Shown here piece by piece: positions 1 to 64,000 of a stretch of DNA of 64,000 nt (position 1 is the first letter of the stretch; every line of letters begins with the position of its first letter). This DNA is from Bryum argenteum (taxonomy: Eukaryota; Streptophyta; Bryopsida; Bryales; Bryaceae). Under the pieces are notes generated by a model. It made no database searches and was not told the origin of the DNA. It saw nothing but the letters and a program-made list of their open reading frames with translations. Both the position numbers and the translations under genes were made by a program. The DNA lies in contig CM073322.1 of assembly GCA_037043015.1 (NCBI GenBank), positions 19,975,601 to 20,039,600 of the forward strand, written 5' to 3'.

Positions 1-10
1 GTTTTGTCAG

Positions 11-3000
11 ATAGCGCCGATTCCACTTCGGCACAGCACTGCGGAATCCTACATGGAGCTTCTCAGCCAGTGGCTGTTGGAAGAGACCCGTGCGCAGTTA
101 CAGCAGAGTCTATTGAAAATTGTGGACTTGGCATCTACAGGGGTTAAGATTGATGCCGAGGTACGGTCAATGAGCAAAATGAAACATGGCTTACGGAGGA
201 TGAACTGCATTGTACAGACGGATGCAATAAGGTGGTCGAAGCAGGCGAAAACGTACCGGCCAGCAGCCTCGGACATTGTGCTTCTAGCCACGTTCTCACC
301 ACAGAAGCCTGCAGAATTGTTGACCAATACCGACGAATGTATCACTTTAGGTGTTGTGCAGGGAGGTCATATGTCTGGGTCGTCGTTTGAAGTTATGGTA
401 AGCGCCGACATCAAAACGCATTTGTACAAGGAGCTTAAGCGAGAGGACAGAGCCTGGTATGCCGTGAAACTGGAAAGCATCGTTACATGTCAACGGATTT
501 GGGACTCCCTTCATCATGCCGCAAACACGCCTCTCGCAGAATATATCGCCACTTATCAGAAACCTCCTCAGGTAACCTCCAACTTTAATGCATTGAGAAC
601 AAGTTGCCCTGCTGGCTGGGTTGGATTTCCTCTATGCCTGTGTTTGTCACACAAGACAATGAAGGTAGAAAATATTTATTCTGTCGCTGTAAGCAATGTC
701 TTTCAGTCTTGGGAGATTACTGTAGAGATGTGGAGATATCGAGCCGAATCTCTTGAGAGCGGATTATTATCCCTGTTTCTAAGTCCGTTTCAGAGTGGGA
801 GTAAACAACCTCGTTCGCATATAAAGATCGGTGGTAAATGATAAGAGCCAAGTCATGCTGACACCACTTACCGATTAGTTCATCTAAGTGTCCGACTGTT
901 GAGTTGCTCGCAACAAGCTTTAACGTACTCCAAACATAGGAGACGGGTTGAGGTTCTCAGCGGTTTCAGTATCCTACCCACGTTTGATGACATTCAGTCA
1001 CTTTTCGCGAAGCTTTTTCATCAGCATTCTAAAGCGACATGTTGCTCACATCAAGTGCATGTTGTTTGAGGTACTCTTCTGCAGCTGGATAACGTTACGC
1101 TTTGTCCCTTGCCAGAGCATCAATACACCAAGGACTACTTTACTGGATGAAGCTGAGGTGACTAAACTGCAGACTTATTGCAACGAGGTCCGGCGTCTAA
1201 ATTTGTCACAAACGGAAACTGTCCAGGGCTTCATTACCAGACTGTTAGACAGGGAGCAAGATTTTGGTGTGGAACTTATTCAAGGCCCTCCTGGTACAGG
1301 TAATATTGTCGACCCAGTCTGATACCTGTATCGCATTTTATCTGGAGGGGCGAGTTCTTTGTCTGAGACACTTGTTACATTCCACCCGCTGAGTTCTAGA
1401 TAATCAATGTATAAACTAAGGTATAGTAGAGGACACTAGAACCGTTCGGAACCTTTATCTTCTCCTATGCTGAGTTTCTGACTCCTGTTTCATTTCTAGA
1501 ATAGGTGTGACTTTCTAGAAATAGTGTGAGCAGGACTTGCCTACCGTGTATTGCTACCGATCTTTGTGTGAAATTGAGGCTGAATTTTGTTACTTTTAGT
1601 GGTCTGCAACCTCCTACTTACTCGTTGCGTGAAGAATAGTGGCAGCATTGATCTCAACAAGTAAAGCTTTTGCACGAAGTGATCTCTCGACTCTATGTTA
1701 AATTGTATCGAATGATTGAAAGATTACCTTCCAACTTATTGAATTCTTTTTGCCCACAGGCAAAACATCGACCCTGACAGCCATGCTATCTCCGACTGTT
1801 TGTACCAGCACACGCATCCTGGTCTGTGCTCCGACCAACACAGCTGTGAACGAGGCTGCGCGAAGGTTTCTGGCTCAAAAGCAGCAAGATCCTCAGTTAC
1901 ATTTTTGTAGCGATTTTGTAGCCTCTGCCAGCGCTGCCAGGTGCTGCACCGCGTTACGTCTTGGCGACATTGTAATGCTCGGTAGTGAAGATCGACTTGC
2001 AGTAGAGGGAAGTACATTGGAGGCCATCTTTTTACCAATCAGGGTGAAACGCCTAATGACAGCTCTTCATCCTGATACTGGATATGTAGGCCTTGTCCAA
2101 ACGTTTCTGATGAAGCTGACCGAAATCATGGAGCCCACTCAGAACGAATCAGTTGAGGAACGACTTGTGGCGCATAACGTATTACGCAACTTTGGTCTGA
2201 GGCTCATTGCTCATGGTGAAGTTTTATGTAACGACCTCCCCACCCCTCACCTGAGTAGTCGAAGAATAAAATCGATCATGGCGACGTCATGTTGTATACG
2301 GAAGCTTCTCGGGCTCCTTGCTCGTGAGGGTAACAACGGGGAGCACTCATCTGAGCAAGATGAGGAGAGAGTCAATACGGAAAAAGTCGTTGTGATCAAC
2401 GATGATGATGATGATGATGCTCCTCGATTCTCCCCAACTCCACACAGAGATCAGGAAGGGAGCAATAGTTGCTACAGCGATGAGTTCACGAGGGCATGTC
2501 ATAACCTTCTGGAGTTGTTCACAGCAACTGAAGTAGTCCCGATTTTCCCACAACCAGCAGCCACATCCTTTGAATGGGTGGAAGCTGAGTGCTTGGAAAG
2601 TGCCAGCCTTGTATTCAGCACGGTGTCTTCTGCAGGTCTGAGAATAATGAGGCTGGGTTTGCCATTCTCCTGCGTAATTATTGATGAGGCTGCGCAATTG
2701 GTAGAGGCGGAAAGCACTATAATCATGCAGATGAAAGATGTCAAACAGCTTATTCTCGTTGGAGATCAGAAACAGCTACCAGCAACCGTTATAAGTCAGG
2801 TGTAAATTCCTCCCCGAAAGAGTTAGGAAACATAATATTCTGCCTTGCAAAATGTCAAGTCTATTTCCGAAAGAAGTTGTTGAGCTTTTTTTTATCCAGA
2901 CATTTTGCTTATCTTTACTTCGGTTGGTCTAACGAGGTCCAATCGTTCTTTTTGGTCAGCTTGCGCAGAAGTATGGGTACGGGCGTAGCCTTTTTGAGAG

Positions 3001-4370
3001 GCTGCACTCTATGGGGCATCCATGCCGGCTTTTAGAGGTGCAGTACCGTATGCATCCAGCAATCAGTGCCTTCCCTAACAAACAATTCTACAATCGCAAG
3101 TTGAGGAATGGTGATAACGTTCTTGAGGCGAATTATGGGCAACTTTCATACCACAAGGACACGTTTGGACCTTATGCTTTCATTGATATTGGTGATAGCA
3201 CAGAAGTAAATGCGGGCTCCAGCAAGAAAAACGTTCTGGAGGCCGAGCTTGTTCTTCACTTAATTAAACGAGTCTATGATTCTGGTAAGTAAGATATAAC
3301 CTGCGCAAGGAGCTTCAAGTTACCAGATTCATAACTTGCGACGTGGTCCTTGATTGTTATTTCTTTATGCTCAGCAAAAAGTTGAACTCAATCTAGTAGT
3401 CAATATATTATACCGACAATCAGTTAAACACTGGGACCTCACCGACCATTCTTTTTGGCAGTTAGTGCAGACCACTCTTCTCGAAAGCCAATTACTGTAG
3501 GGGTGATTTCTCCCTACAGTGGCCAAGTTTTGTACATCAAAGATCAAATGTGCAGGAGCGACTCAATCTATGATGTAGATGCAGCAGATCCAAACGTCCT
3601 GGAGGTCGAGGTGAGATCGATTGATGGATTTCAAGGCAGAGAATCAGATATTATCATCTTCTCTGCTGTTAGAGCAAATCAGTCGGGCAAGATCGGGTTT
3701 GTGGATGATGAGCGCAGAACGAATGTTGCTCTTACGCGCGGCAGGTGAAGTAATTGATTTTCTTTTATCGAAGGTTTTGCAAGTCTTTAGCCTGAGTTTC
3801 CCAAGTGCCGCTCTCATATATATAGGGGTCATATCAGTCATTCAGTTTACAGAATGTACCAATAGAAAGAAGAATCATTGCCCTTTATTCAAAACGACAG
3901 AAATCATCCTCGGAGGTTATAATAATCAATTATAAGCTCTCAACTGGTCTTTCAGATTCTAGCTTTGCAATCGTGATTATACTTATTCGCAGATAGTGAT
4001 GGCGGGACTATTATGGCTCCTTAGTGGACCCTCTAGACCTAAAGATGTCCCTTTGTATTCTCTGGTTGGCAGGCATGCGGTCTGGATCTTAGGATCCGCA
4101 TCAACACTATGTTCACACAGCCGACTTTGGAGAAGTTTAGTTGACGACGCTCGGCAAGTAGATTGCTTTGTGAAGGCCTCCCGAGTCGACTGGATGAACG
4201 ACCTCATCACCAGTCACAAAAAGCGCTTCAAGCCAGTTTTGCAACCAAGAGGTGGTGAAGGAAGAGTGTCTAAATTCTCCCTACTCCCTACCCCAGTATC
4301 TCCCAAAAAGAGCGGTTGGGAGTCCGAGGAGCGACCAAAGGTCCGAATCATCGAAGTCTCTTCCTCTTGA
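11..4370 (+). CDS. SEN1-like superfamily 1 helicase, 3' part (5' end outside window)
   Basis: This is the C-terminal part of a SEN1/UPF1-like helicase, a family that unwinds RNA or RNA:DNA hybrids in transcription termination and RNA surveillance. Six exons join with consistent phases: 11–571, 1116–1299, 1760–2799, 2960–3284, 3462–3744 and 4073–4370, giving about 896 residues in the window. The helicase motifs appear in order: Walker A GPPGTGKT split by the 1300–1759 intron, Ia APTNTAVNEAA, II DEAAQL, III GDQKQLPAT, IV QYRMHPAIS, V IDGFQGRESDIIIFS and VI NVALTRGRHAVWILG. The start resembles the upstream pre-helicase region of plant SEN1-like proteins. A variable linker before motif II carries a six-Asp run from a GAT repeat at 2401–2419. 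Frame opens at the left edge just after a possible acceptor (position 10), so upstream exons are missing. The 571–1116 junction fits phase 0, but an additional exon there cannot be excluded. The stop at 4370 could be bypassed by splicing to downstream exons. Family assignment is secure; the exact substrate is not known. Confidence 0.88.
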
Positions 4371-4653
4371 GTACAGAGCTCTGTTGGTTCAGGACATTCA
4401 CACAATCTTTGTTTCGAGTTTAAGCAACTGGGGAAATAACTGTCCTGGGCTCCAACTTGATTATCTATCAGTAACCATCTAGTCATAAACTAACCACTAT
4501 CTCAATATTGATCTCATGAAATTTTGCATTACCATCAATAAGTTTGAAGTTCGAATAGGAGTTTTTCTTAACATCCATGTGCACCCAAAAGCACTTTTGC
4601 TTCTGGAAGACATCTATCTTTAATCACTGTGCTCTGGTAAAACACTCCGGCAG

Positions 4654-5409
4654 TTGTGTCACTTGTTTATTGATTACTTCTGGAACTGTGGTGGGTTGAC
4701 GCAGTTTGATGGGCCAGATTGGTCTTCCGTTGCATATCTAGTGTCACCGTTTACGTGGTCGGAAGCTGATCGGAAAGAAGATGAATTGATGAGAAAACGC
4801 GCCAGATTCGAACGGGACCACAGGAGAGGCGATCACCACTATGATCGTCGACACCAGGAGGCGGAATGTAATAGTGACAGACGAAGACAAGAGCGGCATC
4901 CAGAATACCACAGATACCAACAATACAATGATACCGGGTGAGTTGAAATCCTTACATCATAACCACACACCAGTGCACACATCTCTTCTTTGATTCTCAA
5001 AATGTCAAATCGCATGAACTGGGTTCAATCACGTCCATAGAGCATTCAGCTCCTATCATAACCAACTGTAAATACACAAATTTCGTTATCGGTCCATTCA
5101 GTTACCTTGAATCTCTGTAGATTTTGTACTTCGATATGGAAGCAGCCACTTTGGGTTCTTCGGGTTCTGAATCAGTACAAGGAGAAAGGGTTTGATTCCT
5201 GTGCACTAAACCCTGAATTGTTCTCTGGCAGACCTGATCGTGGATTTTCCTCGGCTTTCGCTGAAGTAAGTTATGATGTGCACACGCTAAATCATGGTTG
5301 GGAGGCAGATCCAAATTCCTGGGGTGTGGATCTTCCCAACCAAGATTCCTGGCATTGCGATCAAACCCCTGGAATTGATATATGGGAGGCAGATTGGGAT
5401 TCTTCCTGA
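4654..5409 (+). CDS. possible 3' exons of the SEN1-like gene (Arg/His-rich, then Trp/Asp-rich tail)
   Basis: Two open segments join cleanly by plant-type splice sites: 4654–4937, preceded by a good acceptor ending at 4653 and followed by a donor at 4938, and 5121–5409, with an acceptor ending at 5120. The phases agree. The first encodes a charged Arg/His/Asp-rich helix (KEDELMRKRARFERDHRRGD, then more Arg). The second is acidic with several Trp and ends in a stop. A weak donor at 4266 would connect 4654 in frame to the preceding helicase exon and skip the stop at 4370. Alternatively this is 3' untranslated or unrelated sequence. I recognise no domain. Transcript evidence would decide. Confidence 0.3.
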
Positions 5410-5820
5410 ATCGCAATGGGTGAACTTGAGAATGGGTGGATTCTTTTTGTAAATACGAATCCCAATTTTGTGTACAGCGATTAGTACAGCGGCAAGACAC
5501 TTATCCTCTTCCGATGGATGCTTCAATCAATGCTATTCCTCATCAGGGAAAACAAGGACCTGAACTACAGATGGCCAGTTGAGTTTGCCGGTGAAAGGGA
5601 CATGGTATATCCAAGGGACAATAGTTTTATGGCTTGTATTTAAACTGGTTATGGATAGTGGAGGACCAAGAGTGACAATATGCTATGAAGTGCAGAGGAT
5701 GGTTCAAAGTGAGCGACGTCTTTGAGTCATCTTACTGTTGTTTCAGTGCTTGAAACAAAAACATTCAATCCCTTGTAATTGACTCTTGGTGGTTTTTAAT
5801 GACATGATCATTGAATTCAG
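5410..5820. other. intergenic, nothing recognised
   Basis: This stretch between the possible 3' exons and a MITE shows no convincing reading frame, RNA gene or repeat. It probably contains the 3' end of the upstream transcription unit. Confidence 0.4.
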
Positions 5821-6041
5821 TACACTAAATAGGTAGATTAGTGTTAGATGCACTAATTCATATAAACATGTTATAAGTTTTTACTGTTGGTCAAAAAAAT
5901 TACCCTTTACATTCCTAAAGATGGGGATCCTTCCATGGTATTGGAATCAATACTCTTGGTAATTTTATTTTATCAAAAGTAAAAACTTATACCATTTTCA
6001 AATCTTATAAAAATCTAACACTAATCTACCTATTTAGTGTA
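5821..6041. mobile_element. MITE with perfect 28-bp terminal inverted repeats
   Basis: The ends are perfect 28-bp inverted repeats: TACACTAAATAGGTAGATTA onward at 5821–5848, mirrored at 6014–6041. A second inverted pair lies inside (TATAAGTTTTTACT near 5868 against AGTAAAAACTTATA near 5985), so the 221-bp element can fold into a long hairpin. If the outer TA is a target duplication, the element would fit the Tc1/mariner-type (Stowaway-like) class, but the superfamily is uncertain. It has no coding capacity. Confidence 0.75.
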
Positions 6042-7080
6042 GTATTTTTATGATAAGCTTCACAGTTTTTTCCTCTGCCTCTTACTCTTCTTCTACTGAT
6101 CCCACCAGAAACATTTTTCTTCGAAGTGCAGCACAGTCCTGTATTTTCCGTCTACAAAAGACTATCCCATAATACTCTGTTTACATCCCAGTTGTCTTAC
6201 CGATTTGAGCAAACCTAATGACCTTGTATTATGAGATGGGGATAGTATATTGATAGAAATATCTGATATTTGAAGTAATTCTGCTGACTACTGTACAGTA
6301 CTTCCAAGAGAACAGAAGGTGCTCCAAAAATTACAGTAGTGAGATAGTGGGGAAGTGTGGTATTTCCACCAGGAGTGTCTCATTCTACCAAGCTTGATGG
6401 AAATCTTAGTGGGGCGCCTAATGAAAATACCACACTTCTGCACTTCTGCAGCCTATGAAAATACCAAACTTCTGCAGCCTATGAAAATACCACACTTCTG
6501 CAGCCTAATGGATATACCACACTTCTGCATTGGTAAAATGCCATCAGTTTGGCAGGAACTTAAGAAGTGGAGAGCTTCCACAGGCAACCTATGCTGGGGT
6601 GGACAGCTATTGCAATTCTCTCGTAAAAACTTTTTGGGAAAAAAGAAAGGAGAATATTTTCTGCCATCACAACTTGACTGCAATTTTTAATGACAGAGCA
6701 AGGAAAAACATCGACAAGAAGGCATGTTACTCACATGATGAAAAATAAAATTTTACAGTTTAGTGCTAAAAGAATGAGGAATAAAAGCCATCATGGGCAA
6801 TTACTCCGTCCCCTATTTACAGAAGAATATCACAAAAGAGCGAGACACGATCCTAGCGTGAAATAATCTCTGCATTTCATTCGTAATCGTGTCAATGGCT
6901 CTTCGATGAGAGAAAAATAAGGGTTGTGTATGAGCAACATACAACCGTGGCCGTGAAGGTGGCTACTGTATGAGAATAGGCCATCAATGGGTCACCTGCA
7001 TATGTTTCTTCACCTTGCACGAACCATTTCTAAAGCATGTACATGATCTTTGAGTTCCACTACTCCTCATATTGTACAGA
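6042..7080. other. intergenic with a short tandem repeat
   Basis: No gene is supported here. The only structured part is the tandem repeat at 6421–6529. The last ~300 bases probably include the 3' untranslated region of the minus-strand gene that ends at 7081. Confidence 0.4.
6421..6529. repeat. tandem repeat, ~26-bp unit, four imperfect copies
   Basis: The motif ATGAAAATACCACACTTCTG followed by CAGCCT recurs four times with small variations; the first copy has a duplicated CACTTCTG and the last has ATGGATATACC. The reading frames over it are low-complexity and not considered real. Confidence 0.8.
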
Positions 7081-8592
7081 CTAACTTGATTGATTAGAGA
7101 TCTCTGAACTGAAACAATAAGCGAGCGTCAAAATCGGTAGGTCTTCGCTTCTTGGAGAGTAATCAACTTCGTTTGAAGAGCAGGAACTAGACTCCCATCT
7201 GTTTCTGAAATGCCTACTTTCGTTTGAAGACCAGACAATGCAAGGCAAAGGACGTTTTTGATCATACCATCTGAGCTCAGTTCTTTCTGAGAACTCTTCC
7301 TCTGGTTGTCCGGGAAGAAGCTTTGTGCGCATTAACCTTCGGTTGAACTCGTCAAAGGCCGCTTTGGCACCTTTCGTGAAGCCGATCCCCTTCAAGATCA
7401 CCATGTAAAGCTCCTGTGACAGTATGACAGCTTTCACAACAACGCCAACACCTTCCACAGCACCCTTCGCTTCAACTATGCCCTCCCGTAGAACACTGAT
7501 TACTCCCACTGGCAGGCTCCCAAGTGGCTCCAGAACACGAAGCGCACTCTTAGTGAACTTGAAACCTTTCATGGCTACACCCCACGAAAGGAGCTCAACT
7601 TTATCCAACATACCCAGGGTGTTTCCAACCTCCTTCGTAATGCTCACAACGGTAGCAGCTCCTTCCGAAGCTTTCAAGCCTTTCACAATCGTCTTGAAAC
7701 GCTGCCCAAGCAAGTTCTGCTCTGCTCTGATTGCCATCTCCGCACCTGCTCCAATCGCCCCTGTCTCCCTGTTTTTGCAGAGCTTCGTTACTGTGATAAG
7801 ACCTTTCGAGATCTTCACCCCTTTTAGGACGATTTTGACTGTGTTCAACCCAAGCACGACTCCGTTCCCTCCGACTCCGAGAATGTGAAATACATCACCT
7901 AGTGGATAACTGAACGTCTGAATGACTCCTCTGGCTGCCTTGACTCCCTCCACAACTCGATCAGCTGTCTTCACCACTGTAATGATCTCTTGCACCTCGT
8001 TCTTGTAATCTGCCTGTTGCGATAGCCCGGTTATCGTGGTCATCACACCTTCGAGGCCTAAACCGAAACTCCTGGGAGGATGTCTCAATCCATTCGATGA
8101 TTGCATCGCAAGAGCACCATCTAATGCATCCCCTCGACAGATTCCCAACGTGTCGCTTTTGCAAGCTTTTGTGGAACTCGACACCTGATCGGGAGCTCGT
8201 GAAAGCTTGCGTAACCCGTAGCTTGGGCTACTGACTGGACGAGCACTTACAGGATTTTTGACTGTGAGGCTTCGACATGCTCCCTTGTCAATCCCGGAAC
8301 TGCCACTACTACCTGATCCATCCTTTTTAGAAGTAGCGTCCCCCATCAGCTTCAATGCTCTGCTTGTTCTTCTTAAACCTTTTAGCAAAAAGTATGTCAG
8401 TCCTAGTCCCTTCCAAGCATCCGCCACTGATGCTACTTCTGAACGAACCTTGTCGTCAGGTGGTAACTTGGCATGAAACGGAATGAAGAAGCTCAGAGAA
8501 TAATGCGACGCTCCAAAGGGCCCCATCTTGACCGGGGATCTCCCTCCTTTCAAAGTCGTTCGATCTGCACAGCAGTCCAATAATTTGAGCAT
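7081..8592 (-). CDS. hypothetical protein with repeated VKGxKxxKG-type helical motif
   Basis: This single 503-residue open frame has no match I recognise. The N-terminal ~190 residues are Ser/Gly-rich. From about residue 200 to 400 there are roughly five degenerate repeats spaced about 40–60 residues apart, sharing a pattern of hydrophobic residues then V-K-G-x-K-x-x-K/E-G. Examples are RVVEGVKAARGVI, KIVLKGVKISKGLI, KTIVKGLKASEGAA and AMKGFKFTKSALRVL, with a late form VILKGIGFTKGAKAAF. The Val/Gly/Lys-rich repeats look like amphipathic helices. The C-terminal ~80 residues are polar with many Ser and Arg. The length, absence of stops and repeated pattern argue that it is a real gene. There is no signal peptide or clear transmembrane span. 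The start is the first in-frame Met (8592); a spliced upstream exon is possible. Function unknown. Confidence 0.65.
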   Translation of the reverse strand: MLKLLDCCADRTTLKGGRSPVKMGPFGASHYSLSFFIPFHAKLPPDDKVRSEVASVADAWKGLGLTYFLLKGLRRTSRALKLMGDATSKKDGSGSSGSSGIDKGACRSLTVKNPVSARPVSSPSYGLRKLSRAPDQVSSSTKACKSDTLGICRGDALDGALAMQSSNGLRHPPRSFGLGLEGVMTTITGLSQQADYKNEVQEIITVVKTADRVVEGVKAARGVIQTFSYPLGDVFHILGVGGNGVVLGLNTVKIVLKGVKISKGLITVTKLCKNRETGAIGAGAEMAIRAEQNLLGQRFKTIVKGLKASEGAATVVSITKEVGNTLGMLDKVELLSWGVAMKGFKFTKSALRVLEPLGSLPVGVISVLREGIVEAKGAVEGVGVVVKAVILSQELYMVILKGIGFTKGAKAAFDEFNRRLMRTKLLPGQPEEEFSERTELRWYDQKRPLPCIVWSSNESRHFRNRWESSSCSSNEVDYSPRSEDLPILTLAYCFSSEISNQSS

Positions 8593-9480
8593 TCATCACC
8601 ACAAACAAAAACCTAAAATTTCTCCTACAGAAACCGACAACCATTACAGAACCAAAATAAAATTCCTCGTATACTAATCTATGAATTCATTTGAGAAATC
8701 ATAAATCAAATCAGAGGTACCAAAGAAGATCGTGAAATCCAGTTCAAAACACGACATCAGCAAACTGGACGCAACAGACTTCAAAACATTGTGATGAAGC
8801 TCAAAGCAAAGAGACGAACGATTATACGATTGTTTTCAAATCAAAGGAATGCAAAGCTCTCAATACTGCCGTGACTTGTCCTCGTTTTTGCCGATATCAG
8901 ATAATAACCGAAAGTCAACCACTAAAAGAGATGATCAATTCATATGAAACAAACTGTTAATAGAGATGATGAAAACAGAGGCGTACGTGAATTGAAGAAC
9001 TTCTTTCGAAAGATATCGATAGTGTCTTCCTCCTCGCAATATGAATATTAGAAACCTGGAAAATCTTAAATGCCCGAATTCCAACAGCCTTCTGACCGCG
9101 AAACAGATATGAATGTAGTGATATACCGTGAACGCAAACCATGTTATCTTCTTGACACTCCGCAAAGCGATTAGTAATGAAACGAGCAGGTGCATAGAAA
9201 CACAGTCCGACTGGCCATATCAAAATTGTCTACAATCCAAATCTATATCGTTCTCCTACAAATCACTAACTACGAAATGATCGAACTCCTCCACAACGAC
9301 CATCGCGAAACCCTAATCAACCTGTAATCCGCTTAACTCGCGCGTAAACCTAGATAAGTCGACCGAAATTTCACCAAAAGAGAAACTCTGTAAAGCCATC
9401 TATCAGCACATCAAGAACGCCGCCTTCGAGCTTCCCTCATGGCCGAATTCTGAAAATTCAGCTCCAATTTCAGAGTCTGC
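8593..9480. promoter_or_regulatory. presumed upstream region of the 7081–8592 gene
   Basis: This gene-free stretch lies directly upstream of the minus-strand gene. It probably contains its 5' untranslated region and promoter. I see no unambiguous TATA box or conserved element. Confidence 0.3.
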
Positions 9481-10148
9481 AGCGAATGTGAGGACCTAAA
9501 TGTGAAATTTCTACTGGGAGCCACAAAATTGGAGAGCAGGCTTGCGGAACAAGGAACGGGGCTATACGGCACCAAAACGGACCAAATTTTGAATGGAAAG
9601 AGGCTCTATGGCTGTGGCGATATAAGGGCAAGGAAAAGCAGCGGCAGTACGAGTCTGGAATCGGACATAGCGCAAGGAATGTGCTGTTGCGGCATTGACG
9701 ACGAAGGCAGCGAAATTGCAAGCACTGAACCCGACCTCCTTCTGGAAATGTCGATGTCACTCGACGATTTTCATCCGTATTGGATGGATGATAAATGTGC
9801 TCTTTGGGCATGCTTTTTGTAAGGTCGGTAAAGTAATCACACGGAAGGATGATTTGACATGTATTTATTGGGTAGTTTCACCATGCGTATTTTGTGCTTG
9901 TTCATAGATTGATGTTTCGATCAAGCTTTGCACTGGTAGAAAATTATAGAGATGTGCTATAATTGTTAGGTTTTGAGAATACTTACATCTACATTCAGTC
10001 TCCATAATAGATACTAGTATGCCCGTGCGGAACTGCCACGCCCATATAAATATCTTGATTATGCCCATTAGTGCTACAGTAAAGAAAAAGATAAAAATAA
10101 AAATAATAAAGATAAAAACAAGAAAGACAAAGTAAAAGAGGTTCTGAA
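9481..10148. other. unassigned; weak open frames on both strands
   Basis: Open frames at 9502–9822 (+) and 9470–9811 (-) overlap, and neither resembles a known protein. The region could hold a 5' exon of a neighbouring transcript. An A/T-rich low-complexity run (AAAATAAAGATAAAAA-like) lies at 10078–10135. No gene is supported. Confidence 0.3.
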
Positions 10149-10258
10149 TTGGGCAATCACATGCGACTCTAGAGTAATGTGGGAAATAATCCCGGGTGGA
10201 GCCCGACTTGGAGAGAGATTATTTCTAGCGTTCCTCAAGAAGCACATGATTGCCCGCC
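10149..10258. repeat. imperfect inverted repeat (~110 bp)
   Basis: GGGCAATCACATG at the left pairs with CATGATTGCCC at the right, and the inner arms GAAATAATC and GATTATTTC also pair. The whole can form an imperfect hairpin. It could be a small foldback element; no target duplication is clear. Confidence 0.45.
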
Positions 10259-11025
10259 CGACGTAAACATCTACACCGAAATCATCTGAACTCAATAAAC
10301 TCTCATAACACACTTTCCAGTTTCATGCACACTCATTTGATGGAAGCTCCCTTCTCGTAATGCCCACTCGAGAGAGAGAGGACTACGGCATAACGCACCT
10401 TACATAAAAAACTCGGGCAGCCGAAACCGGAAAGTGTGTTACGCCGCATGAGCCCCCAACAAGAGAGTATTCCGTTGGGGGAGATACCCTCCACATCGGT
10501 CTCCTCCGGCAGAATACCCTCCCATCGCGGACTCCTGCTATACGTAATCACCTATTGCGAGGGAAATACCTTGGAACATGGAATTAGGAACTACAACTAG
10601 TCCACAATTTGAACGCTGAGTTTTGCTGCAAGTGTTTACGCATGTCGCTATGGTAGAGCAGATGGTTTTCAATTTGTGCACATGAATGTATGAAAGAAAG
10701 GATGTGTAGACTCGATTCAATGTTGTACTGTACAAACCTCTACTGTTCTAGTGGACCTGGTGCAACAACCGTACTTGTCTTCATGGCATGTCAAGAGGAA
10801 TGTGCTCTCAGAATAAATGGATGCACTCAGAATGTTCCCTCAGAATATTTCCAACAAAATGGACTCAAGCAAACAGGCATGGTTTTTTTCCTCATCGAAG
10901 TTTCTCGTTACTCATCCTCATGATACGAACGAATGATAAAGGTTCCTGCTGCAAGGACATGAAGTGGCCAAGTCACCTGCTGGTGGAAATGTTTCGACGA
11001 TGGGCAGGGCTTTACTTGAGCGTCA
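10259..11025. other. unassigned DNA left of the LINE
   Basis: No gene, RNA or well-defined repeat is recognised. The sequence immediately before 11026 is the pre-insertion site of the LINE. Confidence 0.3.
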
Positions 11026-11410
11026 ATACGGGAGAAACTTTTTTTTTTTTTTTTGGCACAAATGAAACTCGTACATTTCACTGCAAAAGTAACCAACTTA
11101 CAAAACCCAGTCACATGTGACCTGGGTCTAAAAAACAGAGAAAAACTCCCCAAGCAAGAACAGCACAGGGAGCAGTAAGACTTGCGCCCCAAGCTACCAA
11201 GCACTGTCATCGCTTGCCCACCCCACAACCCCTCCCTCTATCCTCTCCAAACAGATCAAGACATATTCAGAACAAAACCTTCATCCGGACCTCTAACCTG
11301 CCACTTTGGCAAGTCTAGCCTGAAGGTGGCAAAAACTTCGCCTCTACCCCTTCTATCTCTAAATTGGTCAAAGTCTCTCGCTGCTTGATCAGGATGGGAG
11401 ATCCTCCTCT

Positions 11411-11480
11411 GTTTGACCTTGCTCCACTCTACTCTTCCGTAATCGGTTTGACCTTGCTCCACTCTACTCTTCCGTAATCG
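11411..11480. repeat. 35-bp perfect tandem duplication inside the LINE
   Basis: The 35-bp unit starting GTTTGACCTTGCTCC at 11411–11445 is repeated exactly at 11446–11480. It lies in the 3' end of the LINE coding region and shifts its frame. Confidence 0.9.
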
Positions 11481-11534
11481 ATGATGCCCGACCACACCAC
11501 CTGGTACATCTTCTCTGGCGTCCAGCTAGTGCCA

Positions 11535-11803
11535 TTAACCCCTAAAGGCCCATGATGTTTTGGGAGCTTGAAATCCCAACACTGACCACTATGTACTAAT
11601 GCGGGTACGTCCAATATTTTTGGAAATTTTTGATAACTTCAACCGTAGGATCTTGAAGTAAACTACCATAGGTAGTAGTGTGAAAATTTTCAACCGTTGG
11701 ATCATCACTGGATGTGAGATCATAACATTTGAAGTTGACTGTAAATTTTTTTTGGCCTTGACCGTAAAAGCCGAATCGGCGGCCGTGGGCCTTTAGGGGT
11801 TAA
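11535..11803. mobile_element. TTAA-flanked MITE (piggyBac-like signature), copy 1, inserted in the LINE
   Basis: The 269-bp element including both TTAA sites begins TTAACCCCTAAAGGCCCA and ends with the exact inverse TGGGCCTTTAGGGGTTAA. Removing the element and one TTAA restores the LINE frame ...EIFNGTSW, so TTAA is the duplicated target. A TTAA target with CCC-starting termini is the known signature of piggyBac-type elements. It has no coding capacity. It is nearly identical to the copy at 19324. Confidence 0.9.
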
Positions 11804-11929
11804 AAATCTCATCGTTTCTTTCTATCCAAAGCGCCCACAACACAACGGTGAGCAGTTCCATCCATACCCGCTTCACCTGGTTAAACTTCCTAGGGATGGT
11901 GTTGTTAAAATAATCTAACTACCTAGCAG

Positions 11930-12440
11930 AGGTTGCTAGACTATTATGTAGTATTGTGGAGTAGGATTCATTCACTAGGGATTCAATTACAAATGGACAA
12001 TGGATTCTATGAGACCATAATATGCAATTGTCATATGAATTTAGTAAATTACAAAGGAAAAAAAATCATTTATTCACGGGTATACTTATAAACAATTATA
12101 ATTGATTACAAATCCATATCATCAATCATTGTCTCTAACACACAACATACAAAATTATCACTCTATTTGGGTCAGCTCCTTCCTGTGGACTGCCATTGAT
12201 ATCATTGATTTTTCTCAATTTGTACCCAAATTCAATAGCCATGACCTCCATAGTTGTAGATGTGTAAAGTTTCAAGACCAAATGCATACATTCAAATCAC
12301 TTTTATTTACAATTTGATCTTTTCACACTTAATGGAGTATTAGACTTCATTATCTCTTCATAACCATTTTCATTTGTCTAAACATGCTAATTCTTGGACC
12401 AAGTAGGTAATCAACCATTTTGAAATTTTCCATTGACTAC
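11930..12440. mobile_element. unclassified ~500-bp insertion interrupting the LINE
   Basis: LINE homology stops near 12440 (after ...MSWKQGIFS) and resumes near 11930 (NNTIPRKF...). The sequence between is A/T-rich and unrelated to the LINE. AAAATA occurs next to both junctions and could be a short target duplication. I could not define terminal repeats, so class and exact ends are open. Confidence 0.55.
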
Positions 12441-15400
12441 AGATGGCATCGGAGAAAATACCTTGTTTCCATGACATCATTTGCCAAGGTCCCGTAGCAG
12501 TCCTACCACTGATCAGAACGTGCATAATATGAACCGCCCACTGCCAAGCACGTCTCGCAGAAACACACTCCTAGAAGCGGTGAAGAATAGATTCTTCTCT
12601 TCCACCAGCACACACAGGGCACGTGATATCAACACTAGCATCGAATCGGCCTCGCCAGTAGTTTACAGCAACTGCCCGATGCCAAATCAACCACAACAGG
12701 CCCGCCTCCTTGCTAGTCCGCTCCTTAGTCCAAACTGTCTTCCACTTCAATCTAAAGTTGTTCGGGGGGATACCCTGCCACTTACGAGTCACAGGATTAT
12801 CCACGACAATGCGCTTCCTTAACAGCTCCCGGCCAATTTTAGCAGAGTATTCCATGAACGGGACTCCCTTCTCCCCAATGTCCCACACAAACTTTCCAGG
12901 GTCCCATTCGAGCTTGTCAATGCGGCCGTAGAACAACTGGACAACCTCCTTCTTCGGACCCCTGGTAACTTTAACGACCCGCACTCTCCGGAATACCCCT
13001 CTCGATAAGCGGGCATCCTCCAGACTCACGCTACCTGGCCACTCCGATGGCCGTAAACACTTCGTTACCGTTTGGACCGTGAAGGTCTGAGTGAACCTGC
13101 TCAGCGGCCACACCCCCTCCGGGCCTTCGATACTCACGCGCGGCCGCATTGGTGCTTGCAAGACGACCTTCGCCTCCAGATCAGAGTCGACTTCAAACCA
13201 CCCAAGCCACTCCCCAGTACTCGCCTCACAAGTTTGCGTATCGATCAACAGGCCCCATTCGTTGAGCAGCGCCCCACAGGCCGCATTCCAGGCACCACTC
13301 TCCGCTTCCAAGAGCCCAAACTTAGCCACAACCTCCTCTGCACAAAGAAGCCGAACACCCTCAACAACATCACGAATTCTCCTAAGCCCGGCCTTATGAA
13401 GTTGAGCAGCCCGGAGTTTGGAGAAACCCGCCCCAATCAAGTGCACTTGTGACGACCACCAAAAGGGCTCACACAATACCTCTTCACGGGTAGTCACCAG
13501 CCGAGAGATGACAGCAGGTCTCAAGCTCTTCCAAGCCTTCTCCGCTCTCGTCCAAGCCACTGAGCCCTGACGCGCCTGAGAGTTTGCCAAAGTAAAATAC
13601 TCCATGCTAGGACTCCATCTCCCACCTTGATAAGGTTGAAAAGCGGTCAAACGGAACTTGATCAAAGTCTGTAGGTTCGAAGTCCCTGGTTCGCAAGCCT
13701 TCAGCACCCATTTGCACATCAACGCAATCAAAGCATCCTTCGGGTTTATGACGTTGATACCCCCTTCAGCCTTCGGCAGGCAGCACTGCGCCCAAGACAC
13801 TTTGGTCCGCGCTCTGTGCATAGAACCGGACCACATGTAATTCTGGATAGCAGAAGTAACTTTCTTAACGCCCTTCTCAGTGCCACCCCAAATAGAGACA
13901 AAGAACAACACCGACGACAAAAGAACACTGTTCACAATTACACCACGTCCGGTCGCATTAACTTTGGCGGTGCACCAATATTATAACTTCTTAGTAACCC
14001 GATTGGCAAGGAAGGTGTCCACCTCCTCCGAGGCCAGCGACAGCCCGAAAGGCGTCCCTAGCAACTTCCCAACTTCCGCATCGTCCACCCAAGTAACATT
14101 AAGCTGCTCCGTCCACGGTGGCCTACCTCCACCTCCTACGTGTTTCCAGTACCCACATGACTTAGTCCTATTGAGGATCAACCCAGACCCTAAACAAAAC
14201 CTGTCTAACACCTGAAACAGCTCTTTGGCCGGCTCTTCTTCTTCCAGCAGGGTCAGCGAAGTGTCGTCCGCAAACTGCGCGATGGTCTGCTGCCCTCCCT
14301 GTGCCGGCAGCTCAATGCCTTTAACTACCCCATGCAGCCATACCACGCTTGACCATGGCATTGAGAACCTCCGCTACAATTAGGAAAAGGTAGGGCGCCA
14401 AGGGGCAACCTTGTCTAACCCCACGTTGTATAGAAAACTCTTCAGATTGTGACCCATTTACTTTCACAGAAGCAGTGGCGTCACAAAACAACAACCGAGT
14501 CATTCCTACAAATTCTTCCGGGAACCCAAGCGTCCTCATAGCACTAAATAAGAAAGGCCATTCAACCAAGTCGTAAGCTTTGGCAAAGTCCAACTTCAAG
14601 AAAATGAGAGGTTGACAGGAATACTTCGCCCAAGCCATGGTTTCGTGGGTGAGGAGGATGTTGTCGAGGATGAACCGCAACGGGAGGAATGCCGACTGGT
14701 CGAGGTTGATGACCTCCATTAAAACCGGTTGGACACGGATTTGGAGAACTTTGGCAAACAACTTGTACACTACATTAAGCAGTGTAATGGGTCGCCAATT
14801 GGTGAGGCGAAACCTGGTGTCTCCCTTGTGGAGCAACGAGATGAGCCCCTTCGTGACTCCCAGGGGAAAATGGCCATCAGAGATCGCTAAGTTGACCATG
14901 TGGAGGTAGTCAACCTTAATGACCTCCCAGAAGGCCTGGAAAAATTCGGTAATCACCCCGTCAGGCCCGGGGGCCTTCCCTCGAGCCATGTCTGCTAGCG
15001 CTCTCGTGAGCTCCTCCATCGACATTGGAGACTTCAGCTTCGACTTCATCTCCGAGGTCAGCCGGTCTGAGATTGCCGACAGTCCATCCTCCGCGGCTCC
15101 AGTACGCGCCACCATTTCGGGAGGGGCCGTATAGAGCTTCGAGTAAAAGGCTGTACACACCTCCTCCAAACTACGTTGGTCAGTGCGAAGAACGCCTTGC
15201 TCGTCCTCTAAGGCCGTGATACACGAGGCGCCGGAATGAGCCTTAGAGGCACGAAAAAACTCCTGCGTACAGGAATCGCCCACCCTTTTCCACTTAACCC
15301 GACTCCTAATCTTTTGCCCTTCTACCTTCCGCGTCTCAGCTAATTTAAGGCGCTCACCCGCCTCACCTAGTGTTCTCTGTAGCTCCTCATTGTCCGGGTC

Positions 15401-15537
15401 ATTGTGAAGCTCGATGGTGGACAACGCCACGCTACGCCTCAGCCGTGCCTCCTCCGCTCGAAAAACTGTTGCCTTCTTCACACAATACTCACGGTAGTAC
15501 TTCACCGCTTTCCGCAGCTTCCATACGGGAGAAACTT

Positions 15538-16314
15538 TGGGAGCAAGGGTAACCAGAAGTTGCGATTAAGGGTTTGAACCGATTGACTTAACGGACTAGG
15601 GGAGAATTTTTTTTAGTCAAGTGTCCGAAGAGAACGAGAAGAAAGGAAAAACATCTCTAATCAACAAACATAATGCGTTTATACTATAGTCGACTCACTT
15701 CGGGTTACTAGCAAGAGAAAAAGATGACATATAAAACTAGCAACACCTTCTCCAAGAAGAGGCGGGTACATATAGGTCTACGGTCGACCCAACGTGTGAG
15801 TAGGTGGGTCCGTCGGTCGGATATCAACTCAGTTACTGTCCTGTCTGTTGGGTATCTACTGCTAGATCTATGCTTACCAGGTATAGACTAGCCAAAACTG
15901 AATATCGTATGGATATCCAGTTAACAAAGTTTTTGTTTACATACGTATAAGTAAGGTCTACGTCGTCGCGACGACGACAAGGAACTCATTATACGATACT
16001 TTTCAAAGATTATCCCATGTCCCTATTCCCTCATTCCTGGTTCTTTGTCCCCTAGCTCCCGTTTCTGTCATCAAGTTCCCCTATTTTTTCTCATTCTCCC
16101 ATTCCCTTATTCTCTGTTCCCCTTTTCATGTTCCTCTTCCCATGTTCCCCTTCCTTGTCCTCCTTGCTATGTTAATAAAGTTTAATCAATAAACAATAAC
16201 CAAAAAACAAAAAATAAATAAAAAATAAAAAATAAAAAATTACCGAAACTCTTCATGTTATGCATACATAACTATGGAATTTATTACCCGGAATCTTGAG
16301 ACAAACACTATTTT
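15538..16314. other. unassigned region with a perfect palindrome and A-rich tract
   Basis: No gene is supported. A 16-bp perfect palindrome CGTCGTCGCGACGACG lies near 15962–15977. From about 16020 a pyrimidine-rich stretch (TCCC/TTCC) leads to an A-rich tract at 16200–16240; this resembles the units of the tandem repeat farther right. Confidence 0.4.
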
Positions 16315-17760
16315 ATTATATATATACAAGTCCTAACCCGTGTCCTCCGGACACGGACATCAAAAAGGTAAGATTGAAATTTATGAAAATGTAAAAAATT
16401 CAGACCTAGGTATAAAAAATAATTATACCCTATTGAGAATCCTCCAACTACGTATTTCTTTTTATACCTGAGTTTAAATTTTTAGTTTTTTACGTGTTTT
16501 AAAAAAAAAATTGATCGGCCCTTTTTGATGTCCTAGTCCGAAGGATATAGGTTAGGACTTCTATATACCGATGTCCTTTGGAAAAAAAAAAAAAAAAAAA
16601 AATAGTATTCAATTAATTAGTGAGTAAGTTCCCCTCGTCCCATGGGTAATCACTTTATTTGGTGCTCTTCAAAAACTACTCCCTATCCCCGCTTCCCTCG
16701 TAAATGGTCTTCCTACTTTTTAAGATTTATAGCATGTCCTGCGTTCCCTTTTTCTGGGTTACCCATGCTTTGGCCCGTTCCCCGTTTTCATCATTTCTTT
16801 TGTGTTTCAACAACTTTCCTTTTTGGTTTCCGTCATTTGTTCCTAGTTTCCATCATTTGTATGTAGTTCCCATCATTCGTTCTTGGTTCTCATTATTTGT
16901 TAGTAGTTCTCATCCTCCTTTCGTAATTCTTATCCTTTAATCTCGATTCCTGATTCCCCTCCGATCTTCCCTTGATCTCCCCTCAAGTGACTCTTTCTTT
17001 GCTCCCATTTTTATGTTCCATATTCCTTGTCTCTTTAACTCCTTGTATTTTTATTATTGGGATCTAGTAAACTCTTAATAACAACCACATAACATTTAGA
17101 GAACTCTTCAAAATCTTTAGAACAGTTACTCTTTCTGTCGTGTATACATGACCAACTGATAATGGCCACGACCAAGCATGCCTTTGATTAATTTCTCCCC
17201 CTCATCCCGATGGATGAGCTTTTTATTTGGTGCTCCTCAAGAACTGACCCCTATCCTTGAATCTCTCGTTAATTGTATCTCCTTGCTTTATAAGAATTTT
17301 AGGATATCCCTCATTCCATGGATCCCAACTTCACAGCTGTCCTTTGTTCTATTCTGGTTCCCCATTCTCTTTTTCTTTACTAATCACTTCCAACCTCTAA
17401 TTTCCCATTCGTGGTTTCCATCCATTGTTCCCGATTTCGGCTCCCCCATCCGGCCATTCCCCAATTTCCCTTCTTGGTTTCATCATTTGTTCCCGATTTC
17501 CATAATTTGTTCCCAATTCCTATCATACATTGACATGTGGTTCTCATTATTTGTTTTTGTTCCCATTCTCCGTGCCCAATTCCTAGTTCTTGTTCCATGT
17601 TCCGTTGATCTCCTCTTTACTCCTTACTTTGCTCCATTTTACATGTTCCACATTCCTTGTCCCTTCGACTCTTGTTATGTTAATGAGATTTAATAAATTC
17701 TTAATAACAATCAAGTACCACCTACGGAAATCCTTCAAAATCTTTAAAACTCTTCATACC
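16020..17760. repeat. three diverged copies of a pyrimidine-rich ~600-bp repeat
   Basis: Three blocks end with the same module: TTCC..CTTGTC..., then TTAATAA.. near 16170, 17075 and 17695, then AAAATCTTTA..AACTCTTCAT-like sequence leading to ..GTATAC. Copies 2 and 3 also share a start (TTTATTTGGTGCTC near 16655 and 17225). The middles are degenerate TTCCCATTATTTGTTCC-type repeats. Long open frames here (16642–16866 and 17178–17693 on +) reflect low-complexity T/C-rich sequence and are not counted as genes. The foldback element at 16315 sits between copies 1 and 2. Confidence 0.65.
16315..16570. mobile_element. foldback MITE-like hairpin
   Basis: Left arm 16321–16368 (TATATACAAGTCCTAAC ... 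GACATCAAAAAGG) is the imperfect inverse of right arm 16519–16567. Inner segments also pair (ACCTAGGTATAAAAA near 16403 against TTTTTATACCTGAG near 16460). The whole ~250-bp sequence can fold into one long hairpin, as foldback MITEs do. No target duplication is certain. Confidence 0.65.
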
Positions 17761-18345
17761 GTGTATACTCTCATGGGCAAACCACCCTACTACCGGGAAG
17801 GATTACCAAGGGCAAACAGAGAAAACCGGCTGCATCAGGTCAGGCAACCTGCAAAGGATCGCTAGCAGGTAATCGTGTTCTTTTATATATATAGATATAG
17901 ATGCACAACTTTTAATCAAGAGCATCGATCATAGCATTTCAAAATTGAAATTTTAAGTGGCTTGTTTACTTTTTGTGGTATAAAGTGGTTTTAGATTGGG
18001 ACAAGCATGAAATGAATTTTTTTATACTTATTGAAGATGAGGGGTTCATCTCACCATCAATTCCTCAAAAAAATTCCAATTGGTCTAATCTCCTATAATG
18101 TGCACATTCTCCAAAATTGTGTTCCTTGGCACTCTGTAATGAGTTTTTCAATCTAAATTTTATGCAGTTCACACCTTGCATGTCTAAGATTATGTCAAAA
18201 ACAAGATGAAATGGGGGTGATAAAACATATTTGGCCACCTTCAAAAAATTTATATCAACAGTTCATTACTTACCTCATATCCTTGTTTACAATTTTACTA
18301 AGAGCACCAACACCCCTGCTTGGAATTGGGACCTTGAATCTAGAG
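17761..18345. other. unassigned, nothing recognised
   Basis: This A/T-rich stretch before the composite SINE shows no gene or recognisable repeat apart from a short TATATATAGATATAGAT run near 17885. Confidence 0.35.
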
Positions 18346-18357
18346 TATTCAGTGCTC

Positions 18358-18476
18358 GTGATGCGGTCATACCAAGGCTACTACACCAGATCCCATCAGA
18401 ACTCTGAAGTTAAGCGCCTTTGGGCCGGAATAGTACTGGGATGGGTGACCTCCCGGGAAGTCCCGGTGCTGCATCC
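18358..18476 (+). rRNA. 5S rRNA sequence forming the head of a SINE (probably a retrotransposed copy)
   Basis: This 119-base sequence matches plant 5S rRNA end to end. It has TCATACCAAGGCTAC, then GATCCCATCAGAACTC, then the internal pol III promoter with box A (GAAGTTAAGCGCC), the intermediate element and box C (GGATGGGTGACCTCC), and the 3' end CGGTGCTGCATCC. The 5' end has one extra base (GTGATGCGG rather than GGATGCGG). No T-run terminator follows, and it is fused to a tRNA-like sequence, so I interpret it as part of a mobile element rather than a functional rDNA gene. Confidence 0.85.
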
Positions 18477-18846
18477 ATTTAGAAAAGGCACCACAAGCCT
18501 AAGCTTGGTGGTTAGGGTTTAGGCCCCCAATGAGGAGGTCATGGATTCTATTCCCCATGCTGGCGTGGTGCTCACCACTATAGTCCACCCAACTATTGTG
18601 GGGGGTCTTTGGACCTTGTTGTATGGGTACCTCAAAGCCCTTTGGGGGGATACTATGTCAAGTATCTTCAAGGCACTAGTAACTAGGCTAGAAACTAGCG
18701 TAGTTACAGTGTCCACCCTCGAGAGGGGGAAGTAGTATTGTTCCGATTTCCCCTTGTCCGGTGGCCATTGGGATATTAGCATTACGAACGGACACTTCAT
18801 TCACGCTGGCTCCTTAGAAAGGGACCGGAGTTTCTATCTATCTATC
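18358..18846 (+). mobile_element. composite SINE: 5S rRNA head, tRNA-like segment, (TCTA)n tail
   Basis: The element is flanked by the 12-bp direct repeat TATTCAGTGCTC at 18346–18357 and 18847–18858. Its 5' boundary coincides with the first base of a full-length 5S rRNA (18358–18476). It continues with a tRNA-like part carrying an A-box-like AGCTTGGTGGTTAGGG (18502–18517) and a B-box-like GGATTCTATTCC (18543–18554). About 280 bp of body follows and ends in a (TCTA)n tail. This is the layout of 5S-derived SINEs (SINE3 type, known from animals). The last ~50 bp resemble sequence at 61570–61615, so the tail belongs to a dispersed family. Confidence 0.85.
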
Positions 18847-18858
18847 TATTCAGTGCTC

Positions 18859-19323
18859 TTTCTAGGCGTATGAGCGTTAAAAAAAAGTGGAGCCTACCCA
18901 TTCGTTCATCATGCTGACACGTTTCCCACATGATAATTGTAACTGCTCCTTGTAATCCCGCCGCATGTGTTCCTGAATGTATCCAACCTTCGGAGGTGTT
19001 CCCCTTGATTGGTCGCATGGTCATCGCAACAAGCCAATTTTGAGCCGGCCTGGGAGCTGAATAGCGTTACGGTTGGACTACCTAAAAGCGCCAGGGGGCC
19101 TATTTGCGCACTGTACCATATCTGTAGATTGTGAAAATACAGATGTACCTCATTTGTATATAACGCAATTGGGTCAAATCTTACTTAGCACTTTGGAATT
19201 TTGTATAAAATTCACTAACGCGAATTACATGTTGCAAATTTTTGCAATCCTCCCGAAAAACTATTTCGAATGTGGTCATAATTTTATTTTGAATTTACTA
19301 GTGCTAAAAATAGGTCAGATCTC
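18859..19323. other. unassigned between two mobile elements
   Basis: The sequence between the SINE and the second TTAA MITE holds no supported gene. The frame at 19073–19327 (+) has no recognisable features and runs into the MITE. Confidence 0.35.
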
Positions 19324-19592
19324 TTAACCCCTAAAGGCCCATGATGTTTTGGGAGCTTGAAATCCCAACACTGACCACTATGTACTAATGCGGGTACGTC
19401 CAATATTTTTGGAAATTTTTGATAACTTCAACCGTAGGATCTTGAAGTAGACTACCATAGGTAGTAGTGTGAAAATTTTCAACCGTTGGATCATCACTGG
19501 ATGTGAGATCATAACATTTGAAGTTGACTGTAAATTTTTTTTGGCCTTGACCGTAAAAGCCGAATCGGCGGCCGTGGGCCTTTAGGGGTTAA
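19324..19592. mobile_element. TTAA-flanked MITE, copy 2
   Basis: It has the same 269-bp length and termini as the copy at 11535, from TTAACCCCTAAAGGCCCA to TGGGCCTTTAGGGGTTAA. By eye the two differ at one base (GAAGTAAAC there, GAAGTAGAC here). Near-identity implies recent movement or recent conversion. Confidence 0.9.
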
Positions 19593-19792
19593 GTTGGTGG
19601 TTTTAGGACACTCAACCTTACGTGCTTTGAGCGGTGATCCTCCTTTGTGAAATTAGATGAGCAATGATTCCATTTCGGTGCTCTTTATAGTTACTGGGTG
19701 GCTATGCTCTAACATTCCTATATATAACTGGTCTTTAATCATTATTTATATTTGAAAATCAAGTATGTAAGAGACCCCATGACCACTTTATA

Positions 19793-20382
19793 GTAACCCC
19801 TAAATTTCCTTGGTGTTTTTTGGCAGCTTGAAAACTCAAAAGTGCGATTCTCTACCTCTGAGCACTCATGGGGGTGTGGACCAATTTCTTCTCCTTTTTT
19901 AAGACTTCCAACCGTATGATCTTGTACCTAAGAATATGCTTGATTGCTGTTTAAAAAAATTGACCGTTGGATGTTTACCATTTGAGAGATTATAACATTC
20001 AAAGTTTGTCTCCCAAGTTTTTTTGGGCATTACGAAGATTGGTTTTGAAATTTTTGGAGGCTGGCCTTGTAAAATTGGTAAACTTTTTTACTTTAGTCAC
20101 TTTGAAATTTGAGTAGTGATTTAGTAATGAACATGTTTCAAAAAAAAAAAAAAAATCAAAAAAGTTACTTATTTGAGCTGCCCATCTCGGCTTGCAACCC
20201 AAGGATCATCCTAGAAGACTCAAAAATTGGAATTTGACTTTGCAATTTTTGCCGCACCTACTTTGCAATGTAACTCACACAATTCCAAAAAATATCTCAA
20301 AAATATTCATTTTTACTAAGAAACTAAGGCTGCCCGAAACATCAAAAGACCGTTTCTGTTTTTAAGGAAAGTTAGGGGTTAA
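19793..20382. mobile_element. TTAA-family MITE, longer diverged relative
   Basis: The ends are related to the previous copies: left CCCCTAAATTTCCTTGG, right the inverse of CCCCTAACTTTCCTT, with TTAA at 20379–20382 and GTAA on the left. Internal motifs AACCGTATGATCTTG and GACCGTTGGAT correspond to AACCGTAGGATCTTG and AACCGTTGGATC of the 269-bp copies. This is an older or different subfamily, about 590 bp. Confidence 0.75.
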
Positions 20383-22366
20383 GGGGCTGAGTCACTTCGT
20401 TGTGTAAGAGGGCTGAAATCCTCCCTAGTAATTAGCTTAAAAAACCAAAATTAGTCACAACCCTTTTACACCAAGATGACGGGCAATTTTGATGTTTTAT
20501 TGGAAAAGAGAAGGTTTGACATGGTCTGAGCTCGGTGAGTTGGGTGCTCTCAAAAATAGAAGGGGAATTCTTGGCATGGGGCCACTGTGATATTTCATTA
20601 ACAACCAATATTCTAGTCAAGGAGTTGAAGTATGTCAAACAATTCCGGACGACGTGAGTCCGGTATCTCAGGTGTAAGAACAAGGCTTTCTAAAAACCAG
20701 AATAGGCAGGTATCTCATGTATGAGAACAAGGCTTTCTGAAAACCAAAATAGGCTGAATGTAGGGGGATGGTAGGTGCTTACGATCTTAAATTGAGTAAA
20801 AGGTTTTTGAGGTACACTCATTGAAAAGTAGGTCATGCCTTAAAGTCACTCAAAATATGAGTTGGATCATGTTTTTGATTGGTTGTGTTTTGAAAGCACT
20901 CAAAACACAACAATCGTCAAGTCTTTTTAAAACAATGGTTATGTTGCATTCTTTCTATGTTACTCATACATTTACAAATCACTATACAACACTAAGATTA
21001 AATTATGGTGTTGAATAGTCCTGAAAAAAGGCATGCTCACCTCTCTTGGGTTCTTAACATTGAGCTCCCACATCTCAAGCTTTGATAGAGTTATTCAAGT
21101 GCTTGAAGTTGTGTTCACCTTCTCACATTTCATAAAATAGCCTTGTGTTCAAGATGAATACAATATGCAAAATCCAAATCCACTTTTATGTATAATTTTC
21201 GAGGTAAACCCAACTCCTTGACTTGAATATTGGTTGTAAAATACTGTTTGTTTGTTTTTTGTTTTATTTTTTTGTTTTTTGTTCTTTTTTTAGCAATCAT
21301 CATAGCAAATGGCAATGAAAAGAGAGATAAGGGGTGAGATTTTTTGTTGGATCAACCTAGCTTCTTGGCCCAAAGGCCTTTAGATATGGGGAAATTGGCC
21401 CTAGTTATACTCTTATTATAATGGGCTGAAATATCATGCAATCGGCCCCAATGTAAATTGGCCCCGCTCAAGTGAAGTGTCCCTTAGAGCATGCCCAACC
21501 CTATGCTCCACGCCGGGCCACTAGGCTGCATCAAAAGCTGGCAAGCGGCGCTTGGGCGGGCATCGAAAGCGCACCTGAGGCTGGAAGGCAGTGTAAAGGA
21601 AAATGTTGCTCACCAATCACATTTCTCACAAGCCGGTAACTACAAAAATTATTTTTTGCCAATAAAATCTCTGCCATTTGTTACTCTCCCATTGGTAAAT
21701 GGGGACGCTAATATGTGAGTGAACACACATGATAACTTTGAATTGTGGTGTGCTGAAATTTAGGATACTTCAACCCTCTTGGCTGGGTTATAGGAATACT
21801 AAGGTAGAGGAACGCATAGTCGATATGGTCCCCATGCCCAAGTTGTAGACTCCCCAATTGCCGCGATCTAATTGACCAATTGTCGACTTCCTAGTATTCA
21901 GCAATTTAGAATGGCTGCACCCGAGATTGGTAAGCAATGACTACCATGCCAAAAAAACAATAAATTAAGCAACAAAATTAGGTGCCATGGTGTGCTGGTT
22001 TTCCAACTTCGGACTGCTTGGTTATTGTTAGCCTTGTGCTTGGCTTTAAGCATGACCGGCCTCTACTGAACAACAATATCAACTATTAGTTATGTGGTTA
22101 GCTTAATTACATTAGTTTCCATCACGGGAATTAGTGAATTTGTGTTTGTGAACTAGTCTTATAGTTATCGGTTACATGTGAAGCTACATATTGGTAACTA
22201 GTCCGAATCAACTGTTCACCTTTTTAATTTGTAGTAATTTCAATTTTGAGAAAAAAAATTGTGGAAAAATGTGCATTCTACCTAAACCTTATTTCCTTAT
22301 ACGAGAAAAATTTCTCCCCATGAGTAATACAACTTCTACTATGCAAATCGCCTTAACTTATCGACT
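20383..22366. other. gene-poor stretch with a small tandem duplication
   Basis: No gene, RNA or defined element is recognised in about 2 kb. A 47-bp segment beginning GGTATCTCAGGTGTAAG at 20662 is repeated at 20709 with a few changes. A T/G-rich low-complexity run (TTTGTTTTTTGTT) lies around 21245–21285. Confidence 0.4.
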
Positions 22367-22438
22367 ATGGGTTCCTCTATGGGTTCCTCTATGGGTTCCT
22401 CTATGGGTTCCTCTATGGGTTCCTCTATGGGTTCCTCT
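22367..22438. repeat. 12-bp minisatellite ATGGGTTCCTCT, six copies
   Basis: Six perfect head-to-tail copies of ATGGGTTCCTCT occur. Because the unit is a multiple of three it is open in all frames (MGSS on +, EEPI on -), which makes spurious open frames. Confidence 0.95.
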
Positions 22439-23121
22439 ACCTTACGTGTGTTGGGGTTCCTCACACTCCAAACAAGGCTCCACTCTCCGGCACACAGTGC
22501 AGGCTGGAGTGCTGGACATGCTCTCCGTTTCACGACTCCACAGATTTCTTGTTTCAGATATTTTCTGGATATGTTAAAACAATTCCCAATTTCCCATTAC
22601 AAGTGGTTGAGGGGTACTGTACACCGCAAATAAACCTCCTGTCTATTCCAAGCCCCAGACCGCTAAAGAACAATCAACACCACATCACATGTGTCCGAAC
22701 CACACCACGTGGAAGCATATCCAACGAGGCTTATACCAATATCCAAACACATAACGTAAATGTGATATTACGGAGCCCCCGAAACGACGAATTTCTCCTT
22801 TCTCATCCATAAACGGATGAAAAAGAAAGCCCCTTTGGCGTAAACGAGCCCACACACTCCACGCCGTCCGACAGCGACCGTCGGACGCTCAGTTCCAGGA
22901 GCCCCTGCCGCCAGTCGGCCGTACACCGCCACAACGTTACCAACGGACGCTCCTGTACCCATCCTCTTATTACCACTCCCTTCCGCTTGCGTTACAAACT
23001 TTGATCAGAATGTGATTTTTAGTATCACCGAGAATGTGCCGTTAGAATCTTTCTTTCTAAGTAGTATTGTGTGCATGGAGTAGTCGTAGCAGTCTTGGAT
23101 TTGTGTCTCGTAGTCGCAGCC
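22439..23121. promoter_or_regulatory. upstream region of the secreted permuted-papain-like gene
   Basis: No gene is supported. The sequence near 22455–22490 (CACACTCCAAACAAGGCTCC) also occurs in the F-box repeat units near 36005 and 52540, so it is a dispersed module. The last few hundred bases presumably include the promoter and leader of the gene starting at 23122; no certain TATA box is seen. Confidence 0.35.
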
Positions 23122-26100
23122 ATGGAGCTTCGTGGGCTTTTGATCTTCATTTTAGTTCTGAGCGCAATTGGTATTGGTTCTGAGGCGTACAATCAAGCTT
23201 TTGAGTACAGTGACGTGCTTCCTCTTTTGCCCAAGTCGATTGCTACCCCCGTGCTCAAGAACCTCTTCAATCCTGTCGATTTGCTTCCCAAGTTCGTTGC
23301 GGCTGTCTCTTCTCGCAATGATACGGTCAATTGGAAGGGTACCTGCTTCTATCAGAATGAGGCGTACATGGAATACGTCGAGCCCACGAAGGAGGGTCAC
23401 AACGGCGGTGGCATTCTTCACATCAAGGTACAGCAGTACCCTACACAATCCAAGAAGTTTCTTACCTTTCCAAGGTGCAGCAGTTTACTATGCCTATGAT
23501 GATGTTTCTTACATTTCTTTAGAAGCATGTTTATTAGCTCAGCTGGAGTTTTGTCATGTCCAGCTTTAGGGTTTGAGAGATGCCCATATGAACTAGGGAT
23601 TGCGATAGGTCAATAACAAGTGAAAAAGAAAAGGTTGTGATTGATGATCGCAGTACATTTGATCCTGTCTACTACCTTGCCCATGCGTGCTGCTGAAGTT
23701 ATGGTCAAATTTGTTATATTCAGACTTCGTGACTAAAAAAAGACCCTGGAATCTTCAGTGAGAAGAATTTGCAAAAAGTCTCAATATGATGAATGTATTC
23801 ATGGTCAATGTAACTTTTTTCTGAAGTGCAAAGAGTGGAGAAAATCGCATCTTAATTCCTGTATACGTTTTGATTGTAGATGTGTGCTAGACAAAAGAAG
23901 AGACTTCGGACTTTCAAGTCTTCCCATGCAACGCTTTTAGACAATGAGACTGCCAAAGGGCTCAATATATTGAAATCTGTAACTATCGTGATTAGTTGAA
24001 TCAAATTGAATGGAGAGAATTAAATCTTAGGTTTCTTGCATGTGTTGCAGACAAGTAAGGCACACAGCTGGACATGCATGGATCTATACGTGTTTGCAAC
24101 GCCGTATCGTGTGACATGGTCTTGGTACTTCACCGCACGCCAACACACACTGGCACTTCCTGAATGGGAAGACGGGGAGCTTGACTATGTAAATTCACTC
24201 ACCCTCCTCCGCAAGTTGTTTATGATTGCAAACTGGCCAGTGCTTAAAGTACGCTGTGTTCTCAATCGATGCAGGTGAAGACGAAGGGATTTTCGGTGTT
24301 TTTGATGCCAGCAGGAATGCTAGGGTCGTTGGTAGCATTATGGGATGTGTTACCGTTATTCTCAAGCACAGGGTGGGGAGAAAGCTCCAACATAGCCTTC
24401 ATTAAGTCGCACATGGGCGTGGACTTCGTGAAGCGGCAGCCTCGTGTGACCAACATCAGTGCCGATGACTTGCAGTCCGGAGACTTCTTAGCCATGTCGA
24501 AGATTCGAGGGCGGTGGGGCGCCTTTGAGACTCTTGAGAAGTGGGTCACTGGTGCTCAGGCTGGTCATACTGCTGTTTGCCTCCGTGACGAAGATGGCAA
24601 GCTCTGGGTCGGTGAATCTGGCCACGAGAACGACGCCGTAAGCTTCTCTCCTCGCCCTCTCCAACCTATTTTTGTGCAAAATCAAAGCGTTACATACCTT
24701 TGTAAGTAGCTTCTTCATCATCTAGAAGAGAAGTATTCTCCTCTGTGATCTAGCAGAGGCCTCTTCATGTATCACGCAAGATCATGTCACATTTTACGAG
24801 AAAGATATTTCCATAGTGCTGTTTATGAGTTCCTTGCGAAGGACTCTGTTCATCCTTAGATGCTAACAAAGAGCTGCTGAAGAGCTGATGAAATTGTGGG
24901 ATTAGATGGTAGTTTTCTGGTTACCAAATCCAACGCTAGATTTTTACATGATTAATATATGGAGGTCTTAAAATATGGCATCTTCTGCCTGATTTACGAG
25001 AGAAGTCTCTTGATGTATCACGCTAGGTTTTTGCCACAATACGAAAAATTTCATGAAAGCATGAGGGAGACTTTTCATATTGCTGTTTCAAGGCTCTTTA
25101 CTCTTTGCTAATATTGATTTGCTGAGCAATGTTCCTAAGAGGGCTGGTGAATACGTGGGATTAGATGGTGGTTTTGATCATTGATGAATGAGAAATCTTA
25201 TTTCATGCAGGGTGAGGAGATAATAGCCATAGTTCCATGGGAAGAGTGGTGGGCGTTTCAAGCGGCAGATGTAGCCAACTGTCACGTAGCAGTTTTACCA
25301 TTGCACCCATCCTTGCGAGCCAAATGGAATGCAACAGCTGCATGGGAATATGCTCGCCGAATGAATGGATTGCCGTATGGCTATCACAACATGATCTTCA
25401 GCTGGATTGATACTCCCACCGACAATTACCCCCCTCCTCTCGATTCCAACTTGGCAAGTCTTCTTCTCCTTCTTTCTCATCATCCTATAATCGACATTGT
25501 GTGTTTCTAGTCAACCTAACAGCAATGTGATGCTAGTGAACAGGTCGCATCTGTGATTACCGTGTGGACTCGATTGCAACCTGACTACGCCGCTAATATG
25601 TGGAACGAAGCGTTGAATAAACGTCTGAATACCACGGTAATCAACTCACGGCTTTTACTTTACAATTTTTTTACTGGCCTACTTATTAGTGTTCCTGCAA
25701 CCTCTTGATGTAATCTTCTTACCTTTGCAATAAGCGTATCGTGATCGTGCTACTTAACTTTGCTCAGGCATCATAGCGTGGTACCTTATGGGAGGATTGT
25801 CGAGCTTTAAGGCTACAGTTAATCTATGCTGATCAATATTGCTTAAAAACTTGTAATTGATGCTTATTTAGGTTGAGCTTTAAGTGCTTTAGCTGAGTCT
25901 TTTGGAGATAAGGGTTCAGTATTTGCCTGAGAGATGAATCTTTAGCTTCTGGTTTTGTTTGATATGAGCTTGTATGCACGCTACTCTGATTGCTGGGACA
26001 CTCACAGTAGATGTGAATCAAGACGAAGGCTGGATTCAGTATCATCTGTCCAAGGATTTCTTCAAAATGCTTTTGGTTTACAAAATTGAGACATCGGAGT

Positions 26101-26876
26101 CTTAAATCTAGGTGTGGGTTGATAAGCGAGACGGTATTTTGGCACATTCTAATAGTTTGTGTTGTTTCTAGGGGTTGGATCTACCTGCTATAATGGTGGA
26201 GAGTGAAAAACAAGGCATTCCATTTGAGGCGCTGCTTGCAATCCCAGAGAAGGATGATTGGGAGTATAGTGATGGATTTTCCACCACTTGCGTTGCCTTC
26301 ATTCTCCAGATGTACAAAGAAGCTGGCCTTTTTGGCTCCATTGCGAAGGACATCCAAGTCACTGAGTTCACGGTTTGTGCCAACCTATTCCTTTTCTCAC
26401 CTTAATTGAACTTATAGTTGGTAGCCCGACATTGTACTGATCAGAAAACGCTGGAAAAAGGTCAAGTACAACAATCAGTTTGAACATTGCTATAATCTCG
26501 TCTTGAATGAACGCTCTTGCTAACTCTTTACTTACAATTATGGATACCTTCATCTTTGTGATAAGTACTCACCCAGTATGAGTAATACTTAGGAGCTGCT
26601 ATTCTTTCGGTACTTCCTTAAGTCATGATGTTGATGCTAAAATATTTTATTTTTTGGGTGCAGATAAGGGATGCTTACATGCTCAAGTTTTTTGAGGATG
26701 ATCTCTCCCGATTGCCAAGTTGGTGCAATGTCACCGATACGGCGACCCCATTTTGTCAAATATTGGGAGAGTATGAGATGGAGTTTCCAGGGTATAACAC
26801 TCTTGAGCCTTATGCTCATATGAACGAACGGTGCCCTTCGTTGCCGCCAACTTACAAGCGGCCCAAGCATTGTTGA
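23122..26876 (+). CDS. secreted protein with a likely permuted papain fold (YiiX/NlpC-P60-like)
   Basis: Seven exons join with phase 0 throughout: 23122–23427, 24051–24188, 24275–24637, 25211–25453, 25544–25636, 26172–26372 and 26664–26876, for 518 residues. The start lies in a strong context (GCAGCCATGG); an in-frame ATG at 23071 would add 17 residues. Residues 1–20 form a signal peptide (MELRGLLIFILVLSAIGIGS), and several N-x-S/T sites (NDT, NAT, NTT, NVT) fit a secretory route. The order of key segments is LQSGDFLAMSKIRG, GAQAGHTAV (His ~246), GESGHEND and, much later, GFSTTCVAFILQMYKEAG (Cys ~421). A His preceding the Cys nucleophile, with a D-L-x-x-G-D strand before it, matches circularly permuted papain-fold enzymes (family C92/YiiX). 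In that family the fold acts as an amidase or peptidase. Activity and substrate here are inferred. Intron 4 appears to use a GC donor. Confidence 0.85.
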
Positions 26877-27260
26877 TATACAAACAAACAAGCGTGTACA
26901 TTGTGATTGGTATGTGAGCTGTAGATATCGTAGATGTAATGTTTATTCAAACTCCAGCAGTGTTTCTCATTCATGTGTTTTAGCACCCAAATGGGAGATG
27001 TGTGATACATGTGCACATTGCCTGATAGGACCATTTTTTGCTAAGAAAATGTTCTCCCTTCTTCATTGTACAATGCGTTGGAGCTTCTCTTGTACTTTAT
27101 GGGTTTTACGGCCCCCAGAATATTGAAAATTCATTCGCTTTCGGAACCTCTTCCTCTTTTTCATTTAACTAATTGCAAGGCCATTTTTTGAGTGAAGAAA
27201 TTTTAATTATGGATTTCTGAGACTAGGATCGTAAATCGAATGAAAATAAACAATTTCCTG
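26877..27260 (+). other. 3' untranslated region and downstream flank
   Basis: This follows the stop of the secreted protein gene. An AATAAA at 27245–27250 is a candidate polyadenylation signal. No other gene is seen. Confidence 0.4.
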
Positions 27261-27385
27261 GTTGGAGGTTCTGTTTTACTTCCAATATGTATGTTAATAG
27301 CGTAACTTTCACTCCAAAGTGAAAATTGGAGGTTCTGTTTTATTTTCAGTATGTATGTTAATAGCGTAACTTTCACTCCAAAGAG
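27261..27385. repeat. ~62-bp tandem duplication
   Basis: The segment TTGGAGGTTCTGTTTTA, followed by TATGTATGTTAATAGCG and AACTTTCACTCCAAAG, occurs twice in direct succession with few changes. Confidence 0.85.
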
Positions 27386-27540
27386 AAAATGATGAAACTC
27401 AAGAATGTCCTTTGAGTACCAATGTATGAAATTTGATTGAAATCACATACATGAAGTTCGACTTGGGGTTCAGCATGTACGAGTTACTCACGTTTATGAC
27501 CAATTTCTTCACAGAAGGCTCTGTAGTCTGGAGCGGGAAA

Positions 27541-28560
27541 AGGTACGAAGGACTTTTTCCGTGGGCGGCGATGATAGTCCACCGTAGAAACCCTGGGTAA
27601 GGGTTCGTGGCAGCTACCAAGCCGACGGAACCCATACCCCTGTCCATCCAGAACTCATCCTGCTCCTGCCGCGACTGCCGCTGCCCTGCCCGACAGCCGC
27701 GGGCCCCTACCCTGCCCGTCCGCTCCTTCTCCGCTCCCCGTTGACGTTGTTTTTCTTCATCGCTGCTGTTGTCCTCCTCCTCTTCGAAGCCCGGCGTTTA
27801 TCTCCGTATGTTTCTTTCGTTCGTTTGCCGGCATTGCGTTGCTCCGTGCACACATTTAGTTGTTGCATGTCAAGTGCACAAATCTTGCCGAGGCTTGTAA
27901 ATAGGGTTCTTGAGTCCAATTATTCCAAGTGTTAAGGGTTAACAGGATTGACGGAGCAAGGATTTGCATTGCAATTTCCAACAAGTCAATGGCAACGTGA
28001 AAAACAGTGTTACTGGCAACCATAGCCCGCTCAGAAGTGATGCTTTTTGCTGACCGCATGTACGAAACCCTAGCGTATGCGCTGATCCGCTTGCCATTGT
28101 TGCGGCTGTTGCCCTCTTTCTCTCCAGTGCCCCATTCATGACAGCAATCTTCCATCGTATCTTCCTCAGAAGGAGCCTTTACGTAGAATTCCACACTCGC
28201 CGGATGAAGCGCCGAAGTTGAGCGGAAGCGTAGTGGAGCGGGTGGCGGCGCCGGGCTCCGGAGAGGAGGACAACAGCAGCGATGAAGAAAAACAATGTCA
28301 ACGGGGAGCGGAGAGGGAGCGGACGGGCAGGGCAGGGGCCCGCGGCTGTCGGGCAGGGCAGTGGCAGTCGCGGCAGGAGCAGGATGAGTTCTGGATGGAT
28401 AGGGGTATGGGTTCCGTCGGCTTGGTAGCTGCCATGAACCCTTACCCCCATATCCTGTCCTTTGTAAGGAAATTCTGACTCGATTGATTAGATGGAGAAG
28501 TAACACACCCCAACCAGAGTTCGAACGACTGCACGCGTTGCTCCCAGAATGTAAAAAGGC
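27541..28560. repeat. fragment of the F-box repeat module, split by a long-armed hairpin element
   Basis: Left flank (GTGGGCGGCGATGATAGTCC near 27561) and right flank (CTGACTCGATTGATTAGATG near 28474) are nearly contiguous in the related module at 36243–36325. Here they are separated by about 855 bp, namely the hairpin element at 27595–28449. After 28490 the sequence continues with GGAGAAGTAAC..GAGTTCGAACG, another part of the array unit (compare 35040–35075). Confidence 0.7.
27595..28449. mobile_element. element with ~200-bp GC-rich terminal inverted repeats
   Basis: Left arm 27595–27796 is the near-identical inverse of right arm 28249–28449 (only a few mismatches by eye), with a ~450-bp spacer. 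The arms begin GGGTAAGGGTT and are much richer in G and C than their surroundings. A transcript would fold into a long hairpin. The long frame 27856–28506 (-) and others here are read through the inverted arms and are not supported as genes. The long terminal inverted repeats suggest a MULE or foldback-type element, possibly with captured sequence. A clear target duplication was not found. Confidence 0.75.
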
Positions 28561-28878
28561 GATGTCAAAATTGGATTCTTGAGTGACTTGTCACTCTTGT
28601 AGTGTAAAGTGGATTTGGACCGGGTCTACTTTAAGTTCAATCTTCAAATATAAATCTATAAATCCTCATCATTGTCTCTCTTACCCACCTTTTTATCCTC
28701 CTTTCTCCTTAAATAATTGAACACTAGCCAATCATTCAATGATTTCTGAACCTCATGGTCTCCTTGTTTGTAATTGAATCGAGGTATTTGCTTTGACTCA
28801 ACTATAATCAAGAAGACCATGGAAATATTATCTACTATGGAGAATTTAGCATAGTTAGTGGTCATTCTCCTTTTTTCA
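28561..28878. other. unassigned left flank of the F-box array
   Basis: No gene or defined element is recognised between the hairpin-element fragment and the first array unit. Confidence 0.35.
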
Positions 28879-29048
28879 AGGTAGTGTGAAAGCAAATGGG
28901 ACCAAAAGCACTTTCCTCTCCAATCACAAATTTTAGAAGACCATGGTCAATCTTCATCGTCCATAGTGTAAAACGGCCCTAACTCTAGAAGATTATAGAA
29001 ACCTGTCGCCCTTGTGAAGTTTATGACTCTACGAAATAGATGTAAATC

Positions 29049-29272
29049 AATGATCGGGAAAAACCGACGGCTAGTGTATTATCAGCCGATGGATTTAGCT
29101 CATTGGCCGGTCCATTTTTGAAACCACCGGCTAAAAACCGATGAAAATTAGAAATAAATTTCTATTCTCAGTATAAAATGAGAAAATTGCCGGAAGAAAT
29201 CTCTGAAAAACCGATTAGGTGTGGGAAATGCCGGTTATTAGCCAGTAAAAGCCAAAAAATTCCCCAAACCCT
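29049..29272. mobile_element. 224-bp MULE-like MITE in unit 1
   Basis: The element is flanked by the 10-bp direct repeat GATGTAAATC at 29039–29048 and 29273–29282. Unit 2 has the uninterrupted site (GATGTAAATC then ATGAAAGCGGAAG near 33182), which proves an insertion. The ends are loosely inverted (GGGAAAAACCGACGGCT left; inverse of the right end reads GGGTTTGGGGAATTTTTTGG). A 9–10-bp duplication and G-rich ends point to a Mutator-type non-autonomous element. Confidence 0.75.
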
Positions 29273-30010
29273 GATGTAAATCGTGAAAGAGGAAGCCTAG
29301 AAGAATCGCACGACCAGGCTGAGAGACTGGTCTGTCGGTCACCTCAGAAGGTTTCGAGATCCTCGGTGAAACGAAATTGCTACAGAAAGTCAGGGTTACT
29401 AAGTACAAACTTAGAAGATCTGCGGGGAACATACCGTTGGCAACACCAACAAACAAACTGAATTCTCCTATAAGTGAAGGATTCTGCTTCAACCATGTTA
29501 CCTCCTTAGGGTTCCTATTGAGATTGAGATCCATTTTAAAGTTGTGGCCCATTTGTTATTTATACTAACTTTTGGATAAGCGATCCCAACTACGTGAAAA
29601 AATGGTTGCCTCCTATGTTGTCGACTCTTAAACATGTACTGTACATGCCACAGAGCTCATGTACCTAAGTCAAAGCAAACGCACTATGAAGCCATATTCT
29701 CACCTAACCACTGGCAAGTTGTCAAAATCCAAATACTTCCTTCTCTCTTTCTGTCCAGAGACAAAACGGGATAAAAATATCATGTATTCAAAGGTAGAGC
29801 TCAATTTAGGGACGCACTAGATTCTGTCAACATGTAGAATCAACAGCTCAACTGAAATTTCTGTCCGGAGACAAAACGGGATAAAATATCATGTATTCAA
29901 AGATAGAGCTCAATCTAGGAACGCACGAGATTCTGTCAACATGTAGGATCAGTTACATCTCAACTGAAATGTCGATCTAACGAATGTAGCCATTGCACAC
30001 TGAAACTACA

Positions 30011-30229
30011 CTACTCAAGACTTGCATGAATGGTCATAGCAACCAGAGGAGCCGATAAGCCAGCTCCAATGTCGAAGTGGGCAGGTGCGGCACCGACACC
30101 CATATTCCCGTTGATGGGAGCATGGGCGACTGCCAAGACATTAGCTCCGACTGCTGCATTCGCCTGCGCCTGTCCAATTACATGCGCGCCTGGGTGGGCT
30201 GCACCCTGTGCTGCGTTTGCTTGATCCAT
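30011..30229 (-). CDS. small Ala/Gly-rich protein frame, repeated in array unit 3
   Basis: The frame starts MDQANAAQGAAHPGAHVIG and is rich in Ala, Val and Gly, ending SAPLVAMTIHASLE; 72 residues from the Met at 30229. A splice acceptor-like TTCAG just upstream suggests it may instead be the last exon of a longer gene reading leftward from about 30600. A rearranged version with an internal duplication and stop lies at 38045–38265, and unit 2 has lost it. I recognise no family. Only partial conservation between units supports it. Confidence 0.35.
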   Translation of the reverse strand: MDQANAAQGAAHPGAHVIGQAQANAAVGANVLAVAHAPINGNMGVGAAPAHFDIGAGLSAPLVAMTIHASLE

Positions 30230-30599
30230 CGTCACCGGCTGCTGAACTTGCTCAAAAAAACATACACAGATCGGCAAACACGATCAACGGCACAGAATGC
30301 ATGAGGACACATTGAAACTGGTTGCTTAATTTCATTACATAAAAGGGACTTTTGAAATCAGCGACAACCTACTGGACACTCAGCATCTAGATCACGAGTC
30401 GAATCGGAGAGTGTATTGTATCTGAACTGAGCAGGTGGGTGAACCGACAATGGGACGTACGTAACTGAATATGTAAGCATGACTGTAAGTGAATGGACTG
30501 CATAAGGCCGTCGAGCAATTGCTAGAGAAGAGATTGCAATGAAACGATGCAAGAAAGCTTAGATTTGCAAGTAGGTGGAGAAGTAACTCACCCCGTTGC

Positions 30600-31130
30600 A
30601 AAAGCACAACCATTCACTTACTGGAGAATCTAATTTTTAGTGGGCAGGCTTGGTGCTACAAACGATATGCTCACTAGATCTCCAGCGCTCGTAACCCTAG
30701 GGATTCATCCTCCAGGCTCTAGGAACCTTTTAAGGTGGGTTCTAAGAGCCGTCTCAGTCTGATCGTGCGATCCTTCGTGGTTTGCTCTTCCACAATTACA
30801 TCTAATCAATCGAGTCAGAAATTCCTTGAAGACAGGATTCTGAAATTCTCTACGGTGGACTATCCTCGCAGCCCAAGGGGAAAACTCGCAGCACACCTCG
30901 TTCCAGATTGCACAATATGTGACGGAAAATCTCTGGCTCGGCGATCCGATCAACCGCAGGTGAGTTCTGCATTCCCTACGCGATCTCTGCAAAATCGCAC
31001 ACTATCCGCCTAGGCACCAGGAGAGCCTCCTTTTATAAGTAGACCATAATTGAAAACACCTTCTCAACATAGCCTTTCTACATCCTTGGAGCAAGGAGTG
31101 CAGCAGCTCGAACTCTGTTTGCACGGTACT
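30600..31130. repeat. inverted 5' module within unit 1
   Basis: This segment is the reverse complement of the corresponding part of unit 2 (35050–35140 and 36060–36535) and of the inverted copy (52060–52490). It carries the frames read in sense elsewhere (IGSPSQRFS ... HLKRFLEPGG) but backwards. The junctions read CTCACC|CCGTTGCAAAAG on the left and GTTTGCACGG|TACTCCC on the right, where the other copies have CTCACCGTGCAAAC and GCAACGGTACTCCC. This is a simple inversion at short matching sequences. Confidence 0.8.
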
Positions 31131-31458
31131 CCCTTAGGATTTGAATTGAGAGTGAGATTCATTCCAAAATGTGACCCATGTGTTTCTTTTTCATTGTTAA
31201 TTACGTATGAATTGAATATGATGACATCGTTGAGCTTAAAGACATCTCATTCGGAGATCTTCATTCCTACTCGAAGACGCTTTGTTTCATGGCGGATGCA
31301 TTGCATGATGCATGAGTTCGTTCTTGGATCGAAGTCCTGATTGTTGCAACCAGGAGACTGTCTTCGATAGATTGTTCAGAGTCTGACGGATGATGAGAAC
31401 GAACCATTCGGAGCCTTACCGACAATCACATTTTCCCTTGGTCCATCAAGATTCCACT

Positions 31459-33002
31459 GATGGTGAATGTGATTCCGTTTTTGAGTCAGGTGAAAAAAAT
31501 GGGTCCTGGCTCTGCGGACGTCCTGTGCTCGGAGCCTAGTTCTCAAATGTCCTCGAATTGTGCGCATGCACGTCAGCTAAAATGTGTGGTTAACTCAGTC
31601 TCGGAATATCTGCCGGATTTATTAATCAAAATGAAATACTATATCTACTCTAGGATGAAAGATATGTCGCATCCGCCAAGTCCGTCTGTAAAGTTTCTCG
31701 GCATGCTGGGAAAGAAGTGCGTTCGCTGCGGTTAGTTGTACTGGAAGTGTATCATGCCAGGGCTAGAGCACTCGATCTGCAGTCGGATTTCTCGGATGAA
31801 CTAGTAGTTTCCAATGGAGGGCAATCAAGTTCTTCACAGGAGAATCATGGTGAGAGGTTGAAGCTCAGCGGTACAAGGACCAACTGGTTCACATCTTGCT
31901 TCGGTACCAGTCTCTTGTGCAGCTTTGCATTGAGGTAGAAGCGTTGCTCCAGGCAAAAACAGTGTCAGATGACGAGAAACGGAAAACTGACTTCTGGATA
32001 AGCGATCCCAAGTACGTGAAACAATGGTTGCCTCCTATGTCGTCGACTCTTGAACATATCTGCATATTGGATTATGGTCAGCAGGCCATATTGCGAAAAT
32101 CGAGCATCACGAGAGTTCCATCGCAGCACTGAAAGAAAGTCTTTATCTTTTTTAAGTGTCAGTTGTGAAGCATTGGTTGAAATCAGACTCCATGTCTTGT
32201 TCTGAATCCGCCTAACCAATGCTACTACAGGTGAACTACTGGAGACTCTGGATGTGCGTGACATGTTCATCGATACGTCCAATTGCGAGAGAATACCCTC
32301 CTTGAGAAGTCTTACCTGGCGTTGTGTCAAGAGAACCTCAGATCTGCGTGACATGTTCATCGATACGTCGCATTGCGAGAGAATACCCTCTTTGAGAAGT
32401 CTTACCTGGCGTTGTGTTGAAGTCACTGCTGAAGCTTTGGATCGGATAACATAAATGAGCTCATGACTACACTACCATACTCTGGCGCTTCTTGGGGTGT
32501 TTGGTGCGGAACGTGGAAGTTTGACATTCCCAGATATGAAGGTACTGTGCTTAGGCCTATCCACCGTAGCGAAGGAAGTTGTGATGGACCTCCCGAAGCT
32601 GGAGAAGCTGCAGCTAGAAATGCAGTGTCCTGAGAAATTGACAATCACTGCTGTCACGTTGAAGTACATTGCGATCAATTTGGATGTTTCTGAGGCATTT
32701 TAACCGCAATTAAGGTGCGGGGGTGGAGTACAAGAGTTATTATGTTCGAGCTTCACGACATTGCCAAATATTATTGAGACGAATACAGGTTTGAAGAAAA
32801 TATTTTTAAATATACCGTGCATGGCCCTCGCGGAGGATGGTAGATTTTTGGGGTCTTGAAGGACGTTCCCTTGGTGCTGCCCAACTTCACGAAATTATAA
32901 GATTGTGTACAGTTTGAGGTTCTGAACGTCGGTCCAGGATTATGGTATTGTATGGAAACGAATGTGGAAGTGCTGACTTTGAAAGATAAGTGGCCTGGTA
33001 TG
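31459..33002 (+). pseudogene. F-box/LRR pseudogene, unit 1
   Basis: It is homologous over its length to the intact gene at 50058–51738. The first exon part (31459–32130) has frame breaks in the F-box region (CTCTAGGATGAAAGAT replaces the intact sequence). The second exon part starts near 32232. It contains a ~90-bp direct duplication of an LRR segment (GTGACATGTTCATCGATACG at 32268 and 32348), a short insertion in GCTTTGGATCGGATAACATA that shifts the frame at 32440, and a TAA at 32701. Several more stops follow. It cannot make a full protein. Confidence 0.85.
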
Positions 33003-33590
33003 AGGGTAGTGTGATTTTGAGGGTAGTGTGAAGCCAAATGGGTCTAAAAGCACTTTACTCTCCAATCACAAATTCCAGAAGGCCATGGTCAATCTTCATG
33101 GTCCACAGCGTAAAACGGCCCTAACTTTACAAGATCATAGAAACCTGTCGCCCTTTTGAAGTTTCTGATTCAACAGAATAGATGTAAATCATGAAAGCGG
33201 AAGCCAAGAAGAATCGCACAACCAGACTGAGACTGGTGCCACTTGAGATCTCAGGTTTCTAGTGCCTAGAGGATGAAATTCTTTAGCTCATCGAGATCCT
33301 CGGCTGGAAACGAAATTGCTACAGAAAGTCAGGATTACAAAGTACAGACTTAGAAGATTTGCAGGGAACATACCGTTGGCAGCACCAACAAACAAACTGA
33401 ATTCTCCTGTGAGGAAGTGAACGATTCTGCTTCAACCATGGTACCTCCTGAGGGTTCCTATTGAGATTGAGATTCATTTCAAAGTTGTGACCCATTTGTT
33501 AATTATACTGACTTTTGGAAACCGATCCCAGCTAAGTAAAAAAATAGTTGCCTCCTATCTTGTGGACTCTTGAACATATACTGTACAGTA

Positions 33591-34542
33591 CCCACCAACA
33601 AGTTTACGTTCAAAATTGAAACAAGAGAACATGTTGTAATCTTTGAACAATTGCTATGTCCACAAAATTAGTCCAAATTGCCAACTACAAATTGTATTGG
33701 AAAGATCATGTAGTATTTTATACCATCATTTGAAGACATTTCAATAAACATCAGAATTTCTATTTTAATATATGACTTTTTAATATATTATTCACTATTT
33801 ACCCTTAGCTCTTATCACGAGTTACTTTTGTTGAGGCTTGAGACAATGAAAAACTTCAACAATTTTTTATGGAAGCTACTTCGATACATATCTATATATG
33901 CAATAGCTTTTTAGAAAGAACTTGAATTGTAGCCCCCAAGAAGCTCAACATTGGACTTTTGTACTCTTAGTAAATGCAGCAATAAACAAGGGCAACTTCA
34001 AATGATCATATCTAGCACCTAGAATAACCAAATTCCATGAAATTACCACCAAAGTGCTCAAAATGTAGCAAATGTTATTGAAACTATCTCTTCTGTGCTA
34101 ATCCAAGCCCATGTGTAAGAAAAGTTTATGAGCATTTATTGCACTTCAAAATGTGTAAGTTGCTTTTTCAATAAGAGACAACATGAAGGTTTCTTGCACC
34201 AACCCAACTCTATTTGTAAATGTGAGCCACATATATGTAAAGGGCATCAAAAGAGGTTTCTTAATAGATATTATTACTCTCTTCCTTAACAAACCTCATC
34301 ATGTAATGGTCTTTATAATAGTCGAAGGTAGAAACTGAAAAATAAGTTCAAACATACCAAAGTTATAAAATAAATTAATACAAATTTTGGAGGTTTTTCA
34401 TGTATATTGGTAAAGAAAAATGCACTACCTTTCTTTCATACTTCATAATTTGCAATTTCGATAGATTTCGCAAACATAGTAATCATATGAAAGTTGCACG
34501 TATGTTATCTCTTCTTGCTCTGAACGTAAACTTGTTGGTGGG
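33591..34542. mobile_element. 952-bp non-autonomous DNA transposon in unit 2
   Basis: Terminal inverted repeats of 22 bp are perfect: CCCACCAACAAGTTTACGTT + CA at the left, its inverse at 34521–34542. The 9-bp TACTGTACA is present at 33579–33587 and at 34543–34551, with three extra bases (GTA) between the left copy and the left end. Units 1 and 3 have the empty site (ACTGTACATGCCACAGAGC and ACTGTACATACCACAGAGC). An 8–9-bp duplication suggests a hAT- or MULE-type element. The interior is A/T-rich without a gene; the open frame at 34400–34624 is not supported. Confidence 0.85.
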
Positions 34543-36786
34543 TACTGTACATGCCACAGAGCTCATGTACCTAATTCAAAGCAAACACACTATGAAGCCA
34601 TATTCTCACCTAAGCACTGGCTAGTCGTCAAAACCCAAATACTTCCTTCTCTCTTTCTGTCCAGAGACAAAACGGGATAAAAATATCATGTATTCAAAGA
34701 TGGAGCTCAATTTAGGGACGCACTAAATTCTGTCAACATGTAGAATTAACATCTCAACTGGAATACAGTATGTTAATCTAACGAATGTAGCCCTTGCACA
34801 CTGATACTACGCTACTCAAGAGATGCAGGAATGGACATCTCTAGATCGTCACGAGTTGAATCGGAGAGTGTATTGTATTTGAACTGAGCAGGTGGGAGAA
34901 CCGACAATGGGACGTACGTAACTAAGTCTCGATCATGTAAGCATGACTGTAAGTAAAATGGAGTGCATGAGGCAGTCGAGCAATTGATAGAGAAGAGATT
35001 GCAATGAATCGATGCAAGAAAGCTTAGATTTGCAAGTAGGTGGAGAAGTAACTCACCGTGCAAACAGAGTTCGAGCTGCTGTACTCCTTGCTCCGAAGTG
35101 AAAAGGCTATGTTGAAGAGGTGTTTTCAATTACGGTCTACTTATACTTGAGGCTATGTTGAAGAGTACCATGGCGAATATATCACGCCATCAGTCTTGGA
35201 TTATAAAAATGGCATGTGGAGTAATCCGATGACTTTATGTGAAGAATAATTTCCACTACATGATTATTCCGATGGATCGCATCCTGAATGTAAGCAGAAT
35301 TCATGAACTTTATTCCTCTTCTTGCTTTTTTTAGAAACCTTCTAATTTTTGCAAGTGTACAGACAAATTCCCGTACCTTAGTCAAACAATAACACCAAGG
35401 CTAAGGACTGCACGGCCACGATCTTCATCGATTGTGACGACGACAGATCTCACCTAAACTTGAGAGGTTTTTTCACTTCGTCGGTACGGTTAATAATTGA
35501 TTTTACAACGAGTTGACAGCCAGACACAAAATGACTTCGTCAAAATTCACACGAGAGTTGGTTCGCATTTGAGTAGATCAATCGACAGAGTTCCGAAGTC
35601 GACAATTGACAGCAACACCCCGTTCCCGTGATCGATACGAAAACATCCCAGTTGCACGAGGTCCAATACCACTGAGCCCGCCTTTTCTGCAGCTGTAGCC
35701 GTTCGTGTGCTCAATAGATCCTAGAACCTGGAGGATGAATTCCTAGGGTTCCGAACGCTGGAGATCTGGTGAGCATATCGTTGGTAGCACCAAGCCTGCC
35801 CACTAACAAACTAGATTCTCCAGTAAGTGAATGGTTCTGCTCTTGCAACGATACTTCCTTAGGGTTTTAATTGAGAGTGAGATTCTTTCCAAAATGTGAC
35901 CCATGGAGACTGTCTTCGATAGGCAAGGGATAGCTTACATGGCCGGGTTATGGGCCGGGTTACAGGGATAGTGTGTGGGCTGGCTTTTACCGCGTCCAGT
36001 ATCTCACACTCCAAACAATACAGTGTCTCCTCCAAACAGGGCTCCACTCTCCAGCCCATACCGCGTACACTGTGAATAACTTAAATGCAAGGAGGCTCTC
36101 CTGGTGCTTACGCGGATAGTGTGCGATTTTGTAGAGAACGCGTAGGGAATGCAGAACTCACCTGCGGTTGTTCGGATCGCCGAGCCAGAGATTTTCCGTC
36201 ACATATTGTGCAATCTGGAACGAGGTGTGCTGCGAGTTTTCCCCGTGGGCGGCGATGATAGTCCACCGTAGAGAATTTCAGAATCCTGTCTTCAAGGAAT
36301 TTTTGACTCGATTGATTAGATGTAATTGTGGAAGAGCAAACCACGAAGGATCGCACGATCAGACTGAGACGGCTCTTAGAACCCACCTTAAAAGGTTCCT
36401 AGAGCCCGGAGGAGGGATCCCTAGGGTTACGAGCGCTGGAGATCTTGTGAGCATATCGTTTGTAGCACCAAGCCTGCCCACTAACAAACTAGTGAGTGAA
36501 GTGAATGGTTCTGCTCTTGCAACGGTACTCCCTTAGGGTTTTAATTGAGAGTGAGATTCATTCCAAAATGTGACCCATGTGTTTCTTTTTCATTGTTAAT
36601 TACATATGAATTGAATATGATGACATCGTTGAGCTTAGAGACATCTCATTCGGAGATCTTCATTCCTACTCGAAGACGCTTTGTTTCATGGCGGATGCAT
36701 TGCATGATGCATGAGTTCGTTCTTGGATCGAAGTCCTGATTGTTGCAACCAGGAGACTGTCTTCGATAGATTGTTCGAAGTTTGAT

Positions 36787-37552
36787 GGATGATGAGAACG
36801 AACCATTCGGAGCCTACCGACAATCACATTTTCCCTTGGTCCATCAAGATTCCACTGATGGTGAATGTGATTCCTTTTTTGCGTCAGGTGAAAAAGATGA
36901 GCCCTGGCTCTGTGGACATCCTGTGTCCGGAGCCTATTTCTCAAAAGTCGTCGAATTGTGCGCATGCACATCAGCTAAAAGTGTGGTTAACTCAGTCTCG
37001 GAATATCTGCCGGATTTATTAATCAATGAAAATACTAATTGTACTCGAGGATGCAAGATATGTCGCATCCGCCAAGTCCGTCTGTAGTGTTTTTCGGCAT
37101 GCTGGAAAGAAGTGCGTTCGCTGCGGTTGGTTGTACTGCAAGTATATCATGCCAGGGCTGGAGCACTTGATCTGCAGTCGGATTTCTCGGGCAAGTTAGC
37201 AGTATCCAATGGAGGGCAAACATCTTCTTCACAGGAGAATCATGGTGAGAGGTTGAAGCTCAGCGGTACAAGGAACAACTGGTTTACATCTTGCTTCAGT
37301 ACCAGTTTCTTGTGCAGCTTCGCATTGAGGTAGAGGCGTTTCTCCAGGTAAAAACAGTGCCTGATGTCGAGAAACGGAAAACTGACTTCTGGATAAGCGA
37401 TCCCAATTACGTGAAACAATGGTTGCCTCCTATGGCGTCGACTCTTGAACATACAGTATCTGCATAGTGGATTATGGTCAGCAGGCCATCTTGCGAAAAT
37501 CGAGCATCATGAGTTCTATCTCAGCACTGTAAGAGAGCTTATTTTGCATATG
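36787..37552 (+). pseudogene. F-box/LRR pseudogene, unit 2 (second exon deleted)
   Basis: It matches the first exon of the intact gene, including SVSEYLPDLLI in place of the F-box start, with frameshifts (for example AGGATGCAAGATATGTCGC). It ends at the donor (CAGCACTGTAAGAGA) and jumps to GCTTATTTTGCATATGATTC, which in the intact gene lies near the end of the second exon. Almost the whole LRR exon is therefore deleted, possibly through the short match GAGCTTATTTTGC. Confidence 0.85.
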
Positions 37553-38847
37553 ATTCAGAAGGTAGTGTGAAGCCAGATGGGACTAAGAGCACTTTGGTCT
37601 CATTTTAGAAGGCCATGGTCAATCTTCATGGTCTCATTTTACAAGGCCATGGTCAATCTTCATGTTCCAGTGTAAAGCGGCCCTAACTTTACAAGATTAT
37701 AGATACCTGTCGAAGTTTCTGACTCTAAGGAATAGATGTGAATCGTGTTGTTGACTTTTGAACATATACTGTACTGTACATACCACAGAGCTTATGTACC
37801 TAATTCAAAGCAAACGCACTATGAAGCCATATTCCCACATAGCCACTGGCAAGTCGTCAAAACCCAAATACTTCCTTCTCTCTTTCTGTCCAGAGACAAA
37901 ACGGGATAAAAATATCATGTATTCAAAGATAGAGCTCAATTTAGGGACGCACTAAATTCTGTAACATGTAGAATCAACATCTCAACTGAAATACAGTATG
38001 TTAATCTAACGGATGTAGCCATTGCACACTGATATCACACACTGATACTACGCTACTCAAGAGATGCAGGAATGGTCATAGCAACCAGAGGAGCCAACAA
38101 GCCAGCTCCAATGTTGAAGTTGGCAGGTGCGTCACCGGCACCCATATTCGCGTTGATGGGAGCATGGGCGACTGCCAAGACATTAGCTCCGAGAGGAGCC
38201 AACAAGCCAGCTCAAATGTTGAAGTTGGCAGGTGCTGCGTTTGCTTGATCCATCGTCACCGGCTGCTAAACTTTCTCTAACAAACACACACGGATCGGCA
38301 AACACGATCAACTGCACAGAATGCATGAGGACACACTGAAACTGGTTGCATGAGAGAAACTTCTGAAATCAGCGACAACCTACTGGACACTCATGATCAG
38401 CATACTATCTGGATCGTCACGAGTCGAATTGGAGAGTGTATTGTATCTGAACTAAGCAGGTGGAAGAACCAACGATGGGATGTACGTAACTAAGTCTCGA
38501 TCATGTAAGCATGACTGTTAGTGAAATGGACTGCATGAGACAGTCGAGCAATTGCTAGAGGAGAGATTGCAATGAAAAGATGCAAGAAAGCTCAGATTTG
38601 CAAGTAGATGGATATTAAGTAACTCACCGAGTTCGAGCGGCTGCACTCCTTGCTTCAAGGATGTGGAAAGGCAATGTTGACAAGATGCACAAGTCCCACT
38701 GAGCTTTCAATTATGGTTACAGAGCAAGTAGGACCCAAATATTTATACCTCCGCGGTGAGGTTTTTTAGATCGACCACACCCGGACTGCTACTAAAACAA
38801 CAATCGTAGGCGAGTCTGTACAAAACTTACTCACATTGTGGTACTAA

Positions 38848-38999
38848 GGCTTCCTCATGGATGAAGTTGGAATTACGTACAGTGGGTGTACGTAGGGTAA
38901 GTAGGGCTCCCTCATGGATGAAGATGGAATTCCTCACAGTGGGGTACGGCTCCCTCATGGATGAAGTTGGAATTCGTCACAGTGGGTTAAGGCTCCCTT
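38848..38999. repeat. three-copy tandem repeat (CTCATGGATGAAGWTGGAAT)
   Basis: Units of about 50–60 bp each begin GGCTTCCTCATGGATGAAG or GGCTCCCTCATGGATGAAG and contain TCACAGTGGG. The same phrase appears once near 53768 (CCCCCTTATGGATGAAG), upstream of the inverted copy. Confidence 0.8.
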
Positions 39000-39006
39000 A
39001 TGGATT

Positions 39007-39175
39007 GGTGCTGAAGGACGTTCCATTGGTGCTGCCTAACTTCACGAAAGTACATGATTGTGCACAGTTGGAGGTTCTGAACGTCGGTCCAGGATTATAG
39101 TATTGTATGCAAATGAATGTGAAAGTGCTGAGTTTGGAAGACAGGTGGCCTGGTATGAGCGAGCTTATTTTGCAT
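39007..39175 (+). pseudogene. F-box/LRR 3' fragment, unit 3
   Basis: It matches the part of the intact gene encoding LKDVPLVLPNFTKLYDCAQL through NVGPGLWYCMETNVEVLSL to SELIL. A TAG interrupts at GGATTATAG. Nothing of the 5' part is left. Confidence 0.85.
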
Positions 39176-39177
39176 AA

Positions 39178-39237
39178 AGGTAATGTGAAGCCAAATGGGA
39201 CTAAGAGCACTTTACTCTCCAAGGTACTTCTTTGAAG
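39178..39237. repeat. start of a truncated fourth array unit
   Basis: The unit landmark recurs (GGTAATGTGAAGCCAAATGG, then AGCACTTTACTCTCC), but homology stops near 39221, just before a foldback MITE at 39238. The array ends here. Confidence 0.7.
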
Positions 39238-39433
39238 CTAGACAAAACAACCTATCGTCAATTTGTTCATATAACCATAGATTACTCAATTTTTGTTCCA
39301 ATTGGCCATATGAGGTGTTTTTTGACATCTACTTTTTCGGTAGATGGCTAAAAACACCTCATATGCTCAATTTAGACAAAGTTTGAGTAAAATATGACCA
39401 TTTGAAAATGTCACGATTGGTTGTTTTGTCTAG
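39238..39433. mobile_element. foldback MITE with ~80-bp arms
   Basis: CTAGACAAAACAACC at the left end mirrors GGTTGTTTTGTCTAG at the right. Pairing continues inward through CATATGAGGTGTTTTT and AAAAACACCTCATATG, so nearly the whole 196 bp forms one hairpin. It has no coding capacity. Confidence 0.85.
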
Positions 39434-40403
39434 TTACCCAATTTGTGTGTACATTAAGCTCAAACTTAGGCTCAAGTGTTATTGAATTGATAATTTAACT
39501 ATTCCCATTACAACGAAATACATCTTTAATGTAAAATTTGCAAGCTCCAGGTTAAAGAAAAGAAGAAACACAGACAGAAGAAAGTTCGTAGGAGGTAGCC
39601 AGCCTTGCTACACATACTGCTGTGAACAACGATCGTTGACATTCTAGTTAAGGGATTTCTCATATAAGGTAAGGGCGCCCTGATCGATGAAGATTCAACT
39701 CGACGGAATTCGACGCAGTCGCACACGAGTAGTACCACCGACTACACTGGCAGTCAGTCTACGGTGACCCTGGGAGAACGATACAGTTTCCTTGAATTTG
39801 CTACAGTTAAAGCTTACAATAGGATAATCTACAGTAGCCCTGGGAGAACGATACAGTACTCTTGGAATTGCAACAGTCAAAAGCTCAAAATAGGATCGTC
39901 CACGGTAACGCTTGGAAAACAATAAAATTGTCGAAGCTGCAACTTACAGTAAAAAGCTAAATAGTATCGTCTACTGAGAAACTGTAGAACATAGAAGCCA
40001 CCGAACATTGACTTATGTTACTGCGATCACGAAGCATGCACACGGGAGATAGGAGGCTTTCCCACTTCCGGCAAGTTGAAATCCTTAGCGACCTAAGCGA
40101 CCTCCCCTCTTGACACATGGAAAATGACTTTGTCGCATGGTAAATTGCATTTTCTTATTTCATTGTTCTATTTCTCAAAGTGGAAATGGTCCAATTTTGG
40201 CCAGGTCGTCAATTGAATGCAGTGGGAAAAAGAGAGGTAAATTTTTTACTTAATTCCAGAAGGAAAAGGCTCCTATGTTCCTTGTGATGTCAAGCGCCAT
40301 CCTTTCGAAATGAGATTACCGGAATCAACCACAATCCACTGAGCCGAAGCTTGCTAGCACCCCTATTGACGAGAATATTGAAATTTCAACATTCTGCAGT
40401 TCT
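39434..40403. other. intergenic with a ~73-bp tandem repeat
   Basis: No gene is supported. Between about 39758 and 39965, three to four diverged copies of a ~73-bp unit (ACGGTGACCCTGGGAGAACG, ACAGTAGCCCTGGGAGAACG, ACGGTAACGCTTGGAAAACA) occur. The phrase TTTGCAAGCTCCAGGT near 39537 recurs near 53647, linking this area with the upstream region of the inverted F-box copy. Confidence 0.5.
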
Positions 40404-40550
40404 TGTTCGAAGATGAAACTCATCTCGACTCCGTTAGGGTTTCTGGATGAACCCTAAAGCTGCAGCACCCACAACCGTGTACTCTGTCAGCTATTTAGCT
40501 TGACTGTCTTCATAGTTTCAGCTCTCTTTAGAGCGATCTATATACCAACA
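40404..40550 (+). repeat. 5' LTR (147 bp)
   Basis: It begins TG and ends CA, starts after the target duplication and is followed directly by the primer-binding site. No difference from the 3' LTR is seen by eye. Confidence 0.95.
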
Positions 40551-40562
40551 TGGTATCAGAGC
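40551..40562 (+). other. primer-binding site for initiator tRNA-Met
   Basis: TGGTATCAGAGC is the complement of the 3' end of plant initiator tRNA-Met and lies immediately after the LTR, as in most plant copia elements. Confidence 0.93.
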
Positions 40563-40612
40563 GATTTCTGTAGCATACAGAACCGAGATCTAGATCTAGA
40601 CAGTTAACCAAC

Positions 40613-43501
40613 ATGGATTCACTTCTTAGAGACACGCCCGGGTCAACGAAGCTTGATGGGCAGAAAAATTACATCATCTGGAGCTATAGAGTTAAGATGC
40701 TCCTAATGCAGGAGATGTTGTGGCGCTTCTTCGAACCGACTAACTCCACAGCAACAGGATCGGGATTGCAGCAATATGCCGCAGCAGGAACTCCAGCAAC
40801 AGGATCGGGATTGCAGCAATATGCCGCAGCAGGAACTCCAGCAACAGGATCGGGATTGCAGCAATATGCCGCAGCAGGAACTCCAGCAACAGGATCGGGA
40901 TTGCAGCAATATGCCGCAGCAGGAACTCCATCAGATCACGAACTGAAGATCCGAGCCTGCAGGATCTTGATATCTACGGTAAAGGATCACGTTCTCCTTC
41001 ACATCATGCACCTAACCGATCCGCTCCAGATCTAGAACACGTTGAAAAGAATGTATGACGTGCAAAGTCCCTCTAGAAGATTAGCATTGAAAGAATGCTT
41101 CTATTCTCTTAGAATGGTAGAAGGCAGATCCGTGGATTCTCATCTGCAAAACACTAACTCCATTGTCAGCCACCTAGCAAGTCTAGGGGTAGTCATAGAA
41201 GATGAAGATCTTGTAGATCAGATGCTTGCTAGTCTACCACGAAGCTGGTCCACTTTTAAAGCAATACAAAAAGGGAGAGAAAAAAGTCATATATTCTCAG
41301 AATTGCAAGGACTGATGCTTCATGAAGAGAGCTCTCAATTATTAGACAGGAATCAAGATTCGGAGGAGATCTTATCTGCTCAGCGTTACAACTATCGGCC
41401 GCCGCAGTACCAGCGAGACGGGCGTAAACAGCGCGGAGGACGCTCCAGCAGAGGGCGCGGCAGCTTCCAACGCGGAGGCCAATCAGCAAGCTCGCAGCGC
41501 GTCTGCACCAAGTGCGGCCAGATCGGGCATCGCGAAGACAGCTGCGACGTCTCCAAGATCGAAAAGCAGATTCGCGATCTGCAAGCCCAGCTATTGAAAC
41601 TCAAGACGCCAGCTGATTCTTACCTCGCCATCGACGACGAACCAGAGGACGGATACGACGATGCCAGCGACCCTCCCGTTGACCAGGCAGCGCTAAACGC
41701 TTGCATGGCCGCTTTTACGAATAACGAGGAGCCCTGGTTCTTAGATTCCGGCGCTTCATCTCACATTACGGGCAACGGCTCCATTCTATCAGAGGTCGCA
41801 GACTCCTCTATTTCCAGCATTCGCACTGCAGCAGGGCAAGTTCTCCCTGTACAGAGCAAAGGCACTGTAAGCTTTTCTGGCTCTGGAATAAAAACCGTAA
41901 AGGACATTCTCTATGTGCCCGGTGTGAAAACTAATCTACTTTGAGTCGGTTCTCTCGCTGATTTAGGCCATATTCTTGTTTTTACATCAAAGCATTGCCT
42001 AATACTTGATGATACCTTCCAAATTGTTTTATTACAAGCAAATCGTGATCCCCGTACAAAATTGTACAAACTAGCAGCTCAGGCACAATCCTCACAGACA
42101 GCAGTCTTCTCCACAGAACACTCACCACAAGTTTTGGTAGAAACTATCGAACTGTAGCACCGCCGCCTTGCGCACGTGAACAGCCAGAGTCTTTATCACC
42201 TGACAAATCGCAACCTTGTCAATGGCGTTCCAAGAATTCCTTACCTCAAAAGGCATTGCACCAGCTGTATTCTTGGGAAGTCTCACCGCACGCCATTTCC
42301 AAAGCTAAGAAGTACATTCACCAAAAAACCTTTGCAACTTATTCACAGTGATTTATGTGGACCATTTCTTACACCAACACGCTCTAATTGTAAGTATATC
42401 TTGACCTTCATAGACGACTACTCAAGAAAGTCATGGGTATATTTTCTCTCTACTAAATCTCAAACCTTCTCCTATTTTGTCAAGTTTAAATCTCTAGTGG
42501 AATCCCCACTTCTCAAAATTCAAGCAATCAGGACCAATAGAGGAGGGGAGTACACTTCGAATGAGTTTACAAGATTTTGTGAAACTCACGGCATTCATCA
42601 TGAATTAACTGCCGGTTATTCTCCACAACAAAATGGCATAGCAGAAAGGAAGAACCGGTACCTTGTCAAGGGCATTCGCAGCGTTGTATCCGGGACTCGC
42701 ATACCTCGTTTTTTATGGGATGAAGTTGCTCAATCTGTCAACTATATCCAGAACCGACTCCCTTGCCGGGCACTCAACCTCAGAACTCCTGAGGAGGCTT
42801 TTACAGGTACAAAGCCCAATCTTTCTCATCTTCGTGTCATTGGCTGCCTCGCCTTCTGTCACATCCCACGTGAAAAGCGAGATAAATTAGATTCAAAAGC
42901 AATTCCCACGTTATTTCTTGGGTACGATGAGCACACCAAGGCCTATAGATGCTACAATCCAGTGACAAGGAAAACCATCATTAGCAGAGATGTCGTATTC
43001 GATGAGTCTAGTTTCACCTTACCAATCATGCCATCAATAGACTCCCATAATCCGCTCAACCTTCCTTTTCTTCAGCCTCACAATCCAAGTCCTAAGCATT
43101 CTTCAACTCAAGAATTTCTTCCTGAGTTTCCTGACTCCGAACCTATCTCTCCTGTTACAACTAATAGCTCCCAGACCCCTGTCTCCGATCCAATTTCGAG
43201 GCCTGTCCCGACCAGTCATCCGTTGTTGCCTAACTCCAGCACTCCTCCATCACTACCTCAATCCAGCAGTCCTCTGTCGCTCCCTAGCTCCGACCCTGCA
43301 GAATCACCGAACTCCCCAACAGTGGCTCCCCTTCCAACAGTTAGTCTTCCCAGACGAAGCACTCGCAATAGGCTCCCCAACATCAAATTAGGAGACTATT
43401 ATGTGTTCCTGTCCTCCTTGTCCCCAGATTGCCATCCGGTTTCAGCCTTCTCTACATCTGTCCTTGGCTCTGATACCATGTTGGTATATAGATCGCTCTA
43501 A
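40613..43501 (+). pseudogene. copia gag–protease–integrase frame with three in-frame stops
   Basis: One frame runs throughout, broken only by TAG at 41033, TGA at 41942 and TAG at 42154; the first and third probably replace Trp (TGG). Gag contains a four-fold 15-residue repeat and ends in an Arg/Gly-rich part with the zinc knuckle CTKCGQIGHREDSC. The protease has the site FLDSGASSHITG. Integrase has the HHCC finger (HRRLAHVN ... CTSCILGK) and core segments HSDLCGP, RTNRGGEY and QQNGIAERKN. The second catalytic Asp of the usual T-D-R-G-G-E-Y is Asn here, so the integrase should be inactive. After integrase comes a Pro/Ser-rich stretch with SLPRRSTRNRLPN, and the frame then runs into an inverted primer-binding site and LTR. 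No reverse transcriptase or RNase H is present. Confidence 0.92.
40751..40930 (+). repeat. four perfect 45-bp in-frame repeats in gag
   Basis: The unit GCAACAGGATCGGGATTGCA and its next 25 bases is repeated four times exactly and encodes ATGSGLQQYAAAGTP each time. It lies near the N-terminus of Gag. Perfect identity suggests recent expansion by slippage, possibly during reverse transcription. Confidence 0.95.
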
Positions 43502-43613
43502 AGAGAGCTGAAACTATGAAGACAATCAAGCTAAATAGCTGACAGAGTACACGGTTGTGGGTGCTGCAGCTTTAGGGTTCATCCAGAAACCCTAACGGAG
43601 TCGAGATGAGTTT
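43467..43613 (-). repeat. inverted primer-binding site plus LTR copy inside the copia element
   Basis: Read on the minus strand, positions 43613–43479 match the LTR from its 13th base to its end (135 of 147 bp, one difference by eye), followed at 43478–43467 by TGGTATCAGAGC. Homology to the element stops right after the primer-binding site; the next two bases (CA) also match tRNA-Met. This is the content of plus-strand strong-stop DNA, which suggests a misplaced strand transfer or self-integration. Confidence 0.9.
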
Positions 43614-43857
43614 ACAGCACTAGCACCGAGGCTCCTCTCTACCTACAAACAGCACCCACACGAACGCTCACGACAACAACAAATTACTATTGCAAGACCT
43701 AAATGCAGCATCCGACAAGCATTGGAGCAATCAAGCCACTCAATTGAGGAAGCACAAGACCTAAAAAGCTACCTCTATCAAGACCCTGATCGGCACTGAA
43801 CTACAGCAAAAAAGCGAGATAAACAAAGAAAGCAGCAAGGCGCAGAAGAAACCCTAC

Positions 43858-44068
43858 CTTGTGTCGACCGCGAACGCCTCTCCGATGTTGACGCAGTATC
43901 TTCACCCGCTTGCTCCGTCGATGCTTCAGACTCAACACTCCTACGCCGCGCGAACAGATCATCCAAACTATCTGCAATTGCATTGCCAAGGAATATCATT
44001 GCCCTCGCAATCGCCCAGCAAAGCATCAATAAGTAGTCTAGAAGTCGCCATCGACAATTTACGTCCAT
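43858..44068 (-). pseudogene. antisense host first-exon-like fragment captured in the copia element
   Basis: On the minus strand an ATG at 44068 opens a 70-residue frame with a hydrophobic stretch (LLMLCWAIARAMIFLGNA), then DDLFARRRSVESEASTEQA and Ser/Thr/Arg-rich sequence. It ends at a good splice donor (ACAAG|GTAGGG at 43857). Downstream on that strand (43856–43614) is T-rich, intron-like sequence that ends at the inverted LTR. It has no similarity to copia proteins. I read it as a fragment of a host gene taken up in antisense with part of its intron; the source gene is unknown. Confidence 0.5.
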
Positions 44069-44161
44069 AGCGATTGATTAGTTTTACACGATACAGGTTG
44101 CCGACAGATTAGGAGTAATCACCTCGAGGGTGTCATAAAATCTGACGATAACAACGTCAGC

Positions 44162-44319
44162 TTGAGGGGGAGTGTTCGAAGATGAAACTCATCTCGACTC
44201 CGTTAGGGTTTCTGGATGAACCCTAAAGCTGCAGCACCCACAACCGTGTACTCTGTCAGCTATTTAGCTTGACTGTCTTCATAGTTTCAGCTCTCTTTAG
44301 AGCGATCTATATACCAACA
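44162..44319 (+). repeat. polypurine tract and 3' LTR
   Basis: TTGAGGGGGAG (44162–44172) is the typical copia plus-strand primer, directly before the 147-bp LTR at 44173–44319, which matches the 5' LTR. GTTCT follows as target duplication. Confidence 0.95.
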
Positions 44320-44324
44320 GTTCT

Positions 44325-45611
44325 GCGGGATGCATGAGGGGTACTCGACAGGGCTTGGAGGAACCGGAGGAAAGCGGGGCTTATCCCTCTGCGTGGCTTA
44401 AATGTTGCCAGAAGTATTTGTCTGCCCTCAGTTGGGAGGGTTGCGGGGGGCGAGTGGGCCTTAGTGCATGCAGTTGTTGTCAGCGCCGGCTACTGTGTCT
44501 ACGAGTAGTGATGCTCTTACTTCTTGCAATTGCGACAATCAACACTATCACATACTGATGTCATTGAACTACTCCACTTAAGAATTGCACCTTGTTCCAC
44601 CCTTCGAATTCTAACAGAAAATCAATCCCCTTGGCAGTACGTGGACGAGAAGTTGTGATCGATGTAGATCGGCTCGAATACGGGTCAGAGTTGGCAAGTC
44701 GCATCGACAGGCGCCTACCGGTATCCAGCCTTGACATTCTACAAGAATGGGGTATATATATATAGCATCATGTGATATTCCCTCATTCAATTGAATTCAA
44801 TATAATGCACATGCCAATGTGGTTAATGTGAGATACTCAATGGAGGAGCCACCTCTAAATTAAATAAAACCTCCTCAATGTAACTAAATTATGTGGACCC
44901 ATTAGTTGCTCACCAAGTTAACACTTTTAGGATGAACTGCTTGTTTATGGCTTCAAAGTCTATGAGGTTTTTTTCTATTAGGGGAAGAAATCTAAGTCAT
45001 TCACATGGTGTGCAATTAAGCTTAAATTTCTCTGAGCTCGGTTCAATCTTGTCTAAAGATAATTTATATATCTGATGTGTTTCACCTTCTCGTGATGGAG
45101 AATTCTTCACTCATAATCATATCAAGTCTATTTCATAGTCTAGTTTGGTATTTTAAAACTTGGAGGTAACAAATGAGAGTTGCAATGACAAAATTACCAA
45201 TATAGCAACTTTGATTTTCAACACGTTTAGATGAAGTGGCAAGCCATGAAATCCTTATAGAAAAGCGGACCATTACTACTGTTTTGAGGCACTACAAACA
45301 CTACAAACAAGTTGAACAATTTTCCGATTAGTAAAAGATGACTGCCTCAAGACATGTATTGATGTATAATCTAAATTTCAATCTGAAATTTTTTTAAAAT
45401 GATAGGTCACATGAAACATGAGTTTCTTAAATTTTTGACTATTGTGAGAATACTAAAAGTTTAAATGCAATTGTATGGGGACACCAAAAATTGGAGGTGA
45501 GTGTCATTTTGACACCCAAAATTTGGCACAAGGTGTCCTCTAAATTTTTGCCTAGAATGTCAAGTTTATGCCTTGGAATACAAGCCCTCATCGGAGAATT
45601 CCACGGCTAGG
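44325..45611. other. intergenic, no gene recognised
   Basis: No supported gene. A small inverted phrase near 45480–45535 (GGACACCAAAAATTGG ... CACCCAAAATTTGG ... GGTGTCC) can fold but its class is unclear. Open frames are short and unremarkable. Confidence 0.35.
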
Positions 45612-46011
45612 TTAAAGGCATGTTCGCACTTGGCCTTAGAGGAGGTCTTAGGAGGGGGTCTTAACTCTATTAAAAAGTGTGTGTTCGCACCTACATTCAT
45701 TAGTAATTACCAATCCTACATGGATGTCCACATGGCACACTTTAAAGAGTAGGGTATTAGCAAACATTTAGGAGGACAAAAGAGCTTTGAGCAATAGTAG
45801 GCAATACTTAAGGGAGCACCAATGTTGAAAAGATTTTTAAATTTTCCTCACTTAAAAGTAGTCTTATGTATTGTCCCACTTGAGGGGCCATTACATAATC
45901 CCCTCACTATTGATGACACCTTTCCTCAAAAGAAGGTATTCCTTCCCAAATTGTGGGGGTGTTAAAATTTTAGCCACGCTCTTTGCAAAGGCCAAGTGCA
46001 AACGGGCCTTA
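45612..46011. mobile_element. PIF/Harbinger-like (Tourist) MITE
   Basis: Left end AAGGCATGTTCGCACTTGGC and the inverse of the right end GGCCCGTTTGCACTTGGCC agree over about 19 bp, and both are flanked by TTA (45612–45614 and 46009–46011). A TTA target and G/C-rich ends of this type are characteristic of PIF/Harbinger MITEs. About 400 bp, no coding capacity. Confidence 0.6.
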
Positions 46012-49000
46012 AGTTTCCACAACATAGCTCGATGTCCTTATTTACCGGATGTGGTCCCCCGTCTCTTGGTTTTCCTCTAATAGACAGGATTGAACTTCCG
46101 CGTCTGCATCCAAGGGCGCCTCTCACAAGAGAGTCTCGATAACCTTGCACACAACGAATCACATGACGGTCACACAATCCTCGATCACACACTGGATTCC
46201 CCGGAATTTCCTTACAATACTTCATCCTTGCATTGGGGGCTCGCAAGTTTGGGATTGTTGTATCAAATTGTGCAGCATTTTTCACATGGTCCACATTAAG
46301 CACTCGTTGTCATACTTTTCAGAACGTAGGAATACTCTCTCTACGGCATTGCCAATCATGCATTGTTTGCCCTAAACCTGCACAACCATTATCTTTCTAA
46401 CCGTTAGCCGTGAATTCAGAAGTTAGGACTCTTGTGTTCTGTACAGGGAAGATCAGGCACCACACATCAACTGATGGGCATCTGGTCTCTATCGAAGAAT
46501 TGCTTCGTTGTAAGATTGAATTCAGCAACAAGATTGGCTTGCTTCTCTCGTGCTCTTTTCACGAAACTTGAAAATACTTGTTGCAGAAGTTTTTAGGTTT
46601 TGAGTCTACCCTAATGTCAGCAGAGATTGTGGTTGTGAAGGTCGTTAGATCTGCATGTAGATATCAGACATATGTATCACATTCTCCGCATAGATAGCAC
46701 ACTCATCTCTCGTCTAGCTAAACTATGAAAACCATCTAAGACGACTGTGGATATAGAATATGTGCGAGCACCTCTTTCACCATGATTGTCACCAATGCAA
46801 TGACCGATCACTTCTCTCATTTCAAGCGAGGTGTACTCCAATTTTTTTTGTCGACATCTTGTCTGTACAATAATCACTGTAGTCACGAAACATGAAAATT
46901 CAGCACAGCAGTTACTAACGTTTTGAAGCAGCAACAATGCAGGCACCTTGTTAGTTGATGTTGATGCCATTATCTTAATGTGAAATTTAATTACCATGAA
47001 GACCTGGTTTACAGTATGCAAAGAGTTCTGTATGTTCTGTATGTTACATGAACAGTGGCTGAGTATTGAAATCATTGGACAGAGTGGGCAAGAGTGAGCA
47101 GCGTTCTCTCATGATGTAGTCCCGTTGTAATTTTGGGAGCCATATCGGCAATTTGTGCTTGCAATTCTTCTGATTCATTCTCATCTGCTGTGAAGCTCCG
47201 TCACTTCATACGGACCACTTCAGAGTACTTGTTCATGCCATTGACGTACTCAAGAACTCGAGAATGAAGACGTGAATTTCTTTACAGAGGAAGCTTGTCC
47301 ATTCTGTCCTGGGCAAGTAACTAGAACCTGGCGTTAAATGAAGATCTTGAATCTCTCTAATTGGATCTAAACCTCCTCCAGCGCTGTCTCCGGTGGATAA
47401 ATTATAAATCCAACTCCTGGACTTGATTAATGCTTCGCAGGTCGACCTGAACAAGAAAAGATACACACATGAACTTGCTACTTTTCCCTTTAATATCATC
47501 CCACTATTGACCACTTTGCAGGATCAATGGACCATACATTGCTGGATGATCAATGACTGCACACTATAAGTCGATTAGAATCCTCGATCTGACTTGCAGA
47601 GGCTTCTTTCTTCTTTTCGTATCCGTAGTCGATTGAAATTCTTCGCCCTGCTCAGTAGGATACAAAACTTTTCATGAGAAATACAGTTGTACGGTTTTCT
47701 TGTTTCCAAATTGTATGCTCTTCTTAGCTCTTAAGAAACCGAATCTTTCTAGCTTAACCTAATCATGAATTAGGCTGTTCTTTGGACGTGCATTGGATGG
47801 ATTCAACCAAATGTGGGACAAGAAAACATGATCGTCATGCAGAACGTCATGCTATCTGGATTGTACAGTGGATGTTTTACTGTTCCTAAAACATCGAGAT
47901 TATGGAAACATGCTGGTCAGGTCTCCTCTCACCATCATTAATAAATCCATTAGAGCAGAAACTCACTGATAACTCAAGACATTGATCTTATTACAATTAC
48001 TTTGCTAAGGGGCGCATTACACTCAAGACCGTGAAAATTAACAGCATCCTTCTGAAGTCTGTGATCTGTGCTTCAGTTCGGAACCTCGAATCCACTGATA
48101 AGAGAAAGAAGAAGAATGCAGATTATGAATATTAGCATGAGGATATATACACACAATGAGCTCATACTTATCTCCAGTCAAAATCCACTTTACATATGAG
48201 CAGATGATCACCAAACTATGGATCGATAGCTCTATCGACCCGTAGTAATGTGGTTCAGAAAGAATCAGGCATTGTAATCATAGACAGCAGAAAGGAGCGA
48301 GACCGCAAGAGATCGTTGTGCTGTACACATGCAACAACAGAGCGATTTCTACACATGATAAATGCTGAGTACTGCAAGCAGAACATGGAATTTTTGCCTG
48401 ATTGTTGACATTACCTGGGCGGAGAATTTAGGTCAGAGTGCGCATGGTCCCGGTCGTGTAACTAGTTGCATGGTAACGGAAACTCAGTTTTAGCTTGCTA
48501 ACAGCAGAGATTGCGGACCCTGCACACTTTTTAACTGTTCATGATTTCGTTGGCACCTCAGGTTCCCTTCAAGTGGAAGTGGCGACGGGCTTTGCTGATC
48601 GAACATTCTCCACGTACTGTTGTACCTCTGGGACTATGAATTGGATGTCATTTTAGGTGTATGAGACATTGGTGCTGCTTATCATGAACAGACAATGGCA
48701 CTTATGAACAGAATAGATTCTCGCACTTGGGAATATCGGCACAGCGAGGTACTGGTGGAGTAAACAGAGTTAAGAACGAGGACGCTACAGACACAGTTTG
48801 TAAAGGAGTTTTGCACACACTCAAACTTCTCGTTTGTATTTGACTCAAGACATGACAACATCATGCTTCAACAAGATAAGTAGAATTGGTGAGAATAAAA
48901 TACATGCTTCCAAGGAGAAAATTTGATAGGCTTCTGTTCATGCAAAACATAAACATTACATATCAAAACAACATTCCACTTTCAAAGCAAAGAGCACACC

Positions 49001-50057
49001 GAAACGTAACAGCTTTGTACATAACATAGAAATGAACTCTAAAATATAGTATACCTTCTCTTCATTTCACTGTAACTGTCTCTTAACCTAACAAATTAAA
49101 CGAATATACTCCATCGGTATGTATGAGTAGTCTCCCACCATCGGTTCTTCAATCATTCGGATGTATATATGAGTATTGTTAAAAGTTTGCGCAACGATAG
49201 TAAGCCTTGTGAAAACTGATATGTAGTAAGACTGTATCAGAGCGGTCATTGGAAACAAGCTCTGGGATGCGGGTAAAGTCACCCAGATGCACCGCTGCAT
49301 CCTGGTCATTATCCGAGTCACACAAACACGAATTACTTCAGCGTATGTCTCATCCTGTTACATTCACGAAATATTAGTGGACGCGGTCTCCGGAAGGTCT
49401 GCGAATCAATTCTGGTGCGCAATTATGAAAGCAGATCCACCACCTAGCGGAAATAGTGCCTGGCCGGCGCAACTTTTCCCCACTACATTCTCGTTGACCA
49501 GTTCGTCTCAAAAAAGATGCTCCATTTGCGTTCCGCATTCCACGAGCCTGCAACTTTGTCAACCTATCCATAAGTTTTGTCGGTTACCGGCGATAGCACA
49601 GGCATAATCCAAACTCCCATTGCCCAACTAGATTCTCAAAATCTATAAGGTAGAATGCATACATTGAATACTGCATATAAGTTCGCACAAGAATATTGTG
49701 CTCATAGCCACAGGTGCAGAATTCAATCCTGAAGCTTATCTAGAATAGATAAAGTCGGCAGACCGTTTGGACTTTGGAATGTGGTCAAGACTGCTTCAGA
49801 GATATATTCCCTTATATAGAGTTGATTTCTTCGCAGTCGGGTAAATTTTCATATAAAAAAGATAAATGCCCATGCCCAGGTCTTGCCCCCCCTGCCAAAG
49901 CATCTTCCTTCTCATCGAGGAGAGAGGATGACAAAAGAGTCCATCTGAACAAATCTTGAACGCACAAAGAGTACATACTGCTGGTTATACCCAATGGTCG
50001 AACCTGTTCCCCCTCTCTGGCAGAATTGGTAGCCGACCAACACTCTTTACCATCGTG
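46012..50057. other. ~4 kb without a convincing gene
   Basis: I find no protein family in this stretch. The frame 47233–47514 (-) is preceded by an acceptor-like TTCAG at about 47447 (minus reading) and could be an exon of an unrecognised gene. Frames at 45962–46303 (-), 46677–47075 (-) and 49287–49607 (+) show no motif. No RNA gene or clear repeat is seen. Confidence 0.3.
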
Positions 50058-51738
50058 CTAAAAACTAAAGCAGGAAAAGTCGAGGTTCATAGTCCAAGTC
50101 TTAATAGTAAGCTTGATCCCCTCCTCACAATCTGCAATTATATTTAGAATAGCCGGTTCAAGCCGGTCACGTTGCACTGGACTGGAAGTGTGCACGTAGA
50201 CGACCAGTATCTTCACAGAAGATCGCAGCAACAGCCCCAAAAGTCTAATGACAGGGTCCAAATTCATCGGAATCATATGCAAAATAAGCTCGCTCATACC
50301 AGGCCACTTCTCATTCAAACTCAGCACTTCCACATTCGTTTCCATACAATACCATAATCCTGGACCGACGTTCAGAACCTCCAACTGTGCACAATCATAT
50401 AACTTCGTGAAGTTAGGCAGCACCAATGGAACGTCCTTCAAGACCCCTAAAAACCTGCCATCCTCCGCGAGAGCCATGCACGGTATATCCAGAAATATTT
50501 TCTTCAAACCTGTATTCGTCTCAATAATATTTGGCAATGTCATGAAGCTCGAACATAATAACTCTTGTACTCCACCTGCGCAACTTAATTGCGGTTGAAA
50601 TGCCTCAGAAACATCCAAATTGATCGCAATGTACTTCAACGTGACAGCAGTGATTGTCAATTTCTCAGGACACTGCATTTTTAGCTGCAGCTTCTCCAGC
50701 TTCGGGAGGTCCATCACAACTTCCTTCGCTACGGTGGATAGGCCTAAGCACAGTACCTTCATATCTGGGAATGTCAACCTTCCACGTTCCGCACCAAACA
50801 CCCCAAGAAGCGCCAGAGTTTGTAGTTTAGGCATGAGCTCATTTATGTTATCCAAAGCTTCAGCAGTGACTTTGACGCAACGCCAGGTAAGACTTCTCAT
50901 GGAGGGCATTTTCTCGCAATTGGACGTATCGATGAACATGTTACGCAGGTCCAAGGTTTTTAGTCGTTTACCTGTAGTAGCATTGGTTAGGCGGATTCAG
51001 AACAAGACATGTAGTCTGATTTCAACCAATGCTTTACAACTGACACTTGAAAAAGATAAAGACTTACTTACAGTGCTGCGATAGAACTCTCATAATGCTC
51101 GATTTTCGCAAGATGGCCTGCTGACCATAATCCACTATGCAGATATGTTCAAGAGTCGACGACATGGGAGGCAACCATTGTTTCACGTAGTTGGGGTCGC
51201 TTATCCAGAAGTCAGTTTTCCGTTTCTCGTCATCGGGCACTGTTTTTGCCTGGAGCAACGCTTCTACCTCAATGCGAAGCTGCACAAGAAACTGGTACTG
51301 AAGCAAGATGTGAACCAGTTGGTCCTTGTACTTGAGCTTCAACCTCTCACCATGATTCTCCTGTGAAGAACTTGATTGCCCTCCATTGGATACTGCTAAC
51401 TTGCCCGAGAAATCCGACTGCAGATCAAGTGCTCTAGCCCTGGCATGATACACTTCCAGTACAACCAACCGCAGCGAACGCACTTGTTTCCCAGCATGCC
51501 GAAAAACTTTACAGACGGACTTGGCGGATGCGATGTATCGTGCATCCTCGAGTAGATTTAGTATTTCATTGCTTAATACTTCAGGCAGATATTCCCAGCC
51601 TGAGCTAACCACACTTTTTAGCTGATGTGTATGCGCATAATTTGAGGACTTTTGAGAACTAGGCTCCGGACACAGGTTGTCCACAGAGCCAGGACTCATC
51701 TTTTTCACCTGACGCAAAAACGGAATCACATTCACCAT
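50058..51738 (-). CDS. intact F-box/LRR protein
   Basis: Two exons, 51738–51072 and 50971–50058, join across a 100-bp GT–AG intron (GTAAGTAAG ... CTACTACAG) to give 526 residues without a stop. Residues ~45–85 (YLPEVLSNEILNLLEDARYI, then ASAKSVCKVFRHAGKQ) look like an F-box, which would bind a SKP1-like adaptor of an SCF ubiquitin ligase. The second exon holds leucine-rich repeats (LKTLDLRNMFIDTS, MRSLTWRCVKVTAEAL, LPKLEKLQLKM, AQLEVLNVGPGL, GMSELILHMIPM) for target recognition. It is the only unbroken member of the local family; the three plus-strand relatives at 31459, 36787 and 39007 are pseudogenes. The start is the first Met in frame after a stop; an upstream ATG seen in unit 2 (36788) is out of frame here. 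Targets unknown. Confidence 0.75.
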
Positions 51739-52056
51739 CAGTGGATTCTTGATGGACCAAGGGAAAATGTGATTGTCGGTAAGGCTCCGAACGGTTCGTT
51801 CTCATCATCCATCAAACTCTGAACAATCTATCGAAGGCAGTCTCCTAGTTTTAACGACCAGGACTTCGATCCAAGAACAAACTCATGCATCCTGCAATGC
51901 ATCCGCCATTGAAACAAAGCATCTTCGAGTAGGAATAAAGATCTCCGAATGTTTCTAAGCTCAACGATTTAATCATATTCAATTCAGATAGTAATCACAA
52001 TGAGAATGAAAAACATGAGGCACATTTTGGAATATATCTCTCTCTCAATTTAAACC

Positions 52057-52490
52057 CTAAGGGAGCACCGGTGCAAGAGCAGAACCATTCACTTCACTCA
52101 CTAGATTGTTAGTGGGCAGGCTTGTTGCTACAAACGATATGCTCACCAGATCACCAGCGCTCGTAACCCTAGGGATCCCTCCTCCGGGCTCTAGGAACCT
52201 TTTAAGGTGGGTTCTAAGAGCCGTCTCAGTCTGATCGTGCGATCCTTCGTGGATTGCTCTTCCACGATTACATCTAATCAATTGAGTCAGAAATTCCTTG
52301 ACATGATTCCGAAATTCCCTATGGTGGACTATCATCGCCGCCCACGGGGAAAACTCGCAGCACACCTCGTTGCAGATTACACAATATGACCGAAATCTCT
52401 GGCTCGGCGATCCGATCAACCGCATTCTCTACGCGTTCTCTACAAAATCGCACACTATCCGCGTAGGCACCAGGAGAGCCTCCTTGCATT
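52057..52490 (-). other. 5' module of the intact F-box locus (leader or upstream exon)
   Basis: The same ~400-bp module occurs in unit 2 (36090–36535), inverted in unit 1 and split at 27541. In two copies it contains a similar frame (IGSPSQRF, NEVCCEFSPWAAMIVH, HLKRFLEPGG). That could be a conserved upstream exon or simply shared leader DNA. No domain is recognised and splicing to the F-box exon is not shown. Confidence 0.4.
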
Positions 52491-52707
52491 CATACAGTGC
52501 ACGCGGTATGGGCCGGAGAGTGGAGCCTTGTTTGGAGGAGACACTGTATTATTTGGAGTGTGAGATACTGGGCGCGGTAAAAGCACGCCCAGCCCACACA
52601 CTAATCCTGTAACCCGGCCCTTAACCCGGCCCTGTAATTTATTCCTTGCCTTCATTCACATTTTAGAAAATTATTTCTATTATAATCTGATTGTCAGTAA
52701 ATGATCG

Positions 52708-52803
52708 ACTTGGGGTGGGGTTGCTACTTGGGGTGGGGTTGCGACTTGGGTGGGGTTGCGCGGTTGCGACCTGGGGTGGGGTTGCCACCTGAGGTGGGGT
52801 TGC
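52708..52803. repeat. G-rich minisatellite, about five ~18-bp units
   Basis: Units of the type ACTTGGGGTGGGGTTGCG repeat with small changes. The + strand has runs of four G, which could form quadruplex structures. It lies upstream of the intact F-box gene. Confidence 0.85.
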
Positions 52804-52813
52804 AACGCCCGAC

Positions 52814-53819
52814 CGAACGGCGCCTGCAAACATTTCGTGCAGCCGAGCGGCATGACGCATGCTCTAAACAGTAACCCGAAAAACACTAAACACTAAAATA
52901 CTCCCAACTGCGGGTGGCGGCGATTAACAACTCAACACAATTGCTACATGTAGCCACCGCTACAGAACTTGGACCGCCGATCACGACCATTTCCAATTTT
53001 CAGGAACGTGCTGGCTCGTGTCCAAGAATGCAGTTACATGGCGAGTTGCCCGCTCTGACTCCTGATGTCAGCGATATTCTCAGCAACACAATACTGTGGA
53101 ACAATGCACGCAAGCAGAGAGGGAAAACAACGCGCAGTAGAAATCGACAGGGACAAAAAGGACACAACTTACGAGGGTTCACGACTCAACGAGAGCTTAC
53201 ATGGTCACGATTGTCCACGTCGAGATGCATCAGCCTGCCGCCCCGTCTATGAATCGAAAGATTGCACCATTCACTCAGAGCAACCGAGACACGAAGAGCA
53301 CCAAATGCTGGAGATGAATGAACGCCAGACCTCTTGTACGAACTAGACTGCCTTCAGTGAGGTACCTTGCTGTTTGAACAGACGCATCAAATACGGTAAG
53401 TCTTGCTCGTGCAAAAGAGTCATCACAAGGTGAACGGGGTAGTAACTTACTAGTAGAGAGATTCGTAAGCTTTCAATGCCCGCGGTACGATCAGGGACTT
53501 CGCGGGGATCAACTCTTCCATGTATGCGCGCGCTAAGGACTCTTGGATTTCTTCGGATGCACAGCTCTTCGCAATTGCGCTTCTTTACACTACGTTGAAC
53601 TTCGACTATGTTAGAAATGAAATGCAGAGTTCAGATTAATGTACAATTTGCAAGCTCCAGGTCAGCACAGATGAATTAGAAACTCTGTTGGAGGTAACCA
53701 GTGTCTTGCAATGTAAGATTGAACTACAGACAGACATAGGCGAGCCTGTACAAACTTTCTCACAATACGGTAAGGCCCCCTTATGGATGAAGATTGAGTT
53801 TGACAAAATTCTACCTACT
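52814..53819. other. unassigned upstream region
   Basis: No gene is supported. Near 53647–53790 the phrases TTTGCAAGCTCCAGGT and CCTTATGGATGAAGATTGA resemble sequences at 39537 and in the 38848 minisatellite, so this is repeat-derived flanking DNA. Confidence 0.35.
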
Positions 53820-54360
53820 CCACGTCAAGCACAGACTGTCTGCAAATAACTAGGGTGCCGATTGTGAGCGCGAACGGCTACCGATCCAGAAAAGGCCGGC
53901 TAAATGGTAGTGGATTTCGCGCAACTGGAATATTATCGTGTCTCATCACGGGAACGGACTCAACGGAGTAAGGTTGTCAATTGTCGATTTCGAAGCTCTG
54001 TCGATTGATCAACAGAGAGTAATGCAACCCAACTCTCGTCTGAAATTTAACGAAGTCACTCTGTTAGGTGGTAATTGTTGGGGGAGAAAGTCGACAGAAC
54101 TACTCATTCTGCCGGCACGCCTTCTCCAAGGGGATTATAATATGCTCAGAAACCATCTTCGACTCTCACGCAAGCAGAGCACGGATTCGCGAGGGTTTAC
54201 TTACGTAACGGGACATTCAGTAGGTGAAACTGTCTGTCTGTATAATCAATTATTAACCGTCACCGTCGAAGTGTAAGAACCTCTCAAGTTTAGGTGAGAT
54301 CTGTCGTCGTCACAATCAATGAAGATCGTGGCCGTGCAGGCCTTAGTCTTGCTGTGGTAC

Positions 54361-56579
54361 TGTGGTCCCGTCTGAAAAAGGTACAGTAAGTTATCTGTAC
54401 AGTTAAAAAGAAGTGGAAGGTTATGAAAAAAAGAAAGGAAAAAAAATAAAATTCATGGTGAATTGTATCTTGGATTTAGCATGCAAATCCTGTAGTGGAG
54501 TGCATGGGCAAAGTAAGTGGAAGGATAGACCAAGTGAAATCATCATATTTTTGGACTCTTCTTTCAGATTCTTCTTACTGTTTTGACAGGTTTTTTGAAA
54601 TTGGTGCCTTAACACCTGATTGAAAAGAGTCCAAACCTGGTTGATTGGGGTTTGGTCAGCCCCTGATTTACTATATTTAGCTCGTACAAAACTGAAACAT
54701 ATATACTGTAGGTTGTAGAGTTTTTTCGTAACTTTTTATAAAGTTATTTCATGCTTCGAAATTCCTCATACTTTAGGAGATATTAATGGTCAAAGTTTGA
54801 AAACACTATTTGAAAATTACCAAAAACTGCCCAAATTGCATCATATGCTCGTTCATTCTCAGAATCTGCCCAAATTGAATAAAATCGCAGGAACTTCAAA
54901 AATTCACCAAAAATTCAGATTTTACTTTTTCTCAAGTTTTGGTCTTTGTATTTGGAAATAAGATTTTAAGGCATGATCTCACTGTTTGGATCTTTCATCC
55001 TATTATTCTTCACATGCCATTTTTATCATCAACGAGGGGCCTTTGATGTTGAATTTCAACATACCTCCATGTGAAATTCATGCATTTCTTTAGGTTTTAT
55101 AGGTTGCATGAGGTTAAATATTACATAGACATGTTCGTATCTCACCTAGGAATAAGAATTTGAAATCTCAAATTTTCTAACAGAATTGGTTTTTTTGGCC
55201 CTTGAAAAATTAGAAACCCTTTCTACCAAAATAAATAAAATAAAAAAATAAAAAAGTAAAAAAAAAAAAATATCTGACTTTGAACACTATGATCTAACAA
55301 TTGGGATAGAATTTGAATATGGGATTCAAACAATCCAGATTCAAATAAGAGCATTTCGAATGCAGAAGAAAAGCCATCAATATATACCAAATTCTCTTTC
55401 CCCCCTAAGGCCCTAACCTAAGGTGAACATGGTTTAAACCCAACTCCTATATATCCTTCCTGAAATACATGCTCAGAATATGCGCAAGCCTCAAACAAGA
55501 CGCAATTGAATGCTCAGAATATGCGCAAGCCTCAAACAAGACGCAATTGAACGAATCGTATAAGGAAAGTCCACCCAAAGACGATGTCTCAATTTGACGC
55601 CACACCAAATGCACGTCATTTTCATGTGATTTTCATAGAAGACGGACAGGATTCTGACACTCTAAGCCAATCCACGGATCACACCATGTGTACGCAGAAG
55701 TTGTCTCCTTGCCAACCATGTGATTGCACATCTCTGTGTGATTGCTTAAATCGCTCCTTTGTAAGTAAGCTATCATGGATATCTTGCACAATACATGCAT
55801 TGGCTATGGCTCTGGTTGTTGCGTGTGATTACTGAGTCTCCAACTGTTACTGATCTTAAACACTCAAGAGCCCTCCTACATGAAGAATGAGGCCTTTCAA
55901 GGATTTGGAAATGATCTCAAATATCTACATGAGGAATGAGGCCTTCCAAGGATTTGGGTATGATCTCAAGAATCTACATGAAGAATGAGGCCTTCCAAGG
56001 ATTTGGGTATGATCTCAAGAATTTGACGGAGTAGAATTGAGGATTTTGAGATCCTCTAGCTTAGAGCATCAACTCCATACGTAAAGCGGCTCCAAGCTCC
56101 CAAAACTTCTTGAAAAACAGGAGCTGAAAATTCAGAATTGAATGGGGGGCTTTGTCACCTAACTTTTTCATTGAAGTTGTCGACATTCAATGATGAATGG
56201 TATGAGGAGTGTTTGGATGAGTGCTTGAATTTTGAACCTCTGGTACTAAAGAAGATGGCTACATACAACCAAAAAGTATCACTGTTTGGGGGAGGCCAAA
56301 TTGACTAAGTACAATGGCCTTTAAAACTGCCCAATTAATATGGAGTTAGGTGAGTCACCAAATAGTGGTTGCATGCTAGTTTGACATGGCACGAGTTTAG
56401 TTCATGTTATTATGAGTAAGGTATTCAAAGAGTAAGTCTTACCACTTGTCTCTACATGCATGTGCATGAATAAAAGCTATAGATATTTGCTCTTCATTGG
56501 GATAGTTTTGAAAGCACATATAAGTGAATTTTTTGTGCATAGCAAGTGAAGTGTGCATGGATTGTGAATTGCTTGATTT
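54361..56579. other. A/T-rich region with two tandem repeats, no gene
   Basis: A 41-bp unit (ATGCTCAGAATATGCGCAAG...) is exactly doubled at 55469–55509 and 55510–55550. A ~55-bp unit (TACATGAAGAATGAGGCCTT...) occurs three times at about 55878–56021. A poly-A/T run lies at 55240–55272. The frame 55584–55835 (+) is Cys-rich but resembles nothing I know. Confidence 0.45.
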
Positions 56580-56713
56580 GTGTTCAGTTTGTGTTCAGTT
56601 TGTGTTCAGTTTGTCTTCAGTTTGTGTTTAGTTTGTGTTCAGTTTGTGTTCAGTTTGTATTCAGTTTATGTTCAGTTTGTGTTTAGTTTGTGTTCAGTTT
56701 GTCTTCAGTTGTG
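56580..56713. repeat. 11-bp minisatellite (TTCAGTTTGTG)n
   Basis: About a dozen head-to-tail copies of TTCAGTTTGTG and its variants (TTTAGTTTGTG, TTCAGTTTGTC, TTCAGTTTGTA) occur directly before the Tc1-like remnant. Translation gives a spurious Cys/Val/Phe-rich peptide. Confidence 0.92.
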
Positions 56714-56768
56714 TGTATTCTTTGCGTCATATATTTGTTTTTGTTTGTGTTTAGCTTCACAAGTGAAC

Positions 56769-57200
56769 ATGGTGAGACCATTGTTCCAGGCGAAGCAACA
56801 AGGTGTACTCTCTTTGTTTCAAAGTGGTTGTAGTGTGAGAGATAGCAAAGTCTTTGCATGTTGGTAAATCATGTGTACAAAGGCTTTGTAAGAAGCAATT
56901 TCCATATGCAAAGCTTTCACTTGGAGGTAGACCACGCAGGTTGACAAGTGCAATGGAGCGGTCTTATGTAACAAATATAACTAGAGGGAACGTGTCTACT
57001 GCAAGAGAAGCGACTAAACCGATGCAAGAAGTTTTTAAAGTACAAGTTAGTGAAGTTATTGTACATCATGGACTTTGTAGAGCACGTTTGCAATGGCATG
57101 TGAAAGAAAGGAAACCATAGTTGTCCAACACTAATACTAGGGCTTTCTTAGAATTTTCTTGGAAAATATGAGCATCGGAATATTGATGATTGGGGTCAGG
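56769..57200 (+). pseudogene. Tc1-like transposase remnant (DNA-binding domain)
   Basis: Starting at the ATG of MVRPLFQAKQQGVLSLFQSG, the frame shifts near 56850 into SLHVGKSCVQRLCKKQ, a helix-turn-helix. It then has the GRPRRLTSAMERSYV segment typical of Tc1 paired-type domains, followed by a second helix-turn-helix (VSTAREATKPM ... FKVQVSEVIVHHGLCRA). After a TAG at 57118 come LSNTNTRAFLEFSWK and, one base out of frame, YEHRNIDDWGQV, matching the start of the DDE domain. The catalytic core is gone. Terminal repeats were not found. Tc1-type (rather than mariner-type) transposases are uncommon in plants. Confidence 0.8.
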
Positions 57201-58184
57201 TGAACGGAGGGTTGGAGGACAGCCATGCTGACAGTACCATGCGTGAAGATTTAGCGCGGGAGAAGGCTGGCAAGCGGGAGCGACGGCAAGGAACTAAGGT
57301 GTGAATTTTTGATGCTATGGCGGGCCGCTAAGCAAGCAAGAGAATGTGCAACTTCGGGGAAGGGTTTGAGCATGTATTGACAACGCCTTCAGATGGTGAA
57401 GCGCCGAAGTGAAGTCCTTGCGAGCCTGATCTTCGGAGGGGTGTTCAAATTCCAGTGCAACTCTTGGCGTTTTGCATTGAAGGGCCAGGGCCTTATAGGA
57501 AGTTGGCAGGAAGCATGGAAGCTCCGTAGAGGGCGTACGAGATTTCACATCTGCAATTGCAATGGCGCCATTTTACTAACTCGCGGGGAAATCCAATCTA
57601 GACTTGTAGACGTGGAATTGGACGTACCAATACTACCTTTATAGCTGGCGAAAGGCCGTGCACTGTAGAAGAGGACCACCCTGAGATAGTCTGGGCCACT
57701 CGACGACAACATATGTAAGCAAAAGTTGCAGAATCACGCACTGACGGGAGTGCATTTGCATCGTCAATGGTTGATTGATTATAAAAAACTCTAACTGCGA
57801 TGAAAAACTTGAGGTTTCAGCACCGTATAGCAGCACTACGGTCTCCAAACCTAGTGAGCCCGAGGGACATCTAGGGGTTAATCAGCATGGTGATCTCCTA
57901 TCACTTGATGCAAAATCTTTACCTTGGGCATCTATGCTCTTGTGAGGCAATCTTTAAAAAAAGTTTAAAAAAATTTTAAAAAATAATAATCATAATAAAA
58001 TAAAATAAATACCACATGGACATTGGACATCGTAGACAAGCTTTTGTGCAGTACAATTCTTTGAGAAATCAAGTCCTTCAACCATCGTCAAAGGTAGTTT
58101 TGGTCGATATTGGAGATACGCTCAAGGTCCTTCAAGGAATGGTCTAGGTTAGCAAATTTGACAGAAGGCTATGTTCTTATATTC
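57201..58184. other. unassigned region after the Tc1 remnant
   Basis: No gene is supported; frames on both strands at 57315–57644 overlap and resemble nothing. A TAGGGGTTAA near 57873 looks like one TTAA-MITE end, but I found no partner. A-rich sequence lies near 57955–58010. Confidence 0.35.
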
Positions 58185-58554
58185 TTAACCCTTAAACGCC
58201 CAAGCAAGCCCGAGGGGCTTGATTCCAACATAATCTTCCCTGTAGCTCTCACTGTAATCAACATTTCACTTATATCTTGATATCAAACTGGTCACCGTCT
58301 TATGATGCATTCAAAAAGTGAAATTTTACAATTCAAATCACACTTTGTATGTATGATTTTATGGTTTGAAAGGATTGTGGTAGGTAGGTTGGGGTTGTAC
58401 ATAACCTTGTAGGAGGTTGCAAGCTCATCATCGATTGGTTCATTCATGGTGCCCAAGTTCAAAAAGTACACTGTTCATGATGCCCAAGTCCAAAAGATGT
58501 TGTGGTCCAATTTTGGGCTGCCCGTTTTAGACCCCATGGGCATTTAAGGGTTAA
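58185..58554. mobile_element. TTAA-flanked MITE, second subfamily
   Basis: It begins TTAACCCTTAAACGCCCA and ends TGGGCATTTAAGGGTTAA (370 bp including TTAA on both sides). The termini are clearly related to those at 11535 (CCCCTAAAGGCCCA), with a different interior. Confidence 0.85.
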
Positions 58555-58596
58555 TGCTCAACTATAATAAAGGTGACCGTATAAGTATATGGAACG

Positions 58597-58833
58597 CCAT
58601 ATTCGTTAAATTGGCCAATCCCTATTATTTTGGCCGCTTGAAATAGTGTATATAGCACAAATGAAAACAATGCCATGTAGATAATTACATTAAAATCAAC
58701 ATGCATTGAGAGGACTAAAATAAATTATTAATATATTTTCCCATCTTAAAACTTTTTTGTTTCACTTTACTCTATTTATTTGAATAGTGTGCGGCCAAAT
58801 ATAAAGGGGATTGGGCCAATTTAACGAATATGG
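58597..58833. mobile_element. MITE with ~45-bp imperfect terminal inverted repeats
   Basis: CCATATTCGTTAAATTGGCC at the left is mirrored by GGCCAATTTAACGAATATGG at the right. Pairing continues inward (AATCCCTATTATTTTGGCCGC against GCGGCCAAATATAAAGGGGATT). About 237 bp; no certain target duplication. Confidence 0.75.
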
Positions 58834-59170
58834 GGTTATGGTGACTATACCGTGACATGCAGATCTAATAATTTGATATCGGGTCATGGTCATTGTTGTA
58901 AATACGGCAAGAACATACTGCATGAATCTCCACTAACCAGGGAGAGGACGCGAGGGACATGCACTGAGATATTATTCCGCATGTGTCTGGATATTCCACA
59001 ATCATAAAGTATTCTGACCAGCCTGATGTATATGGGCTGTAGAAACATCAGATAGAAAACTGGTTACTCAAAACAAACATTCTGGTAACAGGGGAGATGC
59101 GACTCTCCCACAAGGAGAAACACAACCTTCTCGTTATGAACAGTGGTGAACTGGTGATGCAATTTCACTA
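58834..59170. other. unassigned spacer between MITEs
   Basis: No gene or repeat is recognised between the two MITEs. Confidence 0.35.
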
Positions 59171-59413
59171 TTAACCCTTAAACGTCATATGCTGTCCTGA
59201 TACCACACCCAAAATCTCTTTTAAAACTCCACTTTTAGCATTATTCTATTTTTAATTTGCGTGAGCTCTATTCTAAGAAAGTATAGATCTCTTTAAGGTG
59301 CTCACTTCGGAATTTTAAAAATTCCATTTGGTATAATAAAGTGTAAGTTATGAGCAAGATTCTCTCAAAAAAAAACCCAACCCCTCGGGCTGGGTCTGAC
59401 GTTTAAGGGTTAA
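59171..59413. mobile_element. TTAA-flanked MITE, short form
   Basis: It begins TTAACCCTTAAACGTCA and ends TGACGTTTAAGGGTTAA (243 bp with both TTAA). It shares CCCTTAAACG with the 58185 copy; the interior differs. Confidence 0.85.
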
Positions 59414-60809
59414 GTGAAAATGGCAGGTTTTTCATAAATGGAATCAAATAGAGGATGAAGGAGATGCAACTCCATGAGGACCATGTGGTTTTCACTATTT
59501 GTAGTATATAATCATTGCTGCCAATTTAATATAAGAAATAAATTAGACTCTTAGTTCGTTTATTTTAACCGCATCATTTTTTATTTTCGTGCCCTCTTCT
59601 AAGTTGACAATCCCCTTTTAACAGTTGTAACAGTACGCACAAGTCAAAAATTGTCAAAAGTGTATCAAGCTTTGGTGGCATGATATTCATGGCACACACC
59701 TAACAGACACAGTGGGCGTTGATTGCGAAGTTGGAAACATTTACTTCCAATAAAAGTTACACATGCGTCTTAACTTCATTGAATATATTTTTAGTTTTTT
59801 CTCTGAAATAGTTAATGCAGCATTTAAGGATCAATACATCATGAACTGTAGCAAAAACATCATGATTCATGAACCGGAGCGACACATCATGAACCGGAGC
59901 GAGGGCCTCGCTAGCTTGGCGAAAACTTGTTAAAGACTTTGATTAGCTGGGCGAAGCTTAATCAGGATGTCTAGGCTGGATAGTACAGATTGGCATCGGT
60001 AGATGAGACTTGCCAGCTCTGATGTAACATCGATCGCAACTTCTCCACCACTGCCGCGGGGTTTGAATGTATGTCGACATCGAAGAACGGTCCTTACTCG
60101 GATTAAATCAGTGAAAGTCAAGTGATTTATAATTGGTTCAAAAAAAGAAAAAGAAAGCCAAGAGATCTATCTGTTCGATCGATCGAGGATGTGGTCAATC
60201 GTTCAAGTGAAGGACCTTGACTGCACAGTAGATTCAGCTCCAAAGAGTCTGTAGAAACTGATGAAGATGGTCAGGTGATGGAAGTTACAGACTCTGCATC
60301 CCAAATCGTTTAAAGACCTTAATTACCTGCACATGCACGAGTGCTTGCAATCATGAAGTACTTGAGTTCGGAATCTTAAATAGAATGCGTAGCCTTGATA
60401 CAGGTGGGCGCCAAAAGATTGATTACAGTCTCCAGCTCAGACTGATCCACATCTGTCGTAATTTGTGGTCTACTGTCCTTCGGATCGATGGTTTGTCGAG
60501 CATTGAGAAAACGATCGATGACGTTTCATCCTGAAAACGATCGAATGAAAACGAAGTGTATGCATCGATTGAAGATGCGGTTTTATGACGACGGCCCTCA
60601 AGACAGTACCCCAGCATCATCGATTGATGAAGATAAGAAATGCTTAGAAGTTGCAATCGCTTTCCAGCTATATATGATTATCAGCAAGGTCTCTTGGAAA
60701 GATGAAGTGTGCATGCAGTTCGGGAGCTTACTGAGAATGTCTGTATGCTTACTGGCGTCGATCGATAGGACTTTTAAGCTGTCAGTGATTCTAAGTCAAT
60801 CTGATCGAA
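59414..60809. other. unassigned, no convincing gene
   Basis: Short frames only. The frame 60488–60868 (+, 126 residues) overlaps the tandem repeat that follows and shows no motif. Sequence near 60180–60230 (TCGAGGATGTGGTCAATCGT) is an outlying partial copy of that repeat. Confidence 0.35.
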
Positions 60810-61180
60810 AGTGTCGTCCAGTGAGTTCGAGATTGAAGAAAGGATGGCTATACGAGATCAATCGTTGAAGACGGCGAGAGGAAGTCCTATCGTTGATTAA
60901 TCGAGGATGCTGTGCTCAATCATTCAATCGAAGGATCCGATTGCAGCAATGGATCAGCATCAATTGATGAAGGTAGTCATTGGAAGTTGAAAAGTGTCGT
61001 CCACTGTTCACTGTGATTCAGGAATGTAGAAAGGATGGCTGTGAAAGATCAATCGTTCAAGAAGGTGAAAGGAAGTGCACTGATTGGTCGAGGATGCTGT
61101 ATTCAATCATGCGATCGAAGGACCTTGATTGTAGCAACGAATCAGGCATTAATTCATGAAGATGCATGATTGGCCATTCA
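60810..61180. repeat. ~190-bp tandem repeat, two diverged copies
   Basis: Both copies run AAGTGTCGTCCA..., then GAAAGGATGGCT, then GATCAATCGTT, then GTCGAGGATGCTGT or ATCGAGGATGCTGT, then CGAAGGA and an ATGATTGG- or GTCATTGG-like end. The second starts near 61001. Confidence 0.75.
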
Positions 61181-61559
61181 AGTACTTCGAAGCTCCGGGG
61201 ATTTGCACCTTTTCTGATAAAGTTCAGATACTTGCGCTACAAGGTGTTCTTTTTAGGTGTAAAGCCTCAGTGTGCTGAAGTTTCGAGATGAACTTCCATG
61301 TTTTTGCATATCATTATATTTTGTTGAAGTCAACCAACATCGAGCAGATTATGGATTCTTTATGGAGGAATGTAGCCGTCCATGGGGCCCAATGAGGGCA
61401 GAAATCCTCTACTGTGATTGATTGATCTCTCGATTGTTCAATCATGTGAAGGACTTTTTCCTCTTAGGCCACATGAACAATCTAACTTTCTATGTAAAGC
61501 ATCCCTCATATACTGTGGTAATCAACGACCATTGGTGTAACCTACGGGCATACATGCAA
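61181..61559. other. unassigned
   Basis: No gene is recognised. It may contain the body of the SINE relative whose tail lies at 61560–61650. Confidence 0.3.
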
Positions 61560-61650
61560 CAAGATAAGTCGAACGAACACTCCATTCACGCCGGCCTCTA
61601 AATAGGTTGGAGTTTCTCTTTCTTTCTTCCTTTCTTTATCTCTTTTTGGT
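61560..61650 (+). mobile_element. SINE tail related to the 5S composite SINE
   Basis: CGAACGAACACTCCATTCAC, then GCCGGCC and GGAGTTTCTC.., matches the 3' end of the 18358 element (CGAACGGACACTTCATTCAC, GCTGGCT, GGAGTTTCT), again followed by a pyrimidine simple repeat (TTTCTTTC...). I could not recognise a 5S or tRNA head here, so this is a truncated copy or another family with the same tail. Confidence 0.6.
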
Positions 61651-62265
61651 AAAAGATCTTTTTGAAGATCTCTTACAATGAACTTACGACAATGGTAGTT
61701 ACTCAAATCTCACCAAAAAGTAAATCATAAGATTATTAAGTCTTTGAAATAAGTTTGAAATAATGAAGTGTCGTAACCTAAAAGTAAGAAATTTAGAGTT
61801 CCATTTGAAATGCTTTGAATCTTTTTGAAAAATATTAACACATGAAACTAGTACAAGATTCAGCCATATGGATACACTTTAGTTCTTTAGAGTGTTGATG
61901 TATGTTGGTTTACCAAGTTTAGGTGTTATCTCATGGCAACAGCCCTAGAGAACCGCAACTCACATTCATGAAAAGCAATCCTAATGGAACATAAATTAAC
62001 ACACACAAATGTTGTATGCTCAACAAATAACGAAACAAAGGAAATGAAGGTATCCATATTGAAGCAATCATGATCGCAATGCCATGACAATAGCTCCAAG
62101 TATATCACTAGTAACTTCAAAAAACCACGTGAACATGTCGTGTACACACGGATATCACCTCAATATCATGGTGGTTGTGGGCTGTGGGGTCAATCCATGC
62201 GCCAATGAAGTGCCTACCTCAATTCCTCACTAAACTATGATAAGTGGTATCCAAGAACCTCATTG
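61651..62265. other. unassigned
   Basis: No gene, RNA or clear repeat is seen in this stretch. Confidence 0.35.
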
Positions 62266-62371
62266 TATAATTACCCTCATTCTTGTTCATTGTCTCTCAT
62301 TGTAAAATTACCCTCATTCTTGTTCATTGTCTCTCATTGTAAAATTACCCTCATTCTTGTTCATTGTCTCT
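62266..62371. repeat. 37-bp tandem repeat, three copies
   Basis: ATTACCCTCATTCTTGTTCA followed by TTGTCTCTCATTGTAAA is repeated three times almost exactly. Confidence 0.92.
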
Positions 62372-62382
62372 TATGCACCAAT

Positions 62383-62491
62383 AACTAGAGACCTACTAGA
62401 GACCTGCTCGAGACCTACTGGATTAGAAACCTACTAGAGACCTACTAGACTAGAGACTTGCTAGAGACCTACTAGAGACCTACTATAGACC
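62383..62491. repeat. 11-bp minisatellite (TAGAGACCTAC)n
   Basis: About nine to ten variants of TAGAGACCTAC (with TGCTCGAGACC, GATTAGAAACC and similar) stand in a row. Confidence 0.9.
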
Positions 62492-62604
62492 TGATATGCA
62501 ATGGCATACTCTCTGTTAAACTGAAATAACCCTCAGTCTCTTACCTACAGTTTGTGATTGTTGTGTATAGAACTATTAAGATTGCAAAACAGCCTCCATT
62601 CTGT

Positions 62605-63099
62605 CTACCTCCTGTCATATTTCATGTACCTAAGAGCGAAGGCACTAGCAGCCATGAATCCAGAGATAAAGAGCGCTAGAATACCCATGTTCTTGTGCCT
62701 GGAATCGTACTCCAGCGACATACCATTGCGCATGATCGTCCACGCCAACAAGTGGCCTTGATCCTCAACGCGTATGCAGGGGCACTCGGGGCAGCTGGTG
62801 GGAAGCATCTCGTTGCACGTATTGCACGGTGGATTCTCCAGATCGCAGTAGAATGCAATCGAGGTCAGCGTGTTGATTGTATACTGAGTCGGGTTCACCC
62901 AGTACAACCAGATCCAGAAATTGGGAATCTTCGATTTAGGTATCATAAAACCTGACGTCATGTTCCTGCAATGCAAAGAGTAACTATATCATAATTCTGA
63001 TTCATAGTTGAGAGGGTGGATGACGAACAGAAACTGATATGAGAGGAAACGTAGGACGTACCAGAGATTGACGACAATAGGAATGAAGATAGTCGCAAC
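62605..63099 (-). CDS. PDR-type ABCG transporter, C-terminal exons (rest outside window)
   Basis: Two exons are clear: 63099–63062 (VATIFIPIVVNL) and 62965–62605, joined in phase across a GT–AG intron to read VNLWNMTSGFMIPKSKIPNF. The last exon continues WIWLYWVNPTQYTINTL, an extracellular Cys-rich loop with six Cys (CDLENPPCNTC ... SCPECPC), a final membrane span (ILALFISGFMAASAFALRYM) and a stop. The GF-I/M-P pattern followed by P-x-WW-like sequence is the hallmark of the second membrane domain of full-size ABCG (pleiotropic drug resistance) transporters, which export lipids or secondary metabolites across the plasma membrane. Upstream exons, with the ATP-binding domains, should lie beyond the right edge or further right in this window where I could not recognise them. 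Confidence 0.8.
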
Positions 63100-64000
63100 C
63101 TGCGCAGAAAGTCAACTTAAGAATGTTTGTTCCTTAGATTCTAGTATCAAAGCCCTAGGCTGCTCTAGAGGGAAACAGTCCATGATACGAACACTGATAA
63201 TGCAACTGAAGGTGTATGCCTCCAATTATTCGACGACAAGGCTTCCAGTAAATTATGCATGTAACAGAATGACAGTTCATGTCGGGTGGTTCTATCGTTT
63301 ATGTTCGCAATGATTAAACATTATTGAGTTCTATTATGCAGATTGAAGGTCTGTATGCAATCACTCCGACCGTAATGATTGCTTCGACCCCATGAACAAT
63401 GCAGGTATTGTCTCCAATAAGTTCATTTTTAGTCTGCGCGCAGACTGGAAAACGAATCTGTAGTGTCTTGTTCGCTGGAAATTCTGAACCATGAATTGAT
63501 CATGTCTGTTTCGTGGTCTGTGTCTTCTTATCTTTCTCATAGTTACCTGATAGGTATATTACATGCTCGATTCAACTCTAGCAACAAAACAACAGCTCAA
63601 AGTGGACACAGATCACGAATCAGGCATGATGTTTGAAGAGGCGCATGCCTTGCAAAATTCCTTTGAAATAATTCGATCACATGGTTGTCGGTTAAATAGG
63701 AATGTGCCTAAATAATATCTACGAAAAATAATTTCGGGAGGCTCTCTCAGGTTATGTATCGAGCAGAAGATTTCGTATGATGTCAATACGATAGGAAGAT
63801 GAGCTACGGTCCGAGTATATTCTCTACAGTGAGTATGTCTTTATCGCTTACAGAGTCTAAGCTTATCTGGGTATATTCTTATAGATACTATAGACTGAGC
63901 ATCCTATAGATACTGATATATTGAAATCAGCATATCTTGGGTAAGAACGAATGCTAGAGGTTATCAGCTCTGTATAATCTGAGGAATGTGGATTGAACTT
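63100..64000. other. probable intron of the ABCG gene, nothing else recognised
   Basis: No further ABCG exon is identified with confidence. A short minus-strand hydrophobic segment near 63345–63420 (VEAIITVGVIAYRP) might be an exon but does not match the expected position. No other feature is seen. Confidence 0.3.

Follow-up and report, generated by a model that had tools for sequence, protein, structure and literature searches.

Sense 5S rRNA joined to SINEs at dozens of loci in the Bryum argenteum genome: probable repeated template switching

A full-length 5S rRNA sequence joined to a tRNA-like SINE in Bryum argenteum raises the question of whether this plant genome harbors a fixed family of 5S-headed SINEs or whether 5S rRNA was joined to retroelements many times over. 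One source, in its accessible part, traces plant SINEs to tRNAs (PMC9033089). The locus lies in a stretch of 64,000 nucleotides (the window; contig CM073322.1, positions 19,975,601 to 20,039,600), in which we delimited the following features. F1, like F2 to F6, is our own working label for a SINE subfamily.

18346..18357, no strand: 5' target-site duplication TATTCAGTGCTC, with an identical 12-mer at 18847-18858
18358..18477, + strand: full-length 5S rRNA head, from Rfam RF00001 and the head consensus
18478..18486, + strand: linker TTTAGAAAA, the 9-nt T/A joint between 5S and SINE, read from the sequence
18487..18562, + strand: tRNA-like head of SINE F1, placed by the starts of headless copies; the end at 18562 is approximate
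18501..18511, + strand: A-box-like motif AAGCTTGGTGG (TGGCTTGGTGG in the F1 reference), from a motif scan of the F1 reference
18544..18554, + strand: B-box-like motif GATTCTATTCC (GGTTCTATTCC in the F1 reference), from the same scan
18563..18741, + strand: F1 body, without a long listed reading frame, from alignment to headless copies
18742..18833, + strand: F1 3' domain, from alignment to headless copies; it recurs joined to 5S elsewhere
18806..18828, + strand: 3' stem-loop, its shape kept across related SINE subfamilies, from covariation in eight sequences
18834..18846, + strand: (TCTA)n tail, read from the sequence
18847..18858, no strand: 3' target-site duplication TATTCAGTGCTC, a perfect 12-bp match to the 5' copy

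The only Rfam match at the gathering threshold in the whole window was to 5S_rRNA, at 18359-18477 in the sense orientation (model positions 1-120, 109.1 bits, E 4.5e-23). This score, together with TATTCAGTGCTC on both sides, bears out the sequence-only reading of a full 5S abutting a 12-bp target duplication, and the (TCTA)n tail that it described is present as well. The same reading had named a tRNA-like segment with A- and B-box-like motifs. The box scan of the F1 reference gave 10/11 matching positions in each box, and a hand count of the window copy gave 9/11 in each, so the motifs stand; ARAGORN found no tRNA within the window and Rfam none in the window element or in four headless copies, so that "tRNA-like" refers here to the box motifs. 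Of the proposal of a retrotransposed element with two promoters, the single unit with its 5S and tRNA-like heads is upheld, and the internal tRNA-like promoter is a candidate marked by the box motifs.

The sequence-only reading had also stated that the unit lacks LTRs, and none borders it directly. This bears on the idea that the locus is an LTR element of the Cassandra kind, which likewise carries 5S in a plant retroelement according to the accessible part of PMC10853983. A 100% identical 269-base direct repeat (11535-11803 and 19324-19592, 7.8 kb apart) flanks the region on either side of a LINE and the SINE and would suit such an element, but among 20 of the 30 direct repeat families no repeat of at least 60 bases directly borders the unit. 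Of the upstream 446 bases, the full match was the window alone and the last 176 bases matched only themselves (30/30 candidates); in the downstream 462 bases, the first 197 matched only themselves among the best 40 of 496 candidates. With no LTRs directly around the unit, we rejected a Cassandra-like element, to which we give next to no credence.

Genome-wide searches were run on an assembly of 258.8 Mb in 25 contigs. Among the best 40 of 2955 candidates for the window element, 8 carried 5S and 32 started near the tRNA-like head, one of the latter retaining a 3' piece of 5S. The element is thus not unique, as had been anticipated, and the 5S matches are dispersed. A 37-nt F1 start pattern (up to 3 mismatches) matched 1332 places and its control none, and the many dispersed copies have common ends: of 32 fetched headless copies, 30 had a target duplication and 30 began with GGCACC after 0 to 3 extra bases. 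From the 1332 starts and the duplications in headless copies, F1 is therefore an ordinary, abundant SINE without 5S; clear junctions of 5S to the F1 start, counted with an exact pattern, numbered 13 against those 1332 starts. That most F1 copies lack 5S is what one would expect if an F1 SINE merely sat beside a 5S pseudogene, but a single target duplication encloses both parts and the identical 5S-SINE order recurs at many loci. We discarded chance adjacency for these two reasons and consider it hardly credible.

How many 5S heads does the genome hold, and to what are they joined? A 28-base pattern from the 5S start gave 68 dispersed matches (two loci contributing two each) and none in its control. 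A genome search with the Rfam 5S model, which is independent of the window, gave 46 matches, all dispersed, among the best 47 of 8049 candidates scored, and 43 of these places were already known. The top score of 109.1 bits was common to the window and five other loci; the best Rfam matches were the heads themselves, and no host 5S array appeared among those best 47. Most heads were found with the window head or its start as the query, which favors intact, window-like heads, and since the 5S start led to most loci, shortened heads are under-counted. The search for SINE bodies covered the + strand, and the fusions reported are those with sense 5S.

We assigned 59 5S-bearing loci to partner classes by eye. 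F1 was the partner in 37, with 20 joined at its 5' end (including L115, whose F1 part begins at position 3) and 17 internally; related SINE subfamilies accounted for 9 (5 F2, 3 F3 and 1 F4), LINE-like elements for 2 and a further repeat for 3, and 8 had no recognized partner. Five weak or unclear loci (L113, L116, L118, L119 and L120) were left out, L120 being a diverged 5S-F1 copy at 83%. Within the further-repeat group, L064 and L080 were 72% identical over 347 columns, and L135 matched L080 over 35 bases only. A flanking repeat scoring at least 10 was present in 23/43 5S-headed loci versus 39/1806 mismatched locus pairings, and none was found in 15/43. The flanking repeats thus lie far above the mismatched-pair control, in keeping with the variable target duplications that the sequence-only reading had predicted for other copies.

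The heads themselves are uniform. Across 43 dispersed heads the consensus matches the window head exactly and is the same whatever the partner, and 5S nt 1 is reached in 39/43 aligned heads, many beside a target duplication. Six heads are identical across four kinds of partner: the F1 start (L004, L005 and the window), truncated F1 (L023), F4 (L022), and a LINE-like 3' end with poly(A) and a target duplication (L021/L062). Exceptions are L048, which starts near 5S nt 75, and L026 and L008, in which 5S is rearranged.

The junctions, by contrast with the constant joint expected of a composite SINE family, vary. The 5S/F1-start pattern gave 19 matches, divided by eye into 13 clear junctions and 6 that were judged chance and left uncounted; the 13 carry 10 different linkers, the F1-start linker often being 9 nt. 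Joins differ in linker, partner and internal SINE position, with F1 junction points that include 1, 43, 124, 251-263, 271 and 295. The expectation that copies share the 5S junction at one base, and with it a composite family with a constant junction, is not supported, given these 10 linkers in 13 junctions and the F1 copies that mostly lack 5S. In L023, L031 and L037 the F1 3' domain is joined almost directly to 5S. Several junctions (L023, L031, L032, L036 and L037) fall at F1 251-263, just upstream of the 3' domain, a stretch that is possibly a template-switch hot spot.

In 36 trailers, a set that omits L034 and five full-length heads in which the T run is missing (L004, L008, L041, L114 and L136), 3 to 5 pyrimidines, nearly always T, are followed by 0 to 7 A; the usual head end is therefore the mature 5S 3' end plus T3-5 plus 0-7 A. 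Four or five pyrimidines open 27/36 trailers, and 26 of these are T runs of that length. A second class ends within 5S, at nt 54-59, in 12/59 classified loci (a list compiled by eye). At L040, L108, L134 and L008 5S occurs twice, whole or partial, before the SINE. Fusions also reach beyond 5S, because at L124 (C4:6798790-6799050) U6 nt 46-101, at 100%, is joined to an F2 SINE at 88%; this is 1 of 11 U6 loci read, picked among the dispersed or weaker of 25 found.

The anatomy of these units, their recurrence, their varied partners and breakpoints and the serial fusions are plain in the loci themselves. Since linkers, partners and internal SINE positions all vary, we favor, at odds of roughly three to one (about 0.76), switching of a LINE enzyme from its template onto 5S RNA, many times over, rather than a fixed plant SINE3 family. 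F1 would be a tRNA-headed SINE mobilized by a LINE reverse transcriptase. While copying SINE (or LINE) RNA at the target, the enzyme would leave its template at the 5' end or internally and continue on a nearby 5S rRNA, copying to the 5S 5' end. Its point of entry would be the 3' terminus of an extended 5S (T3-5 and then A) or of a fragment ending at nt 54-59, and the product, of which the window element would be an example, would insert as a single unit flanked by a target duplication. The loci display the features of such switching: sense 5S at the 5' end, the whole unit inside a target duplication, donor breakpoints that vary, and several donors. We infer that the source RNA was the host's real 5S, and the A stretch after it is presumably a tail. 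A tailed 5S acceptor is plausible because, in the accessible part of PMC11115967, yeast 5S is made with a ten-nucleotide 3' extension and yeast without Rrp6 accumulates polyadenylated 5S. Some points could count against template switching: with no host 5S array among the best 47 Rfam candidates, an element resembling 5S could have supplied the head; the frequent 9-nt F1-start linker could reflect descent from one chimera; and headless copies could be born from headed ones through the internal tRNA-like promoter. The loci that lack a flanking repeat or a recognized partner, L048, and the use of window-derived queries weigh on the same side.

The 5S-SINE RNA might instead have been made beforehand, by RNA ligation or by readthrough, and then retrotransposed normally; ligation is offered as an alternative for U6/L1 in the accessible part of PMC13174262. 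Cleavage could have produced the 12 fragments that stop at nt 54-59 and left them fit for ligation, but most of the full-length heads finish with T and A, the serial fusions would require several ligations, and readthrough predicts one junction where many are observed. The substrate of plant tRNA ligase must bear a cyclic phosphate, which is absent from a U-tailed 5S 3' end. We therefore regard a template jump as the inferred step and a pre-made RNA as improbable, at somewhat under one chance in ten.

Could a single 5S-F1 chimera have gained the 5S promoter and spread, headless copies arising by internal tRNA-like initiation? In a tree of 45 F1 bodies, 14 of them headed, the head label needed 10 changes; shuffled labels needed 11.6 on average and 97/500 shuffles were as low as 10, which is no difference from shuffled labels in a tree with 1/36 inner branches well supported and a headless sample, the best matches to the window, that is biased toward it. 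The body of headed L002 is identical to that of headless L043 over 351 columns. Headed L003, L007, L008 and L040 cluster and carry the markers 117A/122C, which have 217 exact genome matches, far above the number of headed copies; these headed members therefore lie within a much larger subfamily. In this weakly resolved tree the headed F1 bodies form no clade.

Some observations nevertheless suit common descent from one chimera. The linker TTTAGAAAA occurs in the window and L026 only (2/19 junction matches), as does the body mutation C32T (2/48 rows), and L026 lies on another chromosome with its own target duplication, TACATTTTTCAC. The 9-nt linkers recur at the F1 start even in diverged copies such as L009, L089 and L141 have in common a 5S nt-59/AGGCACC joint, and both the window linker and the window element are without TTTT. 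Set against these are the 10 distinct linkers in 13 clear junctions, the other partners and internal breakpoints, the spread of headed bodies over weakly resolved subfamilies, and the T runs of length four or five in 26/36 trailers, at which pol III should terminate. A true composite family is accordingly unlikely, by our estimate a little less so than a pre-made RNA, and we rejected a SINE3 family with a constant junction as the main reading because of its varied linkers and partners and non-clade bodies. On a smaller scale, the window/L026 chimera, two copies in all, may have re-propagated; the window copy may have been formed directly by a switch or may descend, together with L026, from one earlier chimera.

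Pol III stops at runs of at least four T. Most heads should thus block its entry into the SINE, because their trailers carry T4-5 runs. The window linker TTTAGAAAA has three T only, and TTTT is absent throughout 18358-18845, so a junction of the window type should let pol III through. We tentatively entertain, as a possibility well short of even odds, that a plant 5S-tRNA SINE is just emerging, with promoter capture in progress, and that the window element is one of its young copies. Template switching would keep adding 5S heads, most of which would contain a TTTT terminator and be lost; rare joints with three T or fewer would allow pol III transcription to run from the 5S promoter across the SINE, leading to propagation. 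In the window element a new SINE promoter is possibly taking shape; if so, the birth of a SINE by promoter capture would have been caught under way, as the window/L026 pair suggests. The presence or absence of a terminator at the junction offers a testable rule for which chimeras become SINEs.

AmnSINE1 is a 5S-tRNA chimera in structure. Chimeras of this general kind are known in mammals, insects and fungi, and we found no plant report; no plant 5S-SINE or 5S-LINE chimera appeared in the titles and abstract openings surveyed, which covered few subscription papers. The comparisons that follow draw on the accessible parts of the sources. Mammalian LINE-1 chimeras with U6, 5S and U3 likewise carry the small RNA at the 5' end of the insertion, often with target duplications, and are recurrent and independent (PMC13174262). 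Their partner is LINE-1, whereas here it is mostly SINEs, and as a rule the mammalian 5S/L1 chimeras are antisense and truncated, whereas ours, sought as sense fusions, are mostly full length (PMC13174262). The fungal MINE and the tripartite WEIRD-MGL and WEIRD-MgSINE likewise place non-coding RNA on a LINE or SINE, with a double switch with target duplications among them; the RNA that serves as their acceptor is another one, whereas our loci have 5S in that role, with a T/A trailer plus a second class of fragments (PMC2104539). In insects, HaSE3 also has 5S on a tRNA-SINE body, with template switching invoked, and has only body and tail in common with the tRNA SINE HaSE1; here, unlike in HaSE3, most start junctions retain the tRNA-like head and the fusions vary (PMC3272025). 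Vertebrate AmnSINE1/SINE3 elements are likewise 5S-headed but are established families with one head, a status that our loci do not demonstrate (PMC3747384). Cassandra differs in being an LTR element (PMC10853983).

What we describe is thus a known event, template switching, in a setting for which we found no report, with dozens of cases in one genome. The gain of small-RNA promoters by SINEs is usually inferred from old families; this one genome displays the raw material, with dozens of 5S fusions of varied divergence, partners and junctions alongside the headless parent. It also holds a natural record of template switches with readable RNA 3' ends, either T3-5 plus A or the nt 54-59 fragment.

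Eight tails from F1 to F5 (three of them F2; the F1 reference was typed by hand and the rest read from loci) have in common a 3' stem-loop between ATTCACGCC and GGAGTT or GGTGTT. In it, 86% of cells pair, one pair failing in 5/8 sequences, and 5/8 pairs are changed on both sides, a figure that 25/500 shuffles reach. The covariation score was reached by 5/500 shuffles, and sliding the partners destroys the signal. This conserved shape suggests recognition by a LINE enzyme. A LINE sharing the F1 3' end was sought and not found, with relatives of the L024 partner read only in part. The window also holds, at 61569-61640, the end of F5, a related subfamily that has this 3' stem-loop as well and whose tail is C/T-rich, and, at 12571-15505 on the minus strand, a broken LINE matching reverse transcriptase (PF00078) and, just below the cut-off, zf-RVT; the 900 bases read at this LINE contained no F1-type tail.

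Two fusions involve LINE-like elements. At L021, the partner of 5S is a 3' end that carries 15 A, and the target duplication matches. We take this partner to be LINE-like from its motifs beside the poly(A) and target duplication; the 9-kb stretch holding it has no F1 3'-domain motifs. At L024, the element joined to 5S has an open frame of 935 residues and belongs to a family for which no fewer than 150 places were scored; we call it LINE-like from an RNase H in a relative's continuation. Pfam gave no family for the L021 partner stretch (146 aa) or the L063 frame (935 aa). L063 (C8:4368900-4374500) and L146 (C10:7248300-7250800) belong to a large family with open frames of up to 2941 aa. The L063 frame stays open through part of the 5S head and contains CGDIESNPGP, presumably a 2A-like motif, and the continuation of a relative in this family holds RNase H and an unexpected PCIF1_WW-type domain.

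The distribution of F1 is uneven. The largest contig, C1 (44 Mb), is F1-poor, with 5 exact starts versus 73 on C2 (34.6 Mb) among those listed, and it holds 1 of the 68 matches to the 5S start; C1 might be a sex chromosome. Elsewhere in the window, 19068-19320, just before the second 269-base copy, is a repeat with hundreds of candidates (496). A gene-like unit is present in direct and inverted copies at 28873-39176 and 50276-52591, and the frame 50058-50954 matches an F-box-associated LRR family.
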